Shown: one piece after another, positions 1 through 64,000 of the stretch
Numbering within the stretch: the stretch's first letter is position 1
Layout of the letters: every line of letters starts with the position of its first letter
Source of the DNA: Jiangellales bacterium
GTDB lineage: Bacteria; Actinomycetota; Actinomycetes; Jiangellales; Jiangellaceae
Assembly (NCBI GenBank): GCA_030447955.1
Contig: JAUJNY010000003.1
Span: forward strand, 194,422 to 258,421
Length of the DNA: 64,000 bases
Direction of reading: 5' to 3'
The notes under the pieces: model-generated
Databases searched by the model: none
The model's input: the letters and a program-made list of their open reading frames with translations, nothing else
Told to the model about the DNA's origin: nothing
Program-made: the position numbers and the translations under genes

Positions 1-764
1 GCGCTGACCGCCCAGTTGACCCGGCGGACGACGTCCCCGGTGACGTACGGCCGTACGCCGGCGAACTCGACGCCGTGGCCCGCCCGGCGGCTGCCGTGGG
101 CCCCGAAGCGCTCGAGCAGCAGCGGGGGGACGGGCAGTCGCTGGGCGAGCGCAGCCGGTGGGTAGACGGTGAGCTCCCCGCACGGCAGGTAGGCCTCGGC
201 GATCTCCAGCCGACCGGGCGAGCGCGCGACCAGCCGCAGCGGCCCCAGCGTCCAGCGCCCCCAGCGCCGCGGTCGCAGGACCCAGCTCACCTCGCCTGCG
301 GCGCCCGCCGGGACGAGCACCGGCCGGGCCGACTCATCGGCACGTAGGCGCGCGGGCAACCCCAGGCGCAGCGCGCACCCTCCGAGCGGTGGCTGCGCCC
401 GCCACGAGACGGCGACCTCGACCGGCTCGTCCTCCACGCAGCGCGACGTCGACACCGAGACGCTGACGGGCAGCGAGCCTGGGCGTCGACGCCGCCCGGC
501 CGCCAAGGCACCCAGGCAGGGTGCTGCGATGACCGCCAGGACCGGTGCGCGGAGCAGCAGCGCGGCCAGCAGGGCAAGCACCCCGACGGTGGCGAGCCGA
601 CCGGCCAGCGGCGCCGGTCGCCAGGCCAGCGCCACCTCCACCGGTAGGGGCGCCGGCCCCGCAGGCGTCAGCTGCCGCGAGCCAGGCGCCGCAGCCGTGC
701 CGGACGGCCCGGGCGGGACGGGCGCTGCAGGTGGCGTCGGCGAGATCTGCCCGGCGCTCCTCAC
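1..764 (-). CDS. DUF58 family protein (3' end beyond window)
   Basis: This is a DUF58 protein, a von Willebrand A-like family of unknown biochemical role that accompanies MoxR AAA+ ATPases. About 254 residues are present and the C-terminus lies outside the window. A Pro/Ala-rich N-terminus is followed by one or two hydrophobic segments (about residues 57-88). The family signature FAGVRPYVTGD followed by RRVNW lies just before the window edge. The GTG start at 764 overlaps the MoxR stop codon in a GTGA junction and opens a frame with no stop to the edge, so translation is probably coupled to moxR. It is likely a membrane-anchored partner of the ATPase. Confidence 0.85.
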   Translation of the reverse strand, partial: MRSAGQISPTPPAAPVPPGPSGTAAAPGSRQLTPAGPAPLPVEVALAWRPAPLAGRLATVGVLALLAALLLRAPVLAVIAAPCLGALAAGRRRRPGSLPVSVSVSTSRCVEDEPVEVAVSWRAQPPLGGCALRLGLPARLRADESARPVLVPAGAAGEVSWVLRPRRWGRWTLGPLRLVARSPGRLEIAEAYLPCGELTVYPPAALAQRLPVPPLLLERFGAHGSRRAGHGVEFAGVRPYVTGDVVRRVNWAVS

Positions 765-1786
765 CGGCGCGGCGGTGGCAGCTCGTCGGCGAATGCCGAG
801 GTCGGCTCCCAGCGCGGTCGGGTGGGAGGAGTGGAGACCTCGGTGAGCAGCTCGGCGACGACGTCGTCCCCGGTCACTCGGCGCACCCATAGCTCCGGGC
901 GCAGCCCGAGCCGGTGGCCCAGCACCGGCACGGCCACGCGCTTGACGTCCTCGGGTGTCACGTAGTCGCGGTCGTCGAGCACCGTACGGGCACGCGCGAC
1001 CTGGACGAGCGCGAGGCTGCCCCGTGGGCTCGCCCCCACGAGCACCTGCGGATGGTCACGGGTGGCGTGGACCAGGCGGACGGCGTACGCGAGCACCTCG
1101 TCGGCCACCTCGACCTCCTCCAGGGAAGCCGTCATCGCCACCAGGTCACGGGGCCCGGCGACCGCCTGCAGCCGCGGCTGCTCGGTGCGCCGGTCGAGTC
1201 GTCGGCGAACCATGCCGGCCTCGCCCTCGGAGGTCAGGTAACCCAGCCGGACCCGCATCGTGAACCGGTCGAGCTGCGCCTCCGGCAGCGGATAGGTGCC
1301 CTCGTACTCGATGGGGTTGTCCGTGGCGAGCACCGCGAACGGCTCCGGCAGCGGTCGGGTCTCGCCGTCGACGGTGACCTGCCGCTCAGCCATCGCCTCC
1401 AGGAGCGCAGCCTGCGTACGGGGTGGCGTGCGGTTGATCTCGTCGGCGAGCAGCAAGTTGGCGAAGACCGGACCGGGGCGGAACACGAGGTCCCCGGTGC
1501 GTTGGTCGTAGACCGGTGCCCCGGTGACGTCACTGGGCAGCAGGTCGGGAGTGAACTGGATGCGCCGGAAGTCCAGGCCGAGGGCCGTCGCGAACGAGCG
1601 GGCCATCAACGTCTTGCCGAGGCCGGGCACGTCCTCCAGCAGCACATGCCCGCCCGCAACCACGCCGGCGAGCACCAGCTCGAGCGCCGCCCGCTTGCCG
1701 ACGACTGCGCGTTCCACCTCGGCGAGAACCGCCCGGGCCGTGGTGGCCGTGTGGCGCACGGTCCAGGTCGGCGCTTCGGAGGTCAC
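761..1786 (-). CDS. MoxR family AAA+ ATPase
   Basis: A 341-residue MoxR-type ATPase. Walker A (DVPGLGKT) is at about residues 52-59, Walker B (LLADE) at about 112-116, and a sensor-like region contains ATDNPIEYEGTYPLPEAQLDRF. MoxR proteins are thought to act as chaperones that activate or insert metal cofactors or envelope proteins, usually with a DUF58/VWA partner, and that arrangement is seen here. The ATG start lies 3 nt inside the upstream gene and the stop overlaps the DUF58 start, giving a four-gene co-transcribed unit (DUF4129, membrane protein, moxR, DUF58). Family assignment is firm; the substrate is unknown. Confidence 0.93.
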   Translation of the reverse strand: MTSEAPTWTVRHTATTARAVLAEVERAVVGKRAALELVLAGVVAGGHVLLEDVPGLGKTLMARSFATALGLDFRRIQFTPDLLPSDVTGAPVYDQRTGDLVFRPGPVFANLLLADEINRTPPRTQAALLEAMAERQVTVDGETRPLPEPFAVLATDNPIEYEGTYPLPEAQLDRFTMRVRLGYLTSEGEAGMVRRRLDRRTEQPRLQAVAGPRDLVAMTASLEEVEVADEVLAYAVRLVHATRDHPQVLVGASPRGSLALVQVARARTVLDDRDYVTPEDVKRVAVPVLGHRLGLRPELWVRRVTGDDVVAELLTEVSTPPTRPRWEPTSAFADELPPPRR

Positions 1787-2334
1787 AGCCGCTCCAGCCG
1801 GTCGAGGGCGCGGGAGATCAGGTCGGCCGGCGGTCCACTCCGGTCCCGCCGCCGATCACCCGGATGGTCGGGGTCGAGCAGCTCCCACACGACGTCGTCG
1901 CCGACCTCCACCCGCCCGCGCTGCGGGTCACGGTGGAGGTCGACGTGGGTCCTGGCGGCGAGCCGAGCGGCGAGCACCCGTTGCAGCCGAGGACGCAGCG
2001 CCACCTCGAAGTCGTACGGGGATCGCAGCCCCCACTCGAGCGCCGAGCGGGTCGGCGCAAAGCCGGGGAAGTCGGGCTCGACGCTCACCCGGGCGCGACG
2101 CTGACGCCACCAGCGGAACGGGTCAGCCGTCGGCGGGCCGGCAGCAGAGACCCGCCACACCGCCAGCACCGCCGCGGCGATCAGCACCGCAGCCGCCAGC
2201 AGCCCCGCCGGGCCGGCGAGCAGCAGCCCCGCACAGAGCAAGACGCCCGGCCACAGCCGCGGCACCCGCCGGCGAGGGGGTCGGGCGGGGGCCTGCGGAG
2301 CGCTCGCGTACGGCGGTCCGGCCAGGTGGCTCAC
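1783..2334 (-). CDS. hypothetical membrane protein of the MoxR/DUF58 cluster
   Basis: A 183-residue protein I do not recognise beyond its context. It has a Pro/Arg-rich N-terminus, one or two hydrophobic stretches at about residues 28-60, and a soluble basic C-terminal half containing an ERGLRSPYDFEV-like segment. Both ends overlap their neighbours by 4 bases, so it is co-translated between the DUF4129 protein and the MoxR ATPase. Many actinobacterial MoxR clusters carry a short membrane protein in this slot. It is probably a structural or accessory partner at the membrane. Confidence 0.7.
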   Translation of the reverse strand: MSHLAGPPYASAPQAPARPPRRRVPRLWPGVLLCAGLLLAGPAGLLAAAVLIAAAVLAVWRVSAAGPPTADPFRWWRQRRARVSVEPDFPGFAPTRSALEWGLRSPYDFEVALRPRLQRVLAARLAARTHVDLHRDPQRGRVEVGDDVVWELLDPDHPGDRRRDRSGPPADLISRALDRLERL

Positions 2335-3332
2335 GTCGAGTACCCGGAGCCGGGGGCGCCGGCTGCTCGGCCGGACACCCGATCGGACACCCGGGCAGCA
2401 AGGTCGGAGGTGATGCGGGCGAGCGCCTCCTCGGCGGCTGCCCGCTCACCGTGGCCGAGGGGGTGGGAGGAGAAGCGCGCCTCGCCGAACAGCCGGGTCA
2501 GCGTGGCAGCCGGTCCGGGGCTCACCAGCCCGGCCGCGCTCGTCCGCGCCAGCAGCTCCTCGGGTGTCTCGGCGTGTCCTCGGGCGGTGCCCGAGCTCGC
2601 CAGCTGCGCCTCCATGGCCGCGTAGCAGGCAACGACAGCGGCCCGTGGCTCGGTCGCCGCGCTCAGGGCGGCCTGGCCGGCGCGCACGGCCTGATCGACG
2701 GCGGCGAGCCCCGCGGCATCCGGCTCCGCGTGCTCACCCGAGTCGGCCGAAGCGGCGGCCATGCTGGCCAGGCGGGCCCGCCACCACACCAACGCCGCCC
2801 CGGCTGCGAGGACCAGGGCGAGCACGGCGCCCGTCGTCGTCCAGGTCCAGGATGACTCGCCCCGCGTCGACGCCTCTCCGGCCGCGGGTTCGGCCGCGGC
2901 CGGATCGGGACGTCGAGGCAGTGCCGGGGGGTCGACCAACCCGTTGCGCAGCACTACCCACAGCAGCAGGGCCAGCACCACCCCGACGACGACGGTGAGC
3001 GGGTCGAGGCGACGCCGCACCGCCCGCCCGCGCGGGTCCCTGCCCACGCCGTAGAAGGCCTGGAGCACCAGGGCCGCCACCACGACGCCGACGAGGAGGG
3101 CAAACAACGTCGCGATCAGCTGAGTCGACGCGGCGCCGCGGAGCAGCGGCGCAGAGCTGAGGCTCACCCGGCCCGCCGCTGCGATGCCGGCGCTGGTCAG
3201 GGCGAGCAGCGCCAGGACCGCGACCACGACGACGATGCCCCGCGCCGCCCCGGTGCGCGGCCCAGCCGGCGGCCGTACGCTCACGCGCCCTCCCTGCCGC
3301 GATCGAGACGATCGCCGTCGCGGCTGCCTCAC
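2331..3332 (-). CDS. DUF4129 domain membrane protein
   Basis: A 333-residue membrane protein with about four hydrophobic segments (roughly residues 31-53, 71-95, 112-128 and 170-186). Its C-terminal DUF4129 domain is recognisable by the block VVACYAAMEAQLASSG, ETPEELLAR and LFGEARFSSHPLG. In transglutaminase-like proteins of MoxR clusters this domain forms the C-terminal part; here it stands without a transglutaminase core. It is the first gene of the minus-strand operon continuing through MoxR to DUF58. The ATG at 3332 was used; an in-frame GTG about 16 codons inside is also possible. The gene is divergent from the amino acid dehydrogenase, with 155 bp between them. Confidence 0.82.
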   Translation of the reverse strand: MRQPRRRSSRSRQGGRVSVRPPAGPRTGAARGIVVVVAVLALLALTSAGIAAAGRVSLSSAPLLRGAASTQLIATLFALLVGVVVAALVLQAFYGVGRDPRGRAVRRRLDPLTVVVGVVLALLLWVVLRNGLVDPPALPRRPDPAAAEPAAGEASTRGESSWTWTTTGAVLALVLAAGAALVWWRARLASMAAASADSGEHAEPDAAGLAAVDQAVRAGQAALSAATEPRAAVVACYAAMEAQLASSGTARGHAETPEELLARTSAAGLVSPGPAATLTRLFGEARFSSHPLGHGERAAAEEALARITSDLAARVSDRVSGRAAGAPGSGYST

Positions 3333-3487
3333 CCTAGGCCGGTGCGAGGGTACGGGTCAGCGGGCCGCCGCCAGCCCGTGACGCTGTCGTGACCTCTCCG
3401 AGTCCGAGGCGGCCCCGCCTACAGTGAGCCGGAGCACCCGCGGCCACCCGGTCGCGGCGCGGCGCGCGACGAAGGGACCAGCCACCC

Positions 3488-4603
3488 GTGACGACCAGCG
3501 CCACGCCGCCCGGCGCACCCGGCGGCGTCTTCGCCCGGCACACCGGCCATGAGCAGGTCGTCTTCTGCCAGGACGCGGCCAGCGGGCTGCGGGCAATTAT
3601 CGCGATCTCCTCGACCGCTCTCGGCCCGGCCCTCGGTGGGACGCGTTTCTTCCCGTACGAGTCCGAGGACGCGGCGGTGGCGGACGTGCTCGCGCTGTCC
3701 ACCGGGATGACGTACAAGAACGCCCTCGCCGGCCTGGACCTCGGCGGCGGCAAGGCCGTGATCATCGGTGACCCCGTCCGCGACAAGACCGAGGCGCTGC
3801 TGCGCGCGTACGGGCGTTTCGTCGAGTCCCTCGGCGGGCGCTACATCACCGCCTGCGACGTGGGCACCTACGTCGCGGACATGGACGTCGTGGCGCGGGA
3901 GTGCCGGCACGTCACCGGCCGGTCGCGCTCCGACGGTGGCGCTGGCGACTCCAGCGTGCTGACCGCGTACGGCGTGTACGAGGGCATGCGGGCCGCTGCC
4001 GCGCACGCGTGGGGCACCCCGTCGATGCATGGCCGGCGGGTGGGCGTCGCCGGGGTCGGCAAGGTCGGCCGCCACCTGGTCGAGCACCTGCTCGACGACG
4101 GCGCCGAGGTGGTCGTCACCGACCTCAACGAGTCCGCCGTCCAGAACCTGCGCTCCCGCCACCCGCAGGTGCAGGTGGTCCCCTCCGTGGCGGAGCTGGT
4201 GCGTGCTGACATCGACGTGTACGCCCCCTGCGCGCTGGGAGGCGCGCTTGACGACGACACCGTCGCCGTCTTGCGCGCATCGGTCGTCTGCGGGGCGGCC
4301 AACAACCAGCTGGCTCACCCCGGAGTGGGAAAGGCGCTGCAGGAGCGCGGCATCCTCTACGCCCCCGACTACGTGGTCAACTGTGGCGGGGTGATCCAGG
4401 TCGCCGACGAGCTGCGCGGCTTCTCCTTCGAACGAGCCAAGGCCCAGGTGGCCAACGTCTTCGACACAACCACGCGGATCCTGGAGCTGGCGGAGGCGGC
4501 GGGCGTGCCTCCGGCGGTGGCCGCTGACCGGCTCGCCGAAGACCGGATGGCCGAGGTCTCCCGGCTGCGCGGCATGTGGCTCCCGCCCACGGGCTCCGCC
4601 TGA
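3488..4603 (+). CDS. vdh: Leu/Phe/Val dehydrogenase (valine dehydrogenase-like)
   Basis: An NAD-dependent branched-chain amino acid dehydrogenase that reversibly converts L-valine or leucine to the 2-oxo acid plus ammonium. In this 371-residue protein, the substrate-binding Lys is in MTYKNA (about residue 77) and the catalytic Lys is in DLGGGKA (about residue 89). The Rossmann motif GVAGVGKVG lies at about 186-194. The GTG start is supported by the family N-terminus [13 protein letters not shown] shortly after it. In Streptomyces the valine dehydrogenase gene is also near purM and purF, with bldC close by; no bldC is seen here. Exact substrate preference cannot be read from sequence. Confidence 0.9.
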
Positions 4604-4708
4604 CGGAACAGCGGCAGAGGTTGTACGGTTTACGTACGAGCTGAGTGACCAAGTCCCGGGCGGCGGCGCGCAACGGCCGCCCCATTCGTGTGCTAGGGGG
4701 TCGACCCT

Positions 4709-4927
4709 ATGGGGCGCGGCCGCGCGAAGGCCAAGCAGACGAAGGTAGCCCGCCGTCTGAAATACCAGTCCATCAACACCGACTTCACCGCGCTGCAGCG
4801 GGAGCTCGGGCACGAGGACGCTGACGGGCACGTCGAACCCTCGATGGACGGCCACGACAGCGAGGCCGATGACGTCGAGGACGATTTCGACTACGGGTTC
4901 GACGACGAGGACGACGACGACCGCTGA
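4709..4927 (+). CDS. DUF3073 family small protein
   Basis: A 72-residue actinobacterial DUF3073 protein. It has a basic N-terminus (MGRGRAKAKQTKVARRLKYQ), then the conserved NTDFTALQREL block, and an extremely acidic tail of Asp/Glu residues ending in DDEDDDDR. The charge split suggests binding to nucleic acid or a basic partner, but the function is unknown. A GGGGG-type ribosome binding site lies just upstream of the ATG. It converges on purM with only 13 bp between the stop codons, a common placement of this family beside purM. Confidence 0.92.
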   Translation: MGRGRAKAKQTKVARRLKYQSINTDFTALQRELGHEDADGHVEPSMDGHDSEADDVEDDFDYGFDDEDDDDR

Positions 4928-4940
4928 GGTCGGCGGGTGC

Positions 4941-6023
4941 TCAGCGGTGTGCGCCGTACAGCGTTGCCGAGCCGTCGCCAGCGCTCACCGTCCCGCACCG
5001 CCAGGCGCTGACCCCGCGCCGTGCCAACAGCCGCACAGCCGAGTCCGCGGCGGCCGCGGGCAGCACCGCAACCATCCCGACCCCCATGTTGAGGGTGCGC
5101 TCCAGCTCCTCCGCGGTGACACCGCCGACCGCGCTGACCAGGCCCATGATCGGCGGCGGGCTCCAAGTGTCCCGCTCCACCCGGGCACTGAGATGCGCCG
5201 GTAGCACCCGGGCCAGGTTGGCGGCCAGCCCACCTCCGGTGACGTGTGCCAGCGCGTGCAACTCCAGTTCGTGGGCCAGGGCGACGCAGTCGGCGGCGTA
5301 GATGCGCGTCGGCTCGAGCAGCTCCTCACCGAGGGTGCGCCCCAGCTCGGGCACGTCGCGGTGCACGTCCCAGCCGGCGTCGGTGAAGAACACCCGCCGG
5401 ACCAGGGAGTAGCCGTTGGAGTGCAGCCCGCTGGAGGCCATCGCGACGAGGGCATCCCCGGCGACGACCCGGTGCGGACCTAGCAGCGCGTCGGCCTCGA
5501 CCACGCCGGTCGTCGCGCCCGCCAGGTCGTACGCGTCCGGATCGAGCATGCCGGGATGCTCCGCGGTCTCCCCGCCGACCAGGGCGCATCCGGCGAGCCG
5601 GCAACCGGCCGCGACGCCGGACACGATGGCCGCCACCCGGTCGGGGTCCAGCCGGCCGCAGGCGATGTAGTCGGTGAGGAACAGCGGCTCCGCGCCGCAC
5701 ACCACCAGGTCGTCGACCAGCATGCCGACCAGGTCACGCCCGACGGTGTCGTGGCGGTCCATGCGCCGGGCGACCTCGACCTTGGTGCCGACACCGTCGG
5801 TGCTGGTGGCGAGCAGCGGGCGCCGGTAAGCCCGTAGGGCGCTGGCGTCAAAGAGGCCGGCGAACCCGCCAAGATCCCCGACCACCTCCGGGCGGCTCGC
5901 GGCCGCGAAGCTGGCCTGCATCAGCTCGACGGCGCGCTCGCCGGCGGCGATGTCGACTCCGGCCGCCGCGTACGTCGTTGCCGCGGCAGGGCGTGGGCTG
6001 CTCGGCGGCGGCCCCGCACTCAC
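4941..6023 (-). CDS. purM: phosphoribosylformylglycinamidine cyclo-ligase
   Basis: PurM (AIR synthetase) makes aminoimidazole ribonucleotide from FGAM using ATP, step five of purine synthesis. The 360-residue protein has TYAAAGVDIAAGERAVELM near the N-terminus and the signature STDGVGTK at about residues 74-81. The open frame extends well upstream, but the GTG at 6023 is chosen because it overlaps the purF stop in a GTGA junction and gives a normal length. Later glycine-rich blocks such as GGETAEHPGM and VTGGGL are intact. Translation is coupled to purF. Confidence 0.96.
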   Translation of the reverse strand: MSAGPPPSSPRPAAATTYAAAGVDIAAGERAVELMQASFAAASRPEVVGDLGGFAGLFDASALRAYRRPLLATSTDGVGTKVEVARRMDRHDTVGRDLVGMLVDDLVVCGAEPLFLTDYIACGRLDPDRVAAIVSGVAAGCRLAGCALVGGETAEHPGMLDPDAYDLAGATTGVVEADALLGPHRVVAGDALVAMASSGLHSNGYSLVRRVFFTDAGWDVHRDVPELGRTLGEELLEPTRIYAADCVALAHELELHALAHVTGGGLAANLARVLPAHLSARVERDTWSPPPIMGLVSAVGGVTAEELERTLNMGVGMVAVLPAAAADSAVRLLARRGVSAWRCGTVSAGDGSATLYGAHR

Positions 6024-7597
6024 GGACGGGCCAGCGCGTCGGCAGCTCCTCCGCCCCCGACCAAGGCGGCGAGGCCGTCGCCGGCGGCGACCGGCCCGGG
6101 CGGTGGCACCGCCGACTCGTCGCCCAGCGGCAGCTGCTCCTGCTCGAGCACGTGCTTGCCGCGCATCACCGCGGGCGGCAGCTCCACGGGGTAGACGCCG
6201 TCGAAGCAGGCCCGGCACAGCCGTTCCCGACCCTGACCCGTTGCTGCGACGAGCCCGTCGAGGCTGACGTGGCCGAGGGAGTCGGCCCCGATCGAGCGGC
6301 ACACCTCCGCGACGGCGAGCCCGCCCGCGATCAGCTCGGCGCGGTTGGGAAAGTCGATGCCGTAGAAGCACGGCCACTTCACCGGCGGTGACGAGATCCG
6401 CACGTGGACCTCGCGGGCGCCGGCCTCACGCAGCATCCGCACGACCGCCCGCTGGGTGTTGCCGCGCACGATCGTGTCGTCGACGACGACCAGCCGCTTG
6501 CCGGCGATGACGTCGCGCAGCGGGTTGAGCTTGAGCCGGATGCCGAGCTGCCGGATGGTCTGGCTGGGTTGGATGAACGTGCGGCCGACGTAGGCGTTTT
6601 TGACCAGGCCGATGCCGTACGGGATGCCGCTGGCCTCGGCGTACCCGACCGCCGCGGGCGTGCCCGACTCCGGCACCGGGATGACGAGGTCGGCCTCCAC
6701 CGGGTGCTCCAGGGCCAGCCGGCGGCCCACCTCGACACGGGCCGTGTGCACGCTGCGGTCGCTGATGCGGGTGTCGGGGCGGGCGAGGTAGACGTACTCG
6801 AACAGGCACCCCTTGGGGTCTGGCGGGGCGAAGCGTTGGGAGCGCAGGCCGGCGGCGTCGATCGTGACCAGCTCACCGGGCTCGACCTCGCGGACCGTCG
6901 CCGCGCCCACGATGTCGAGCGCGGCGGTCTCGCTGGCGACCGCCCAGCCGCGCTCGAGCCGACCGAGCACCAGCGGCCGAATGCCCTGCGGATCGCGGGC
7001 GGCGTACAGCGTGCACTCGTCGACGAAGACGAGGGAGAACGCCCCGCGCAGGCGGGCGAGCACCTCGAGCGCAGTGGCGTCGAGGCTGCGGTACGGGCCG
7101 GCGCCGAGCAGCGCCGTGATCAGTGAGGTGTCGGTGGTGCTGCCCTGGTCCAGGTCGCCGGCCCGGCGCGACCCCACCCGCTCGGCGACGAGGTCGGACA
7201 GCTCCGCGGTGTTGGTGAGGTTGCCGTTGTGGGCCAGGGCGACGGTGCCGTCCGCGGTGGGGCCGAGCGTGGGCTGGGCGTTCTCCCAGCGGCTGGAGCC
7301 GGTCGTGGAGTAACGGGTGTGCCCGACCGCCAGGTGGCCGCTGAGCGGGGACAGCGTGGCCTCGTCAAAGACCTGGGAGACCAGGCCCATGTCCTTGTAG
7401 ACGACGATGCCGCGCCCGTTCCCGACGGCGATGCCGGCGGACTCTTGGCCGCGGTGCTGCAGCGCGTACAGCCCGAAGTAGGTGAGCTTGGCGACGTCCT
7501 CGCCGGGCGCCCAGACACCGAAGACCCCGCAGGCGTCCTGCGGTCCGGGCCCCTGGGGGTCGAGGTCGTGCGTCAGTCGACCGTCGCCGCGTGCCAC
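6020..7597 (-). CDS. purF: amidophosphoribosyltransferase
   Basis: PurF catalyses the first committed purine step, PRPP plus glutamine to 5-phosphoribosylamine. In this 525-residue protein the N-terminal nucleophile Cys23 lies in DACGVFGV, so a short propeptide of about 22 residues must be removed. The PRPP loop VVDDTIVRGNTQ is at about 371-382. Four cysteines (about 264, 410, 461 and 464) match the [4Fe-4S] cluster ligands of Bacillus-type PurF, so this is the iron-sulfur form. purM follows with a 4-base overlap. A 59-bp palindromic repeat lies 35 nt upstream of the start. Confidence 0.97.
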   Translation of the reverse strand: MARGDGRLTHDLDPQGPGPQDACGVFGVWAPGEDVAKLTYFGLYALQHRGQESAGIAVGNGRGIVVYKDMGLVSQVFDEATLSPLSGHLAVGHTRYSTTGSSRWENAQPTLGPTADGTVALAHNGNLTNTAELSDLVAERVGSRRAGDLDQGSTTDTSLITALLGAGPYRSLDATALEVLARLRGAFSLVFVDECTLYAARDPQGIRPLVLGRLERGWAVASETAALDIVGAATVREVEPGELVTIDAAGLRSQRFAPPDPKGCLFEYVYLARPDTRISDRSVHTARVEVGRRLALEHPVEADLVIPVPESGTPAAVGYAEASGIPYGIGLVKNAYVGRTFIQPSQTIRQLGIRLKLNPLRDVIAGKRLVVVDDTIVRGNTQRAVVRMLREAGAREVHVRISSPPVKWPCFYGIDFPNRAELIAGGLAVAEVCRSIGADSLGHVSLDGLVAATGQGRERLCRACFDGVYPVELPPAVMRGKHVLEQEQLPLGDESAVPPPGPVAAGDGLAALVGGGGAADALARP

Positions 7598-7631
7598 CCG
7601 CCAATCCTACGGACACCTCCCGCCGCCTCGC

Positions 7632-7690
7632 CCGAGTGGACAGTTCCGTACGGACACGCCGGCGTGTCCCGACCAGAGCTGTCCACTCGA
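7632..7690. repeat. 59-bp palindromic repeat, family R1, copy 1
   Basis: A 59-bp element with outer arms GAGTGGACA / TGTCCACTC and an inner perfect 18-bp palindrome, GGACACGCCGGCGTGTCC. It begins 1 nt after the stop codon of the dipeptidase gene (minus strand) and lies upstream of purF. Two other copies of exactly the same length occur at 50952-51010 and 54006-54064, also directly behind stop codons. It resembles a REP-type intergenic element; as RNA it would form a long hairpin or three-way fold. Confidence 0.85.
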
Positions 7691-7691
7691 G

Positions 7692-9023
7692 TCACGGGGC
7701 GAGGCGCTGCAGCAGCAGGGTCTCGGCCAGGCACACCTTGGCGAACTGCCCCAGGTGCAGGCTCTCGTCGGCGCCGTGCGCCCGGGAGTCGGGGTCCTCC
7801 ACGCCGGTGACCAGCACGGCCGCCTGCGGGTAGGCAGCTGCCAGCTCGGCGATGAACGGGATCGACCCACCGATGCCGACGTCGACCGGCTCGGTACCGA
7901 AGGCGTCACGAAAAGCACCACGCGCAGCGTCGTACGCCGGTCCCGTCGCGGCTAGCTCGACCGGAGCAGCCCGGCTCCCCCGGGTCACGCTGACCTGGGC
8001 CCCCCAGGGGGCGTGGTCCTCCAGGTGTCGGACGAGGGCGTCCATGGCGCGCTCCGGGTCGTCGCCCGGCGCGATGCGCAAGCTCACCTCTGCCCGGGCC
8101 CGCGGGACCAGGACGTTGGCCGCGTCCGCGACGCGCGGAGCGTCCAGACCGATGACGCTCACTGCGGGACGGGTCCACAACCGGTCGGGTAGTGAGCCGG
8201 TGCCCACGAGCGACACCCCATCCGGGATACCACCCTCGGCTCGGAACCGTTCCTCGGAGTAGTCCACTGCCGCGGCCGAGGTGGCCGTCAGCCCGGCGAC
8301 CGCCACGTCACCGCGGTCGTCGTGCAACGTCGCGAGCAGCCGGCACAGCGCGCTCACCGCGTCGATCGCGGCGCCGCCGTACATGCCCGAGTGCACGCCG
8401 TGCTCCAGCGTGCGCACCTCGACCACACAGTCCACCAGGCCGCGCAGGCTCGTGGTCAGCGCCGGCGTCTCAGTCCCCCAGTTGACCGAGTCGGCAATGA
8501 CGAGCACATCGGCGGCGAGGAGGTCGCGGTGGGCGGCGAGAAACGCCGCCAGCGTGGGCGAGCCGATCTCCTCCTCGCCCTCGACGAAGACCGTGACGCC
8601 GACCGGTGGGCTGCCGCCGAAGGCCCGCAGCGCCGCCACGTGCGCGAGCACCCCCGCCTTGTCGTCGGCGGCCCCGCGGCCGTACAGCCGCCCCTGCCGC
8701 TCTTGCGGCTCGAACGGCTCGCTGGCCCAGTCCGCCCAGTCCCCTGTCGGTTGGACGTCGTGATGGGCGTACAGCAGCACGGTGGACGCACCGGCGGGGG
8801 CGGGGACCCGGCCGATGACCGCGGGGGCACCACCGGCGACGGTGAGGACCTGTACGTCCGGAACTCCGGCGTCGCGGAGCAGCGTGGCCACCAGCTCGGC
8901 ACTGCGCAGCACCTCTCCGGCACGTTTCGGGTCGGCGCTGACGGAGGGGATACGGACCAGGCGCTCGAGATCGGCGCGGACACCAGGGAGGACCGCCTCG
9001 ACGGCGGCCGCGAGGTCCGTCAT
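7692..9023 (-). CDS. M20 family dipeptidase
   Basis: A 443-residue metallopeptidase of the M20 (ArgE/DapE/CPG2) superfamily, dipeptidase branch. Metal-binding and catalytic motifs are intact: YAHHDVQP at about 85-92, GRGAADDKAG at about 115-124, and VEGEEEIGS at about 147-155. A dimerisation (lid) domain follows in the middle, including the GVHSGMYGG region. It probably hydrolyses dipeptides or N-acyl amino acids in the cytoplasm, as no signal peptide is visible. It is divergent from the sulfatase gene. The R1 repeat follows its stop immediately and purF lies downstream on the same strand. Confidence 0.9.
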   Translation of the reverse strand: MTDLAAAVEAVLPGVRADLERLVRIPSVSADPKRAGEVLRSAELVATLLRDAGVPDVQVLTVAGGAPAVIGRVPAPAGASTVLLYAHHDVQPTGDWADWASEPFEPQERQGRLYGRGAADDKAGVLAHVAALRAFGGSPPVGVTVFVEGEEEIGSPTLAAFLAAHRDLLAADVLVIADSVNWGTETPALTTSLRGLVDCVVEVRTLEHGVHSGMYGGAAIDAVSALCRLLATLHDDRGDVAVAGLTATSAAAVDYSEERFRAEGGIPDGVSLVGTGSLPDRLWTRPAVSVIGLDAPRVADAANVLVPRARAEVSLRIAPGDDPERAMDALVRHLEDHAPWGAQVSVTRGSRAAPVELAATGPAYDAARGAFRDAFGTEPVDVGIGGSIPFIAELAAAYPQAAVLVTGVEDPDSRAHGADESLHLGQFAKVCLAETLLLQRLAP

Positions 9024-9115
9024 GACCGCAGACTAGGCATCCCCGGATGGGCATGATGCAATGGCCGCCCACCACCAGCCTCGCTGCCCCAGCCGCCACC
9101 TCCGAGGGTTCCCCC

Positions 9116-10606
9116 GTGCGCCTGCCCGCGATCCGATCGACGACCGCCGCGCTTGTGGTCGCCGCGGTCATCACCGCGTCCCTGCTCGGGACGACGCCGC
9201 CCAATACGGGCTCCCTCGCGCAGGCGGCCTCAACCGACGACGGACGACCCAACGTGGTGCTGTTGCTGGTCGATGACGCCACCGTCCGTGACGTCATGGA
9301 TGAGCGGGTCATGCCCAAGGCCGCACGTTGGCTGGTGGACAGGGGCGTGTCCTTCTCGACCAGCTACGCGCCGTTCCCGCTGTGCTGCCCGGGGCGGGCC
9401 AGCTTGTTGACCGGTCAGTACGCCCACAACCACGGGGTCCTCGACAACTCCGCCCCGTGGGGCGGCATACAGGCGTTCGAGGACCACAGCTCGATCGCCA
9501 CCTGGCTCCAGGGCGCCGGCTACTCGACCGCGTACGTCGGGAAGTACCTCAACGGCTACGCGGGCCAGCCGAGGTACGTCCCATCCGGCTGGGAGACGTG
9601 GGTCGGGGTGGCCCGCGGGATCCACGACTACTACGGGGCCAGGCTCAACGTCGACGGCCGGCTGCGCTCGGTGGCTGGCCGGTACCAGACCGACGTCCTG
9701 TCCCGGCGCGCCCGCGCTTATGTGGCCGAGGAGGCGCCTGCCGAGCCGTTCTTCCTCTTCGCCTCCTTCCTGGCACCGCACCACGGCTCGCCGCAGGAGT
9801 TCGATGACCCGCCCGTGGTGTACGGCCTCCCGATCGTCACCCCCGCGGTGGAAGATGACTACCGCGACGTCTTCGCCGGCGAGCAGCTGCCGCGCAGCGC
9901 CGCCTTTGACGAGCGCAACGTCTCGGACAAGCCCGCCAGGATCGCCCAACGCCCCCCGCTGAGCGCCGACGAGGTCAGCGCGATCACGGAGGCGTACCAG
10001 CAGCGGCAGGAGTCGCTGCGCTCCGTGGACGACGGCATCGGTCGCATCATGGCGGCGCTGCGGGACAGCGGCGAGCTGTCCAACACCTACGTCATCCTCA
10101 CCAGCGACAACGGTTACCTGCAGGGTGAGCACCGCGTGCGCAGCGGCAAGATCCTGCCGTACGAGCCGTCGGCGCGGGTGCCCCTGGTCGTGCGCGGCCC
10201 GGGCATCCCCTCCGGCGCCGTGCGCTCCCAGCCGGTGGCGGCCATCGATGTCGTCCCGACGATCCTCGACCTCGCAGCGGCGGAGGATCAGCTTGCTGGC
10301 TTCGTCATGGACGGGCGCTCCCTGCTGCCCAAGATCGCCTACCCGCAGTACGGCGACGACCGCGACCTCGTCCTCGAAGCCGGACCGAGGGGGCGCATGA
10401 CCAACTATCGCTACCACGGCCTCCGCACCTCGAACGGGTGGAAGTACGTCGAGTACAACACCGGGGAACGGGAGCTGTACAACCTGCGTAAGGATCCACA
10501 CGAGCTGCACAACCTCGCCTACCAGGGCGCGTACGCGTCGCAGCGAGCGGACCTGAGGAAAAGGCTGGACGAGCTGAAGTTCTGCGCGGGGACGGCGTGC
10601 CCCTGA
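9116..10606 (+). CDS. secreted sulfatase (type I, formylglycine dependent)
   Basis: A sulfatase that hydrolyses sulfate esters, probably outside the membrane. The motif CCPGRASLLTG (about residues 90-100) fits the C-x-P-x-R sequence whose first Cys is converted to formylglycine. Metal ligands are suggested by LLVDDATVRD near 51-59 and TSDNGYLQGEH in the C-terminal half. The frame is open from an ATG at 9047, but the GTG at 9116 is preferred. It gives a clean signal peptide (basic start, hydrophobic core, Ala-rich cleavage area) and leaves 92 bp to the divergent dipeptidase gene. Length (496 aa) is normal. The substrate, perhaps a glycan, cannot be told. Confidence 0.88.
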   Translation: MRLPAIRSTTAALVVAAVITASLLGTTPPNTGSLAQAASTDDGRPNVVLLLVDDATVRDVMDERVMPKAARWLVDRGVSFSTSYAPFPLCCPGRASLLTGQYAHNHGVLDNSAPWGGIQAFEDHSSIATWLQGAGYSTAYVGKYLNGYAGQPRYVPSGWETWVGVARGIHDYYGARLNVDGRLRSVAGRYQTDVLSRRARAYVAEEAPAEPFFLFASFLAPHHGSPQEFDDPPVVYGLPIVTPAVEDDYRDVFAGEQLPRSAAFDERNVSDKPARIAQRPPLSADEVSAITEAYQQRQESLRSVDDGIGRIMAALRDSGELSNTYVILTSDNGYLQGEHRVRSGKILPYEPSARVPLVVRGPGIPSGAVRSQPVAAIDVVPTILDLAAAEDQLAGFVMDGRSLLPKIAYPQYGDDRDLVLEAGPRGRMTNYRYHGLRTSNGWKYVEYNTGERELYNLRKDPHELHNLAYQGAYASQRADLRKRLDELKFCAGTACP

Positions 10607-10644
10607 GCAAGCCCAGTCCCGGGTAGGGCGCCTACGCTGCGCGA

Positions 10645-11277
10645 GTGACCTGGGTCGATGCTCTCGGCTGGGCCAGCTCGCTGCTGCTCGTCGTCTCGCT
10701 GATGCAAGCGCGGATGCTGCGCTTCCGGGTGCTCAACTTCGTCGCCTCACTCGCACTGGTGGCGTTCAACGCGATCCTCGCGGTGTGGCCAAACGTCGCG
10801 CTCAACCTGGCCGGCGCCGCCATCAACGCCTACCACCTGGTCCGGTTGACCCGTGCCCGCCATGACGATCGGGCCTTCGACGTCGTCGAGGTCGGCGCGG
10901 ATGACGCCTACCTGCACTACCTGCTGCGCCACCACGAGCCCGACATCCAGCGACACAACCCCGGGTTCCGCTGGGATCCCGCCCTCAGCGCGGGCGGTCC
11001 GGGCTGGGCGTACCTCGTCGTGCGCGACGCGGACACCGCCGCGGTGGTGCTGCTCAGGGGCCTGGGTGACGGGGCGGCGCGGGTGGAGCTGGACTACGTG
11101 CTGCCACGCTTCCGCGACTTTACGCCGGGCGAGTTCGTGTACGGCCGGTCCGGGCCGTTGGCGGCGCGCGGAGTGACTCGCATCGTCGCCGACGACCGCA
11201 GGGTGGACGGCCCCGCCTACTTCCGCAGGCTGGGCTTCCGCCCGGACGGCGACCGGCTCGTCCGTGAGCCGGCCTGA
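10645..11277 (+). CDS. YgjV-like membrane protein with soluble C-terminal GNAT-like domain
   Basis: A 210-residue protein. The N-terminal 70 residues hold three hydrophobic helices resembling the YgjV inner-membrane family (DALGWASSLLLVVSLMQ, LNFVASLALVAFN and WPNVALNLAGAAINAYHLV). The rest is soluble; its tail (LDYVLPRFRDFTPGEF, GVTRIVADD, YFRRLGFRPDGD) looks like the end of a GNAT acetyltransferase fold. The function is unknown. The start is GTG, 38 bp behind the sulfatase stop. The gene converges on the SCP-family gene with no gap. The GNAT resemblance is my inference from motif shape and needs a profile search. Confidence 0.72.
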   Translation: MTWVDALGWASSLLLVVSLMQARMLRFRVLNFVASLALVAFNAILAVWPNVALNLAGAAINAYHLVRLTRARHDDRAFDVVEVGADDAYLHYLLRHHEPDIQRHNPGFRWDPALSAGGPGWAYLVVRDADTAAVVLLRGLGDGAARVELDYVLPRFRDFTPGEFVYGRSGPLAARGVTRIVADDRRVDGPAYFRRLGFRPDGDRLVREPA

Positions 11278-11640
11278 TCAACGCAGCGGCAGCCACGCGG
11301 TCAGGTCGGCCCGCTCACCGCTCGCGGTGACGCTTCCGGCCGCGCGGGCCGCGCCCCACGACAGCTGCCCGGACGCGAGCAGCAACCAGGTAACCGGGTC
11401 GGTCTCGACGACGTTCGGCGGGGTTCCCCGGGTGTGCCGCGGGCCGTCGCCGCACTGGACGACTGCGTACGGCGGCACGCGCACCTCGACGGTGCGGCCG
11501 GGTGCCCGGGTGGCGAGCTCGTCCAGCGACCACCGTACGGCCGTGCGGACGTCCTCGCGGGTGCTGTCAGCGCCCGCGTGAACGACCCGGTCGAAGGCGG
11601 CCCGGCCTGCCTGCGGGTCGCTGCGGCGGCGCGGCGGCAC
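11278..11640 (-). CDS. sterol carrier (SCP) family protein
   Basis: A 120-residue member of the bacterial SCP family often found beside purine genes in actinobacteria. Conserved blocks are APGRTVEVRVPPYAVVQC, GPRHTRGTPPNVVETDP, TWLLLASG and ASGERADLTAWLPL. The fold probably binds a hydrophobic ligand, but no reaction is established. The start is a GTG at 11640. It lies 3 bp behind the DUF2630 gene on the same strand and is probably co-transcribed with it, and perhaps with purL. Confidence 0.88.
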   Translation of the reverse strand: MPPRRRSDPQAGRAAFDRVVHAGADSTREDVRTAVRWSLDELATRAPGRTVEVRVPPYAVVQCGDGPRHTRGTPPNVVETDPVTWLLLASGQLSWGAARAAGSVTASGERADLTAWLPLR

Positions 11641-11643
11641 GGG

Positions 11644-11886
11644 CTACTGCTCGAAGTCCTCGACCTCGTCGACCGGACGGGGCTCCGCTGCGTCCGGGTC
11701 CTGCCCGTACTCCTCGCGGGCACGCCGCTGGCGGAGCAGGTCCCAGTACCGGTCGAGCTGCTCCTCCAGCGCGCTGAGCCGCTCGCGCTCAGCGTCATCG
11801 AGGCCGCGGCCGACGGCATGGTCGCGCAGCTCATGCTCCTCGGCGACGAGCTCGTCGATGCGGGCCAGCACGTCGCGGTCGTCCAT
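11644..11886 (-). CDS. DUF2630 family protein
   Basis: An 80-residue acidic, charge-rich helical protein of the actinobacterial DUF2630 family. It starts MDDRDVLARIDELVAEEHELRDH and contains ERERLSALEEQLDRYWDLLRQRRA. It is likely an antiparallel helical hairpin or coiled coil; its role is unknown. The ATG at 11886 gives the family length, although the frame stays open upstream. The SCP-family gene follows after 3 bp. Confidence 0.88.
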   Translation of the reverse strand: MDDRDVLARIDELVAEEHELRDHAVGRGLDDAERERLSALEEQLDRYWDLLRQRRAREEYGQDPDAAEPRPVDEVEDFEQ

Positions 11887-11922
11887 GGTGGTGAGCCTAC
11901 GTTTCTCGGCCTCGGGGACCAC

Positions 11923-11966
11923 AGTGGGGAGGATCGTCCGCATCAGTGCGGGTGATCCTCCCCAGT
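11923..11966. terminator. inverted repeat between purL and DUF2630
   Basis: Arms of 20 nt (AGTGGGGAGGATCGTCCGCA and TGCGGGTGATCCTCCCCAGT) pair with three mismatches around a 4-nt loop. The repeat lies downstream of purL and upstream of the DUF2630 start, on the strand of both genes. It could end or attenuate purSQL transcription. No U-run follows, which is usual in such GC-rich genomes. Confidence 0.5.
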
Positions 11967-11981
11967 ACGGGCGGTTGTGAT

Positions 11982-12004
11982 CCGCGCCGCGGAGTTCTCG
12001 GCGC
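11982..12004 (-). terminator. hairpin directly after purL
   Basis: Arms CGCGCCG and CGGCGCG around a 9-nt loop lie 3 nt behind the purL stop. With the larger inverted repeat at 11923-11966 it forms a double hairpin at the end of the purSQL unit. This is a possible rho-independent or stabilising 3' structure, without a U-tract. Confidence 0.4.
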
Positions 12005-12007
12005 GGC

Positions 12008-14284
12008 TCAGTCGAAGAGGTCGGGGAGCGTGCGTTCGTGGGCCTCGCGCAGCTCAGCGAGCGGGATCGTGAACAGATCACGCAGCTCGAGCTCCGGATC
12101 CACTCGGCTGTCGGGGCCGGCGTCGGCGATCACGCCGATGCGCTCCACGGGGTAGTCGTGCTCCGCACACAGCTCGCTGAACCGCGCCTCCGCACCCGGC
12201 GACAGGGCCACCACCGCTCGGGCGGCCGACTCGGCGAAGAGAAACGCGAACGGGTCGGTCCCCTCCGGCACCTCCACCCGGGCGCCGCTGCCGCCCCGCA
12301 GGCACGACTCGACCAGCGCCTGCGCGAGTCCACCGTCAGCGAGGTCGTGGGCGGCGTCGAGCAGCCCCTCGCCGGAGGCGGCGACCAGGATCTCCGCGAG
12401 GCGGCGCTCGGCCTCCAGGTCGACCCGCGGGGGTACTCCCCCCAGGTGCCCGTGGACGACGTTGGCCCACTCCGACCCGTCCAGCTCGTCCCGCGTCTCC
12501 CCGAGCTGGAAGAGCGCGGCACCGGCGCGCGAGAAGCCGAGCGGCGTACGCCGCCGGACGTCGTCGAGCACCCCCAGCACACCGACGACCGGCGTCGGCA
12601 GCACCGCGGTGTCGCCGGTGGAGTTGTAGAAGCTGACATTGCCCCCCGTCACCGGGACGCCCAACACCCGGCAGCCATCGGCCAGGCCGCGCACCGCCTC
12701 GGCGAACTGCCACATGACGCCCGGGTCCTCCGGCGAGCCGAAGTTGAGGCAGTCGGTGACCGCAAGCGGCCGGGCGCCGGTGACCGCGACGTTGCGGTAC
12801 GCCTCCGCGAGCGCCAGCTGCGCCCCCGCGTACGGGTCCAGCGCGACGAAGCGGGCGTTGCCGTCCGTGGCCACCGCAACGCCGAGCCCGCTGTCCGCGT
12901 CGACGCGGATGACCCCGGCGTCCTCCGGCTGGGCGAGCACGGTGCTGCCCTGCACGTAGCGGTCGTACTGCTCGGTGACCCACGTCTTGGCGGACAGGTT
13001 GGGGGCGGCTGCCATGCGCAGCAGGGTCTCCCGCAGCTCGGCACCGCCGGCCGGGCGTGGCAGCCGGTCCGATCCGGCGGCGATGAGCGCGTCCTGGGCC
13101 TGCGGACGGGCGTACGGCCGTTGGTAGACCGGGCCCTCGGAGGCGACGGTCCGCGGCGGTACGTCGACGACGACCTCGCCGGCCCACTCGACGACGAGCC
13201 GCCCGGTGTCGGTGACCTCGCCGAGGACGGTCGCGGGCACGTCCCACTTCGCACACACCGCGAGGAATCGCTCGACGTCCGCGGGCCGGACGACGGCCAT
13301 CATCCGCTCCTGCGACTCGCTCATGAGGATTTCCTCCGGCGTGAGCGAGGCGTCCCGCAGCGGGACCCGGTCGAGCGTGATGTGCATTCCGCCGTCGCCC
13401 GCGCTGGCCAGCTCGGACGTGGCGCAGGAGAGGCCGGCCCCGCCGAGGTCCTGGATGCCGGCGACCAGTCCCTCGCCGAACAGCTCGAGCGTGCACTCGA
13501 TCAGCAGCTTCTCGAGGAACGGGTCGCCCACCTGGACGCTGGGCCGCTTGCTCGGCCCCTCGTCGCCGAAGGTCTCGCTGGCGAGCACGGACACCCCGCC
13601 GATCCCGTCACCTCCGGTGCGGGCGCCGTAGAGAACGACGCGGTTGCCGACCCCCGAGGCGTGCGCGCGGTGCACGTCCTCGTGCCGCATCACCCCCACG
13701 CAGAGCACGTTGACGAGCGGGTTACCCGCGTAGGAGGAGTCGAAGACGACCTCGCCGCCGACCGTGGGCAGCCCTAGGCAGTTGCCGTACCCGGCGATGC
13801 CGGCGACGACCCCGGGCAGCACCCGGCGGGTGTCGGGTGCGTCGGCGGGGCCGAAGCGCAGCGGGTCGAGCAGGGCAACCGGGCGCGCGCCCATCGCCAG
13901 GATGTCGCGGACAATGCCGCCCACGCCGGTGGCCGCACCCTGGTACGGCTCGACGAAGCTCGGGTGGTTGTGCGACTCGACCTTGAACGTCGCGGCATAC
14001 CCCTGCCCGATGTCCACGACGCCGGCGTTCTCGCCGATGCCGGCCAGGGTCTTGCCCAGCGGGGTCTCGTCCGGCAGCTCGGTGAAGCGGCGCAGGTGCA
14101 CCTTGCTGCTCTTGTACGAGCAGTGCTCGCTCCACATCACCGAGTAGATCGCCAGCTCGCAGGACGTCGGCCGGCGGCCGAGGGTCTCGCGGATGCGGGC
14201 GTACTCGTCACCGCGCAGGCCCAGTGCCGCCCAGGGTTGCTCGACGTCCGGGGTCTTGGCGGCGTGCTCGACGGTGTCGGTCAT
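12008..14284 (-). CDS. purL: phosphoribosylformylglycinamidine synthase, large subunit
   Basis: PurL is the synthetase subunit of FGAM synthase, which converts FGAR plus ATP and ammonia to FGAM. At 758 residues it has the small-PurL length that needs separate PurQ (glutaminase) and PurS subunits, and both genes are directly upstream. Seen motifs include [18 protein letters not shown], an ATP site around [19 protein letters not shown], and [15 protein letters not shown]. The ATG start overlaps the purQ stop by 4 bases. The unit purS-purQ-purL is therefore one coupled operon. Confidence 0.97.
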
Positions 14285-14952
14285 GCCGCCGCGACGCGGT
14301 GGAGCAGCGAGGCAAAGAAGCCCAGCCCGTCGGTGCTTGGCCCGGTGAGGGGGTCGACGGCGTGCTCGGGGTGCGGCATGAGCCCGACGACGCGACCGCT
14401 GGCGTCGGTGACGCCGGCGATGTCGCGCGCCGAACCATTGGGGTTGCCCCCGACGTAGCGCAGCACGACGCGGCCCTCGGCCTCGAGGGAGTCGAGGGTG
14501 CGCTCGTCGGCGACGTAGCCGCCCTCACCGTTCTTGACGGGGACGACAATCTCCTCGCCGGGTTCGTACGCCGATGTCCACGCGCTCGCGCTGGACTCGA
14601 CCCGCAGCCGCTGGTCGCGGCACACGAAGCGGCGGCGGTCGTTGCGGATCAACGCGCCGGGGAGCAGGCGGGCCTCGCAGAGCACCTGGAAGCCGTTGCA
14701 GATGCCGAGCACCGGCAGTCCCGCGCCGGCCGCCTTCAGCAGCGGACCCATGACGGGGGCATGGCGCGCGATCGCCCCGCAGCGCAGGTAGTCGCCGTAC
14801 GAGAAGCCGCCCGGCAGCACAACCGCCTCGACACCGCGCAGGTCAGCGTCGGCGTGCCACAACGCCACGGGCTCACCACCGGCCAGCGCCACGGCGCGCA
14901 CCGCGTCGCGGTCGTCCAGCGACCCGGGGAAGGTGACCACACCGACGCGCAT
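14281..14952 (-). CDS. purQ: FGAM synthase glutaminase subunit
   Basis: The class I glutamine amidotransferase subunit of FGAM synthase, releasing ammonia from glutamine for PurL. In this 223-residue protein the nucleophile Cys85 lies in GICNGFQ and the His/Glu pair lies in [10 protein letters not shown] near the C-terminus. The N-terminus [16 protein letters not shown] is typical. Its start shares a base with the purS stop and its stop overlaps the purL start, ensuring balanced synthesis of the complex. Confidence 0.97.
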
Positions 14953-15197
14953 CAGCCCTCCACCCGCACGCGGTAATCCTCGATGACGGGGTTGGCGAGC
15001 AGCGTCTGCGCGGCCCGTTCGGCGGTGGCGAGCTGCTGGTCGCTCGCCTCGCCCGCGAGCTCGAGCTCGAAGCGCTTGCCCTGGCGGACCGCGGTCACGC
15101 CGGCGAAGCCGAGCCGGGCGAGCGCCCCCTGGACCGCCTGTCCCTGCGGGTCGAGGATCTCGGGCTTGAGCATGACGTCGACGACGACGCGGGCCAC
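14952..15197 (-). CDS. purS: FGAM synthase subunit PurS
   Basis: An 81-residue PurS, the small bridging subunit that helps channel ammonia between PurQ and PurL. Characteristic blocks are [33 protein letters not shown] and [12 protein letters not shown]. The GTG start is preceded by a strong GAGGGAGGG ribosome binding site. It is the first gene of the purSQL unit, and 87 bp separate it from the purC stop, so a promoter may lie there. Confidence 0.96.
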
Positions 15198-15284
15198 GGG
15201 CCCTCCCTCGGCGCTTTTCGTCGGTGGGTGACTGTCGGCGGTATCCGCGAGCCTACCGGCGTAGAGAGGTGAGAGCTGGACGGC

Positions 15285-16166
15285 TCAGCCGGGCCAGGGC
15301 GCGCCGGTCAACCGCTCGTAGGCCTCGACGTAGCCTTCCCGGGTGCGTTCGACCACCTCGTCGGGCAGCGGCGGTGGGGGCGTGTCCGACGTACGGTCCC
15401 AGCCGGAGGTCGGTGAGGCGAGCCAGTCGCGCACGGACTGCTTGTCGTACGAGCGTTGCGGCCCCCCCGGACGCCACTCGTCGGCAGGCCAGTACCGGGA
15501 GGAGTCTGGTGTCAGCAGCTCGTCGGCGAGCACCAGGCTCCCGTCAGGCCGGGAGCCGAACTCCAGCTTGGTGTCGGCGAGTAGCAGCCCCCGGTCGCGG
15601 GCGACCCGCTCGCCGCGGGTGTAGACCTCGAGGGTGAGCCGGCGCAGCTCGGCGGCCAGCTGCGGCCCCAGGCGGCCAGCGACAACCTCGTACGTGACGT
15701 TCTCGTCGTGGTGCCCCTGTGGTGCCTTGCTGGCCGGGGTGAACACCGGCTCGGGCAGGCGGGATCCCTCGACCAGTCCAGGCGGCAGGGCGACGCCGCA
15801 CACCGCTCCGCCGAGCCGGTACTCGGCCAGCCCCGACCCGGCGAGGTAGCCACGGGCGACGCACTCCACCGGGTGCATCGCCAGCCGCTCGCAGAGCACC
15901 GCCCGGCCGTGGACCTCCGCCGGCACGTCGTCGGCAGAGATCACGTGGTGCGGCGCCAGGTCGGCCACCCGCTCGAACCACCACAGGCTCAGCCGGGTGA
16001 GGATCCGCCCCTTCTCCGGGATCGCGCTCGCCAGCACATGGTCGAAGGCGGAGATCCGGTCGCTGGCGACGACCAGGATCCGGTCGTCCCGGTCGAGGGG
16101 CAGGTAGAGGTCGCGCACCTTGCCCGAGTAGACGTGCCGGTAGCCGGGGAGCAGGACGTCACCCAT
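15285..16166 (-). CDS. purC: phosphoribosylaminoimidazole-succinocarboxamide synthase
   Basis: PurC (SAICAR synthetase) joins CAIR and aspartate with ATP. The 293-residue protein begins near YRHVYSGKVRDLY and carries VASDRISAFDHVL, ECVARGYLAGSG and a DTKLEFG motif, all family hallmarks. The open frame continues about 590 nt upstream, but the ATG at 16166 gives the correct N-terminus; the upstream part is antisense to the transporter lipoprotein gene. It is divergent from the ABC transporter operon with 60 bp between starts. Confidence 0.96.
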   Translation of the reverse strand: MGDVLLPGYRHVYSGKVRDLYLPLDRDDRILVVASDRISAFDHVLASAIPEKGRILTRLSLWWFERVADLAPHHVISADDVPAEVHGRAVLCERLAMHPVECVARGYLAGSGLAEYRLGGAVCGVALPPGLVEGSRLPEPVFTPASKAPQGHHDENVTYEVVAGRLGPQLAAELRRLTLEVYTRGERVARDRGLLLADTKLEFGSRPDGSLVLADELLTPDSSRYWPADEWRPGGPQRSYDKQSVRDWLASPTSGWDRTSDTPPPPLPDEVVERTREGYVEAYERLTGAPWPG

Positions 16167-16226
16167 ACGGGGATCCTCGCGCACGGCATGCGGCATGCGC
16201 GGCCGTTGGTTCGTACCATCCTCCGC

Positions 16227-17132
16227 ATGGCTGGCCCGCGCACCCTCCCCGCTGTCCTTGTCGCCCTGCCGGTGCTGCTGGCGTTCGCCGGCTGTGCGCC
16301 GGTCGAGGAGACCCCGGCAGCGCGCCAGAGCACGCCCCCTGCCGAGACCGGAGGCTCGCCCGGCACGCCGACCGCGAACCCGTGCGCTCCGGAGTCGTTG
16401 CAGACGATGGAGGCGGGCACGTTGACGATCGCCACCGACGAGCCGGCGTACGAGCCGTGGTTCGTCGACAACGACCCCACGAACGGCAAGGGGTTTGAGG
16501 GTGCCGTGGCGTACGCGGTCGCGCGGGAGCTCGGCTTCGCCCGCGACGAGGTCGAGTGGGTGCGTGTGCCGTTCAACGCGGCGATCCAGCCGGGGCCCAA
16601 GCAGTTCGACTTCGACATCAACGAGTTCTCCATCACCGAGAAGCGCCGGCAGGCCGTCGACTTCTCCGCCCCGTACTACGACGTCACCCAGGCGGTCATC
16701 GCGGTCAGGGGCAACCCGGCGGCTGACGCAAAGTCGCTGGCCGACCTCCAGGCGCACAAGATCGGCGCGCAGGTCGGGACCACCAGCCTGGACGCCATCG
16801 AGGAGGGGATCACCCCCGAGCAGGACGCCGCCGTCTTCAACACCAACGACGACGCCAAGGTGGCGCTGCAGAACGGCCAGATCGACGCCCTCGTCACCGA
16901 TCTCCCCACCGCCTTCTTCATCACCGCGGTCGAGCTCGACGGTGGCGTCATCGTCGGTCAGCTGCCGCAGCCGGAGGGGACACCGGAGCAGTTCGGGCTC
17001 GTGCTCGACAAGGGCTCCGCGCTGACCGACTGCGTGAGCGAGGCGGTCGAGGCGCTGCGCGCCGACGGCACGCTGGCCGACATCGAGGAGCGGTGGCTGG
17101 CCGAGGTCGCGGACGCACCCGTCCTGCGGTGA
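16227..17132 (+). CDS. polar amino acid ABC transporter, substrate-binding lipoprotein
   Basis: The periplasmic-type binding protein (SBP family 3) of an amino acid importer, 301 residues. A signal peptide ends in the lipobox AFAGC (Cys at about 23), so it is anchored to the outer face of the membrane. The mature domain has the SBP_bac_3 pattern: LTIATDEPAYEPWF, GFEGAVAYAVARELGF, FDFDINEFSITEKRRQAVDFS and a second-lobe AQVGTTSLDAIEE. The permease and ATPase follow with 4-base overlaps. The ligand is probably a polar or acidic amino acid but cannot be fixed from sequence. Confidence 0.92.
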   Translation: MAGPRTLPAVLVALPVLLAFAGCAPVEETPAARQSTPPAETGGSPGTPTANPCAPESLQTMEAGTLTIATDEPAYEPWFVDNDPTNGKGFEGAVAYAVARELGFARDEVEWVRVPFNAAIQPGPKQFDFDINEFSITEKRRQAVDFSAPYYDVTQAVIAVRGNPAADAKSLADLQAHKIGAQVGTTSLDAIEEGITPEQDAAVFNTNDDAKVALQNGQIDALVTDLPTAFFITAVELDGGVIVGQLPQPEGTPEQFGLVLDKGSALTDCVSEAVEALRADGTLADIEERWLAEVADAPVLR

Positions 17133-17979
17133 CGTCGACGCCGGTGGTCAGCCGGCTGCAACAGGAACGTGAGGCGTACCGCCGCGGACGGGCGCGACGT
17201 TCGACGCTCGTTGCGCTGCTGAGCACCACCGCCTTCGCGACCGTGCTGTGGCTGGCAGTGACCCGCTCCCCGGGGTGGCCGCGCGTCCAGGATTTCTTCT
17301 TCAACGTGGACGTCGCGCGCGCGTCACTGCCGCGCATCGCCGAGGGGCTCTGGCTCAACGTCCGCGTGCTCGCCGTCTGCGCGGTCGCCGTCCCCGTCAT
17401 CGGGCTCGCCGTCGCGGCGTTGCGCACGCTGCGCGGCCCGGTCTTCTTCCCGGTACGGATCCTGGCCGCCGTCTACACGGACGTCTTCCGCGGCATTCCG
17501 TTGATCATCCTGCTGTACCTCGTCGGCTTCGGCGTCCCCGCGCTGCGGCTGCAGGGCGTACCCATCTCGACCACTGTGTGGGGGGTCGTCGCCATCGTGC
17601 TGACGTACTCGGCTTACGTCGCCGAGGTGTTCCGCGCCGGCATCGAGTCGGTGCACCCGAGCCAGCGGGCGGCCGCGCGGTCCCTCGGGCTGAGCTACGG
17701 CCAGACCATGCGCATCGTGGTGCTGCCGCAGGCCGTCCGCCGGGTTGCACCGCCCTTGCTCAACGACTTCGTCGCGCTGCAAAAGGACGTGGGCCTGATC
17801 TCCGTGCTCAGCGCCGTGGACGCCGTACGTGCCGCGCAGATCGAGGCCGCTGACTTCTTCAACTTCACGCCGTACGTGATCGCCGGCCTGCTCTTCGTCC
17901 TGCTCGCCGTCCCGACGGCGCGGCTCGCCGACTGGGCGACGTTGCGCGCCACCCGGCGGGAACAGGCGGGAGGCACGGT

Positions 17980-17983
<4 letters not shown>
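17129..17983 (+). CDS. amino acid ABC transporter permease
   Basis: A 284-residue inner membrane permease of the His/Glu/Gln family (HEQRo). It has a cytoplasmic basic N-terminus, about five to six hydrophobic helices and the ATPase-contact EAA loop around AARSLGLSYGQTMRIVVLPQAVRRVAPPLLNDF. The GTG at 17129 overlaps the upstream stop (GTGA) and is preferred over the earlier in-frame codon at 17093. Only one permease gene is present, so it probably forms a homodimer. Confidence 0.93.
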
Positions 17984-18729
<746 letters not shown>

Positions 18730-18766
18730 CGCTCGGAGGTCGCGCGCCCGAGTGGGGTCTCTCCGC

Positions 18767-18816
18767 AGTGCCTCGGCACTCTGCCCCCACATACGGGGGC
18801 AGAGTGTCGAGGCACT
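18767..18816. terminator. bidirectional hairpin between ABC transporter and purB
   Basis: Two 22-nt arms starting AGTGCCTCGG and ending CGAGGCACT pair with a single G-T mismatch across a 6-nt loop (ACATAC). It sits between two converging genes, 37 bp after the ATPase stop and 52 bp before the purB stop. A shared transcription terminator is the simplest reading, although the length is more typical of a dispersed palindromic element. Confidence 0.6.
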
Positions 18817-18868
18817 CGGGCATGTACTCGGCGGGCGGTGCAGTCCGCGCAGCGCGGCCTGTTGCGCG

Positions 18869-20299
18869 CTAGAGGATCGGCTCGGGGTCGTACGCGGCGG
18901 CGTCCGGATGGGCGGCGGTGACCTCCCGGACGCGGCGCACGACTTCACCGACCTGCGCGGCCGCCGCACCGGTGAAGGACAACGGCTCGGCGAGCAGCGC
19001 GTCCAGCTCCCGGCGCTGCAGCGGCAGCCGCGGGTCGCGGGCCAGCCGATCGATGAGGTCGTTGTCTTCCGCGCCTTCCTCGCGCATCCGCACGGCGACG
19101 GCGACCGCGTGTTCGCGGATCACCGCGTGCGCCTGCTCACGGCCCACCCCCTGCCGTACGGCCGCCAGCAGGATCTTGGTGGTGGCGAGGAACGGCAGGT
19201 AACGGTCGAGCTCGCGGCGGGCCACCGCCGGGTAGGCGCCGAACTCGTCGAGCACGGTGAGGAAGGTTTCGAGCAGCCCGTCGACGGCGAGAAAAGCACC
19301 GGGCAGCGCGACCCGGCGGACCACGGAGTCGGACACGTCGCCCTCGTTCCACTGGTCACCGGCCAGCTCCCCGACCATCGAGAGGAAGCCGCGCAGCACG
19401 ACGGTCAGCCCGTTCACCCGCTCGCAGGAACGGCTGTTCATCTTGTGCGGCATCGCCGACGAGCCGACCTGCCCGGGTCGGAACCCCTCGGTGGCCAGCT
19501 CGGCGCCGGCCATGAGCCGGATCGTCGTGGCCAGGCTCGACGGTCCCGCGGCGACCTGCACGAGGGCGGCGACGACGTCGAGGTCGAGGGAGCGCGGGTA
19601 GACCTGCCCGACGCTGCTCAGCAGCCGCGGAAACCCGAGCTGCTCGGCGATCCGGCGTTCCAGCTCGGCCAGCCTGTCCTCGTCGCCGCCCAGCAGGTCG
19701 AGCTGGTCCTGAGCCGTTCCCACCGGGCCCTTGAGCCCGCGCAGCGGGTAACGCTCGAGCAGCGACTCCAGCCGCTCGTAGCCGAGGAGCAGCTCGACGG
19801 CGACCGACGCGAAGCGCTTGCCGACGGTCGTCACCTGGGCGGGGACGTTGTGGCTGCGCCCCGCGATGGCCAGGTCGACATGCTCGGCAGCGAGCCCGCT
19901 GAGGCGCGCCAGTGCGGCCACCGTCTTGTCGCGCACCAGCTCAACCCCCGAGCGGACCTGCAGCTGCTCGACGTTCTCGGTCAGATCACGGCTGGTCATG
20001 CCCTTGTGCACGTGCTCATGCCCGGCGAGTGCCGAGAACTCCTCCAACCGCGCCTTGACGTCGTGGCGCGTCGCCAGCTCCCGCGCGCGAATCGACGGGA
20101 GGTCGACCTCGTCGACGACCTTCTCGTAGGCCTCCACGACACCGTCGGGGACGTCCACGCCGAGGGACTGCTGCGCGCGCAGCACCGCGACCCACAGCCG
20201 GCGCTCGAGCACCACCTTGTGGTGCGGTGACCACAGCCGCGTCATCGCCGCCGATGCGTAACGGTTGGCCAGCACGTCGGGGACCACGGTCTGGGTCAC
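18869..20299 (-). CDS. purB: adenylosuccinate lyase
   Basis: PurB cleaves SAICAR to AICAR and adenylosuccinate to AMP, releasing fumarate in both. The 476-residue protein has the fumarase/aspartase superfamily signature GSSAMPHKMNSRSCERV and the conserved GMTSRDLTENVEQLQ region. The GTG at 20299 gives the family N-terminus VTQTVVPDVLANRYAS; the frame runs 13 codons further upstream. It is in the same direction as purA and purD but separated from them by a small secreted-protein gene. Confidence 0.96.
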   Translation of the reverse strand: MTQTVVPDVLANRYASAAMTRLWSPHHKVVLERRLWVAVLRAQQSLGVDVPDGVVEAYEKVVDEVDLPSIRARELATRHDVKARLEEFSALAGHEHVHKGMTSRDLTENVEQLQVRSGVELVRDKTVAALARLSGLAAEHVDLAIAGRSHNVPAQVTTVGKRFASVAVELLLGYERLESLLERYPLRGLKGPVGTAQDQLDLLGGDEDRLAELERRIAEQLGFPRLLSSVGQVYPRSLDLDVVAALVQVAAGPSSLATTIRLMAGAELATEGFRPGQVGSSAMPHKMNSRSCERVNGLTVVLRGFLSMVGELAGDQWNEGDVSDSVVRRVALPGAFLAVDGLLETFLTVLDEFGAYPAVARRELDRYLPFLATTKILLAAVRQGVGREQAHAVIREHAVAVAVRMREEGAEDNDLIDRLARDPRLPLQRRELDALLAEPLSFTGAAAAQVGEVVRRVREVTAAHPDAAAYDPEPIL

Positions 20300-20324
20300 C
20301 CGGGGATTGTCCCGTACGACGTGC

Positions 20325-20358
20325 CGGGGCCCCGCCACCAGAGGTGACGGGGCCCCGG
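20325..20358 (-). terminator. terminator-like hairpin after the CTPGYWKNH gene
   Basis: Perfect 11-nt arms (CCGGGGCCCCG / CGGGGCCCCGG) with a 12-nt loop lie 9 bp behind the stop of the secreted-protein gene and upstream of purB. This is probably a rho-independent-like terminator isolating purB from the upstream gene. Confidence 0.6.
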
Positions 20359-20367
20359 ACGGATGAG

Positions 20368-20838
20368 TCAGCTCAGCGGGCAGCCGAGGTTGTTGGCCTC
20401 GTCCAGCGTCTCGGCGAGCGAAAGGATCTGCGAGCGGTCTCCGCTGGCGAGCGCGCTGTTCACCTTCGTGATGATCATGAACTGAGTGAACCGGCGGTAG
20501 GGGTACGCCACCCCCTCGTGGGCTGCGTTGAGGACTGCGGCGGTTGCGGCCCGCAACAGGATCTCGGCGGCTCCGTCAAGACCGCTGCCGCCGCGCAGCG
20601 ACAGAGCTTGGAGCAGCGTGAGGTCGCCGTATTCGGCCAGCGTCGGCGGAAGGTCGAAGACGTTCTCCAGCTGCCGGTTGGGGCGGTACACGGTCCCCAC
20701 CCAGCTCTCGGTGTGGTTCTTCCAGTAGCCCGGCGTACAGCCCTCGGTGCCGATGTTCTGGGCCGTCGCAACGGGCGCGAGCGCTACTGAGCCGGCCATG
20801 ACGGCGGCGGCAAGACCGGCGGTGATGCGGTGACGCAT
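20368..20838 (-). CDS. small secreted protein with CTPGYWKNH motif
   Basis: A 156-residue secreted protein. A signal peptide (MRHRITAG, then an Ala/Val core, ending near VATAQ) is followed at about residues 34-42 by CTPGYWKNH and later by a helical, Ala-rich region. A second Cys is at about 153, perhaps pairing with Cys34. The CTPGYWKNH motif recurs in many bacterial secreted proteins, but no function is established that I know of. The ATG at 20838 is preferred for its GAAGGGGG ribosome binding site, over an in-frame ATG 7 codons upstream. It has its own promoter region and terminator, so it looks monocistronic within the pur region. Confidence 0.82.
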   Translation of the reverse strand: MRHRITAGLAAAVMAGSVALAPVATAQNIGTEGCTPGYWKNHTESWVGTVYRPNRQLENVFDLPPTLAEYGDLTLLQALSLRGGSGLDGAAEILLRAATAAVLNAAHEGVAYPYRRFTQFMIITKVNSALASGDRSQILSLAETLDEANNLGCPLS

Positions 20839-20957
20839 TGTGACCCCCTTCAGGTTCAAATGTCCGGTTCCGGACCTCCCGGACCCGCGACTATTACGCA
20901 GCGTAGAGGAGACATGCCCACTGTGCTAGCTAATTCGACAGCAGGGCCGCAAATCTG

Positions 20958-22238
20958 TCACTCTGCGTTGCTACTGCCGGGCGCCTCCAACGAGCCGCAC
21001 ATCGCCTGGAGGGCGATGTCCCTACGGTGATGTGAGCCGTCGAGCCGGATGCAGCTGACCGCCGCGTACGCGCGCTCGCGCGCCTGGGCGAGGTCAAGGG
21101 CGGTGGCGGTCACGGACAGGACCCGCCCCCCGGCGCTGACCAGGCGGCCCGACTCGTCGAGGCGCGTGCCCGCGTGCAGCACCTCCACCCCCTCGACCGC
21201 GGCAGCGTCGGCAAGCCCGTCCACCTCGTCGCCGGTGCGCGGGGCGCGCGGGTAGCCGGCCGCGGCGACGACCACCGTGACCGCCGCCGCCGGGTCCCAG
21301 CCCAGCGACGGATGATCGCGCAGCCTCGCCGTCGCGGAGGCGTACAGCAGCTCCCCCAGCGGCGACCTGAGCCGGGCCAGCACCACCTGTGTCTCCGGGT
21401 CGCCGAAGCGCGCGTTGAACTCCACCACCCGCAGCCCCCGGCTGGTCAGCGCCAGCCCGGCGTACAGCAACCCGGAGAACGGCGTCCCCCGCCGGCGCAT
21501 CTCCTCCACGGTCGGCTTCACCACGCGGGCGACCACGTCGGCGGCCAGGTCGCTTGGCGCCCATGGCAACGGCGTGTAGGCGCCCATGCCGCCCGTGTTG
21601 GGACCGGTGTCGCCGTCGCCAACCCGCTTGAAGTCCTGCGCCGGCGCCAGCGGCAACGTCGTCACGCCGTCACAGACGGCGAACAGCGACACCTCTGGCC
21701 CATCGAGGTACTCCTCCACCAGGACCCGGCCGCACTGACGGGCGTGGGCAAGGGCAGCGTCGCGATCCGCGGTGACGACGACGCCCTTGCCCGCGGCGGA
21801 ACCGTCCGCCTTGACGACGTACGGCGGGCCGAACGCGTCGAGTGCGACCGCGGCCTCGGCCGTCGTGTCGCAGATGTGCGCCAGTCCCGTAGGCACCTCG
21901 GCGGCGGCCATGACCTCCTTGGCGAAGGCCTTGCTGCCCTCGAGTCGCGCCGCTGCCGCGGAGGGGCCGAAGCAGGCGATGCCCGCAGCCCGGACCGCGT
22001 CAGCGGCGCCGGCCAGCAGCGGCGCCTCCGGCCCGACGACGACCAGGTCCACACCGAACCGGCGGGCCAGCGCGGTCACCGCAGCGGGATCATCGGCGGC
22101 GACGGCGTGAACCGGCGCCAGCGCGGCCATGCCGGGGTTGCCCGGTGCGGCGTGCAGCTCGGTCACGTCGGGGTCGCGGCTCAACGACAGCACCAGGGCG
22201 TGCTCGCGGGCCCCGGCGCCCACGACGAGGACCTTCAC
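20958..22238 (-). CDS. purD: phosphoribosylamine-glycine ligase
   Basis: PurD (GAR synthetase) ligates glycine to phosphoribosylamine with ATP. The 426-residue protein starts with the dinucleotide-like motif VKVLVVGAGAREHALV at the GTG at 22238. It carries an ATP-grasp domain with KADGSAAGKGVVV, EEYLDGPEVSLF, DTGPNTGGMGAY and EFNARFGDPETQVVL. The end has about 17 extra residues after the usual RLDG-RRDIA block. It follows purA on the minus strand with 32 bp between them, so purA-purD is probably one unit. Confidence 0.95.
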   Translation of the reverse strand: MKVLVVGAGAREHALVLSLSRDPDVTELHAAPGNPGMAALAPVHAVAADDPAAVTALARRFGVDLVVVGPEAPLLAGAADAVRAAGIACFGPSAAAARLEGSKAFAKEVMAAAEVPTGLAHICDTTAEAAVALDAFGPPYVVKADGSAAGKGVVVTADRDAALAHARQCGRVLVEEYLDGPEVSLFAVCDGVTTLPLAPAQDFKRVGDGDTGPNTGGMGAYTPLPWAPSDLAADVVARVVKPTVEEMRRRGTPFSGLLYAGLALTSRGLRVVEFNARFGDPETQVVLARLRSPLGELLYASATARLRDHPSLGWDPAAAVTVVVAAAGYPRAPRTGDEVDGLADAAAVEGVEVLHAGTRLDESGRLVSAGGRVLSVTATALDLAQARERAYAAVSCIRLDGSHHRRDIALQAMCGSLEAPGSSNAE

Positions 22239-22270
22239 GTCGGCCGACCCTAGGGCCGGTGTGCCTCCCC

Positions 22271-23554
22271 TCAGAGCAGGGGGCGCACCGCGATCGTCTG
22301 GTCTCGACCCGGGCCGACGCCCACGGCGGACACTGGGGTGCCGGCCAGCTGCTCCACCGCGGCGACGTAGCGTCGTGCCGCGGGCGGCAGGTCGTCGAGG
22401 GACCGGGCGCCGCAGATGTCCTCCCACCACCCGTCGAGGTACTCGTACACGGGCCGGGCGTGGAAGAAGTCGGTCTGCGTCATCGGCATCTCGTCGTGGC
22501 GGACCCCGTCGACGTCATAGGCCACGCACACCGGCACCTTGTCCATGCCGGTGAGCACGTCCAGCTTGGTGAGGAACAGGTCGGTGAGGCCGTTGACGCG
22601 GCCGGCGTAGCGGGCGATCACCGCGTCGAACCACCCGCAGCGGCGCAGCCGCCCGGTGGTGACGCCCACCTCGCCGCCGGTCTTGCGCAGGAACTCCCCC
22701 CAGTCGTCGTGCAGCTCGGTGGGGAACGGCCCGGCGCCCACCCGGGTGGTGTAGGCCTTGCAGATCCCAACGACGCGGCTGATCCGCGTGGGGCCGATGC
22801 CCGCGCCGGCGCAGGCGCCGCCGGCCGTCGGGTTGCTCGACGTGACGAACGGATACGTGCCGTGGTCGACGTCGAGCAGCGTCCCCTGCGACCCCTCCAG
22901 CAGCACCACCGCGCCGCGGTCGAGGGCGGCGTTCAGCACCAGCGACGTGTCGACGACGTACGGCCGCAGCGTCTCGGCGTACGGCAGGTAGGCCTCGACC
23001 ACCTCGTCCACGGTGATCGCCCGCCGGTTGTAGACCTTGACCAGCAGGTGGTTCTTCTGCTCGAGCGCGCCCTCGACCTTCTGCCGCAGGATCTTCTCGT
23101 CGAAGAGGTCCTGCACCCGGATGCCCACCCGGGCGACCTTGTCGGCGTACGCGGGCCCGATGCCGCGCCCGGTCGTCCCGATCTGGTTGCGGCCGAGGAA
23201 CCGCTCGCCGACCTTGTCGACGGTCGTGTGGTAGGGCGTGATGAGGTGCGCGCCGCCCGAGAGCAGCAGGCGTGAGGTGTCGACGCCGCGGTCGGCCAGC
23301 CCGCGCATCTCGGCGAGCAGCACGCCCGGGTCGACGACCACACCGTTGCCGATGACCGGGATGCAACCGGGCGTGAGGACGCCGCTGGGCAGCAGGTGCA
23401 GCGCGTACGTCTGTTCGTCCACGACCACCGTGTGCCCCGCGTTGTTGCCGCCCTGGTAGCGCACCACGTAGTCGACGGCCCCGCCGAGCAGGTCGGTGGC
23501 CTTGCCCTTGCCCTCGTCACCCCATTGGGCGCCGACGAGGACGATCGCGGGCAT
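22271..23554 (-). CDS. purA: adenylosuccinate synthetase
   Basis: PurA condenses IMP and aspartate using GTP, the first step from IMP to AMP. The 427-residue protein starts [23 protein letters not shown], which is the GTP-binding P-loop region. Further blocks are [12 protein letters not shown], the IMP-binding [13 protein letters not shown], and [16 protein letters not shown]. The ATG at 23554 is chosen by homology, although the frame is open about 1 kb further, antisense to the kinase gene. It is divergent from the diacylglycerol kinase gene. Confidence 0.96.
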
Positions 23555-23680
23555 CTGCGGGTGAGCCTCTCGCGTTGACGGGCCTGCTGATGGGGCATCG
23601 TGATAAGCAGCGCGGGAATGGGGGCCGCTGTCGGCGGTCGTACGGCCTCCGGCCGCCGCCGAGGCTACCGGGGAGGGCCG

Positions 23681-24595
23681 ATGCCGCGCCGCCTGCTCGT
23701 GATCACCAATTCGGACGCCGGCTCCACTGCCGAGCGCGGCGTCGAGGAGGCCCTGACCGTGCTGCGCGAGCGCGCCCATGTCGAGGTCGCCGCGACCTCC
23801 GGCGTCGAGCAGCTCGACGGGGTGCTGGACGGACGCGACGGCCGCTATCTGGTGGTCGCCGGCGGGGACGGCAGCCTGCACGCCGTCGTCGCGGCGCTGC
23901 ACCGGCGCGGCGAGCTCGCTGACGCCGTCCTGGGGTTGATCCCGTTGGGCACCGGCAACGACCGCGCCCGCGGCCTCGGGCTGCCGCTCCGGCCCGCCGC
24001 CGCCGCGCGGGTGGTCCTGACCGGGGAGCCGCTGGAGCTGGAGCTCCTGGAGGACGAGGCGGGCGGCGTCGTCGTCAACGCCGTCCATGTGGGCGTCGGG
24101 GCGGAGGCAGCCCGACGAGCGCTGTCCTGGAAGCGCCGGCTGGGCAAGCCTGCGTACGTCCTCGGCGCCGCGCTCGCCGGCACCACCCGCGGCTGGCGGC
24201 TGCGCGTCGAGGCCGACGGCGAGGTGATCTCCGACATCGACGAGCGGCTGCTCATGGTGGCGGTGGGGCTCGGGTCCAGCATCGGTGGTGGGACCCCGCT
24301 GGCCCCGGAAGCGCGACCTGACGACGGCGTGGCCGAGGTCGTGGTGTCCCGCGCCACCGGCCCGTTGGCGCGCGCGGGGTACGCGCTGCGGCTGCGCCGC
24401 GGCACGCACGGCGAGCGTCCGGACGTCGTCACCGTCCGGGCCCAGACGGTGAGCGTCAGCGGCCAGCCCTTCCCGGTGAACGCCGACGGGGAGCTGTCCG
24501 GCCCGGTGAGCGCGCGGACGTGGACGCTGCGGCCACGGGCGTGGCGGCTGCTCGCCCCGCCGCAGGCGCCGGAGCGCGGAGCGCCGAGCGGCTGA
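23681..24595 (+). CDS. diacylglycerol kinase catalytic domain protein
   Basis: A 304-residue lipid kinase of the DAGK/YegS family. The ATP-binding signature [15 protein letters not shown] is at about residues 66-80, and the conserved [14 protein letters not shown] follows. The C-terminal lobe ([24 protein letters not shown]) completes the fold. The ATG at 23681 is preferred because GGGAGGG lies 6 nt upstream; an upstream ATG at 23600 has no such site. It may act on diacylglycerol or related membrane lipids; the substrate cannot be resolved. It converges on the DUF3151 gene. Confidence 0.9.
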
Positions 24596-24613
24596 GCTCA
24601 ACGGCGCAGCAGG

Positions 24614-25033
24614 TCAGCCGGCTCCCAGCTCCTCAACGGCGAGCGGACTGGAGTCGCGCAGGAACTGACGGCAGCGCTGCGCCTCGTCGCTCTCCCCGAT
24701 CTCGCCGGCCGCCCGGCCCAACGCGTGCAGGCTGCGCAGCCAGCCCCGGTTGGGCTCGTGCTCCCAGGGCACGGGGCCCTGTCCCTTCCAGCCGGCGCGG
24801 CGCAGCTGGTCCAGGCCGCGGTGGTACCCGGTGCGCGCGTACGCGTAGGACTCCACCACCCTCCCAGCGGCGAACGCCGCGTCGGCGAGCGTCGCCCAGG
24901 CCAGCGGGGAGCCCGGGTGACCGGCCGCGACGTTCCCCGGGTCGACGCCGGCGGCCAGCGCCTCCCGGGTCGCGGCGTCGTCGGGGAGACGGGTGGGCGG
25001 CGGGCCGCCGAGCAGGTAGTCGGAGAGGCTCAC
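24614..25033 (-). CDS. DUF3151 family protein
   Basis: A 139-residue actinobacterial DUF3151 protein. It starts SLSDYLLGGPPPTRLP and contains AYARTGYHRGLDQLRRAGWKG and VPWEHEPNRGWLRSLHALGRAA. The helical arrangement resembles tetratricopeptide-like repeats. No function is established. The GTG at 25033 matches the usual family N-terminus; the long open frame upstream is antisense to the hydrolase. It often neighbours fructose-bisphosphate aldolase and purA in actinobacteria, as here. Confidence 0.9.
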   Translation of the reverse strand: MSLSDYLLGGPPPTRLPDDAATREALAAGVDPGNVAAGHPGSPLAWATLADAAFAAGRVVESYAYARTGYHRGLDQLRRAGWKGQGPVPWEHEPNRGWLRSLHALGRAAGEIGESDEAQRCRQFLRDSSPLAVEELGAG

Positions 25034-25081
25034 CCCCACATCCTGGTGCACGTCCACCGGCGCGGGGAAGGATGCCCAGTC

Positions 25082-25957
25082 ATGGAACCGGAGGGACACC
25101 TTGTCGCTGTCGGTGACACCAGGCTGCACGTGGTCGAGCGCGGCGACGCCGCCGCGCCGCCGCTGCTCGTCCTGCACGGCGGCCCCGGCCTCGATCACCA
25201 CGTCTTCGCCGACTACCTGGACCCGCTGACCGACGCGGTGCGAATCGTCCTGGTGGACCAGCGTGCCCAGGGCGGCAGCGACCGGGACGCGCCACGCCAC
25301 ACCTGGACGCTGGCGCACATGGCCGCAGACGTCAGCGCACTCGGTGACGCACTGGCGAGCGACGGTCGCTATGCCGTGCTGGGCCACTCCTACGGCTCCT
25401 TCGTGGCGTTGCAGCACGCGGTGGACCAGCCCGGTGCGGCGACCGCCACGGTCGCCGTGTGCGGCATCGCATCCTCGCGCTGGCTGGCCGACCTCGACGC
25501 CCGCCTGGCGGCGTTCGAACCGGTGGAGCTGCGCCAGCAGGTCACCGACTCCTGGGCCAGGGAACCGTACGTGCGCAGCGCGGAGGAGGTCGCTGGGCTC
25601 CTGCACGAGCAGACCCCGTGGCACTTCGCCGACCCCACCGACACCCGGATCGAGGAGTACGAGCGGCGCAGCGGCGGGGGACGCTACAGCCCAGCCGTGC
25701 TGGCCCACTTCGCGTCGGCCGACTATGGCGCGATCGAAGTGGTCGACCGGCTGCGGGACGTGCCCCAGCCGCTGCTCGCCGTCGCCGGCCGCCACGACCG
25801 CACCTGTCCACCCGAAGCCGCCGAGGAGATCGCTGCCGCCGCACCTCGGGGTGAGGTCGTCGTTCTCGAGAACAGCGGGCACATGCCCTTCGTGGAAGAG
25901 CCTGCGGAGTTCTGCTCGACGGTGCGGGACTTCCTCATCCGAGCGCTCGTGCTCTGA
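25082..25957 (+). CDS. alpha/beta hydrolase (proline iminopeptidase-like)
   Basis: A 291-residue alpha/beta hydrolase. The oxyanion motif LVLHGGPGLDHH is at about 27-38, DQRAQGGSD at about 59-67, and the nucleophile elbow GHSYGS near residue 100. A likely acid is Asp in AGRHDRTCPPE and the His is in NSGHMPFVEEP near the end. The HGGPG motif and DQR-GxGxS pattern are typical of prolyl iminopeptidases and related amidases, but the substrate is uncertain. The ATG at 25082 is preferred; the open frame upstream is antisense to DUF3151. Confidence 0.85.
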   Translation: MEPEGHLVAVGDTRLHVVERGDAAAPPLLVLHGGPGLDHHVFADYLDPLTDAVRIVLVDQRAQGGSDRDAPRHTWTLAHMAADVSALGDALASDGRYAVLGHSYGSFVALQHAVDQPGAATATVAVCGIASSRWLADLDARLAAFEPVELRQQVTDSWAREPYVRSAEEVAGLLHEQTPWHFADPTDTRIEEYERRSGGGRYSPAVLAHFASADYGAIEVVDRLRDVPQPLLAVAGRHDRTCPPEAAEEIAAAAPRGEVVVLENSGHMPFVEEPAEFCSTVRDFLIRALVL

Positions 25958-25966
25958 CGCGTTTGC

Positions 25967-26989
<1,023 letters not shown>

Positions 26990-27201
26990 CGGAGCTCCTC
27001 GTCGTACGGGTGGAATGACCGGACTCGTCGGCGTCCCCATTGTCCACGCGTACGGCCGCCGGCCGGAAGGGACGTGGCTCGCCGGGATTGCGCCTTGGCG
27101 GAACCACGACGCCACGAGGGACGTCGGAGCGCCATGCGGGCGCTCGCGGGCGGCGCGTTGACGCAGGACACGGAATCTGGCGTCAAGGTCCTTTGGTCCG
27201 C

Positions 27202-28578
27202 TCAGCCGCGGAGCAGCTCGCTCGCCTTTGCCGCCGCGGTCAGGACGGGGTCCCACACCGGGGAGAACGGTGGGGCGTAGGAGAGGTCGACCATCGCCAG
27301 GTCGTGGACGCTCATGCCGTTCCAGAGGGCGACCGCCAGCGTGTCGATGCGCTTGGCCGCCTCCTGGCGTCCCACGATCTGCGCGCCGAGCAACCGGCCG
27401 CTGCCCGCCTCCGCGAGCACCTTGACCCGGATCGGCTGCGCCCCCGGGTAGTAGCCGGCCCGCGTCGTCGCGTCGATGACCGCGGTCACGTGCCGCAGGC
27501 CGGCGCGCTCGGCGTCGACCTCACGCAGGCCGGTGCGGGCAATCTCGAGGTCGCACACCTTGCTCACGGCCGTCCGCACGATGCCGGGGAACGTCGCGTA
27601 CCCCCCGCCGAGGTTGGCCCCCAGCACCCGGCCCTGCTTGTTGGCGTGGGTGCCGAGGGGTACGTGCGTCCAGGTCTGGGAGACCCGGTCGAAGCTCTCG
27701 ACGCAGTCCCCGGCGGCCCACACCCCGGGATGGCCGGGCACGGCCATCCGTACGTCGACTCGCATTCCCCCGGTGTCCCCGAGCGGCAGCCCGGCCGCGG
27801 CGGCCAGCGTCGTCTGCGGGCGCACGCCGAGCCCGAGGACCACCACATCGGCGGCGTACGTCGTGCCGCCCGCCACCACCCCACGTACCCGTCCGGCAGC
27901 GGACTCGACCCCGTCCACGGCGGTGCTGGTGACCACGTCGATGCCCATGCCCTCCAAGGCGTCGTGCACGAAGGCACCCATGTCGGGGTCGAGCGTGGTC
28001 ATCGGCTCGGCCGCCTTGTCGACCAAGGTCACGGACAGCCCGCGGCGCACCATGGCCTCCGCGACCTCCACGCCGATGTAGCCGCCGCCGACCACCACGG
28101 CGCGCCGCGGCGGGTCCGGTTGCCGCTGTAGGGCGTCGATGAGCCGGGCGCCATCGTCGAGGGTCTGCAGCCCGTGCACGCCCGGACCGTCAATGCCGGG
28201 CACCGGGGGCCGGATCGGCACCGCCCCGGTGGCGAGGACCAGCTGGTCGAACTCCAGCCGGGACGTCGCCCCCGTCTCGAGGTCGCAGGCGTCGACGACA
28301 CCGGCGTCCACGTCGATCCCGGTTGCCTCGGTGCGCATTCGTACGTCGATGCCCCGGCGGCGGTGCTCGTCCGGGTCGCGGGCGATGAGCTGCTCGGCGC
28401 TGGCCACGTCGCCCGCGACCCAGTACGGGATGCCGCACGCCGAGTAGGACGTCCAACTGCCGCGCTCCAGGGCGACGACGTCGAGGTCGCGTCCGCAGCG
28501 CTCCGCTGCGCGCAGCGCCTGGGAGGCAGCCGTCATCCCCGCCGCGTCCCCGCCGACGACCACGACCCGCTCGCCCAT
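27202..28578 (-). CDS. FAD-dependent oxidoreductase, CoA-disulfide reductase family
   Basis: A 458-residue flavoprotein with two Rossmann motifs: VVVGGDAAGM at the N-terminus for FAD and VVVGGGYIGVEVAE near residue 160 for NAD(P)H. A single redox Cys is present at about 48 in SYSACGIPYW, the signature of CoA-disulfide reductases and related NADH oxidases and persulfide reductases. GVWAAGDC is the second FAD motif. It has no rhodanese domain. The likely role is thiol/disulfide or peroxide handling. The tandem palindrome array lies 78-163 bp upstream of the ATG and could hold its operators. Confidence 0.87.
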   Translation of the reverse strand: MGERVVVVGGDAAGMTAASQALRAAERCGRDLDVVALERGSWTSYSACGIPYWVAGDVASAEQLIARDPDEHRRRGIDVRMRTEATGIDVDAGVVDACDLETGATSRLEFDQLVLATGAVPIRPPVPGIDGPGVHGLQTLDDGARLIDALQRQPDPPRRAVVVGGGYIGVEVAEAMVRRGLSVTLVDKAAEPMTTLDPDMGAFVHDALEGMGIDVVTSTAVDGVESAAGRVRGVVAGGTTYAADVVVLGLGVRPQTTLAAAAGLPLGDTGGMRVDVRMAVPGHPGVWAAGDCVESFDRVSQTWTHVPLGTHANKQGRVLGANLGGGYATFPGIVRTAVSKVCDLEIARTGLREVDAERAGLRHVTAVIDATTRAGYYPGAQPIRVKVLAEAGSGRLLGAQIVGRQEAAKRIDTLAVALWNGMSVHDLAMVDLSYAPPFSPVWDPVLTAAAKASELLRG

Positions 28579-28655
28579 GCCCCCATCCTGCCGCGTCCCC
28601 CACGCCGGATTGATCACGTACCCCCCCCGCCGGCCGATGGCGTCGCCGGACCGTT

Positions 28656-28741
28656 CGCGCGCAGGGGACCCTTGGGTGCAGCCCCATCGCGCGCAAGGGA
28701 CCCTTGCGCGCGTAGACCGCAAGCAAGGGACCCTTGCGCGC
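28656..28741. repeat. three tandem AAGGGACCCTT palindromes (family R3)
   Basis: Three near-identical palindromes of the form GCGCGCAAGGGACCCTTGCGCGC (perfect in the middle copy) are centred on positions 28668, 28700 and 28730, i.e. spaced 32 and 30 bp. The outer two copies have decayed on one arm. The array lies between the SpoU gene and the CoA-disulfide reductase gene, upstream of the latter's start. It is either a REP-like cluster or a multi-site operator on one face of the helix. Confidence 0.8.
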
Positions 28742-28807
28742 ATTAAGGCAGCGTTGGGGCGCGGTGCCGGCCAGGCCCAGCCGTGGGGTCCATTCGGACG
28801 CGGGTGG

Positions 28808-29473
28808 TCAATCCGAACCCTGGGCGAAGACGTGGCGGCGCACCCAGGCGTGCATCGCGATCGCGGCCGCCGCGCCCGCGTTGATCGAGCGAGTGGAGCC
28901 GAACTGCGCGATCGACAACACGTCCGTGCAGGCGGTACGCGCCTGCGCGGAGAGGCCCGGCCCCTCCTGGCCCAGGAGCAGCACGCAGGCCCGCGGGAGC
29001 TCATACGTCTCCAGCGGCACCGCGCCGGGCAGGTTGTCCACCCCGATCAGCGGCAGCCCGGCGTGCCTCGCCCACTCGCTGAGCTCGCTCATCGTGGCGT
29101 GGTGGCGCATCCGTTGGTAGCGATCGGTGACCATGGCACCGCGACGGTTCCACCGGCGGCGGCCGACGACGTGGACCTCTGCGACCAGGAAGGCGTTGGC
29201 GGTGCGCACGACCGATCCGATGTTGAAGTCGTGCTGCCAGTTCTCGACGGCCACGTGCATGTCGTGCCGGCGGGCGTCCAGGTCGGCCACCACAGCCTCG
29301 CGGCGCCAGTAGCGGTAGCGGTCGACCACGTTGCGGCGGTCCCCGTGCGCGAGCAGTTCGGGATCGAGGCGGGCGTCGTCCGGCCACGGCCCGAGCCAGG
29401 GGCCGACTCCCACGTCGAGCTCGTCACCCGCCGTGCCGTCCTCCCGGTCCTCGTCCGATTTCATGCCGTCCAT
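28808..29473 (-). CDS. SpoU/TrmH family RNA 2'-O-methyltransferase
   Basis: A 221-residue knotted (SPOUT) methyltransferase. The three motifs are present: FNIGSVVRTANAF near residue 83, LLLGQEGPGLS near 167, and IAQFGSTRSINAGAAAAIAMH near 188. It would use S-adenosylmethionine to methylate a ribose in rRNA or tRNA; which position is unknown. The ATG at 29473 is used, with another in-frame ATG 3 codons later. It is divergent from the dedA-like gene. Confidence 0.9.
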   Translation of the reverse strand: MDGMKSDEDREDGTAGDELDVGVGPWLGPWPDDARLDPELLAHGDRRNVVDRYRYWRREAVVADLDARRHDMHVAVENWQHDFNIGSVVRTANAFLVAEVHVVGRRRWNRRGAMVTDRYQRMRHHATMSELSEWARHAGLPLIGVDNLPGAVPLETYELPRACVLLLGQEGPGLSAQARTACTDVLSIAQFGSTRSINAGAAAAIAMHAWVRRHVFAQGSD

Positions 29474-29512
29474 CTTCGTGGCGCCACCCGCGGGCGCCCG
29501 TACGCTGGCCGC

Positions 29513-30232
29513 GTGCGCGCCCTCCCGCTCGTCGCGGCCCTGGGACCCGACTGGCTCGACCCGCTGACGATCCTCGACGCGGCGGGGCCGTACGCCTTCT
29601 GGACCGCGGTGCTCATCGTGTTCGCCGAGTGCGGCTTGCTGATCGGCTTCTTCCTGCCCGGTGACTCGCTGCTCTTCGTCGTCGGGCTGCTCGTCGCCGG
29701 CGGGTCGATTGGCCTGCCGGGTGGGATCGCGACGGCGTGTGCCGTCCTCACGCTGTCCGCGCTACTCGGCAACCTCGCCGGCTACGCCATCGGCCGACGG
29801 GCCGGCCCGGCGGTGTTCAACCGGCAGGACTCGCGACTGTTCAAGGCCGAGTACGTCGACAAGACCGCGGCGTTCTTCGACCGGTACGGACCGCGGGCGG
29901 TCGTCCTGGCCCGCTTCGTACCGATCGTGCGCACGTTCATCACAGTCATGGCCGGTGTCGGCCGGATGGACCCCCGCCGCTACTTCGCCTACTCCACCCT
30001 CGGCGCTGTGCTGTGGGCCACCGGCGTCACGCTGCTCGGCTACTGGTTGGGCAACGTGACTTTCGTACGTGACCACATCGAGCCGATCCTGCTGCTCATC
30101 GTCGCCGTGTCCCTCATCCCGGTCGCGGTGGAGCTGCTGCGCGCACGCTCACAGCGCCGCGACGAGCGCTACGACGAGGAGGCCGAGCGCCAGCGCGTCT
30201 ACCGCGAGGACGTTCGCGGCGAGCGGGACTGA
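29513..30232 (+). CDS. DedA family membrane protein
   Basis: A 239-residue DedA/SNARE-associated protein, a family implicated in undecaprenyl-phosphate or phospholipid translocation. It has several hydrophobic helices and the conserved blocks ECGLLIGFFLPGDSLLF, GNLAGYAIGRRAG, FFDRYGPRAVVLARFVPIVRTF and VMAGVGRM. The tail is long, charged and cytoplasmic (ending in many Arg/Glu). The GTG at 29513 is chosen because the upstream frame is antisense to the methyltransferase gene. Confidence 0.92.
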   Translation: MRALPLVAALGPDWLDPLTILDAAGPYAFWTAVLIVFAECGLLIGFFLPGDSLLFVVGLLVAGGSIGLPGGIATACAVLTLSALLGNLAGYAIGRRAGPAVFNRQDSRLFKAEYVDKTAAFFDRYGPRAVVLARFVPIVRTFITVMAGVGRMDPRRYFAYSTLGAVLWATGVTLLGYWLGNVTFVRDHIEPILLLIVAVSLIPVAVELLRARSQRRDERYDEEAERQRVYREDVRGERD

Positions 30233-30273
30233 CCCCTTCTGACCGGTTCCCTGCGGCCCTGCGCTGGTGCGAC

Positions 30274-30295
30274 GGAGCCGGATCCTGCTGGCTCC
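30274..30295 (+). terminator. possible hairpin after dedA-like gene
   Basis: Short perfect arms GGAGCC and GGCTCC with a 10-nt loop lie 41 bp behind the DedA stop. This is a weak candidate terminator. The rest of the 194-bp gap to the next gene shows another loose inverted repeat (CACCCGGT near 30298 / ACCGGGTG near 30332) and no coding signal. Confidence 0.35.
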
Positions 30296-30426
30296 TTCAC
30301 CCGGTCTGCCCCGCCCTTACCCGGCACGCGTACCGGGTGAAGCCAGGCCCAGGGTGGTGGACGTGGTCAATCCGGCGATGGTCGAAGAGGCTTGACAACT
30401 CCGGCGCGGGGTGGTGCCATGGATCC

Positions 30427-30978
30427 GTGATACTCCACTGTGGACGGTCGGAGCATCCGGCACTGCCAGTTGCGCCGCCGGTGCGTGCAGTTGATGGGGT
30501 GCTGGCCCCGCCACCTGACCGGAGCCTGCGCGCGTCGGATGCCGAGCGTGAGCGGATCGTCGAGGCGCTGGCCGAGCACAGCGCCGCCGGGCGACTGACG
30601 CTGACCGAGCTGGACCAGCGGGCCGACGCCGCCTATGCCGCCGTGACGCTGGCTGAGCTCGACCGGGTGCTCGTCGACCTGCCGGCGTTGCGGCCGCGCA
30701 CGGGCGCAGCGCCTGCGCCGCCCAACGGGGCGCGAAGGCAGGAGGAGGCCGCGCGCCGGCTGACGGACATCGCGGCCGGGCCGGCAACGAGCTGGGCGAT
30801 TACCGCGGTCATCTGCCTGGCGGTGTGGGTGGTCACGTCACTGGCTAGCGGAGGGCCGACGTACTTCTGGCCGATGTGGGTCATCGGGCCGTGGGGGCTG
30901 GTCGTGTTGCGTTCGTCGCTCGGCGGACGAGCACAGCTGTGCGGCGTCGCCCGCCCCCGCCAGCACACCACCTCCTGA
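30427..30978 (+). CDS. DUF1707 domain membrane protein
   Basis: A short actinobacterial membrane protein. The DUF1707 (SHOCT-like) domain, LRASDAERERIVEAL to LDRVLVDLPAL, lies at about residues 34-87. A linker and two C-terminal hydrophobic helices (AITAVICLAVWVVTSLA and YFWPMWVIGPWGLVVL) follow. DUF1707 is a small helical domain often found at the N-terminus of membrane proteins; its function is unknown. Start is uncertain: GTG at 30427 is used (183 aa), with GTG at 30481 equally possible. Confidence 0.8.
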   Translation: MILHCGRSEHPALPVAPPVRAVDGVLAPPPDRSLRASDAERERIVEALAEHSAAGRLTLTELDQRADAAYAAVTLAELDRVLVDLPALRPRTGAAPAPPNGARRQEEAARRLTDIAAGPATSWAITAVICLAVWVVTSLASGGPTYFWPMWVIGPWGLVVLRSSLGGRAQLCGVARPRQHTTS

Positions 30979-31000
30979 CGTCGCCGCCGACCGCGGGCCC

Positions 31001-31540
31001 TCAGAGCCCGAGCTCCGCCAGGCCGTACGCCGCGTGATAGGTCAACCCCTCCTGCTGTACCCGCTCCCGGGCGCCGGTGGCGCGGTCGACGACGACCGCA
31101 ACCGCGACCACGTCAGCCCCGGCCTCTCGGAGCGCCGCCACCGCGGTGAGGACGCTGGCTCCCGTCGTCGAGGTGTCCTCGACCGCGAGCACCCGGCGCC
31201 CGGCGACGTCCGGGCCCTCCACTCGCCGCTGTAGCCCATGGCTCTTGTCGCTCTTGCGCACCACGAACGCGTCGAGGACCCGTCCGCGCCGGGCCGCCGC
31301 GTGCAGCATCGCGGTGGCGACCGGATCGGCACCCAGGGTGAGTCCGCCGACCGCGTCGTACGTCAGGTCCGCGGTCAGGTCGAGCATCACCTCCCCGACC
31401 AGCGGCGCGGCCGCACCATCCAGCGTGATCCGGCGCAGGTCCACGTAGTGGTCGGCTTCCTGGCCGCTGGACAGCACCACCCGTCTCCGGACGACCGCCT
31501 TGTCGCCGATGTGTCGGAGCAGGTCGTCGCGCGCGCTCAC
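31001..31540 (-). CDS. pyrE: orotate phosphoribosyltransferase
   Basis: PyrE joins orotate to PRPP to form OMP in pyrimidine synthesis. The 179-residue protein has FYVDLRR-like HYVDLRRITLDG near the N-terminus, GGLTLGADPVATA, FVVRKSDKSHG, and the PRPP-binding loop RVLAVEDTSTTGASV at about residues 119-133. The start is GTG at 31540; the open frame upstream is antisense to the Gly-Ala-Asp repeat gene. It is divergent from that gene. Confidence 0.94.
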   Translation of the reverse strand: MSARDDLLRHIGDKAVVRRRVVLSSGQEADHYVDLRRITLDGAAAPLVGEVMLDLTADLTYDAVGGLTLGADPVATAMLHAAARRGRVLDAFVVRKSDKSHGLQRRVEGPDVAGRRVLAVEDTSTTGASVLTAVAALREAGADVVAVAVVVDRATGARERVQQEGLTYHAAYGLAELGL

Positions 31541-31631
31541 GGCCGAGGAGCGTACGGGTCGAAGCCGCCTGCGGAGTAACGTGCCGGGGCGCCCGGACGG
31601 ACCGGTGCGGCATCGCGGCGAAGGAGCGGCC

Positions 31632-31892
31632 ATGGCTCTCGACGACGACATGACGACCCCGGCGGACGGCACCGTGCACGGTCCCGCCGACGCTGCCGCG
31701 GGTGGCATCCCCGGCGAGCATGACGGCGGCGCGGATGGCGGAGCGGACGGTGGCGCCGACGGCGGGGCGGACGGTGGCGCCGACGCTGGGACCGATGGTG
31801 GCGTGGACGGTGGTGCCGACGGTGGGGCCGACAGCGGGGCCGACGGGGGTGCCGACGGTGGCGCGGACGGCAGGGCGGACTCGTCGGCCTGA
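31632..31892 (+). CDS. low-complexity Gly-Ala-Asp repeat protein
   Basis: An 86-residue ORF that I cannot assign. After about 30 ordinary residues (MALDDDMTTPADGTVHGPAD...) it becomes a tandem Gly-Ala-Asp-Gly repeat (GGADGGADGGADGG with a few Thr, Val, Ser and Arg substitutions). That makes it acidic and probably disordered. GAAGGAG lies 5 nt before the ATG, a good ribosome binding site, so translation is plausible. Its stop codon overlaps the reading frame of the downstream cupin gene. It might be a separate small protein or the N-terminal extension of the cupin reached by a -1 frameshift. Confidence 0.6.
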   Translation: MALDDDMTTPADGTVHGPADAAAGGIPGEHDGGADGGADGGADGGADGGADAGTDGGVDGGADGGADSGADGGADGGADGRADSSA

Positions 31893-33130
31893 GTGGAGCC
31901 GATCGTCCGGCCCTGCGCCGCTGCATTGGTGACGAGTTCTCCCGCTTCGCCGCCGACCACTGGGGCCGGCGGCCCTTGCTGTCGCGTGCCGCGCAACGCT
32001 CGAACGGCAGCGTCGGCTCGGATGGGTACGCAGACCTGCTCGACCTGGACGCCGTCGACGAGCTGCTGTCTCGGCGCGGCCTGCGCACCCCGTTCCTGCG
32101 CGTCGCCAAGGACGGCGTGGTCTTACCGGCCGGCCGGTTCACCCGCCCGGGCGGCACCGGAGCGCAGATCGGAGACCAGGTCGCCGACGACCGGGTGCTC
32201 GAGCTGTTCCTGGACGGCTCCACGCTGGTCCTGCAGGGGCTGCACCGGGTCTGGCCGCCACTGATCGCCTTCGCCGGCCAGCTGACCGCCGATCTCGGAC
32301 ACCCGGTGCAGGTCAACGCCTACATCACCCCGCCGCAGTCGCGCGGCTTCTCCGCCCACTACGACGTGCATGACGTGTTCGTCCTTCAGGTCGCCGGGCA
32401 CAAGCGGTGGTCGGTGTACGAGCCGGTGGTGAACGCACCGCTGCCGGACCAGCCGTGGACCAACCATCGCGCGGCCGTTGAGAAGGCTGCGGCCAGCCCG
32501 CCGTTGCTCGACACGCAGCTCGGCCCCGGCGATGCGCTTTATCTCCCCCGCGGCTTCCTGCACGCAGCAGAGGCGTTGGGTGAGACCTGTGCGCACCTCA
32601 CCGTCGGAGTGCACCCGGTGACGCGCTGGGCGCTGGCGCAGGCGCTGCTGGCCGGTGCCGCGGACGATGCGGAGCTGCGTACGTCGCTGCCGCTCGGGCT
32701 CGACCTAAGCGACCCCGAGGCCCTCCGCCCGGAGGTCGAGGCGACCGCTCAGGCACTGACGGCCGCGCTCGGCCGGGCCGATCCCGGGGCCGCGCTCGAG
32801 GTGGTGCGCCGGGACACCTGGCAGGCGACCCGGCCGGGTCCGCTGAGCCCGCTGGCGCAGGCGCGCGCGCTGCGGACCCTGGACACGGGCACCCGCGTAC
32901 GGGTGCGTGATCACCTGCGGCTGCGGCTGCGTGCCAGCGCGGAGCACGTCATTCTCGACCTGCCCGACCGCACGCTTGAGCTGCCGGCCGCCACGGAGCC
33001 AGCGCTGCGGGCCCTGCTCGCGGGGGCCGCCCTCGCCGTGGCGGACCTACCAGGCCTCGCCGTCACCGAGCAGCTGGACCTGGCCCGCCGGCTGCTGGGC
33101 GCGGCGGTCGTGGTGGCCGCGCAGCCGTGA
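31889..33130 (+). CDS. JmjC/cupin-4 domain oxygenase-like protein
   Basis: A cupin_4 protein related to ribosomal oxygenases (Fe(II)/2-oxoglutarate-dependent hydroxylases). The family N-terminus FAADHWGRRPLL is at about residues 20-31. The iron ligands fit HxD in SAHYDVHDVF (about 157 and 159) and a distal His in PRGFLHAAEA (about 225). GHKRWSVYEP follows the first pair. No ATG, GTG or TTG precedes the conserved N-terminus in this frame; the only plausible start seen is a CTG at 31889 overlapping the upstream stop (CTGA). The next TTG (31976) would remove conserved residues. The sucrase/ferredoxin-like gene follows with a GTGA overlap. Confidence 0.82.
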   Translation: MSGADRPALRRCIGDEFSRFAADHWGRRPLLSRAAQRSNGSVGSDGYADLLDLDAVDELLSRRGLRTPFLRVAKDGVVLPAGRFTRPGGTGAQIGDQVADDRVLELFLDGSTLVLQGLHRVWPPLIAFAGQLTADLGHPVQVNAYITPPQSRGFSAHYDVHDVFVLQVAGHKRWSVYEPVVNAPLPDQPWTNHRAAVEKAAASPPLLDTQLGPGDALYLPRGFLHAAEALGETCAHLTVGVHPVTRWALAQALLAGAADDAELRTSLPLGLDLSDPEALRPEVEATAQALTAALGRADPGAALEVVRRDTWQATRPGPLSPLAQARALRTLDTGTRVRVRDHLRLRLRASAEHVILDLPDRTLELPAATEPALRALLAGAALAVADLPGLAVTEQLDLARRLLGAAVVVAAQP

Positions 33131-34020
33131 GCGAGGCGCCGGCGCTGCGCTGCGCTCCCGCCGCCCAACAACGTCGCGACCAGCTCCCCGGCACCGCGGC
33201 ACCGGTCCTGCGCTGGCTGCTCGTCGAGCATCCCGGCGCCTGGGGCCGCGACGCGCTGCGCGAGTCACACCTCGACGGGGCCGTCGTCCGCGACCTGGCC
33301 GCCCGCTCGGCCGGGACCGGCCTGCGGGTACTGCTGGTGCGCCGTCCCGGTCGCCGGGTGCAGCGCCCGCTGCGCCACTGGGCAGTCGTCGACTCCCGGC
33401 CGGGCAGCGAGGGAGTCCGGTGGGGGAGCTTCACCACCGACGCGGAGCTGTACGACGTCCCGCTTGACGAGCCGGTCCCGCCCGGAGCGGACCCGCTGTA
33501 CCTCGTGTGCACGCACGCCCGTCACGACCCGTGCTGCGCCATGCGCGGGCGCCCGCTCGTTGCCGCGCTCGGCGCGCTGCGACCCGGGCAGGCCTGGGAG
33601 TGCTCGCACGTCGGCGGCGACCGCTTCGCCGGCAACCTCGTCGTGCTACCCCACGGGCTCTACTACGGGCACGTGTCCCCCGAGCAGGTCGGTGGCCTGG
33701 TCGAGGCGTATGAAGCCGGCGAGGTCGAGCCCGCCCAGCTGCGCGGTCGCTCGGCCTTCCCGGCCGTGGTCCAGGTCGCCCAGCACCACGCGCGGCTCGC
33801 CCTCGACCTACGCGACGTCGAGGCGCTGCCGCCGGAGTCGGTGACCTCGCTCGGCGACGCCACCTGGCGGGTCACGCTGAGCGCCGGAGGCGCCCAAGCA
33901 GTGGCGACCGTGCGCGTCGAGGCGGACCCGGACCCGGTCCGGCTCACCTGCCACTCTGCGGAGCCCGAGCGCCGCCGGATTTACCGGTTGCTCGACCTGG
34001 ACCTGCCCGGGCCCCGCTGA
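33127..34020 (+). CDS. sucrase/ferredoxin-like family protein
   Basis: A 297-residue protein of the sucraseferredoxin-like family (thioredoxin-like 2Fe-2S domain). The cysteine blocks VCTHARHDPCCAMRGRPL and WECSHVGGDRFAGN, followed by VVLPHGLYYGHV, are diagnostic and could bind an iron-sulfur cluster. The start overlaps the cupin stop (GTGA), so the two are co-translated; an Fe-S protein coupled to an iron-dependent oxygenase suggests electron supply, which is inference. A hairpin follows before the convergent CHRD gene. Confidence 0.85.
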   Translation: MSEAPALRCAPAAQQRRDQLPGTAAPVLRWLLVEHPGAWGRDALRESHLDGAVVRDLAARSAGTGLRVLLVRRPGRRVQRPLRHWAVVDSRPGSEGVRWGSFTTDAELYDVPLDEPVPPGADPLYLVCTHARHDPCCAMRGRPLVAALGALRPGQAWECSHVGGDRFAGNLVVLPHGLYYGHVSPEQVGGLVEAYEAGEVEPAQLRGRSAFPAVVQVAQHHARLALDLRDVEALPPESVTSLGDATWRVTLSAGGAQAVATVRVEADPDPVRLTCHSAEPERRRIYRLLDLDLPGPR

Positions 34021-34130
34021 GTCCGCACTCATCCGGCCCCCGAGCCGACAGACCCGGCCTTGTCGGGACGGCGTCGGTGGGGGACTACATCGATGGTGGT
34101 ACTCGAGCCTCGCCCGGGCGGGACGACCAG

Positions 34131-34163
34131 GCCGCCCGCCGGATCCGAATCCGGACGGGCGGC
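34131..34163. terminator. bidirectional hairpin between convergent genes
   Basis: Arms beginning GCCGCCCG and ending CGGGCGGC, with further CCGGA/TCCGG pairing around a 6-nt loop, lie 14 bp from the CHRD gene stop and about 110 bp from the sucrase/ferredoxin-like stop. This is a likely shared terminator. Confidence 0.65.
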
Positions 34164-34177
34164 AGGTCGCCATCTTG

Positions 34178-34609
34178 TTAGCGCAGCAGCTGGCCGCGAA
34201 CCGCCCCCGCCGGGAACTCGGCGTTGTGCAGGTTCACGTAGAACTGGCTCGGGTGTTCGGCGATCACGCGGGCAAGGTTGCCCCTGATGAACGCGCAACC
34301 GGAGTCGATGGGGTCCAGCGTGACGACGATCGGCCCGGCGACACCGCGCGGTCCGGCGTGGATGTGCGCCGCGGTGATCGGACGGACGGCAGACGCGTTG
34401 ATCTGCCAGCACACCTTGCCGTCCGGGTTGACGCGCACCTTGGCAAGGCCGAAACCGTCGCTGTCGCCGGGGCCGGGCACCTCGTTGCCCCCGACGAGGA
34501 CCGCGTCCCGCAACATCCCATCCCTGGCAGCGTCACCCGGCAGGGCGAAGGCCAGCATTCCGGCCACCGCGACGGCAGCCCCTGCGATGAGGACAGCGAT
34601 GCGTCTCAC
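34178..34609 (-). CDS. secreted CHRD domain protein
   Basis: A 143-residue exported protein with an N-terminal signal peptide (VRRIAVLIAGAAVAVAGMLAFALPGDA). One CHRD domain follows: GGNEVPGPGDSDGFGLAKVRV, CWQINASAV, AAHIHAGPRGVAGPIVV and FYVNLHNAEFPAGAVRGQL. CHRD domains occur in chordin and in many bacterial surface proteins; their ligand is unknown. The GTG start has an AGGGGAG ribosome binding site 6 nt upstream. It has about 220 bp of upstream non-coding DNA, in which I saw no clear motif. Confidence 0.9.
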   Translation of the reverse strand: MRRIAVLIAGAAVAVAGMLAFALPGDAARDGMLRDAVLVGGNEVPGPGDSDGFGLAKVRVNPDGKVCWQINASAVRPITAAHIHAGPRGVAGPIVVTLDPIDSGCAFIRGNLARVIAEHPSQFYVNLHNAEFPAGAVRGQLLR

Positions 34610-34829
34610 AGACGCTCCCCTTTCCCTCCTGGCCGTCGCTGGTCGGCGGCTCTAGGCCACGGCACGGCGGGGAAGGGACGGCTGTCCGGGTTCACCGCGG
34701 ATCGTGACGGCTGGATCGTAGCCGTGCCGGGTCTGGCCAGGAACACCGCAGCCGTGCCGATCACGGCGTGCGCACTCGGCGGGCCCGCAGCCCCGTGCAT
34801 CCGGGTGGCCGGTAGGTCGCGCCGGGGGC

Positions 34830-37412
<2,583 letters not shown>

Positions 37413-37439
37413 CGTCTCGGAATTCCTCGGTCGGGTCGG

Positions 37440-37482
37440 CTTGTCAGACTCTCGCCGGGTCCGGGCCCGGCCACGGTCTGAC
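37440..37482. repeat. 43-bp palindromic repeat, family R2, copy 1
   Basis: The element runs from CTTGTCAGAC to GGTCTGAC with the core GCCGGG and GGGCCCGG. It matches copy 2 (52232-52274) in length exactly and in both arms and core. It lies 20 nt behind the hspR stop and 27 nt ahead of the clpB start, so it would form a hairpin in the hspR-clpB intercistronic RNA. Confidence 0.8.
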
Positions 37483-37502
37483 TGCTTGGGCGTGGGAAGC
37501 GG

Positions 37503-37943
37503 TCACCGGCGGGGTGGTGGCCGCCACGCGACGAGTGCCCGGGAGCTCTCCACGCGGGCGGGCAGATAGGTCCGTCGGTGGGTGCGGTCGACACCCTCGA
37601 GTTCGTTGCGGAGCGTCGCGAGCTCGGCAAGGACCTCGCCGAGCCGGGTACGCAGCGCCGCGACGGTGTCGTCCAGCTCGATGATCCGCTTGATGCCGGC
37701 GAGGTTGACGCCCTCGTCCTGGGAGAGCCGCTGGACCTCGCGCAGCTGCTCGATGTCGCGCGGGGAGTAGCGTCGCCCGCCTCCCCCGGTACGGCCGGGC
37801 GAGACAAGACCGAGCCGGTCGTACTGCCGCAGGGTCTGCGGGTGCAGCCCCGACAGCTGAGCCGCGACGGAGATCACGTACACGGGCGTGTCGGCGGGCA
37901 TCTCGAGGTCCCCCGCTGCGCGACGGTGCTCAACGCCGGTCAC
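37503..37943 (-). CDS. hspR: heat-shock repressor HspR (MerR family)
   Basis: HspR is the actinobacterial repressor of the dnaK operon and clpB; it binds HAIR inverted repeats with DnaK as co-repressor. The 146-residue protein has a MerR winged helix-turn-helix with [28 protein letters not shown] followed by [32 protein letters not shown], and a short helical dimerisation tail. The GTG at 37943 overlaps the dnaJ stop (GTGA); an ATG 14 codons inside is an alternative. Two HAIR-like sites are found upstream of dnaK, consistent with autoregulation. Confidence 0.95.
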
Positions 37944-39103
37944 GACGCAGCCGCCTCGATGAGCTCGGCCCGGGGGTCGTCGGGGGCGCTGGCTTCCTGA
38001 TAGGCGCGCAACGCCTCCCGTGCCGGTCCCTCGACCCGCTGCGGTACGGCGACGGCCACACTGACCAACAGGTCACCCCGGGTCCCGTCGGAGCGGCGCG
38101 CGCCCTTGCCGCGGATCCTGAACGTCCGGCCGTTCGGCGTACCGGGGGGGACCTTGAGCGTCACCTGCCCGCCGTCGAGAGTGGGCACGGGCACCTCCGC
38201 GCCCAGGGTTGCCTCCGGGAAGGTGACCGGGACGCTGAGCGTCAGGTGATCACCCCGGCGGCCGAACACGCGGTGCGGGGTGACGTGGACGCTGACGTAC
38301 AGGTCGCCGGCCCGACCGCCGCGCTCCCCCGGAGCGCCCTTGCCGGCCAACCGGATGCGCTGGCCGTCCTGGACACCTCCGGGGATGCGGACATTCATGC
38401 TGCGCGTCGTCGTGCCGCGACCTGAGCCGTGGCAGACCTCGCAGGGGTCGTCGACCACCAGGCCGCGACCGCGGCACTGTCGGCAGGGCTCGGTGACGGC
38501 GAAACCGCCGGCGGCTTGGCTGGTGTGCCCGGTCCCGTCGCAGGCGGGGCACACCCGCGGCATGGTGCCTGCCTTCGCGCCGGTACCCGCGCAGGTCGTG
38601 CAGGCCGCCGCGCTGGTCATGCGCAGCGGCACGGTGACGCCGTCGACGGCCTCCCGGAACCCGATCCGCACCTCACTTTCGAGGTCGGCGCCGCGCCGGG
38701 GTCCGCCGGTGCGCGGCCGCTGGTTGAACAGCCCGCCTAGGACGTCACCGAATCCGCCGCTCGCACCGCCAGGCCCGCTGGCCCCGCCCGCGAACAGATC
38801 GCCCAGATCGAAGCTGAAACCGCCGCCGCCGGCGTTCGGCCGGCCGAAGACCCGAGACCCACCGGCGCCGAAGAGGCTGCGCGCCTCGTCGTACTGCTTG
38901 CGCTTGTCGGCGTCGGACAGCACGTCGTAGGCCTCGGAGACCGCCTTGAACCGCTCCTCCGCGGCGGAGTCGCCGGTGTTGCGGTCGGGGTGGTTCTCCC
39001 GGGCCAGCCGACGGTAGGCCTTCTTGACCTCGTCCGCGGCAGCGTCCTTGGGGACGCCGAGGATGGCGTAGTAGTCCTTCTCGATCCAGTCCTTGGTGCT
39101 CAC
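37940..39103 (-). CDS. dnaJ: molecular chaperone DnaJ
   Basis: A type I DnaJ co-chaperone that stimulates DnaK ATP hydrolysis. In this 387-residue protein, the J-domain has the HPD tripeptide at about 38-40, followed by a Gly/Phe-rich region. Four zinc-finger repeats follow (CTTCAGTG, CPACDGTG, CRQCRGRG and CEVCHGSG) and then the C-terminal substrate-binding domains. It lies between grpE and hspR, and its stop overlaps the hspR start. Confidence 0.96.
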   Translation of the reverse strand: MSTKDWIEKDYYAILGVPKDAAADEVKKAYRRLARENHPDRNTGDSAAEERFKAVSEAYDVLSDADKRKQYDEARSLFGAGGSRVFGRPNAGGGGFSFDLGDLFAGGASGPGGASGGFGDVLGGLFNQRPRTGGPRRGADLESEVRIGFREAVDGVTVPLRMTSAAACTTCAGTGAKAGTMPRVCPACDGTGHTSQAAGGFAVTEPCRQCRGRGLVVDDPCEVCHGSGRGTTTRSMNVRIPGGVQDGQRIRLAGKGAPGERGGRAGDLYVSVHVTPHRVFGRRGDHLTLSVPVTFPEATLGAEVPVPTLDGGQVTLKVPPGTPNGRTFRIRGKGARRSDGTRGDLLVSVAVAVPQRVEGPAREALRAYQEASAPDDPRAELIEAAAS

Positions 39104-39129
39104 GGCGTCCCTCCCTCCGGTGCTCAGGC

Positions 39130-39786
39130 TCAGTCGGCGCCCGGTGCCGGCTCAACCGGCAGCGCGACGGTCGGCTCGGCGACGGCGACCCGCGCCGCTC
39201 GTACGACCCGCTGTCCCAGCCGGTAGCCCGGCATGATCACGGCGGTGCACGTCGGGCGGTCGACCTCGTCGGAGTAGGCGTGCAGCAGCGCCTCGTGCAC
39301 GGTCGGGTCGAAGGCGTCGCCCACGTCTCCATAGCGGACGAGCCCCAGCTTGGTCACCGCCTGCTCCAGCGCTTCGCCGACCGCACGGAAGGCGCCGTCG
39401 AGGTCCCCGTGCTCGCGCGCCCGGCCGATGTCGTCGAGGACCGGCAGCAGCTCACTGAGCGCTCCCGCCAGGGCCGCCTCGCGCGCCACGTCGCGGTCGC
39501 GCTCGACTCGGCGGCGGTAGTTGGCGTAGTCGGCCTGCACCCGCTGCACGTCGGCGGTGCGCTCGGCCAGTGACTGCTCCAGCGCGGCGAGCGTCGACTC
39601 GGCGGCCGCGTCGGGCGTCGCCGGGTCCGCTTCGGCTGCGGAAGGCGGAGACCGCGGAGCCGCCGCGGAGACGCCCGCGGGCGCCGGCGGCGGCGGGGCC
39701 GTAGCGATGTCCCGCCGCCGTCCGGTCACCGGGTCGACCCGGCGCTTGTCCCGAACCACCGGCTGCTGCGGTTCGTGATCACTCAC
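39130..39786 (-). CDS. grpE: nucleotide exchange factor GrpE
   Basis: GrpE releases ADP from DnaK. The 218-residue protein has a disordered Pro/Ala-rich N-terminus of about 60 residues, a long coiled coil ([28 protein letters not shown]), and the beta domain signature [21 protein letters not shown]. The GTG start overlaps the dnaK stop, so the two are translationally coupled. The N-terminal tail is longer than in E. coli, common in actinobacteria. Confidence 0.95.
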
Positions 39787-41666
39787 TGGGCGCCCTTGCT
39801 CTCGTCGACGATCTCGGCCTCGACGACGTCCTCTTCACCGGCGCTCGAACCGGCGGCACCGGCGGCACCGGGGTCGGTGGACCCGCCCGGCTGACCGGCT
39901 CCGTCCGCCCCCTGGGCGGCATTCGCGTAGATCGCCGTACCCAGCGCCTGGCTGGCCCGGGACAGGGTGTCCGAGGCGCCGCGGATGGCCGCGCTGTCCT
40001 CACCCTCGAGCGCCTTGCGCAGGTCGGCGAGGGCTGTGTCGACCTCTGCCTTGGCCGCTGCGGTCTCCGGCTTGTCCAGGGTCTCGGCGTTGTCGGCGAG
40101 GAACTTCTCGGTGCCGTAGAGCAGGGACTCCGCGGAGTTGCGCGTCTCGACCTCCTCGCGCCGCCGCCGGTCCTCCTCGGCGTACTGCTCGGCGTCGCGC
40201 ATCATGCGCTCGATGTCGTCCTTGGGCAGGCCCGAGCCACCGGTGATGGTCATCGACTGCTGCTTGCCGGTGCCGAGGTCCTTGGCGGACACGTGCACGA
40301 TGCCGTTGGCGTCGATGTCGAAGGTCACCTCGATCTGCGGCACGTTGCGCGGTGCCGGGGCGATGCCGGTCAGGTCGAAGTTGCCGAGCGACTTGTTGTT
40401 GCGGGCCATCTCGCGCTCGCCCTGGTAGACCTGCACCATCACCGAGGGCTGGTTGTCCTCGGCTGTCGTGAAGACCTCAGAGCGCTTGGTCGGGATCGTC
40501 GTATTGCGCTCGATGATCTTGGTCATCACCCCGCCCTTGGTCTCGATGCCGAGTGAGAGCGGCGTCACGTCGAGCAGCAGGACGTCCTTGACCTCACCCT
40601 TGAGCACGCCGGCCTGCAGGGCGGCGCCGACCGCCACGACCTCGTCCGGGTTTACGCCCTTGTTGGGGTCCTTGCCGCCGGTCAGCTCGCGCACGAGGTC
40701 GACCACCGACGGCATCCGCGTGGAGCCGCCGACGAGCACGACATGGTCGATCTGGCTGACCGCGATGCCGGCGTCCTTGATCACCTGATGGAACGGCGCC
40801 TTGCAGCGGTCGAGCAGGTCGGCGGTCATCCGCTGGAACTCCGAACGGGTGAGCTTGACCTCGAGGTGCAGCGGACCGGCCTGCCCCAGCGTGATGTAGG
40901 GCAGGTTGATCGTCGACTCGCTCGAGCTGGAGAGCTCGATCTTGGCCTTCTCGGCCGCTTCGGCCAGCCGCTGTAGAGCGATCTTGTCCTGGGCGAGGTC
41001 GATGCCGTTGTTGTTCTTGAATGTCTTGACGAGGTGCTCGACGATCCGAGCGTCCCAGTCGTCGCCACCGAGGTGGTTGTCCCCGCTGGTGGCCTTGACC
41101 TCGACGACACCCTCGCCGATCTCCAGCAGCGACACGTCGAAGGTGCCGCCCCCGAGGTCGAAGACGAGGATCGTCTGGTCCTTCTGGCCCTTGTCCAGGC
41201 CGTACGCCAGGGCGGCGGCGGTGGGCTCGTTGACGATCCGCAGGACGTTGAGGCCGGCGATCTCCCCGGCCTCCTTGGTCGCCTGGCGCTGGGCGTCGTT
41301 GAAGTAGGCGGGCACGGTGACGACCGCGTCGTTGACCGGCTCCCCGAGGTAGCTCTCCGCGTCGCGCTTGAGCTTTTGCAGCACGAACGCCGAGATCTGC
41401 TGCGCGGTGAACGTCTTGCCGTCGATCTGAGTGCTCCAGGACGTGCCCATGTGTCGCTTGACCGACCGGATGGTGCGGTCGACGTTGGTCACGGCTTGGC
41501 GCTTGGCGACCTCACCGACCAGCACCTCGCTGTTCTTGGCGAAGGCCACTACGGACGGAGTTGTCCGCGAGCCTTCGGCGTTGGCGATGACGGTGGGGTC
41601 GCCGCCCTCCAGCACGGCGACGACGGAGTTGGTGGTGCCGAGGTCGATCCCGACTGCGCGGGCCAT
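39783..41666 (-). CDS. dnaK: molecular chaperone DnaK (Hsp70)
   Basis: The 627-residue Hsp70. The ATPase signatures are [16 protein letters not shown] at the N-terminus, [16 protein letters not shown] near 170-185, and [17 protein letters not shown] near 310. The linker [16 protein letters not shown] precedes the substrate domain. The C-terminus is Gly/Ala-rich and ends with [12 protein letters not shown], the usual acidic EVD-like tail. The ATG at 41666 is supported by AAGGAGA upstream and by the conserved [12 protein letters not shown] start. It is the first gene of the heat-shock operon under HspR control. Confidence 0.98.
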
Positions 41667-41688
41667 AACAAGGTCTCCTTCGTCTGAA

Positions 41689-41709
41689 CCTGAGTACGTT
41701 GGGCTCAAG
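41689..41709. promoter_or_regulatory. HAIR-like HspR operator, proximal
   Basis: The sequence CCTGAGT-N7-GCTCAAG matches the HspR HAIR consensus CTTGAGT-N7-ACTCAAG in 12 of 14 positions. It lies 23-43 nt upstream of the dnaK start codon, downstream of the likely -35 element, where a bound repressor would block transcription. Confidence 0.8.
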
Positions 41710-41731
41710 TGTGACCGGGTTTGGCTCTTCC

Positions 41732-41762
41732 TGTCAATTTCTATGAGCCGGAGCGGCTCAAG
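41732..41762 (-). promoter_or_regulatory. dnaK -35 box and distal HAIR-like site
   Basis: On the minus strand a perfect TTGACA (41737-41732) is a good -35 hexamer for dnaK. Immediately upstream, 41742-41762 reads TATGAGC-N7-GCTCAAG on the plus strand, a weaker HAIR-like repeat (10 of 14). The two HAIR-like sites are centred 53 bp apart, about five helical turns, and bracket the promoter. The -10 region is not clear. Confidence 0.65.
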
Positions 41763-41827
41763 GTTGCGCAGGCTGGGACGGCGAGCGGCGCGGGGTCCAA
41801 TCGGTCGCGCGCCGTACGCTTAGCGGC

Positions 41828-41971
41828 ATGCTGCGCGCCATGCGAGACGCGACCGGGGGGCCGAACGTGCGCATCCGGCTGCTGGCGCTCGCCGTGGCCA
41901 TCGGGCTGCTGCTGCTCTCGGCGCCCATGCTCATACCGGTGTTGCGCTGGGCGCTGGACGTCTTGACATGA
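41828..41971 (+). CDS. 47-residue membrane peptide coupled to acyltransferase
   Basis: A short ORF from ATG 41828 to TGA 41971. It has an N-terminal basic stretch (MLRAMRD...VRIR) and one hydrophobic helix (LLALAVAIGLLLLSAPMLIPVL), ending WALDVLT. Its stop overlaps the ATG of the next gene (ATGA), the same coupling used by real genes throughout this window. No family is recognised; it may be a small single-pass subunit of the downstream membrane protein, or a coupling leader. No strong Shine-Dalgarno is seen. Confidence 0.6.
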   Translation: MLRAMRDATGGPNVRIRLLALAVAIGLLLLSAPMLIPVLRWALDVLT

Positions 41972-43173
41972 GTACGGCGGCCCCGACGGGTGGTCCTGTC
42001 CCCGTCGGCCGGTCGCCGCTTACTCCCGGCTCAAGCTCCCGCCTGCGCGGCGTGGATGCGGCGCGCGGCACCGCGCTCGTCGGCATGATGGCCGTCCACG
42101 TGCTGCCCGACGTCGGCCCGGATGGCCAGGCGAGTACCGCCTACCTCATCCTGAGCGGCCGGGCGGCTGCGCTCTTCGCCGTGCTCGCCGGTGTGGGCCT
42201 CGCGCTGCTGTCCGGCGGTGTCGCGCCGATGTTCGGGGCTCGGCTGGCAGCGATGCGCAGGCAGACGCTAGTCAGGGCGGTCGTGCTGCTGGCGCTGGGG
42301 CTGCTGCTCGGCAGCCTCCCAACCCCTGTGGCCGTGATCCTGCCGTACTACGCACTGCTGTTCTGCTGCGCGCTGCCGTTTCTGGGCCTGTCGGCCCCCC
42401 GCCTCGCCGCGCTGGCGGCCGGCTGGGCGCTACTCGCCCCGATCCTCAGTCATGCGGTGCGCATCGTGCTGCCGACGCGGACGCCAGGCAACCCCTCGAT
42501 CGATTCCCTCGCCGACCCGCTGGACCTGATGCGCAACCTCACGCTCACCGGCTACTACCCCGTCCTGCCCTGGATGGCCTATCTGCTCGCGGGGCTCGCC
42601 GTGGGGCGGTTGGCGCTGCGCTCCCAACGCGTAGCGGCCGGGCTGTTCCTCGGCGGCAGCGCGCTCGCCCTGCTCGCTGCAGGCGGCTCGGCGCTGCTAC
42701 TGGGGCCGCTGGGTGGCTACGCCCGACTGCTGGCGTCCGTCCCTGCCCGCGACGTCGCGTTCGCCGACGGGCTGGACGTCGCGCTGGACACCGGGCTGTA
42801 CGGCACCACGCCGACGACGTCGCCCTGGTGGCTCGTGGTGGCCGCCCCGCACTCGAGCACCCCCCTGGACCTGCTGCACACGATCGGAACGGCGTTGGCC
42901 GTGCTCGGCCTGATGCTGCTCCTGACCCGGGTCGTCGCCCGGCTGCTGGTGCCGATCGCCGCCGCCGGCAGCATGACGCTGACGCTCTACTTCGTCCACG
43001 CAGCAGCGCTCGGGACACCGCTGGGACCGACAGAACCGGCGCAGCTGCTCGTCGTCCACGTCGCCGCTGCCCTCGTGCTGGCCTCGGCCTGGCGGGCGAC
43101 GTTGGGCCGCGGCCCGCTGGAGCGGTTGACGGCGACCCTTGTCCAGACCTATGCCGGCAGCGACCGTCCGTGA
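41968..43173 (+). CDS. multi-pass membrane acyltransferase-like protein (heparan N-acetyltransferase/DUF418 type)
   Basis: A 401-residue integral membrane protein with about ten hydrophobic helices. The N-terminal signature RLRGVDAARGTALVGMMAVH, with a His at the end of the first helix, is typical of the DUF1624/HGSNAT and DUF418 families. Those are thought to move acyl groups from cytosolic donors to extracytoplasmic acceptors. A later His in LYFVHAAALGTPLG could also be functional. The ATG overlaps the stop of the 47-residue ORF. The substrate is unknown. Confidence 0.82.
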   Translation: MSTAAPTGGPVPVGRSPLTPGSSSRLRGVDAARGTALVGMMAVHVLPDVGPDGQASTAYLILSGRAAALFAVLAGVGLALLSGGVAPMFGARLAAMRRQTLVRAVVLLALGLLLGSLPTPVAVILPYYALLFCCALPFLGLSAPRLAALAAGWALLAPILSHAVRIVLPTRTPGNPSIDSLADPLDLMRNLTLTGYYPVLPWMAYLLAGLAVGRLALRSQRVAAGLFLGGSALALLAAGGSALLLGPLGGYARLLASVPARDVAFADGLDVALDTGLYGTTPTTSPWWLVVAAPHSSTPLDLLHTIGTALAVLGLMLLLTRVVARLLVPIAAAGSMTLTLYFVHAAALGTPLGPTEPAQLLVVHVAAALVLASAWRATLGRGPLERLTATLVQTYAGSDRP

Positions 43174-43310
43174 ACGCAAAGTAGTTCCCTCGACACCTGC
43201 GCCCCGTTCAACGCCAGCGCCGCGAGCCCCGTAACCACCACCGCTACACCGACGGGGCGGAACGCAGGGAAGGCGGCCTGGGCGTGCTGCAGGTGCTCGG
43301 TGAACCAACG

Positions 43311-43913
43311 GTGAGATCGCGGCTGCGGCGGGCGCCTCGGCTCCGTCGCTGCACGCCGGCAGTGGGCGCCGTGGTCAGCGCAGCGTTGCTGCTCACCGGC
43401 TGCTCGGGCGGCGACGGCGACGCAGCCGCCAGCCCGAGCGCCGAGGCATTCCAGCCGCGGGTTGCCCAGGTGTCCGCGGCGCCGGCCTTCCCCCGCCGTA
43501 CGGGCGATCGGGTGCAGGTCGCTGGTGGCGGCGTCGGCGAGGACGCCTGGGAGGTGTACGCCCAGCCGAGCGAGCTCGGGATGTGCCTGCAGATCTTCGC
43601 TCCCGAGCGGGGTGAGGACACCAGCTGCGGCTTCGAGGTGCCGCGCCGCCACGACATCGCCCAGCTGACGTTCGATGATCCCCGCGGCACCGGCCTGCGC
43701 GTCGTCGCCGGCCCGGTCGTCGACTTCGCCGCCAGCGTCCGGCTGGAGTTCCGGCGCGGTGAGCCGGTCGAGGTGGACCCGGTGGCCGGAGACGCTCGGA
43801 CGCCGACGCACTTCTATGCGGCGCAGGTGACCGGACACGCTCCGCTGACAGCCGTCGTCGCCATCGACAAGGCCGGCCGCACCATCCAGCGCCGCGTGAT
43901 CGCGGCGCAGTGA
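43311..43913 (+). CDS. putative lipoprotein
   Basis: A 200-residue exported lipoprotein of unknown function. The signal peptide has an Arg-rich n-region, the core AVGAVVSAALLL and the lipobox LLTGC followed by SGGDGD. The mature part is beta-rich and has two cysteines (MCLQIF and TSCGFEV). The ending TAVVAIDKAGRTIQRRVIA resembles bacterial Ig-like edges. The GTG at 43311 is preferred because it begins the basic n-region; earlier in-frame GTGs at 43284 and 43293 exist. The 137-bp gap from the previous gene may hold a promoter. Confidence 0.7.
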   Translation: MRSRLRRAPRLRRCTPAVGAVVSAALLLTGCSGGDGDAAASPSAEAFQPRVAQVSAAPAFPRRTGDRVQVAGGGVGEDAWEVYAQPSELGMCLQIFAPERGEDTSCGFEVPRRHDIAQLTFDDPRGTGLRVVAGPVVDFAASVRLEFRRGEPVEVDPVAGDARTPTHFYAAQVTGHAPLTAVVAIDKAGRTIQRRVIAAQ

Positions 43914-44035
43914 CTCCGCCCGGACGTCTCGTCCTCCCGGGTGCTTCCCGCAACAACAGACCTCACGGCTGGCACGGAGCCGGCCGTGAGCACGGCGGCC
44001 GAGCATGGTGCGCGGCCGCGCGAGAGGAGAACTCC

Positions 44036-44908
44036 ATGACATCCGGACGACGAAGGAAGCCGCTGGCCCGTGGCCTGCTCATCGGCACGCTGTGCGCGCC
44101 GCTGCTGGCGCTGGCCACACCGGCTGCCGCGAACCACCCCGTGTATGTCGAGGGCAACTGCTTCGGCCCCGGCGCCGGCGATGCCGCCACCGGGTTGCGG
44201 CAGTCCCCGGTGACGCCCGGGACCTGCGGGGACTACGACGGCGACGGCCGCATCGGCAGGGCCGAGGACCGCGACGGCGACAACAACTACGGCAGCATCA
44301 ACGCCGCACTCACCGCGATCGCGCAGAACGGGCGCGTCGTGATCGTGGCTTCCGGCACGTTCCCGGAGGTCGTGAAGCTGGCGCCCACAGCCGGCGGCAA
44401 CGTCTCCCTGGAGGCGGCTGAAGGCGTCGACGCCAACATCGACGCGGTCGTCCAGGGCGACCCGGGCAACACCGCTCGATCCGCCGCCCCGGGGATCATC
44501 ATCGACGGCTGCGGGCAGTGCCGGGTGACGGTGCGCAACGTCATGACCCGGAACTGGACCGACGGAGTACGTGTCCTCGGTCGCTCGCACGTCCACCTGG
44601 ACGAGCTGCGTGCCGAGAACAACATCGACTACGGCGTGCACGTCATGGGCAGAGCGAAAGTCTCGATCAGCAACAGCCAGATCAACGCCACCGGCTTCCG
44701 GGCCGACGCGGAGGGCCCCGACCAGCCCGACCCGGGCGTCGGCGTCTTCTACGAGGGCCGGTCGAAGGGCTCCATCCACCGCAGCAGCGTGACCGGCAGC
44801 GCGCTTGCGGGAGTGGCCAGCGACGACGGCGCCGCTGGCACCATCCGGCTCAAGCTGGTGCAGCTGTTCGACAACAGCACCAACTTCGCCACGTCCCAGC
44901 GCTGGTAG
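44036..44908 (+). CDS. secreted right-handed beta-helix repeat protein
   Basis: A 290-residue exported protein. The signal peptide has RRRKPLARGLLIGTLCAPLLALATPAAA with cleavage near AAANH. A calcium-loop-like DYDGDGRIGRAEDRDGD (about residues 64-80) follows, then a parallel beta-helix with stacked Asn/Val repeats (GIIIDGCGQCRVTVRNV, DGVRVLGRSHVHLDEL, YGVHVMGRAKVSISNS). The fold resembles pectin-lyase-like or NosD-type surface proteins; no catalytic residues are identified. The ATG has GAGAGGAG 6 nt upstream. A long hairpin follows the stop. Confidence 0.8.
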   Translation: MTSGRRRKPLARGLLIGTLCAPLLALATPAAANHPVYVEGNCFGPGAGDAATGLRQSPVTPGTCGDYDGDGRIGRAEDRDGDNNYGSINAALTAIAQNGRVVIVASGTFPEVVKLAPTAGGNVSLEAAEGVDANIDAVVQGDPGNTARSAAPGIIIDGCGQCRVTVRNVMTRNWTDGVRVLGRSHVHLDELRAENNIDYGVHVMGRAKVSISNSQINATGFRADAEGPDQPDPGVGVFYEGRSKGSIHRSSVTGSALAGVASDDGAAGTIRLKLVQLFDNSTNFATSQRW

Positions 44909-44924
44909 TCCGAGGCGCTCAACC

Positions 44925-44991
44925 CGTACGTCGGCCGGACTCGCCACCATCGCAGCTGCGCGCTGCGTCATGGCGAGCCGGTCGACGTACG
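44925..44991. terminator. long inverted repeat between beta-helix gene and typA
   Basis: The arms CGTACGTCG..CCGG..CTCGCCA and TGGCGAG..CCGG..CGACGTACG (about 21 nt each, two differences) enclose a 24-nt loop that itself contains GCAGC/GCTGC pairing. It starts 17 bp behind the beta-helix gene stop. It is probably a terminator or a dispersed palindromic element; no second copy was found in the window. The remaining DNA up to typA (45109) shows no other feature than its GGAGAGG ribosome binding site. Confidence 0.55.
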
Positions 44992-45109
44992 GCTGCGTGG
45001 TACCGCGCGCCCCTGCTGCTGAGGCGCCGACCCGTACCATCGAAGGTGCGGGCCAGCCAATCACCCGCTCCCCCAGCGAGGTTCCCGCCCGGAGAGGCCG
45101 CGCCGCAGC

Positions 45110-46981
45110 ATGCCTACCCGTACCCGCGACGACCTGCGCAACGTCGCGATCATCGCTCACGTCGACCACGGGAAGACGACTCTGGTCGACGCGCTGCTGT
45201 GGCAGTCCGGGGCCTTCCGGGCCAACGCGGACATCGCCGAGCGGGTGATGGACTCCATGGACCTGGAGCGCGAGAAGGGCATCACGATCCTGGCCAAGAA
45301 CACCACGGTCCGGGTGCACGACCCGGACGGAACTGCGGTCACCGTCAACGTGGTGGACACCCCCGGCCACGCCGACTTCGGCGGTGAGGTCGAGCGCGGC
45401 CTGGAGATGGTCGACGGCGTCCTGCTGCTCGTGGACGCGAGCGAGGGCCCGCTGCCGCAGACCCGTTTCGTCCTGCGCAAGGCGCTGCTCAAGCGGCTGC
45501 CGGTCGTGCTCGTCGTCAACAAGGTCGACCGCTCCGACGCGCGGATCGCCGAGGTGGTCGACGAGACGTACGGGCTCTTCATGGACCTGCTCGACGACCA
45601 GAGCGACACCCGGGCGCTGGACTTCCCCATCGTGTACTGCTCCGCACGCGCCGGCCGAGCTTCCCTCACCCGCCCCGCTGACGCGACGATGCCCGACGGG
45701 CCGGACCTGCGGGCGCTCGTCGACACGCTGCTGACGACGGTGCCGGCGCCGGTGTACGACGACGCGGCCCCGCTGCAGGCGCACGTGACCAACCTGGACG
45801 CCTCGCCGTACCTGGGCCGGCTGGCCCTCTGTCGGGTCCGGGCCGGCCGGATCCAGCGCGGTCAGCAGGTGGCCTGGTGCCGCCAGGACGGGAGCGTGAG
45901 CCGGGTCAAGGTCGGGGAGCTGCTCGTCACCGAGGCCCTCGACCGCGTACCGGCCGAGGCCGCTGGACCCGGTGAGCTGATCGCGGTCGCCGGGATCCCT
46001 GAGATCACCATCGGCGAGACGCTCGCCGACCCCGACGACCCCCGTCCGCTGCCGCTCATCGACGTCGACCGGCCGACCGTCTCGATGACCGTGGGCATCA
46101 ACACCGCGCCGCTGGCCGGGCAGAGCGGCAGCAAGGTGACCGCTCGGCTGCTGCGCACCCGGCTGGAAGCCGAGACCGTCGGCAACGTCTCGATCCGGCT
46201 CGAGCCCACCGAACGGCCCGACACGTGGGAGGTGCAGGGCCGCGGAGAGCTGCAGCTCGCGGTGTTGGTCGAGCTGATGCGCCGGGAGGGCTTCGAGCTC
46301 ACCGTCGGCAAGCCGCAAGTGGTCACCCGGATGGACGGCGACACGGTGCTCGAGCCCGTCGAGCGCCTCACCGTCGACGTGCCCGAGGACTACCTCGGCG
46401 TGGTCACGCAGCTGCTCGGCCTGCGCCGCGGCCGCCTCGAGCACATGGTCAACCACGGCAGCGGCTGGGTGCGCATGGAGTACCTCGTCCCGGCCCGGGC
46501 GCTCATCGGCTTTCGCACCGAGTTCCTCACCGAGACCCGTGGCACGGGGCTCGCGCATCACGTCTTCGAGCGCTACGAGCCGTGGGTCGGTGAGCTGCGC
46601 ACCCGGCCGACCGGCTCCCTGGTGGCGGACCGACGGGGGGCGGTGACTGCGTACGCGTGCTTCAACCTGCAGGAGCGGGGTCGCCTGTTCGTCGGCCCGG
46701 GTGACGAGGTGTACGAGGGGATGGTGGTCGGCGAGAACGCTCGGGCCGACGACATGGACGTGAACCCGTGCCGGGAGCGGAAGCTCACCAACGTCCGCTC
46801 CTCGACCAGCGAGGAGCTGGAGCGGCTGGTGCCGGCGCACGTGCTCTCACTCGAACAGGCGCTGGAGTTTGCCCGCGAGGGTGAGTGCGTCGAGGTCACG
46901 CCGGGTGCGGTACGGCTGCGCAAGGTCGTGCTGTCCGCCAGCGACCGGGGCCGGGCGACGGCCCGCGCCAAGCGGGGCTGA
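45110..46981 (+). CDS. typA: translational GTPase TypA/BipA
   Basis: A 623-residue ribosome-associated GTPase involved in ribosome assembly and stress or cold adaptation. GTPase motifs are AHVDHGKTTLVDALLWQ (about 16-32), the switch I region REKGITILAKNTTV, DTPGHADFGGEVERGL, and NKVDRSDAR. The EF-G-like domains III and V and the BipA-specific C-terminal domain follow (VFERYEPWVGELRTRPTGSLVADRRG). Length is normal. It is monocistronic in appearance, with convergent genes downstream. Confidence 0.96.
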   Translation: MPTRTRDDLRNVAIIAHVDHGKTTLVDALLWQSGAFRANADIAERVMDSMDLEREKGITILAKNTTVRVHDPDGTAVTVNVVDTPGHADFGGEVERGLEMVDGVLLLVDASEGPLPQTRFVLRKALLKRLPVVLVVNKVDRSDARIAEVVDETYGLFMDLLDDQSDTRALDFPIVYCSARAGRASLTRPADATMPDGPDLRALVDTLLTTVPAPVYDDAAPLQAHVTNLDASPYLGRLALCRVRAGRIQRGQQVAWCRQDGSVSRVKVGELLVTEALDRVPAEAAGPGELIAVAGIPEITIGETLADPDDPRPLPLIDVDRPTVSMTVGINTAPLAGQSGSKVTARLLRTRLEAETVGNVSIRLEPTERPDTWEVQGRGELQLAVLVELMRREGFELTVGKPQVVTRMDGDTVLEPVERLTVDVPEDYLGVVTQLLGLRRGRLEHMVNHGSGWVRMEYLVPARALIGFRTEFLTETRGTGLAHHVFERYEPWVGELRTRPTGSLVADRRGAVTAYACFNLQERGRLFVGPGDEVYEGMVVGENARADDMDVNPCRERKLTNVRSSTSEELERLVPAHVLSLEQALEFAREGECVEVTPGAVRLRKVVLSASDRGRATARAKRG

Positions 46982-47009
46982 GCGCCCTTCGCGCGTTCGC
47001 CGGCTGGGC

Positions 47010-48019
47010 TCAGCGTTCGCAGCCCGCGGCCCGCTCGAGACCCCGGCACAGGTCTCCCTTAGCCTCGTTGGGCCCGCCGAATCCACGGTCGGTGTTCAGC
47101 CCGCCGTACAGCCGGTCGTCGGCGGCCCCACCCAACAGGACGTCGCGGCCGCCAGGGTTGTTGTCGGGGTTGCCCTGGTCGGCCTGCAGGTAGTCCCGGC
47201 CGTCGCCGCCCTCTAGCCGGTCGTCACCACCCGTCGCGGCGTAGTACTGATCGGCATACAACTTGTCGTCGCCGTCGCCGCCGTACAGCTTGTCGTCCCC
47301 ACTCGAGGCGAACGTCGAGGAGAAGTCGGCCTCGATGTAGTCGTCGCCGTCCTTGCCGAACAGCACGTCGTCGTCGTAGTCACCGCTGAGGCTGTCGTTG
47401 CCGGCTCCGCCATCGATGTTGTCGTTGCCGTAACCGCCGAAGAGGTAGTCCGTGCCGTCCAGGCCGCGCATGACGTCGTCACCACCGTGCCCCAGCAGGA
47501 ACTGGAAGCCGGCCGCGCCGGTGATGCGGTCGGTGAAGTCGCTCCCGAGGACGACATCGATGGAGACCAGGCGGTCGCGACCCATGCCGCTTGCTCGGCC
47601 GGCGCCGACATCGACGACGACGCCGCGCGGGCATACGTCGCGGTGTCGTCCGACGCCTGTTCCCGCGAGAGCATGCCGCCGTTGAGCAGGTCGCGACCGG
47701 ATCCGCCGGCGAGGTCGCCGTACCAGTCCTCGCCGTAGAGCAGGCCGTCGCGACCCCCGTGCAGCTCGTCGTCGTCAGCTCCACCGGACAGCCGGTCCGC
47801 ACCGCGGCCCCCGCAGACCACGTCCCTGCCCTCCATGCCTTGGACGCGGTCCCAGCCTGCGCCCGCGAACACAACGTCCCGCCCACTGGTGCCGACCAGA
47901 TGGTCCGGGCCGTCCGTTCCCACGATCGTCGCGGTCTGGCCGGCGCAGTGCGGAGCAGCCGCCGCAGGAACGGGGGCGTACCAGCCGAGCCCGAGCGTCA
48001 GGGTCATCGCCGACAGCAC
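47010..48019 (-). pseudogene. RTX-type calcium-binding repeat protein, frameshifted
   Basis: A secreted hemolysin-type Ca-binding repeat protein split over two frames. The first part (from GTG 48019) has a hydrophobic leader ending near PAAAA and then nonapeptide-like repeats (GTDGPDHLVGTSGRDVVFAGAG, GGRGADRLSGGADDDELHGG). The second part continues in another frame from about 47636 (VVVDVGAGRASGMGRDRL, then GGDGDDKLY-type repeats) to a stop at 47010. Joining needs one base inserted within about 47621-47634, in a run reading ACGCCGCGCG. Either one base was lost or there is a sequencing error. The leader lacks a basic n-region unless translation begins upstream at a non-standard codon. Confidence 0.75.
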
Positions 48020-48154
48020 CGTGCCGGCCCGACGCGCCCTGGTCCGAAGGGCGATGTCAGCCCCTCCTCCGCGGGTCCGTTCTCCAAGGTACGCCCGGTA
48101 TTACTGCTTGTGAACCCTTCCCTCGGTGCTTGGCGCTGGCGCGCTCGGCGCTGG

Positions 48155-49309
48155 TCAGACCGGGTGGCCGTCCTTCCAGACCTGCGCGACGAGGGGCACA
48201 CCGGGGCGGTAGGCCAGGTGCACGTACGACGGCGCGTCGAGGACGACGAGGTCGGCCCGGGCGCCGGGGCGCAGCACCCCCACGTCGTCGCGGTCGAGCG
48301 CCGCGGCGCCACCGGCCGTGGCCGCGTGGACGGCTTCGGCCGGCGTCATGCCCATCTCGCGCACGGCCAGCGCGATGCAGAACGGCATCGACGTGGTGTA
48401 CGAGGTCCCAGGGTTGCAGTCGGTGGCGAGCGCGACGGTGACCCCGGCGGCGAGCAGCCGGCGGGCATCCGGGTAGGGCGAGCGGGTCGAGAACTCCGCA
48501 CCGGGCAGCAGCGTGGCGACCGTGCCGGAGTCCACGAGCGCCGCGACGTCCGCGGCGGAGAGGTGGGTGCAGTGGTCGACGCTCGCCGCGCCGAGCTCGC
48601 AGGCCAGCTGCACGCCCGGCCCGGGGCCGAGCTGGTTGGCGTGTACCCGCGGCCGCAGCCCGGCCGCGGCACCCGCGCTCAGCACCGCACGGGAGGCGTC
48701 GGCGTCGAAGGCGCCGCGGGGCTCGCAGAACACGTCCACCCAGCGGGCGTACGGCGCGCACGCGGCGAGCATCGGTCCGGTGACGAGTCGCAGGTAGCCG
48801 TCGGGGTCGCTGGCGTACTCCGGCGGCACGACGTGCGCGCCGAGGTAGGTCGTCTCGGTGGTGAAGCCGCGCGCCACGGCCAGCGAGCGGGCCTCGTCGT
48901 GGACCGTGAGGCCGTACCCACCCTTTATCTCCACCGTCGTGGTGCCCTGCCGGCGCATCTCCTCGACCAGCCGCGCGACGGTGGCCGTCAGCTGCTCGTC
49001 ACCGGCTGCCCGCGTCGCCTCCACAGTGGTGGCGATGCCGCCGGCGGCGTACGGCATGCCGGCCATGCGGGCGGCGAACTCGGCTGACCGGTCGCCGGCG
49101 AAGACGAGATGGGCGTGGCTGTCGACGAAGCCGGGGACGACGCAACGTCCGACGAGGTTGACGTGCAGGTCAGCCGATGGCGCCTGGCGCGCCGATCCCA
49201 CCCAGGCGACCCGGGCCTCATCGAGGACGAGGGCGGCGTTCTCGATCTCGCCGAGCTCGGGGTCCTGCGTGGCGAGCAACCCGATGCCGGTGAGCAGCGT
49301 CGCGTTCAC
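48155..49309 (-). CDS. hutI: imidazolonepropionase
   Basis: HutI hydrolyses 4-imidazolone-5-propionate to N-formimino-L-glutamate. The 384-residue amidohydrolase has the metal site [13 protein letters not shown] (about 62-74), [13 protein letters not shown], the [13 protein letters not shown] segment, HANQLG, and [14 protein letters not shown] near residue 299. It is the last gene of the hut operon; its GTG start overlaps the stop of the small cupin gene. Confidence 0.96.
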
Positions 49310-49662
49310 GCATCCTCGCCCGGCCGGCCGGAGTAGGGCGGGGAGAGGAACGCGAGGACATCGAGGTCCTCACTCACGTCGACGAAGCGGTGCCGCTCCC
49401 CGGCAGGCACGAAGATCACGCTGCCCGGGCCCACTGGGATCCGCTCGCCCCCATCATCTGTACGCGCGAGGACACCGCGCCCGGCGAGCACCACGTACAC
49501 CTCGTCCTCGGCGTGCGGCAGCTGGTCGTCGTGACCGTGCCGCGGGACGAGGTAGCGACCGACGCTCATCAACGGCAGGCGCAGCTGCTCGACGTAGTGG
49601 TTGGGGGCATCGGCAGGGATCTCGTCCTCACCGACGCGCGGAAGCCGCTCCATGGTCCTCAC
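49306..49662 (-). CDS. small cupin domain protein of the hut operon
   Basis: A 118-residue single-domain cupin. Metal-ligand style residues are seen in [24 protein letters not shown] (His, His, Glu) and [12 protein letters not shown] (His). Both ends overlap neighbours (hutF and hutI) by 4 bases, so it is translated with the pathway enzymes. HutD in proteobacterial hut operons is also a cupin and is thought to govern flux or regulation; this protein is shorter and may only be analogous. Start is GTG 49662, or ATG three codons later. Confidence 0.78.
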
Positions 49663-50963
49663 CTCCAGATCCGGGTGATGCTGTGCTGCAGCGCAGCGCC
49701 GACGTCTCCGAGCACATGCTCGCCGTCACGGACCACGTCCCGGCCATTGACGACCACGGTGTCGATGTCGGCGGCGGTTGCGGCCATGACGGCCTGTGCG
49801 GGGTCGACGCCGGCGGTGCGGACGGTGTCGAGCCGCACGGCAACGAGATCGAGGGGCGCGCCCGTCGCTATCCGTCCGGCCTCTGGCCAGCCGAGGGCCG
49901 CGTGCCCGCCCACCGTGAGCATGTCGACGAGCTCGGCCGGTGCGAACCGTCCTCGCTTGCCGCTGGCGAGCCGCTCGTGCCATTCCAGGGTGCGGGCCTC
50001 CGCGAGCAGGTCGACGACGGCGTGCTGGTCGGAGCCGAGGCACAGCGTGACGCCGGCGTCGTGCAGCGCCCGGGCCGGGCCGATCCCGTCGGCGAGGTCA
50101 CCCTCGGTCGTGGGGCACAGGCACGCCGCCGCTCCGGAGGCGGCGAGCAGGGCCACGTCGTTGGCGTCGACATGGGTGGCGTGCACGACCGTGGTGTCGG
50201 CGCTGAGTGCCCCGTGGGCGTCCAGTAACGCCGCAGGGCTGACGCCGTATGCCTGCTGGCAGCTGTCGACCTCCGCCCGCTGCTCGGCCAGGTGCACATG
50301 CAGCGGACGACCGGCGCTGGCGGCAACTACGGTGGCGATGGCCTCGCGGGGCAGCGCGCGTACCGAGTGGATGGCGGCGCCCACCCGGGTCGAGTCGTCC
50401 GCGCTGGCTGCCCGCAGCGCCCAGCGCTCCGCGTCGCCGTCGGAGAAGCGCAGCTGCACGCCGGAGGGCGGCTCGCCGATCCCCCCGGCGAGGTAACACG
50501 CGTCCAGCAGGGTCATCCGGATGCCCGCCGCCCGCGCCGCCTCGCGCAGCGCCTCACCCATCGCGGTGGGCTCGTCGTACGGCGTCCCGTCCCGCTGGTG
50601 GTGCAGGTAGTGGAACTCCCCGACACAGCTGACCCCCGCGAGCGCCATCTCCGCGTACACCGCGGTGGCGAGCTCGCGGTAGGAGTCGGGGTCCAGCCGC
50701 TCCGCCAGGGCGTACATCCGCTCCCGCCAGGTCCAGAACGTGCCGCCGGCGTCATGGGTGCGTCCCCGCAGCGCCCGGTGGAACGCGTGGGAGTGCGCGT
50801 TGGCCAGGCCGGGGAGGACGAGCCCGGGCAGCCGTACGTCCTCCGGTCGGGGATCGACGCCGACCTCGACCGAATCGATCGTGGCACCGCCGCTGACCCG
50901 GACCCGGCCGGCGACTCCGCCCGTCACCCACGCCCACTCACCCCACCAAGATCGAGTGGACAC
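49659..50963 (-). CDS. hutF: formimidoylglutamate deiminase
   Basis: HutF converts N-formimino-L-glutamate to N-formylglutamate and ammonia. This amidohydrolase has LPGLANAHSHAFHRALRG with the metal His pair, FWTWRERMYALA, HVHLAEQRAEVD, HATHVDAND, and GSDQHAVVDLLAEARTLE. An ATG at 51014 overlaps the upstream stop, but translation from there would read through an R1 repeat and add 17 unrelated residues. The GTG at 50963 gives MSTRSWWGEWAWVTGG, matching the family N-terminus (434 aa). This GTG lies inside the R1 palindrome, so the element supplies the start codon. Confidence 0.9.
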   Translation of the reverse strand: MSTRSWWGEWAWVTGGVAGRVRVSGGATIDSVEVGVDPRPEDVRLPGLVLPGLANAHSHAFHRALRGRTHDAGGTFWTWRERMYALAERLDPDSYRELATAVYAEMALAGVSCVGEFHYLHHQRDGTPYDEPTAMGEALREAARAAGIRMTLLDACYLAGGIGEPPSGVQLRFSDGDAERWALRAASADDSTRVGAAIHSVRALPREAIATVVAASAGRPLHVHLAEQRAEVDSCQQAYGVSPAALLDAHGALSADTTVVHATHVDANDVALLAASGAAACLCPTTEGDLADGIGPARALHDAGVTLCLGSDQHAVVDLLAEARTLEWHERLASGKRGRFAPAELVDMLTVGGHAALGWPEAGRIATGAPLDLVAVRLDTVRTAGVDPAQAVMAATAADIDTVVVNGRDVVRDGEHVLGDVGAALQHSITRIWR

Positions 50964-51010
50964 TTCTGGTCGCGGCGCGCCGGCGTTTCCGACCGGGGGC
51001 GTCCACTCGA
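50952..51010. repeat. 59-bp palindromic repeat, family R1, copy 2
   Basis: The outer arms TCGAGTGGAC and GTCCACTCGA are perfect. The inner arms (GGTCG..GGCGC / GGCG..CGACC) differ in sequence from copies 1 and 3 but keep the ability to pair, as expected if structure is selected. The element abuts the stop codon of the M20 amidohydrolase (0 nt gap) and overlaps the start of hutF. Confidence 0.85.
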
Positions 51011-52306
51011 TCATGGGCCGGGACCGGCGAGCTCGGTGATGACGGCGCTGAGCGCCTCCACACCGGCAAGGCAGTCGGCCGGCTCGGCGAACTCCGCCGG
51101 GGAGTGTGAGACGCCGGTCGGGTTGCGGACGAAGAGCATCGCCGTCGGCACGCCGGCGGCGGCGAGGATGCCGGCGTCGTGGCCCGCGGCCGTGGGCAGC
51201 ACGGGTGCTCCACCCAGCAGTACGGAGATCCGCTCGCTCAGCGGCCCGTCGAAGCCGACGACGGGGGTCACGGACTCCGCCGTGACCTCGACCGAGGTGC
51301 CGTCACGCTCGGCCCGATCCCGAGCCTGCTGGGTCAGCGCCGCGAGCAGCGCGTCCAGGCTCCGCTGGTCCGCGGCGCGGGCGTCAAGCCACGCCTGCAC
51401 CCGCGCGGGGATCGCGTTGGTCGCGTTCGGCGTGACCTCGACGCGGCCGAACGTGGCGCGGGCCCCGGCCAGCCGGGCCTGCTTGTTGGCGGCGAGCGCG
51501 GTCATGGCGTAGGTCAGCATCGGGTCGGCGCGGTCGTCCATGCGGGTCGTCCCCGCATGGTCGGCCCGGCCGTCGAAAGTGACCCGCCAGCGTCCGTGCG
51601 GCCAAATGTCGCTGCCGACGCCCACCGGCGCGCCGATGTCGACGAGTGCACGGCCCTGCTCGACGTGCAGCTCGACGTAGGTCCCGATGCGCGCCAGCCG
51701 CTCGTCGTCTCGCCCGAGCCGTGCAGGGTCATGACCTGCGGTGGCCAGCGCCTCGGCGAGCGTGATGCCCTCCCGGTCGCGCAGCGCCCTGGCCCGGTCG
51801 GGGTCAAGGGCGCCGGTGAGCAGCCGGGAGCCAACGCACGGGACTCCGAAGCGGGCGCCCTCCTCGTCGGCGAAGGCGCACACCGCGACCGGACGGCGCA
51901 GCGGCGCCCCGTCGAGCCCGTAGAACGCGTCGACCGCGTCGAGCGCGGCAAAGGCCGACACGATCCCCAACGGCCCGTCGTACGGCCCTCCGTCGGGGAC
52001 CGAGTCGAGGTGCGACCCGAGGACGAGGGCGTCTTCGCCGCAGGGGTCGCCGCGCCAGGCCCACAGGTTGCCGTTGCCGTCGGTCTCGACCCCCATGCCG
52101 CGGGCGCCGGCTGCGGCGGTGAACCACTCCCGGCAGCCGGCGTCCGCCGGCGTCCACGCGAACCGCCGGTAGCCGTCGGATCGCGGGTCCCGGCCGATGG
52201 GGAGGAGCGCCTGCCACAGGTCCTCGAAGGACTTGTCAGACCCGTGCCGGGCTGGGGCCCGGTGGAGGTCTGACAAGTCGCCAGTCACCCGCCGCCCTGG
52301 CGTCAC
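51011..52306 (-). CDS. M20 amidohydrolase (allantoate amidohydrolase/N-carbamoylase type) in hut operon
   Basis: A 431-residue metal-dependent amidohydrolase of the hydantoinase/carbamoylase family. Motifs include [29 protein letters not shown] (about 95-113), [26 protein letters not shown], and [11 protein letters not shown]. It is usually named allantoate amidohydrolase, but in this operon it occupies the place of N-formylglutamate deformylase (HutG), which is absent; acting on N-formylglutamate is my inference. GTG 52306 overlaps the hutU stop; GTG 52288 is also possible. The first 20 or so residues are encoded by an R2 palindrome before the family N-terminus [15 protein letters not shown]. 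Confidence 0.82.
52232..52274. repeat. 43-bp palindromic repeat, family R2, copy 2
   Basis: Perfect 13-nt arms GACTTGTCAGACC (52230-52242) and GGTCTGACAAGTC (52267-52279) enclose GCCGGG and GGGCCCGG. The 43-bp core aligns without gaps to copy 1 at 37440-37482. It lies 24 nt behind the hutU stop codon and within the open frame of the following amidohydrolase gene, whose N-terminal residues [16 protein letters not shown] it would encode. Confidence 0.82.
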
Positions 52307-53976
52307 CCGCCGCCCTCGAGCATCGGGATTCGCAGGTCGCTGCGCGCGGCGACCTCGGCGGCGGCGTCGTAGCCGGCGTCGACGTGGCGGATGACGCCGG
52401 TGGCCGGGTCGTTGCTGAGTACGCGCTCCAGCTTGGCTGCGGCTAGCTGCGTGCCGTCGGCCACGGACACCTGCCCGGCGTGGATCGAGCGACCCATGCC
52501 GACCCCACCGCCGTGGTGCACCGACACCCAGGAGGCGCCGGAGGAGGTGGCGACGAGCGCGTTGAGCAGCGGCCAGTCAGCTATCGCGTCCGAGCCGTCA
52601 AGCATGGCCTCGGTCTCGCGGTACGGCGAGGCCACCGAGCCGCAGTCCAGGTGGTCCCGGCCGATGACGATCGGGGCCTGGACGGCTCCGGAGGCCACCA
52701 GCTCGTTGAAACGCAGTCCCGCGAGGTGCCGCTCCCCGTACCCGAGCCAGCAGATCCGCGCCGGCAGCCCCTGAAAGGCCACCCGCTCACCGGCCAGCCG
52801 GATCCAGCGCGCCAGTGGCTCGTTGCCCGGGAACAGCTCGAGCACCGCCCGGTCGGTCGCGGCGATGTCGGCCGGGTCCCCGGACAGCGCCGCCCAGCGG
52901 AACGGCCCCTTCCCCGCGCAGAACAACGGACGGATGTAGGCCGGCACGAAGCCCGGGAAGTCGAACGCACGCTCGTAGCCGGCGAGCTTGGCCTCCCCCC
53001 GGATCGAGTTGCCGTAGTCGAAGACCTCCGCACCAGCGTCCAGGAACCCGACCATCGCCTCGACGTGGCGCGCCATCGACTCCCGCGCCGCCTTGGTGAA
53101 CCCCGCGGGGTCGCGCGTGCGGGCGTCGGACCAGTCCTCGACGCCCACCCCCACCGGCAGGTAGGCCAGCGGGTCGTGAGCGCTGGTCTGGTCGGTCACG
53201 ATGTCGACCTCGACCCCACGGGCGAGCAGCTCGGGGACGACCTCGGCGGCGTTGCCCAGCACCCCGATGCTCAGCGCCCGCCGCTCGCGCCGGGCCGCCT
53301 CGGCCGTACGGATGGCGTCGTCGAGGTCCTCGGCGCGCACGTCGAGGTATCGGTGCTCGAGCCGGCGCTCGATCCGGGACGGGTCACACTCCACGCATAG
53401 CGCGACGCCGCCGTTCATGGTGATGGCGAGCGGCTGGGCGCCGCCCATGCCGCCCAGTCCCGCGGTCAGCGTGAGGGTGCCGGCGAGTGAGCCACCGCCG
53501 TTCTTGCCGGAACGCTCGCGCTTGGCGGCGACCGCGGCGAATGTCTCGTAGGTGCCCTGCAGGATCCCCTGAGTGCCGATGTAGATCCACGACCCGGCGG
53601 TCATCTGGCCGTACATCGTCAGGCCGAGCGCCTCGAGCCGACGGAACTCCTCCCAGGTGGCCCAGTCGCCGACCAGGTTGGAGTTGGCGATCAGCACCCG
53701 CGGCGCCCACTCGTGCGTGCGGAGCACGCCCACCGGCTTGCCGGACTGCACGAGCAGCGTCTCGTCGTCGGCGAGCGTGGTGAGGGTCCGGGTGATCGCG
53801 TCGAAGCTGGGCCAGTCGCGGGCCGCCTTGCCCGTGCCGCCGTAGACGACGAGGTCCTCCGGGCGCTCGGCGACCTCGGGGTCGAGGTTGTTGTGCAGCA
53901 TGCGCAGCGCGGCCTCCTGCGGCCACGATCGGGCGGTCAGCTCGCTGCCCCGCGCGGCCCGGACGACTCGGCTCAT
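52303..53976 (-). CDS. hutU: urocanate hydratase
   Basis: HutU (urocanase) hydrates urocanate to 4-imidazolone-5-propionate using NAD as an electrophilic cofactor. The 557-residue protein has [32 protein letters not shown], an NAD-binding block around [14 protein letters not shown], and the conserved [23 protein letters not shown]. The ATG at 53976 has GGAGGAGG upstream and is preferred over the longer frame that reads into the R1 repeat. It follows hutH on the same strand. Confidence 0.97.
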
Positions 53977-54005
53977 CGGCGTCCTCCTCCTCCCCCGGCA
54001 CCTGG

Positions 54006-54064
54006 TCGAGTGGACACTTCGGTACGGAAACGCCAGCGTGTCGCGACCCGAACTGTCCACTCGA
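54006..54064. repeat. 59-bp palindromic repeat, family R1, copy 3
   Basis: Outer arms TCGAGTGGACA and TGTCCACTCGA (11 nt, perfect) flank an inner stem around GTACGGAAACGC / GCGTGTCGCGAC. It differs from copy 1 at scattered positions but has the same 59-bp length. It lies 3 nt behind the hutH stop and 29 nt ahead of the hutU start, as an intercistronic element of the hut operon. Confidence 0.85.
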
Positions 54065-54067
54065 TCT

Positions 54068-55615
54068 TCATGACAGGGGCCCGGTCACCGTCTCGGCGGC
54101 CGCGACGACGCCACCACTGCGCACCAGCTCGACGACCGCGGCGATCTCCGGGGCGAGGTGCCGGTCCGGGCCCGGCCCGGGCGCCAGCCGCCGTACGGCG
54201 TCGCGGACGGCGCCGGTCGCGGCGGCCGGTGCGAGCGGCGCGCGCAGGTCGAGGGCGCGCGCCGCCGTGAGCACCTCGATCGCCAGGACAGCACGCAGTC
54301 CGTCGAGGGAGCGGTGCAGCTTGCGGGCCGCGGTCCAGCCCATTGAGACGTGGTCCTCCTGCATCGCGCTGGACGGGATCGAGTCGACGCTGGCGGGCAC
54401 GGCGAGCCGCTTGAGCTCGCTGACGATCCCGGCCTGCGTGTACTGCGCGATCATGTACCCGGAGTCGACGCCGGGGTCGGCGGCGAGGAACGCGGGCAGC
54501 CCCGAGCTGCGCGCCACGTCGAGCAGCCGGTCGGTACGCCGCTCGGCGATCGAGGCCACGTCGGCGACCGCGATCGCAAGGAAGTCCAGGACGTATCCCA
54601 AAGGCGCACCGTGGAAGTTGCCGTTGGACTCCACTCGCCCGTCGAGGGTGACCACCGGGTTGTCGATCGCGGCGGCGAGCTCGCAGCCGGCGACCGTCGT
54701 GGCGTGGGCAAGGGTGTCGCGGGCTGCACCGTGCACCTGCGGGGCGCAGCGCAGCGAGTAGGCGTCCTGCACCCGCGGGCAGTCCGGCACCCGGTGGCTG
54801 AGCACGATCGGGCTGCCGGCGAGCAGCGCTCGCAGGTTGGCGGCGCTGTCGGCCTGCCCGGGGTGCGGTCGCAGCGCCAGCAGGTCTGCGGCGAAGGCGG
54901 CATCCGTCCCCAGCGCCGCCTCCACGCTCATGGCCGCCGCGATGTCGGCGGTACGCAGCAGGATGTCCAGGTCAGCGGCCGCCAGCACGAGCATCCCGAG
55001 CATGCCGTCGGTGCCGTTGATGAGGGCGAGCCCCTCCTTGGCGGCGAGCTCGACCGGTGCCAGGCCAGCCGTACGCAGCGCCGCGCCCGCCGGGTGGCGT
55101 TCCCCGGCCGCGTCGTCGACCTCGCCCTCACCGATCAGGGCCAGCGCCACGTGCGCCAAGGGCGCCAGGTCGCCGGAGCAGCCGAGGCTGCCGTGCTCGG
55201 GCACCACCGGCGTGAGGCCCGCGTTCAGGAGCCCCTCCAGAGCGCGCGCGACCTCGACCCGCACGCCCGTACGACCGCTGGCCAGCGTGCGCAGCCGCAG
55301 CAGCATCATGGCGCGGGTGACCTCCCGCTCCACCGTCGGACCGGAGCCTGCGGCGTGCGAGCGGACCAGGCTGCGCTGCAGCTGCTCGCGGCGCTCCACC
55401 GGGATGTGAACGGTCGCCAGCGCGCCGAAGCCCGTCGAGACGCCGTAGTGCGGGGCCGTGTCATCGGCGAGCGCCTGGACGACCTTCCGCGAGCGCTCCA
55501 TCTCCGCCACCGCCTCGTCGGTGAGGTGCACCCGTGCCCCGCGGCGCGCGACCTCGACGACGGCGGGGGGTGACAGGGCCTGCGGGCCAACGGCGACTGG
55601 TTGATCGACGTCCAC
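54068..55615 (-). CDS. hutH: histidine ammonia-lyase
   Basis: HutH deaminates L-histidine to urocanate through the self-made MIO cofactor. The 515-residue protein has [14 protein letters not shown], the cofactor region [17 protein letters not shown] (the tripeptide is Cys-Ser-Gly where the textbook form is Ala-Ser-Gly), [24 protein letters not shown] and NPVV..NGNFHG. The GTG at 55615 gives the normal length; the frame stays open far upstream, antisense to the Fe-S gene. It is the first gene of the hut operon and divergent from the Fe-S oxidoreductase, with 81 bp between starts. Confidence 0.96.
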
Positions 55616-55696
55616 GAGCCCATCTTCGCGCGCCGCCGTACCCTGTCGCCCACAACCTCGCCACACACCGGTCGCCGACATACGGGAGGAGCCGTC

Positions 55697-57928
55697 GTGC
55701 TGCGCATCGCGGCGGTCGTGTTGTCGCTCGCGGCGACCGTGGTCGCGCTGGCGCTGCTCGCACGGGCTGTCGCGCGCATCGTCGCGGTCGTGCGGCTGGG
55801 GCAGCCGGCGCCGGGCCGGACCAGCCCCGTCGGGCCGCGGCTCGTCACCACGCTCAAGGAGACGCTCGGCCACACCCGGATGCTGAAGTGGACGCTGGTG
55901 GGTGCCGCTCACTGGTTCGTCTTCGTCGGGTTCGGCGCGCTTTTCTTCACGCTGGTCACCGCGTACGGGCAGGTCTTCGACCCTGATTTCGGGTTGCCGC
56001 TCATCGGCCATTGGTGGCCGTACGAGCTGGCCGCAGAGACGATCGCCGTCCTCACCGGGCTGGGGATCCTCGTGCTCATCGTGGTCCGCCAACGTGCTCA
56101 CCCCCGCGAGGTGGGGCGGCGCTCACGCTTCGCCGGCTCGACGTTCTGGCAGGCCTATTACGTCGAGGCCACGATCGTCGGAATCGTCGCCTGCGTCCTC
56201 GCGCTGCGCGGGCTGGAGGGTGCCCTGCGCGGTGTCGAGGGATGGAGCCTGCACCACGCCTTCTCTTACCCGCTGGTGCTCGCATTCCGCGGGCTGTCGG
56301 CGGGGACGCTGGAGACGGCCATCGTGGTGGTCGCCACGCTCAAGATCCTCATCTCGATGGCGTGGTTCGTCGTCATCGCGCTCAACCTCACGATGGGCGT
56401 GGCCTGGCATCGCTTCACGGTGTTCCCCAACGTGTTCGCCAAGCGCCACACCGACGGGCGTCCGTCACTGGGTGCCCTGCCGCCGGTCATGGTCGGCGGC
56501 GAGCCGGTCGACTTCGAGAACGCCGAGGAGCTGGACGAGGACGCTGCGCTGGGCGTCGGCAAGGTCGAGGACTTCAGCTGGAAGGGGCTGCTCGACTTCA
56601 CCACGTGCACCGAGTGCGGCCGCTGCCAGAGCCAGTGCCCCGCCTGGCACACCGGCAAGCCGCTCTCCCCCAAGCTGCTGATCACCCAGCTGCGCGACCA
56701 CGCGTACGCCAAGGCGCCGTACCTGCTCGCTGCCGAGGCCGACCGGCAGAGCCTCGACGCGCTGGTCAAGGCCGAGGCCGAGCGGCCCATCGTCGGACCC
56801 GCCGCGGAGGGCGGGGTCATCGACCCGGACGTGTTGTGGTCGTGCGTGACCTGCGGCGCCTGCGTCGAGCAGTGCCCGGTCGACATCGAGCACGTCGACC
56901 ACATCGCTGACCTGCGCCGCTACCAGGTCATGCTGGCCGACAACTTCCCCAAGGAGCTGGGCGGGCTGTTCCGCAACCTCGAGCGGTCGGGCAACCCGTG
57001 GGGCGTCAACGCCAGCAAGCGCCTGGAGTGGGCCGCCGGGCTGCCCTTCGAGGTGCGCCAGGTCGGCGTGGACGTCGAGGATCTCGCCGAGGTGGACTAC
57101 CTGTTCTGGGTCGGCTGCGCCGGTGCCTTCGACGACCGCGCCAAGAAGACCACGCAGGCGGTCGCGGAGCTGCTGCACACCGCCGGGGTCTCCTTCGCCG
57201 TCCTCGGGGACGGAGAGTCCTGCACCGGCGACCCGGCCCGCCGCGCGGGCAACGAGTTCCTCTTCCAGATGCTGGCGCAGCAGAACGTGGAGGTGCTGCG
57301 CGAGAGCGGCACCACCCGCGTCGTCGTGACCTGCCCGCACTGCTTCAACACTTTGCGCAACGAGTACGTCCAGCTGGGGCTGCAGCTCGAGGTCGTCCAC
57401 CACACCCAGCTACTCAACCGCCTCGTCCGCGAGGGGCGGCTCACCCCCGTCGCCGCCGCCAACGGCGCCCTCGACGGGTCGGTGGACGGGCGGCGGGTGA
57501 CCTACCACGACCCGTGCTACCTGGGCCGGCACAACCAGGTGTACGAGCCGCCGCGCGAGCTCGTCGCGGCGGTGCCCGGAGTGCAGTACGCCGAGATGCC
57601 GCGCTCGGGCTCCCGCTCCTTCTGCTGCGGTGCGGGCGGGGCACAGATGTGGATGGAGGAGCGCATCGGCACCCGCATCAACGCCGACCGCACCGCCGAG
57701 GCCGTCGCGACGGGCGCGACAGCGGTCGCGACCGCGTGCCCCTTCTGCCGGATCATGCTGTCCGACGGCGTGACCGCTGCCCAGCAGGACGGCAGCGCCG
57801 GCGACGACGTCGAGGTGCTCGATGTCGCGCAGCTGCTGCTGGCCGCCGTACGGCGCGGCGCTCCGTCGCCCAACCCCGCTGTCCCCGCCAGGAGCACCGC
57901 GGGAGAGCAAGCGCCGCCGCGGGGCTGA
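55697..57928 (+). CDS. membrane (Fe-S)-binding oxidoreductase, heterodisulfide reductase-related
   Basis: A 743-residue respiratory-type protein. The N-terminal 260 residues hold about five to six membrane helices resembling a nitrate reductase gamma/cytochrome b module. Two 4Fe-4S motifs follow, CTECGRCQSQCP (about 308-319) and CVTCGACVEQCP (about 389-400). The C-terminus has two CCG domains (CPHCFNTLRNEY, HDPCYLGRHN and SFCCGAGGAQMWMEE). Such proteins pass electrons between the quinone pool and soluble dehydrogenases; the partner is unknown. The GTG at 55697 has GGGAGGAG 5 nt upstream. A hairpin overlaps the stop codon. Confidence 0.9.
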   Translation: MLRIAAVVLSLAATVVALALLARAVARIVAVVRLGQPAPGRTSPVGPRLVTTLKETLGHTRMLKWTLVGAAHWFVFVGFGALFFTLVTAYGQVFDPDFGLPLIGHWWPYELAAETIAVLTGLGILVLIVVRQRAHPREVGRRSRFAGSTFWQAYYVEATIVGIVACVLALRGLEGALRGVEGWSLHHAFSYPLVLAFRGLSAGTLETAIVVVATLKILISMAWFVVIALNLTMGVAWHRFTVFPNVFAKRHTDGRPSLGALPPVMVGGEPVDFENAEELDEDAALGVGKVEDFSWKGLLDFTTCTECGRCQSQCPAWHTGKPLSPKLLITQLRDHAYAKAPYLLAAEADRQSLDALVKAEAERPIVGPAAEGGVIDPDVLWSCVTCGACVEQCPVDIEHVDHIADLRRYQVMLADNFPKELGGLFRNLERSGNPWGVNASKRLEWAAGLPFEVRQVGVDVEDLAEVDYLFWVGCAGAFDDRAKKTTQAVAELLHTAGVSFAVLGDGESCTGDPARRAGNEFLFQMLAQQNVEVLRESGTTRVVVTCPHCFNTLRNEYVQLGLQLEVVHHTQLLNRLVREGRLTPVAAANGALDGSVDGRRVTYHDPCYLGRHNQVYEPPRELVAAVPGVQYAEMPRSGSRSFCCGAGGAQMWMEERIGTRINADRTAEAVATGATAVATACPFCRIMLSDGVTAAQQDGSAGDDVEVLDVAQLLLAAVRRGAPSPNPAVPARSTAGEQAPPRG

Positions 57929-57939
57929 GCCCCCCGCGG
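57917..57939 (+). terminator. hairpin overlapping the Fe-S gene stop codon
   Basis: Perfect 8-nt arms CCGCGGGG and CCCCGCGG with a 7-nt loop that contains the TGA stop codon. It is a candidate intrinsic terminator; no U-tract follows. Confidence 0.5.
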
Positions 57940-58051
57940 ACGTCGTTCCGGCACTGCTGCTTTGCCCCCTCAGGCGCCCGCTGGCAGCCTGGTGCGTCAC
58001 TCGACGTCTGTGATGGCGTCCTTGCGCGTCTGGTCGGCGTCACGCTAACGG

Positions 58052-58088
58052 TTGCATGATGTCGTGTGTGGTGTCATAATGACGTCAT
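58052..58088 (+). promoter_or_regulatory. promoter with palindrome over the start codon (leaderless)
   Basis: TTGCAT (58052-58057) and CATAAT (58075-58080) are separated by 17 bp, a good sigma-70-type pair in otherwise GC-rich DNA. The expected transcription start falls at about 58087, the A of the ATG, so the mRNA would be leaderless; indeed no ribosome binding site is seen. A perfect 10-bp palindrome ATGACGTCAT (58079-58088) overlaps the -10 box and start codon, and TGATGTC/GTGTCAT half-sites occur in the spacer. The downstream ribbon-helix-helix protein may autorepress here. Confidence 0.6.
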
Positions 58089-58593
58089 GGAGTTGGGACC
58101 GTACGTCGAGGCGGTACGCCACGACCTCGGAGCGGCGGCTGAGGCTGCCGGTGCCGACGTCGAGGCCGCCGCGCAGCGGCTCGCGTTCGCGCTCGACCCC
58201 AGCATGCGGCTGGCGCTGCTCGACGCGCTAGGCGACGCTGCAGCCGAGATCAGTGCGGCGCTACCTGTTGGAGGCATCGAGCTCCGGCTGCGGGGGCGCG
58301 AGCCACGCTTCGTCGTGCTAGTCCCCGAGACGCAGGGGTCCCCGATCCCGCCGGGTTCGCCCGATCTACCGCCGACCCCCGCACCCCCGGGTATGCCCAC
58401 CGCGGAGGGTGACGACGCCACCGCCCGCGTCAGCCTGCGGCTACCCGAGAGCCTCAAGGCGCAGGCCGAGGAAGCCGCCGCCCGCGAAGGCGTCTCCCTC
58501 AACAACTGGCTGGTCCGCGCCGCCACCCGAGCCCTCCATCCCTCCGCTCCTCCCCCACCGTTCGCTCGCCGACTCTCCGGCTGGGTGCGCTGA
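58087..58593 (+). CDS. ribbon-helix-helix (HicB antitoxin-like C-terminus) protein
   Basis: A 168-residue protein. An Ala-rich helical N-terminal region (about 1-60) and a short strand segment (GIELRLRGREPRFVVLVPE) lead, through a Pro-rich linker (about 84-105), to a C-terminal ribbon-helix-helix. That domain, VSLRLPESLKAQAEEAAAREGVSLNNWLVRAATRAL (about 115-150), is of the kind annotated as HicB-like antitoxin. It probably binds DNA as a dimer. No HicA-like toxin is adjacent. The ATG at 58087 follows a promoter that predicts a leaderless mRNA. A strong ribosome binding site leads into the next small gene, 60 bp away. Confidence 0.75.
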   Translation: MELGPYVEAVRHDLGAAAEAAGADVEAAAQRLAFALDPSMRLALLDALGDAAAEISAALPVGGIELRLRGREPRFVVLVPETQGSPIPPGSPDLPPTPAPPGMPTAEGDDATARVSLRLPESLKAQAEEAAAREGVSLNNWLVRAATRALHPSAPPPPFARRLSGWVR

Positions 58594-58653
58594 ACCCCTG
58601 ACCGCACCACGACAGAACCCCACGAACCACCACAAGAAACAAGGAGAACTCCG

Positions 58654-58821
58654 ATGGCCCTGATCGAGAACGCCGTGCACGCCGACCTGGCGCACGCGGC
58701 CGCGCCCGTCCCCCACGCGGCGCACCTGTACGAGATCGACCGCGAGGAGCGCCCGATGCGGCGGCGAGTCGCCTCGAGCGGCCGCCTCGCCCGAAAGGCC
58801 CGCGACTGGTTCCGCAGCTGA
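58654..58821 (+). CDS. 55-residue basic peptide of the RHH/DUF4097 cassette
   Basis: A short ORF with an AAGGAGAA ribosome binding site 6 nt before the ATG, one of the best in the window. The 55 residues start MALIENAVHADLAHAAAPVP and end in an Arg-rich amphipathic helix (RPMRRRVASSGRLARKARDWF). No membrane helix is seen. No family is recognised. Its position between the RHH gene and DUF4097 suggests that the three act together. Its stop codon begins a 26-bp tandem duplication. Confidence 0.65.
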   Translation: MALIENAVHADLAHAAAPVPHAAHLYEIDREERPMRRRVASSGRLARKARDWFRS

Positions 58822-58870
58822 GCTGTCAGTCCGACCGCTCAGCCTGAGCTGTCAGTCCGACGGCTCAGCC
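58819..58870. repeat. 26-bp tandem duplication
   Basis: TGAGCTGTCAGTCCGAC followed by C or G and GCTCAGCC is present twice in tandem (58819-58844 and 58845-58870), differing at one base. The first copy begins with the stop codon of the 55-residue ORF. GGCTGAGC/GCTCAGCC pairing lets the unit fold, so it may tune expression of DUF4097. Confidence 0.8.
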
Positions 58871-58894
58871 TCACCCATCACGACGGAGGCACGC

Positions 58895-59764
58895 ATGCAC
58901 CGATTCCCCACCCCTGCCCCCACCACCCTGCGCGTCGACCTGGCAGCCGGGTCGGTGGCCATCGACACCGTCGACGGTGGCGAGACCACGATCGAGCTGT
59001 CGCCGCTGTGCCAGGGTGACGACGCGGCGGCGGAGCTGGTCGCGCGTGCCCGCGTCGAACAGGTCGGCGACGCCGTAGTCGTCAGTGTGCCCACGACCAG
59101 CGGGACACTGCGGCGGGTCCCCGACGTCGAGCTGGTCGCCCGGGTCCCCACCGGCAGCAGCGTGGACATCCGCACCAAGTCGGCGGACGTGACAAGCACC
59201 GGAGAGCTAGCGCGCTTCGACGCCACCACCGCGTCCGGCGACATCCGCGTCCAGCACGTCACCGGGACAGTCGAGATTCGCACGGCCAGCGGCGATGTCT
59301 CGATCCGCCGGGTCGACGCGGACGCGCAGGTGCAGTCCGCTTCGGGCGGCGTCTCCATCGCGGCTGCGCTGGGTCCGGTCACGGTGGGGACCGCGTCAGG
59401 TGACATCGACCTGACCCGAGCCAGCGGACCGGTGACGGCCACAACCGCGTCGGGTGACATCCGGCTGGGCGAGCTGGCCGCCGGTGCCGACGGGCGTACG
59501 GCCTCCGGAGACATCGAGGTCCGTACGGCCCGCTGCGGGCCGCTCCAGCTCAACTCCGCCTCCGGCGACGTCCGCGTCGGAGTGCCCACCGGCACGGTCG
59601 CCTGGCTCGACGTGGCATCGATGTCCGGTGACGTCAGCTCGACGCTGGACCCGACAGACGGTCCGGACGAGGACGGCCCGACCCTCGAGGTGCGGGTACG
59701 CACGATGTCGGGAGACGTCGGCGTACGCCGCGTCGGCCAGCCGGCCGAGGCAGCCCGCAGCTGA
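58895..59764 (+). CDS. DUF4097 family beta-strand repeat protein
   Basis: A 289-residue protein made of about ten degenerate repeats built on TASGDIRV-like strands (ATTASGDIRV, RTASGDVSI, GTASGDIDL, ATTASGDIRL, RTASGDIEV, NSASGDVRV, ASMSGDVSS, RTMSGDVGV). This is the DUF4097 beta-helix. There is no signal peptide, so it appears cytoplasmic. The family function is unknown. GGAGG lies 9 nt before the ATG. It is the last gene of the RHH-peptide-DUF4097 cassette and converges on dcd. Confidence 0.88.
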   Translation: MHRFPTPAPTTLRVDLAAGSVAIDTVDGGETTIELSPLCQGDDAAAELVARARVEQVGDAVVVSVPTTSGTLRRVPDVELVARVPTGSSVDIRTKSADVTSTGELARFDATTASGDIRVQHVTGTVEIRTASGDVSIRRVDADAQVQSASGGVSIAAALGPVTVGTASGDIDLTRASGPVTATTASGDIRLGELAAGADGRTASGDIEVRTARCGPLQLNSASGDVRVGVPTGTVAWLDVASMSGDVSSTLDPTDGPDEDGPTLEVRVRTMSGDVGVRRVGQPAEAARS

Positions 59765-59780
59765 TCGCCGCCCCCACCCC

Positions 59781-60356
59781 TCAGGTGCGGGCGCGGTGGA
59801 AGTTGAGGTAGGACCTCGACGGCGTCGGGCCGCGCTGCCCCTGGTAGCGCGAGCCGTGCCGGGCGGAGCCGTACGGCTCCTCAGCCGCGGTGCTCAGCCC
59901 GAAGAAGCACAGCTGACCGATCTTCATGCCCGGCCACAGCTTGATGGGCAGGGTTGCGACGTTGCTCAGCTCCAGGGTCACGTGACCGGTGAACCCTGGG
60001 TCGACAAAGCCCGCGGTTGAGTGAGTGAGCAGTCCCAGCCGGCCGAGACTCGATTTGCCTTCGAGCCTCGCGGCGATGTCGTCCGGCAGCGTCACGCCCT
60101 CAAATGAGGAGGCGAGCACGAATTCACCGGGGTGCAAGATGAACGGCTCATCCGCTGCGGGCTCGACCAGGCGGGTGAGGTCGGGCTGCTCCTCGGCGGG
60201 GTCGATGTGCGGGTAGCGGTGATTCTCGAAGACCCGGAAGTACCGGTCGAGCCGGACGTCGATGCTCGACGGCTGGACCATCGCGGGGTCGTACGGGTCG
60301 AGCAAGACGCGCCCCGCCTCAATCGCCGCCCGGATGTCGCGGTCCGAGAGCAGCAT
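59781..60356 (-). CDS. dcd: dCTP deaminase, dUMP-forming type
   Basis: A 191-residue trimeric nucleotide hydrolase. It aligns closely in recognisable blocks with the mycobacterial bifunctional dCTP deaminase:dUTPase: [59 protein letters not shown], the catalytic Glu in HVTLELSN, and [11 protein letters not shown]. It would make dUMP directly for thymidylate synthesis. It is divergent from the tRNA-Gly gene. Confidence 0.95.
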
Positions 60357-60423
60357 GCGCGGACCCTACCGGCCGGTTCTGACGCTTCGGCTACCATCGC
60401 AGCCGCGGCGCCGCTGGCGTCCG

Positions 60424-60494
60424 GCGGGTGTAGTTCAATGGCAGAACATCAGCTTCCCAAGCTGACAGTGGGGGTTCGATTCCCCTCACCCGCT
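60424..60494 (+). tRNA. tRNA-Gly (CCC anticodon)
   Basis: A 71-nt cloverleaf: acceptor arms GCGGGTG/CACCCGC, D-stem GTTC/GAAC, anticodon stem TCAGC/GCTGA with loop TTCCCAA (anticodon CCC), and a T-arm with GGTTCGATTCC. CCA is not encoded. Relics of a mobile element start right behind its 3' end, so this gene may have been an integration site. Confidence 0.93.
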
Positions 60495-60784
60495 CCCCCT
60501 CGGTGACCTGCATCGTCGGAGGTCAGAGGCATGATCGCCAGGCTCGCAAGTTCCCGGCGAGTGACCGTGATGACCCGCCTCGTGCCCTTGTTTGCCGCCG
60601 CTTAGGGCACAACTAGGGCACGACCCGCGATCTTGGTCACGGTCACCGGTCAAAAGGGACTCGCCGAATGGCCGGCGGGCGAGCTGGCGGAGAATGACGT
60701 GCTGGCCGGCTATCGCGTCCGTGCGGCCGGTCTCGAGGTGCACGCGGCGTGAGCAGGGCGGAGATCGGCAGCCGTCGGGCGTAG
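60495..60784 (+). other. non-coding or degenerate stretch behind tRNA-Gly
   Basis: No intact gene is seen. The motif GGGCACAACTAGGGCACGA near 60606-60624 (two GGGCAC units) and a short open tail reading EWPAGELAENDVLAGYRVRAAGLEVHAA (ending near 60752) look like leftovers of small regulatory or replication genes of an integrative element. No duplicate of the tRNA 3' end (attachment site) was found elsewhere in the window. Confidence 0.45.
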
Positions 60785-61760
60785 GTGCCGGCGCGAGCAA
60801 CGTCGAGCGTGGACGGGTGGCTGGGCGAGTCTGGCGCTGAGCTGCTGGACGAGTTGCAGGCGGCATTGACCCGCTACCTGGTGCTGCCGACGCCTGAGGG
60901 CACCGACGCGGTGACGTTGTGGATCGTTGCCTCGCACGGGCAGCCGGCGTGGCAGCACGCGCCACGATTGGCGGTGCAGTCGACGGCCGCGCGAGACCGG
61001 CGATCCGCTGCGCCGGGCCCAGCCAGACCCCGACCGCGTTTCGCCACGTTCGCCATGGCGGCGTTGGCCGGCATCGGCGACTGCCTGCCGGACACGGTGA
61101 CCGACCGGGCCATCACCATTCGGATGCGCCGCCGCGCCCCTGGCGAGCAGGTGGCGCAGTACCGGCACCGCCGCGACGCGCTACCGCTGCACGGGGCTGC
61201 GTGACCGACTCGCCTCCTGGGCGTCCGTGGGCACCTCGAGCAGTTGGAGCAGGCAGAGCCAGAGCTGCCGCTGGAAGACCTGCCGCAGACACGTGGAAAC
61301 CAATGATCGTCATCGCCGACCATGCCGGGAGCGCTGGCCGGGCCGAGCCCGGACGGCGGCGCTCGCCCTGTCCGTAGAGGCCATCGACGCGGACTTCGAG
61401 GCCTCGCTAGGGGTCCGGCTGCTCGCCGACGTACGGGCGAGTTCGACGAGAACGCCATCGCCTCTGAGGAACTGGTGCGCCTGCTGCGGGGACGGCCGGA
61501 GTCTCCGTGGGGCGCGTTCGAGTTCGACCAGCGCAGCCTCGCCCGCCGGCTGCGTCCCTACGGTTTGCGACCCGACCGGATCCATCTCCCCGATGGCAAG
61601 CAGGCCCGTGGCTACCGCTTGGAGGACTTCGCCGACGCCTTCGCCCGCTACCTGCCGCCGCCGCAGGGCGACGGGGACAAGGTGCCGTCTAAGGCACCGT
61701 CACGAGCCGTCACACCGTCATCGGCCCAGGTCAACCGGGTGACGAACATCGACCCCATAC
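60785..61760 (+). pseudogene. DUF3631-type replication/helicase protein, decayed
   Basis: Pieces of a DUF3631 protein, typical of actinobacterial integrative elements and phages, are scattered over three frames. The N-terminal block LLDELQAALTRYLVLPTPEGTDAVTLWIVASHGQPAWQHA is at about 60835-60960. Then ALAGIGDCLPDTVTDRAITIRMRRRAPGE is at about 61060-61150, and RDRLASWA with remnants of AEPELPLEDLP near 61200-61290. EAIDADFEASLGVRLLADVRA is at about 61376-61437. Finally FDENAIASEELVRLL to GYRLEDFADAFARYLPPP is at about 61445-61665. At least three frameshifts and a central deletion are needed, so it is not functional. Confidence 0.75.
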
Positions 61761-61924
61761 CGGTTACGACCGTCATCTCCGGCCACACCGTCACCGGGCT
61801 GACCAGGGGCGATGATCTTCCACAACGTCGAATCCAGAGAGTGACCCGCCCGGGCGGAGCCGGTGAGGTTAGTGTGGGTGAACCGGCTGTGGAGCTGCCG
61901 CAAGCCGTTGTGCCCGAAGGTCGC

Positions 61925-63280
61925 CTAGCCAAACGCTCGGGGAACATGACCAAGCGGCCCATGTGCCGCAGTCCACGAAGGCGAGGCCGTCCGATTCTGC
62001 CGCGCGGACCGCACCCGTACGGCGCTCGCGACAATGTCCACAATGACCAGGTCCGACGTGTCGCTCGTCGGAACTATCTCGGTCAGTTGGTATAGCTCGT
62101 GGCGCTCGGGGTGCCACGCGAAAACCCTCTCGATGCGCCGGTGGGAGCCGGTTGCGTGGAATATCAAGTAATCGTCGTTTAGCCACGCCAACCAAAACCA
62201 TGGATCGCGTCCGTTGCGTTCGGTCAGGACTGCTTGTGGTTCTAGGTCGCGGCTGGTGACAATGAGCCCGGGAGAGCCAGTAGTCGTGCCGTCGGTCTGC
62301 ACTTTCGGGGTGGCGAACGCGATCCGGTTCGCGGCTAGCGCCACCGGTTCCCACTGGTTACCGGGCAGCGGGAAGGGTACGGCTGTCTCCGCCACCTTCC
62401 TCAGCACCGGCGAGTAGGTTACCAAGAGGCCCGGCCCGTCTTCCATCTTTGCCGGGCGATTTACTGTCACAGCGGATCCGTCCCGCTGGTAAGTGAGGTT
62501 GCGCAGCTGAGGGGAGAACGACGGATTGACATGCCTGGTTTCGCCGGTTACGACATCGACGACAGCTCGCCGATCGTGACCGCGTTGCTTCCAGTCGAAC
62601 GCAAGCGTCGTGGCGCTCGTCCATTGCGGGTTCACAGTGGTCCGGCGTCCGTCGTCGGGGGAGTAGAAGGTGTACTTCGCGGTGCTGAGATCCATCACCG
62701 CTACCGGCCCCCACCTCGATCCCAAGGTGGCCGGCGGGTCCACCGACGTGGGGAAGGCCCAGTAACGTCCGTTCGGAGATAGCGAACCGGACCAAGTCGT
62801 GTCCGGGCCCGCCCAGGTCGTGGGGTCAAGACCTAACTCGCTCATCACCAGTGAGCGCCACCGACCATCCGCGCCGTAGAAGTAAGTCACCTGATCGTGC
62901 CAACCTGTGACGCGGTCATACGGCAGCCAACGAAGAACCTGCACGACCGCACGGCCCGGTGGATCCGCCAACAGGGAGGTCATCCGGCCCGAAGGCGGGA
63001 ACTCCATGCGCTTCGGCAGGTTCGAATCGAGCAGCGGATGCCTAGCGTCAACGCTCAAGTCGAACGTCTGCACCAACGAAGCGTCCAAGCCCTTAGCCTG
63101 CGTCGGCGGTGGCGTGCGTGCGTGTCCGGGCCGACTGCCCTCTCCGCCGCCTGTCGAGCGGGCTGCGTTGGAGACCTGCTCTTGGGGACTCCCACCGCTG
63201 CACCCAGTCCCGGCCAGGACGCCTACAGCAAGTACCAGAGCCAAGGCGTGCCTCGCCCGACGCCGTCGATCGATCAGCAT
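61925..63280 (-). CDS. lipoprotein with beta-propeller-like repeats
   Basis: A 451-residue exported lipoprotein of unknown function. The signal peptide (MLIDRRRRARHALALVLAVGVLAGTGC) ends in the lipobox AGTGC. The mature part has repeated strands resembling TolB/WD40-like propeller blades (SGSLSPNGRYWAFPTS, YTFYSPDDGRRTTVNPQWTSATTLAFDW, WFWLAWLNDDYLIFHATGSHRRIERVFAW). The ATG at 63280 is chosen for the signal peptide; the frame is open 26 codons further. It lies downstream of the FtsX-type permease gene on the same strand, which may link the two. Base composition is a little less GC-rich than the rest of the window. Confidence 0.75.
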   Translation of the reverse strand: MLIDRRRRARHALALVLAVGVLAGTGCSGGSPQEQVSNAARSTGGGEGSRPGHARTPPPTQAKGLDASLVQTFDLSVDARHPLLDSNLPKRMEFPPSGRMTSLLADPPGRAVVQVLRWLPYDRVTGWHDQVTYFYGADGRWRSLVMSELGLDPTTWAGPDTTWSGSLSPNGRYWAFPTSVDPPATLGSRWGPVAVMDLSTAKYTFYSPDDGRRTTVNPQWTSATTLAFDWKQRGHDRRAVVDVVTGETRHVNPSFSPQLRNLTYQRDGSAVTVNRPAKMEDGPGLLVTYSPVLRKVAETAVPFPLPGNQWEPVALAANRIAFATPKVQTDGTTTGSPGLIVTSRDLEPQAVLTERNGRDPWFWLAWLNDDYLIFHATGSHRRIERVFAWHPERHELYQLTEIVPTSDTSDLVIVDIVASAVRVRSARQNRTASPSWTAAHGPLGHVPRAFG

Positions 63281-63448
63281 CTCGCGTTGCGATCGCCTAG
63301 TCGACCGTTCCTGACACTTCCAGCAACGGTGCCCGGTCCGGACGCGGCTGTCATCCAAACGACCATACTCGTCGCTGTACGCGATTGTCGTGGTGCGAAG
63401 GAACAGTCCTTGTTGACCGAGAGTACTTCCTCACGCCCGGGGGGCTGT

Positions 63449-64000
63449 TCATGCCCGCAGTGCTTCTACGGGCTGGACTGCGGCGGCCTTCGCAGCGGGA
63501 TAGCAGCCGGCGACGGCGCCGATGAGGGCGCCGGCGACGGCGCCCAGTGGGATTGCGGCCGCCCAGATCGTGAGTGGCCATCCTCGGGCGGCAGCGATCG
63601 CCAGCGCTGATCCTTGCCCGATAGCTGCCCCGATGAGCCCTCCGGTGCAACCGGTGAGCATCGCCTCGGCGATCACTTGACCGACGGTTGCGAGCCTTCC
63701 AGCGCCAAGTGCCCGGCGCAGCCCGATATCGCTGCGCCGCTCAATAACGGCCATAAGGGTCGTGTTTCCGATGGCTAGCGCCCCCACGGCGACGGTTATC
63801 GCTCCGAGAGCAATCAACAGGTTACGCACGTCGGAGGTGATGGCTGTACGGAGCCGCTGCGGTTCCGGTGGCAACTTGACGACCAGAGAGTCGACCGCTT
63901 CGGGTCGCAAGAGTAAAGGGGCAGCCTGCGCGACGGCGGCCATCGCACCCTCGCGGACGTGGAGCACCACCTCTTCCGGCCCGAACCGCTGGACATTGGC
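63449..64000 (-). CDS. FtsX-like ABC transporter permease (5' end beyond window)
   Basis: The C-terminal 183 residues of a MacB/FtsX-type permease; the frame is open to the window edge. A helix (LLIALGAITVAVGALAIGNTTLMAVIERRSDIGLRRALGA) is followed by GQVIAEAMLTGCTGGLIGAAIG and a last helix, then AAKAAAVQPVEALRA, the usual end of FtsX domains. These permeases pair with a LolD-type ATPase and often export lipoproteins or peptides or act mechanically on the envelope. The lipoprotein gene follows after 168 bp of non-coding DNA in which nothing specific was seen. Confidence 0.88.
   Translation of the reverse strand, partial: ANVQRFGPEEVVLHVREGAMAAVAQAAPLLLRPEAVDSLVVKLPPEPQRLRTAITSDVRNLLIALGAITVAVGALAIGNTTLMAVIERRSDIGLRRALGAGRLATVGQVIAEAMLTGCTGGLIGAAIGQGSALAIAAARGWPLTIWAAAIPLGAVAGALIGAVAGCYPAAKAAAVQPVEALRA

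Follow-up and report, generated by a model that had tools for sequence, protein, structure and literature searches.

The locus considered here lies in a 64,000-nucleotide stretch of DNA from a Jiangellales bacterium (hereafter, the window) and brings together genes for a ribbon-helix-helix (RHH) protein, a basic peptide and a DUF4097 (toastrack) protein (Table 1). The original prediction, made from the letters of this stretch, named two possibilities, an uncharacterised regulatory module or a toxin-antitoxin-like one, and the question is which of them the locus encodes and how its expression would be controlled. The regulatory half of that proposal stands, supported by a conserved operator and a conserved RHH-toastrack gene order. 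We favour, with some confidence, a self-repressing regulatory operon in which the toastrack protein would be the partner of the RHH protein and the peptide a lineage-specific third gene.

Table 1. Features of the RHH-DUF4097 locus. Positions refer to the window unless other loci are named.
Feature	Position	Strand	Basis
-35 element TTGCAT	58052-58057	+	sequence; T at -35 from ATG in 95% of 143 loci
Operator box 1, TGATGTCG, 7/8 to TGRYGYCA	58057-58064	+	box position conserved in relatives
Operator box 2, TGGTGTCA, 8/8 to TGRYGYCA	58069-58076	+	
-10 element CATAAT, bridging the junction of boxes 2 and 3	58075-58080	+	sequence; conserved A at -11, T at -7
Operator box 3, TGACGTCA, 8/8; ends on the A of the start codon and forms the core of the palindrome at 58079-58088	58080-58087	+	
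RHH regulator gene, 168 aa	58087-58593	+	Pfam HicB match, homologues
Ribosome-binding site of the peptide gene, AAGGAG, 7 nt before ATG	58641-58646	+	sequence
55-aa basic peptide gene	58654-58821	+	GC3 0.96; no detectable homologue
Tandem pair of 26-bp repeats (25/26 identical), both with hairpin potential	58818-58869	+	z = -3.35
DUF4097 ribosome-binding site GGAGG	58885-58889	+	sequence
DUF4097 (toastrack) protein gene, 289 aa	58895-59764	+	PF13349, 1.2e-25
Peptide gene of a second family (loci L197-L208, L211)	~1490-1645	RHH strand	

The original prediction placed the transcription start of the operon on the ATG of the RHH gene, from a TTGCAT and a CATAAT element separated by 17 bp. Both elements were confirmed. 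They predict a +1 at 58087, the A of the ATG, and their geometry proved to be conserved across loci of the Actinomycetota. When the A of the start codon is taken as +1, 95% of 143 distinct loci have a T at -35, 84% an A at -11 and 87% a T at -7, which are the canonical places for sigma-70-type -35 and -10 elements. No motif resembling a Shine-Dalgarno sequence precedes the RHH start in 76 of 77 loci. By sequence and conservation the RHH gene thus begins as a leaderless gene does, with promoter elements that set +1 on the ATG and no Shine-Dalgarno motif, which argues strongly for a leaderless start of its mRNA. Leaderless mRNAs are common among actinobacteria, for example in M. tuberculosis (PMC3898074), and the RHH transcript would share with them a transcription start at the start codon; here, however, the geometry is kept across many families and is fused with an operator.

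This operator is an array of three boxes with the consensus TGRYGYCA, which extends from the -35 element to the start codon. A perfect palindrome over the -10 box and the start codon, ATGACGTCAT, had been reported earlier and is indeed present (58079-58088), once in the window against 0.01 occurrences expected from shuffles; it is only the third and last box of the array, which had gone unnoticed. The boxes follow one another at 12 and then 11 bp (58057, 58069 and 58080). This spacing places the window in a 12/11 minority, the commonest arrangement among relatives being 11/11 bp, or about one helical turn. The two-box 11-bp pattern has one match in the window, against 0.00 expected.

The same array emerges on aligning the RHH starts of relatives. 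Conservation of the palindrome across actinobacteria had been proposed as a check, and it is the three-box layout that is kept: all 76 loci scored across the Actinomycetota reach an operator score of at least 20/24. Start codons in this count were taken from the protein match, independently of the operator, and one locus (L130) was excluded, its called start being without the array. Given equal spacing freedom, 2727 control ATGs from the same loci have a score distribution that peaks at 13, with few values above 18. Another 73 loci reach 20/24 or more as well, which is weaker evidence, as their starts were picked with the operator in view and some duplicate earlier loci. Among 14 loci fetched phylum-wide, eight carry the array at this threshold, some distant members being without it. 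Taken together, these comparisons strongly support an operator that overlaps the start codon. In the papers that could be searched, no prior description was found of this operator, of the conserved leaderless geometry or of the interposed peptides discussed below.

The array is nearly exclusive to the RHH promoter. The exact pattern of two boxes plus ATG is present in the genomes of 29 of 60 relatives, where its matches lie at or slightly 5' of the RHH start, save those in G040 and G053 and one contig-end match in G011; the reversed control pattern has zero occurrences in the same 60 genomes. A three-box search with two mismatches allowed recovered mainly the RHH promoter again, with few matches for the control. 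G009 has a second array some 0.5 kb upstream, beginning at the Fe-S gene's stop codon. This distribution suggests that the RHH protein is a regulator dedicated to its own locus, sometimes with one additional target. The near-confinement of the sites to its own promoter makes autorepression the simplest interpretation; activation instead of repression would also be compatible with the sequence taken alone. In G040 and G053, a palindromic pair, TGGCGCCA-11-bp-TGGCGCCA, lies on the ATG of a FitA-like RHH protein, which is a different regulator with a similar arrangement. These two FitA-like antitoxin genes (L213 and L214), whose start codon overlaps TGGCGCCATAATGGCGCCATG, come from two different families, and one of the two genomes is without the RHH-toastrack regulator.

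The order of the RHH and toastrack genes is as constant as it is widespread. The DUF4097 protein is identified as a toastrack protein by its match to PF13349, which reaches 90.7 bits against a cut-off of 22.9; neither a signal peptide nor a membrane segment is apparent by eye. Of 395 class genomes, 134 carry an RHH homologue, and these come from 51 of 138 genera; homologues also occur in other families of the phylum. Most genomes with the pair have one copy of it. In 138 of 143 class-level loci (138 of the 142 informative ones), DUF4097 lies directly 3' of the RHH gene in the same orientation, and it is downstream in all 14 loci fetched phylum-wide. The five class-level exceptions are L105, which is cut by a contig end, L176, and L132, L134 and L135; the last three keep the RHH gene and its operator with other genes in the place of DUF4097. 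The promoter design can thus do without an adjacent toastrack gene, which counts against the reading preferred here.

Within the window's family, the pair has the same upstream neighbour, an Fe-S oxidoreductase gene (64-73% identity), and dcd nearby, so that the window locus is the orthologous one. In the window, the dCTP deaminase gene dcd (minus strand) and a tRNA-Gly (CCC) adjoin the operon (59781-60497), and dcd is also found near the pair in several other families. The neighbours on the other side (52303-57928) are ordinary, namely urocanase and, by eye, histidine ammonia-lyase on the minus strand and the Fe-S oxidoreductase on the plus strand. The TTG start listed for the oxidoreductase gene (55601) may lie too far upstream.

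An association between RHH and toastrack genes was already known: the main text of Ravi et al. (2024; PMC11237479) briefly mentions an actinobacterial toastrack-ABC operon in which an RHH protein replaces the GntR factor, and argues that toastrack proteins are intracellular scaffolds of membrane-stress systems. The loci studied here resemble that variant in the RHH gene beside DUF4097, with an ABC ATPase and permease in some lineages; the window differs from it in having no transporter and an extra small peptide, and the single main-text sentence on the variant gives no operator, promoter or peptide. With LiaG and other lia-type toastrack proteins, the window protein shares the toastrack fold and a partial match to the LiaG model, which is far below its cut-off (61 against 285 bits). 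No gene for PspA, PspC, LiaF, LiaI or a two-component system was found in the window operon, where DUF4097 is followed by dcd on the opposite strand, and no recurrent partner of the Lia/PSP type was found next to the loci of relatives. A literature search for DUF4097 or HicB-like RHH proteins in Streptomyces, including S. coelicolor, returned nothing relevant.

One alternative places the output of the RHH protein in transport: it would control ABC or MFS export genes, with the toastrack protein as sensor, and the window operon would be a reduced form that has lost its transporter. This would fit the related GntR-toastrack-ABC operons treated in the main text of PMC11237479 and the ABC ATPase and ABC-2 permease genes that come next after the pair in some lineages. 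It would also fit a locus in G031 (L212), where a perfect three-box array (~1930-1959) ends, in a leaderless-looking geometry, where an MFS transporter gene begins (ORF 1962-3242). However, most loci are without an adjacent transporter, and no second exact two-box site was found in the window's own genome; we consider this explanation possible but rather unlikely. Under the self-repressing operon that we prefer, a link to transport or membrane stress would likewise be suggested by the neighbours in other species.

Conservation of the three-gene order had been proposed as a check, with lack of the small ORF in relatives as a refuting outcome, and for this sequence that outcome was obtained. No other locus of the family has the 55-aa ORF; there, the spacer between RHH and DUF4097 is empty and only ~20-70 nt long; that of the window, at 307 nt, is the longest of all loci. 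Neither Pfam nor NCBIfam has a match for the peptide, and searches of 60 relatives, 22 family genomes and 395 class genomes yielded nothing above chance level, most matches falling within long frames of unrelated sequence. The assembly of the window genome is 82% complete, and no other member of its genus is in the comparison set. The lack of a homologue in the searched genomes and the non-coding state of several other long spacers would be expected if the ORF were a chance frame in an enlarged GC-rich spacer and not a gene. Against this stand its GC3 of 0.96, compared with 0.81-0.93 for neighbouring genes, its good ribosome-binding site and a conserved peptide in a second family, which demonstrates that a gene can occupy this position. 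The ORF thus looks coding, and we think a chance frame improbable. Among other long spacers inspected as peptide carriers, L182, L184, L084, L142, L088 and L195 have no convincing ORF, and the apparent length of L004, L141 and L130 comes from a late choice of start codon.

The sole other spacer with a convincing ORF, that of L125 (genome G360), led to this second peptide family. In 13 genomes of one actinobacterial family, spread by their search labels over three genera, a basic peptide of 46-55 aa (typically ~48), with the typical sequence MFDN..DAIAA.RIGGPLEE...RRR, fills precisely the slot between RHH and DUF4097. Five pairs give dN/dS values of ~0.11-0.36, which indicates purifying selection, and the three peptides tested have no Pfam match. 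Homology to the window peptide was rejected, as the pairwise score is reached by 37% of shuffles and the profile rank is 219 of 501 among shuffles. Two slot peptides of like size and charge and different sequence may reflect independent acquisition or divergence beyond detection, and the small-peptide idea of the original prediction is partly favoured, the slot being the same though the sequence is unrelated. Also missing from that prediction was a 26-bp hairpin duplication that begins within the final codons of the peptide gene and runs before DUF4097; no other copy of the repeat was found in the assembly, and the tandem hairpins may govern how much peptide is made relative to toastrack protein. 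It is conceivable, if unlikely, that the locus represents a widespread three-part signalling device made of the RHH repressor, a toastrack scaffold and, in at least two lineages, basic micropeptides. The micropeptides, independently acquired or hyper-diverged in the same slot, would tune the RHH-toastrack complex, and an operator built into the start codon would let repression and leaderless translation initiation share one sequence.

The RHH protein itself consists of a conserved N-terminal domain (residues ~1-80), a Pro-rich linker, the RHH domain (~113-150) and a C-terminal GW(V/A)R tail. The RHH domain is identified by Pfam HicB, which matches residues 116-144 (1.2e-5, above cut-off; RHH_1 falls just under its own cut-off), and by helices at 121-134 and 138-150 in a low-confidence structure model (eight sequences, mean pLDDT 49), which gives the N-terminal domain three helices and two strands. 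PDB sequence searches returned no useful match. R67 and G70 of the N-terminal domain are conserved in 97% of the RHH proteins, and the C-terminal G[WY] motif in 140 of 143. Simple RHH repressors need neither such a domain nor such a motif, and both are candidate contacts for the toastrack protein. MetJ, CopG, ParG and omega are RHH repressors with tandem boxes, which the present locus resembles in its short palindromic boxes at about one helical turn, presumably with one dimer each; it differs from them in that the last box includes the start codon of a leaderless mRNA, and in the extra conserved N-terminal domain and C-terminal GW tail.

The earlier description of this protein as HicB-antitoxin-like applies to an RHH segment of ~30 residues, which scores to Pfam HicB, and fails beyond it, since no match to the HicB N-terminal antitoxin domain was found with Pfam or NCBIfam. 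The label 'HicB family antitoxin' carried by homologues reflects this segment only. HicA had been noted as absent, and a PF07927 search of the whole assembly (82% complete) likewise gave no match. The fold of DUF4097 is not known from toxins. A toxin-antitoxin module, with the RHH protein as antitoxin, the basic peptide or DUF4097 as toxin and type II-like autorepression, would agree with the HicB score, with that label on homologues in Streptomyces plasmid records and with the TGGCGCCA pair on the ATG of the FitA-like antitoxins, but it is very unlikely, given the absence of HicA, the constant toastrack partner of the RHH protein, a peptide missing at nearly all loci, and a pair that is mostly single copy and, in the window's family, occupies a syntenic chromosomal spot behind the Fe-S oxidoreductase gene.

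From the box array, the leaderless geometry, the near-exclusive site and the fixed RHH-toastrack order seen in the compared sequences, we infer the following course of events for the self-repressing operon. RHH dimers would bind the three TGRYGYCA boxes, which repeat in tandem at roughly one helical turn, all on the same side of the helix. Bound in this way, they would cover the promoter from the -35 element to the start codon and shut their own leaderless promoter. The co-transcribed, cytoplasmic toastrack protein would act as the partner of the RHH protein, as a scaffold or a sensor that relieves or tunes repression, and the signal would probably be related to the envelope or to efflux. The 55-aa peptide would be a third gene specific to its lineage, possibly an accessory factor of the RHH-toastrack complex.

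The RHH-toastrack pair is present in about one third of the sampled class genomes, including Streptomyces, where annotations of its homologues read 'HicB family antitoxin' or hypothetical and are probably misleading. It is also a clear example of a leaderless layout that seems to be under selection in its own right. Because the operator is sharply defined and almost unique per genome, direct tests in laboratory Streptomyces could address the regulator and its targets as well as what the toastrack protein does.
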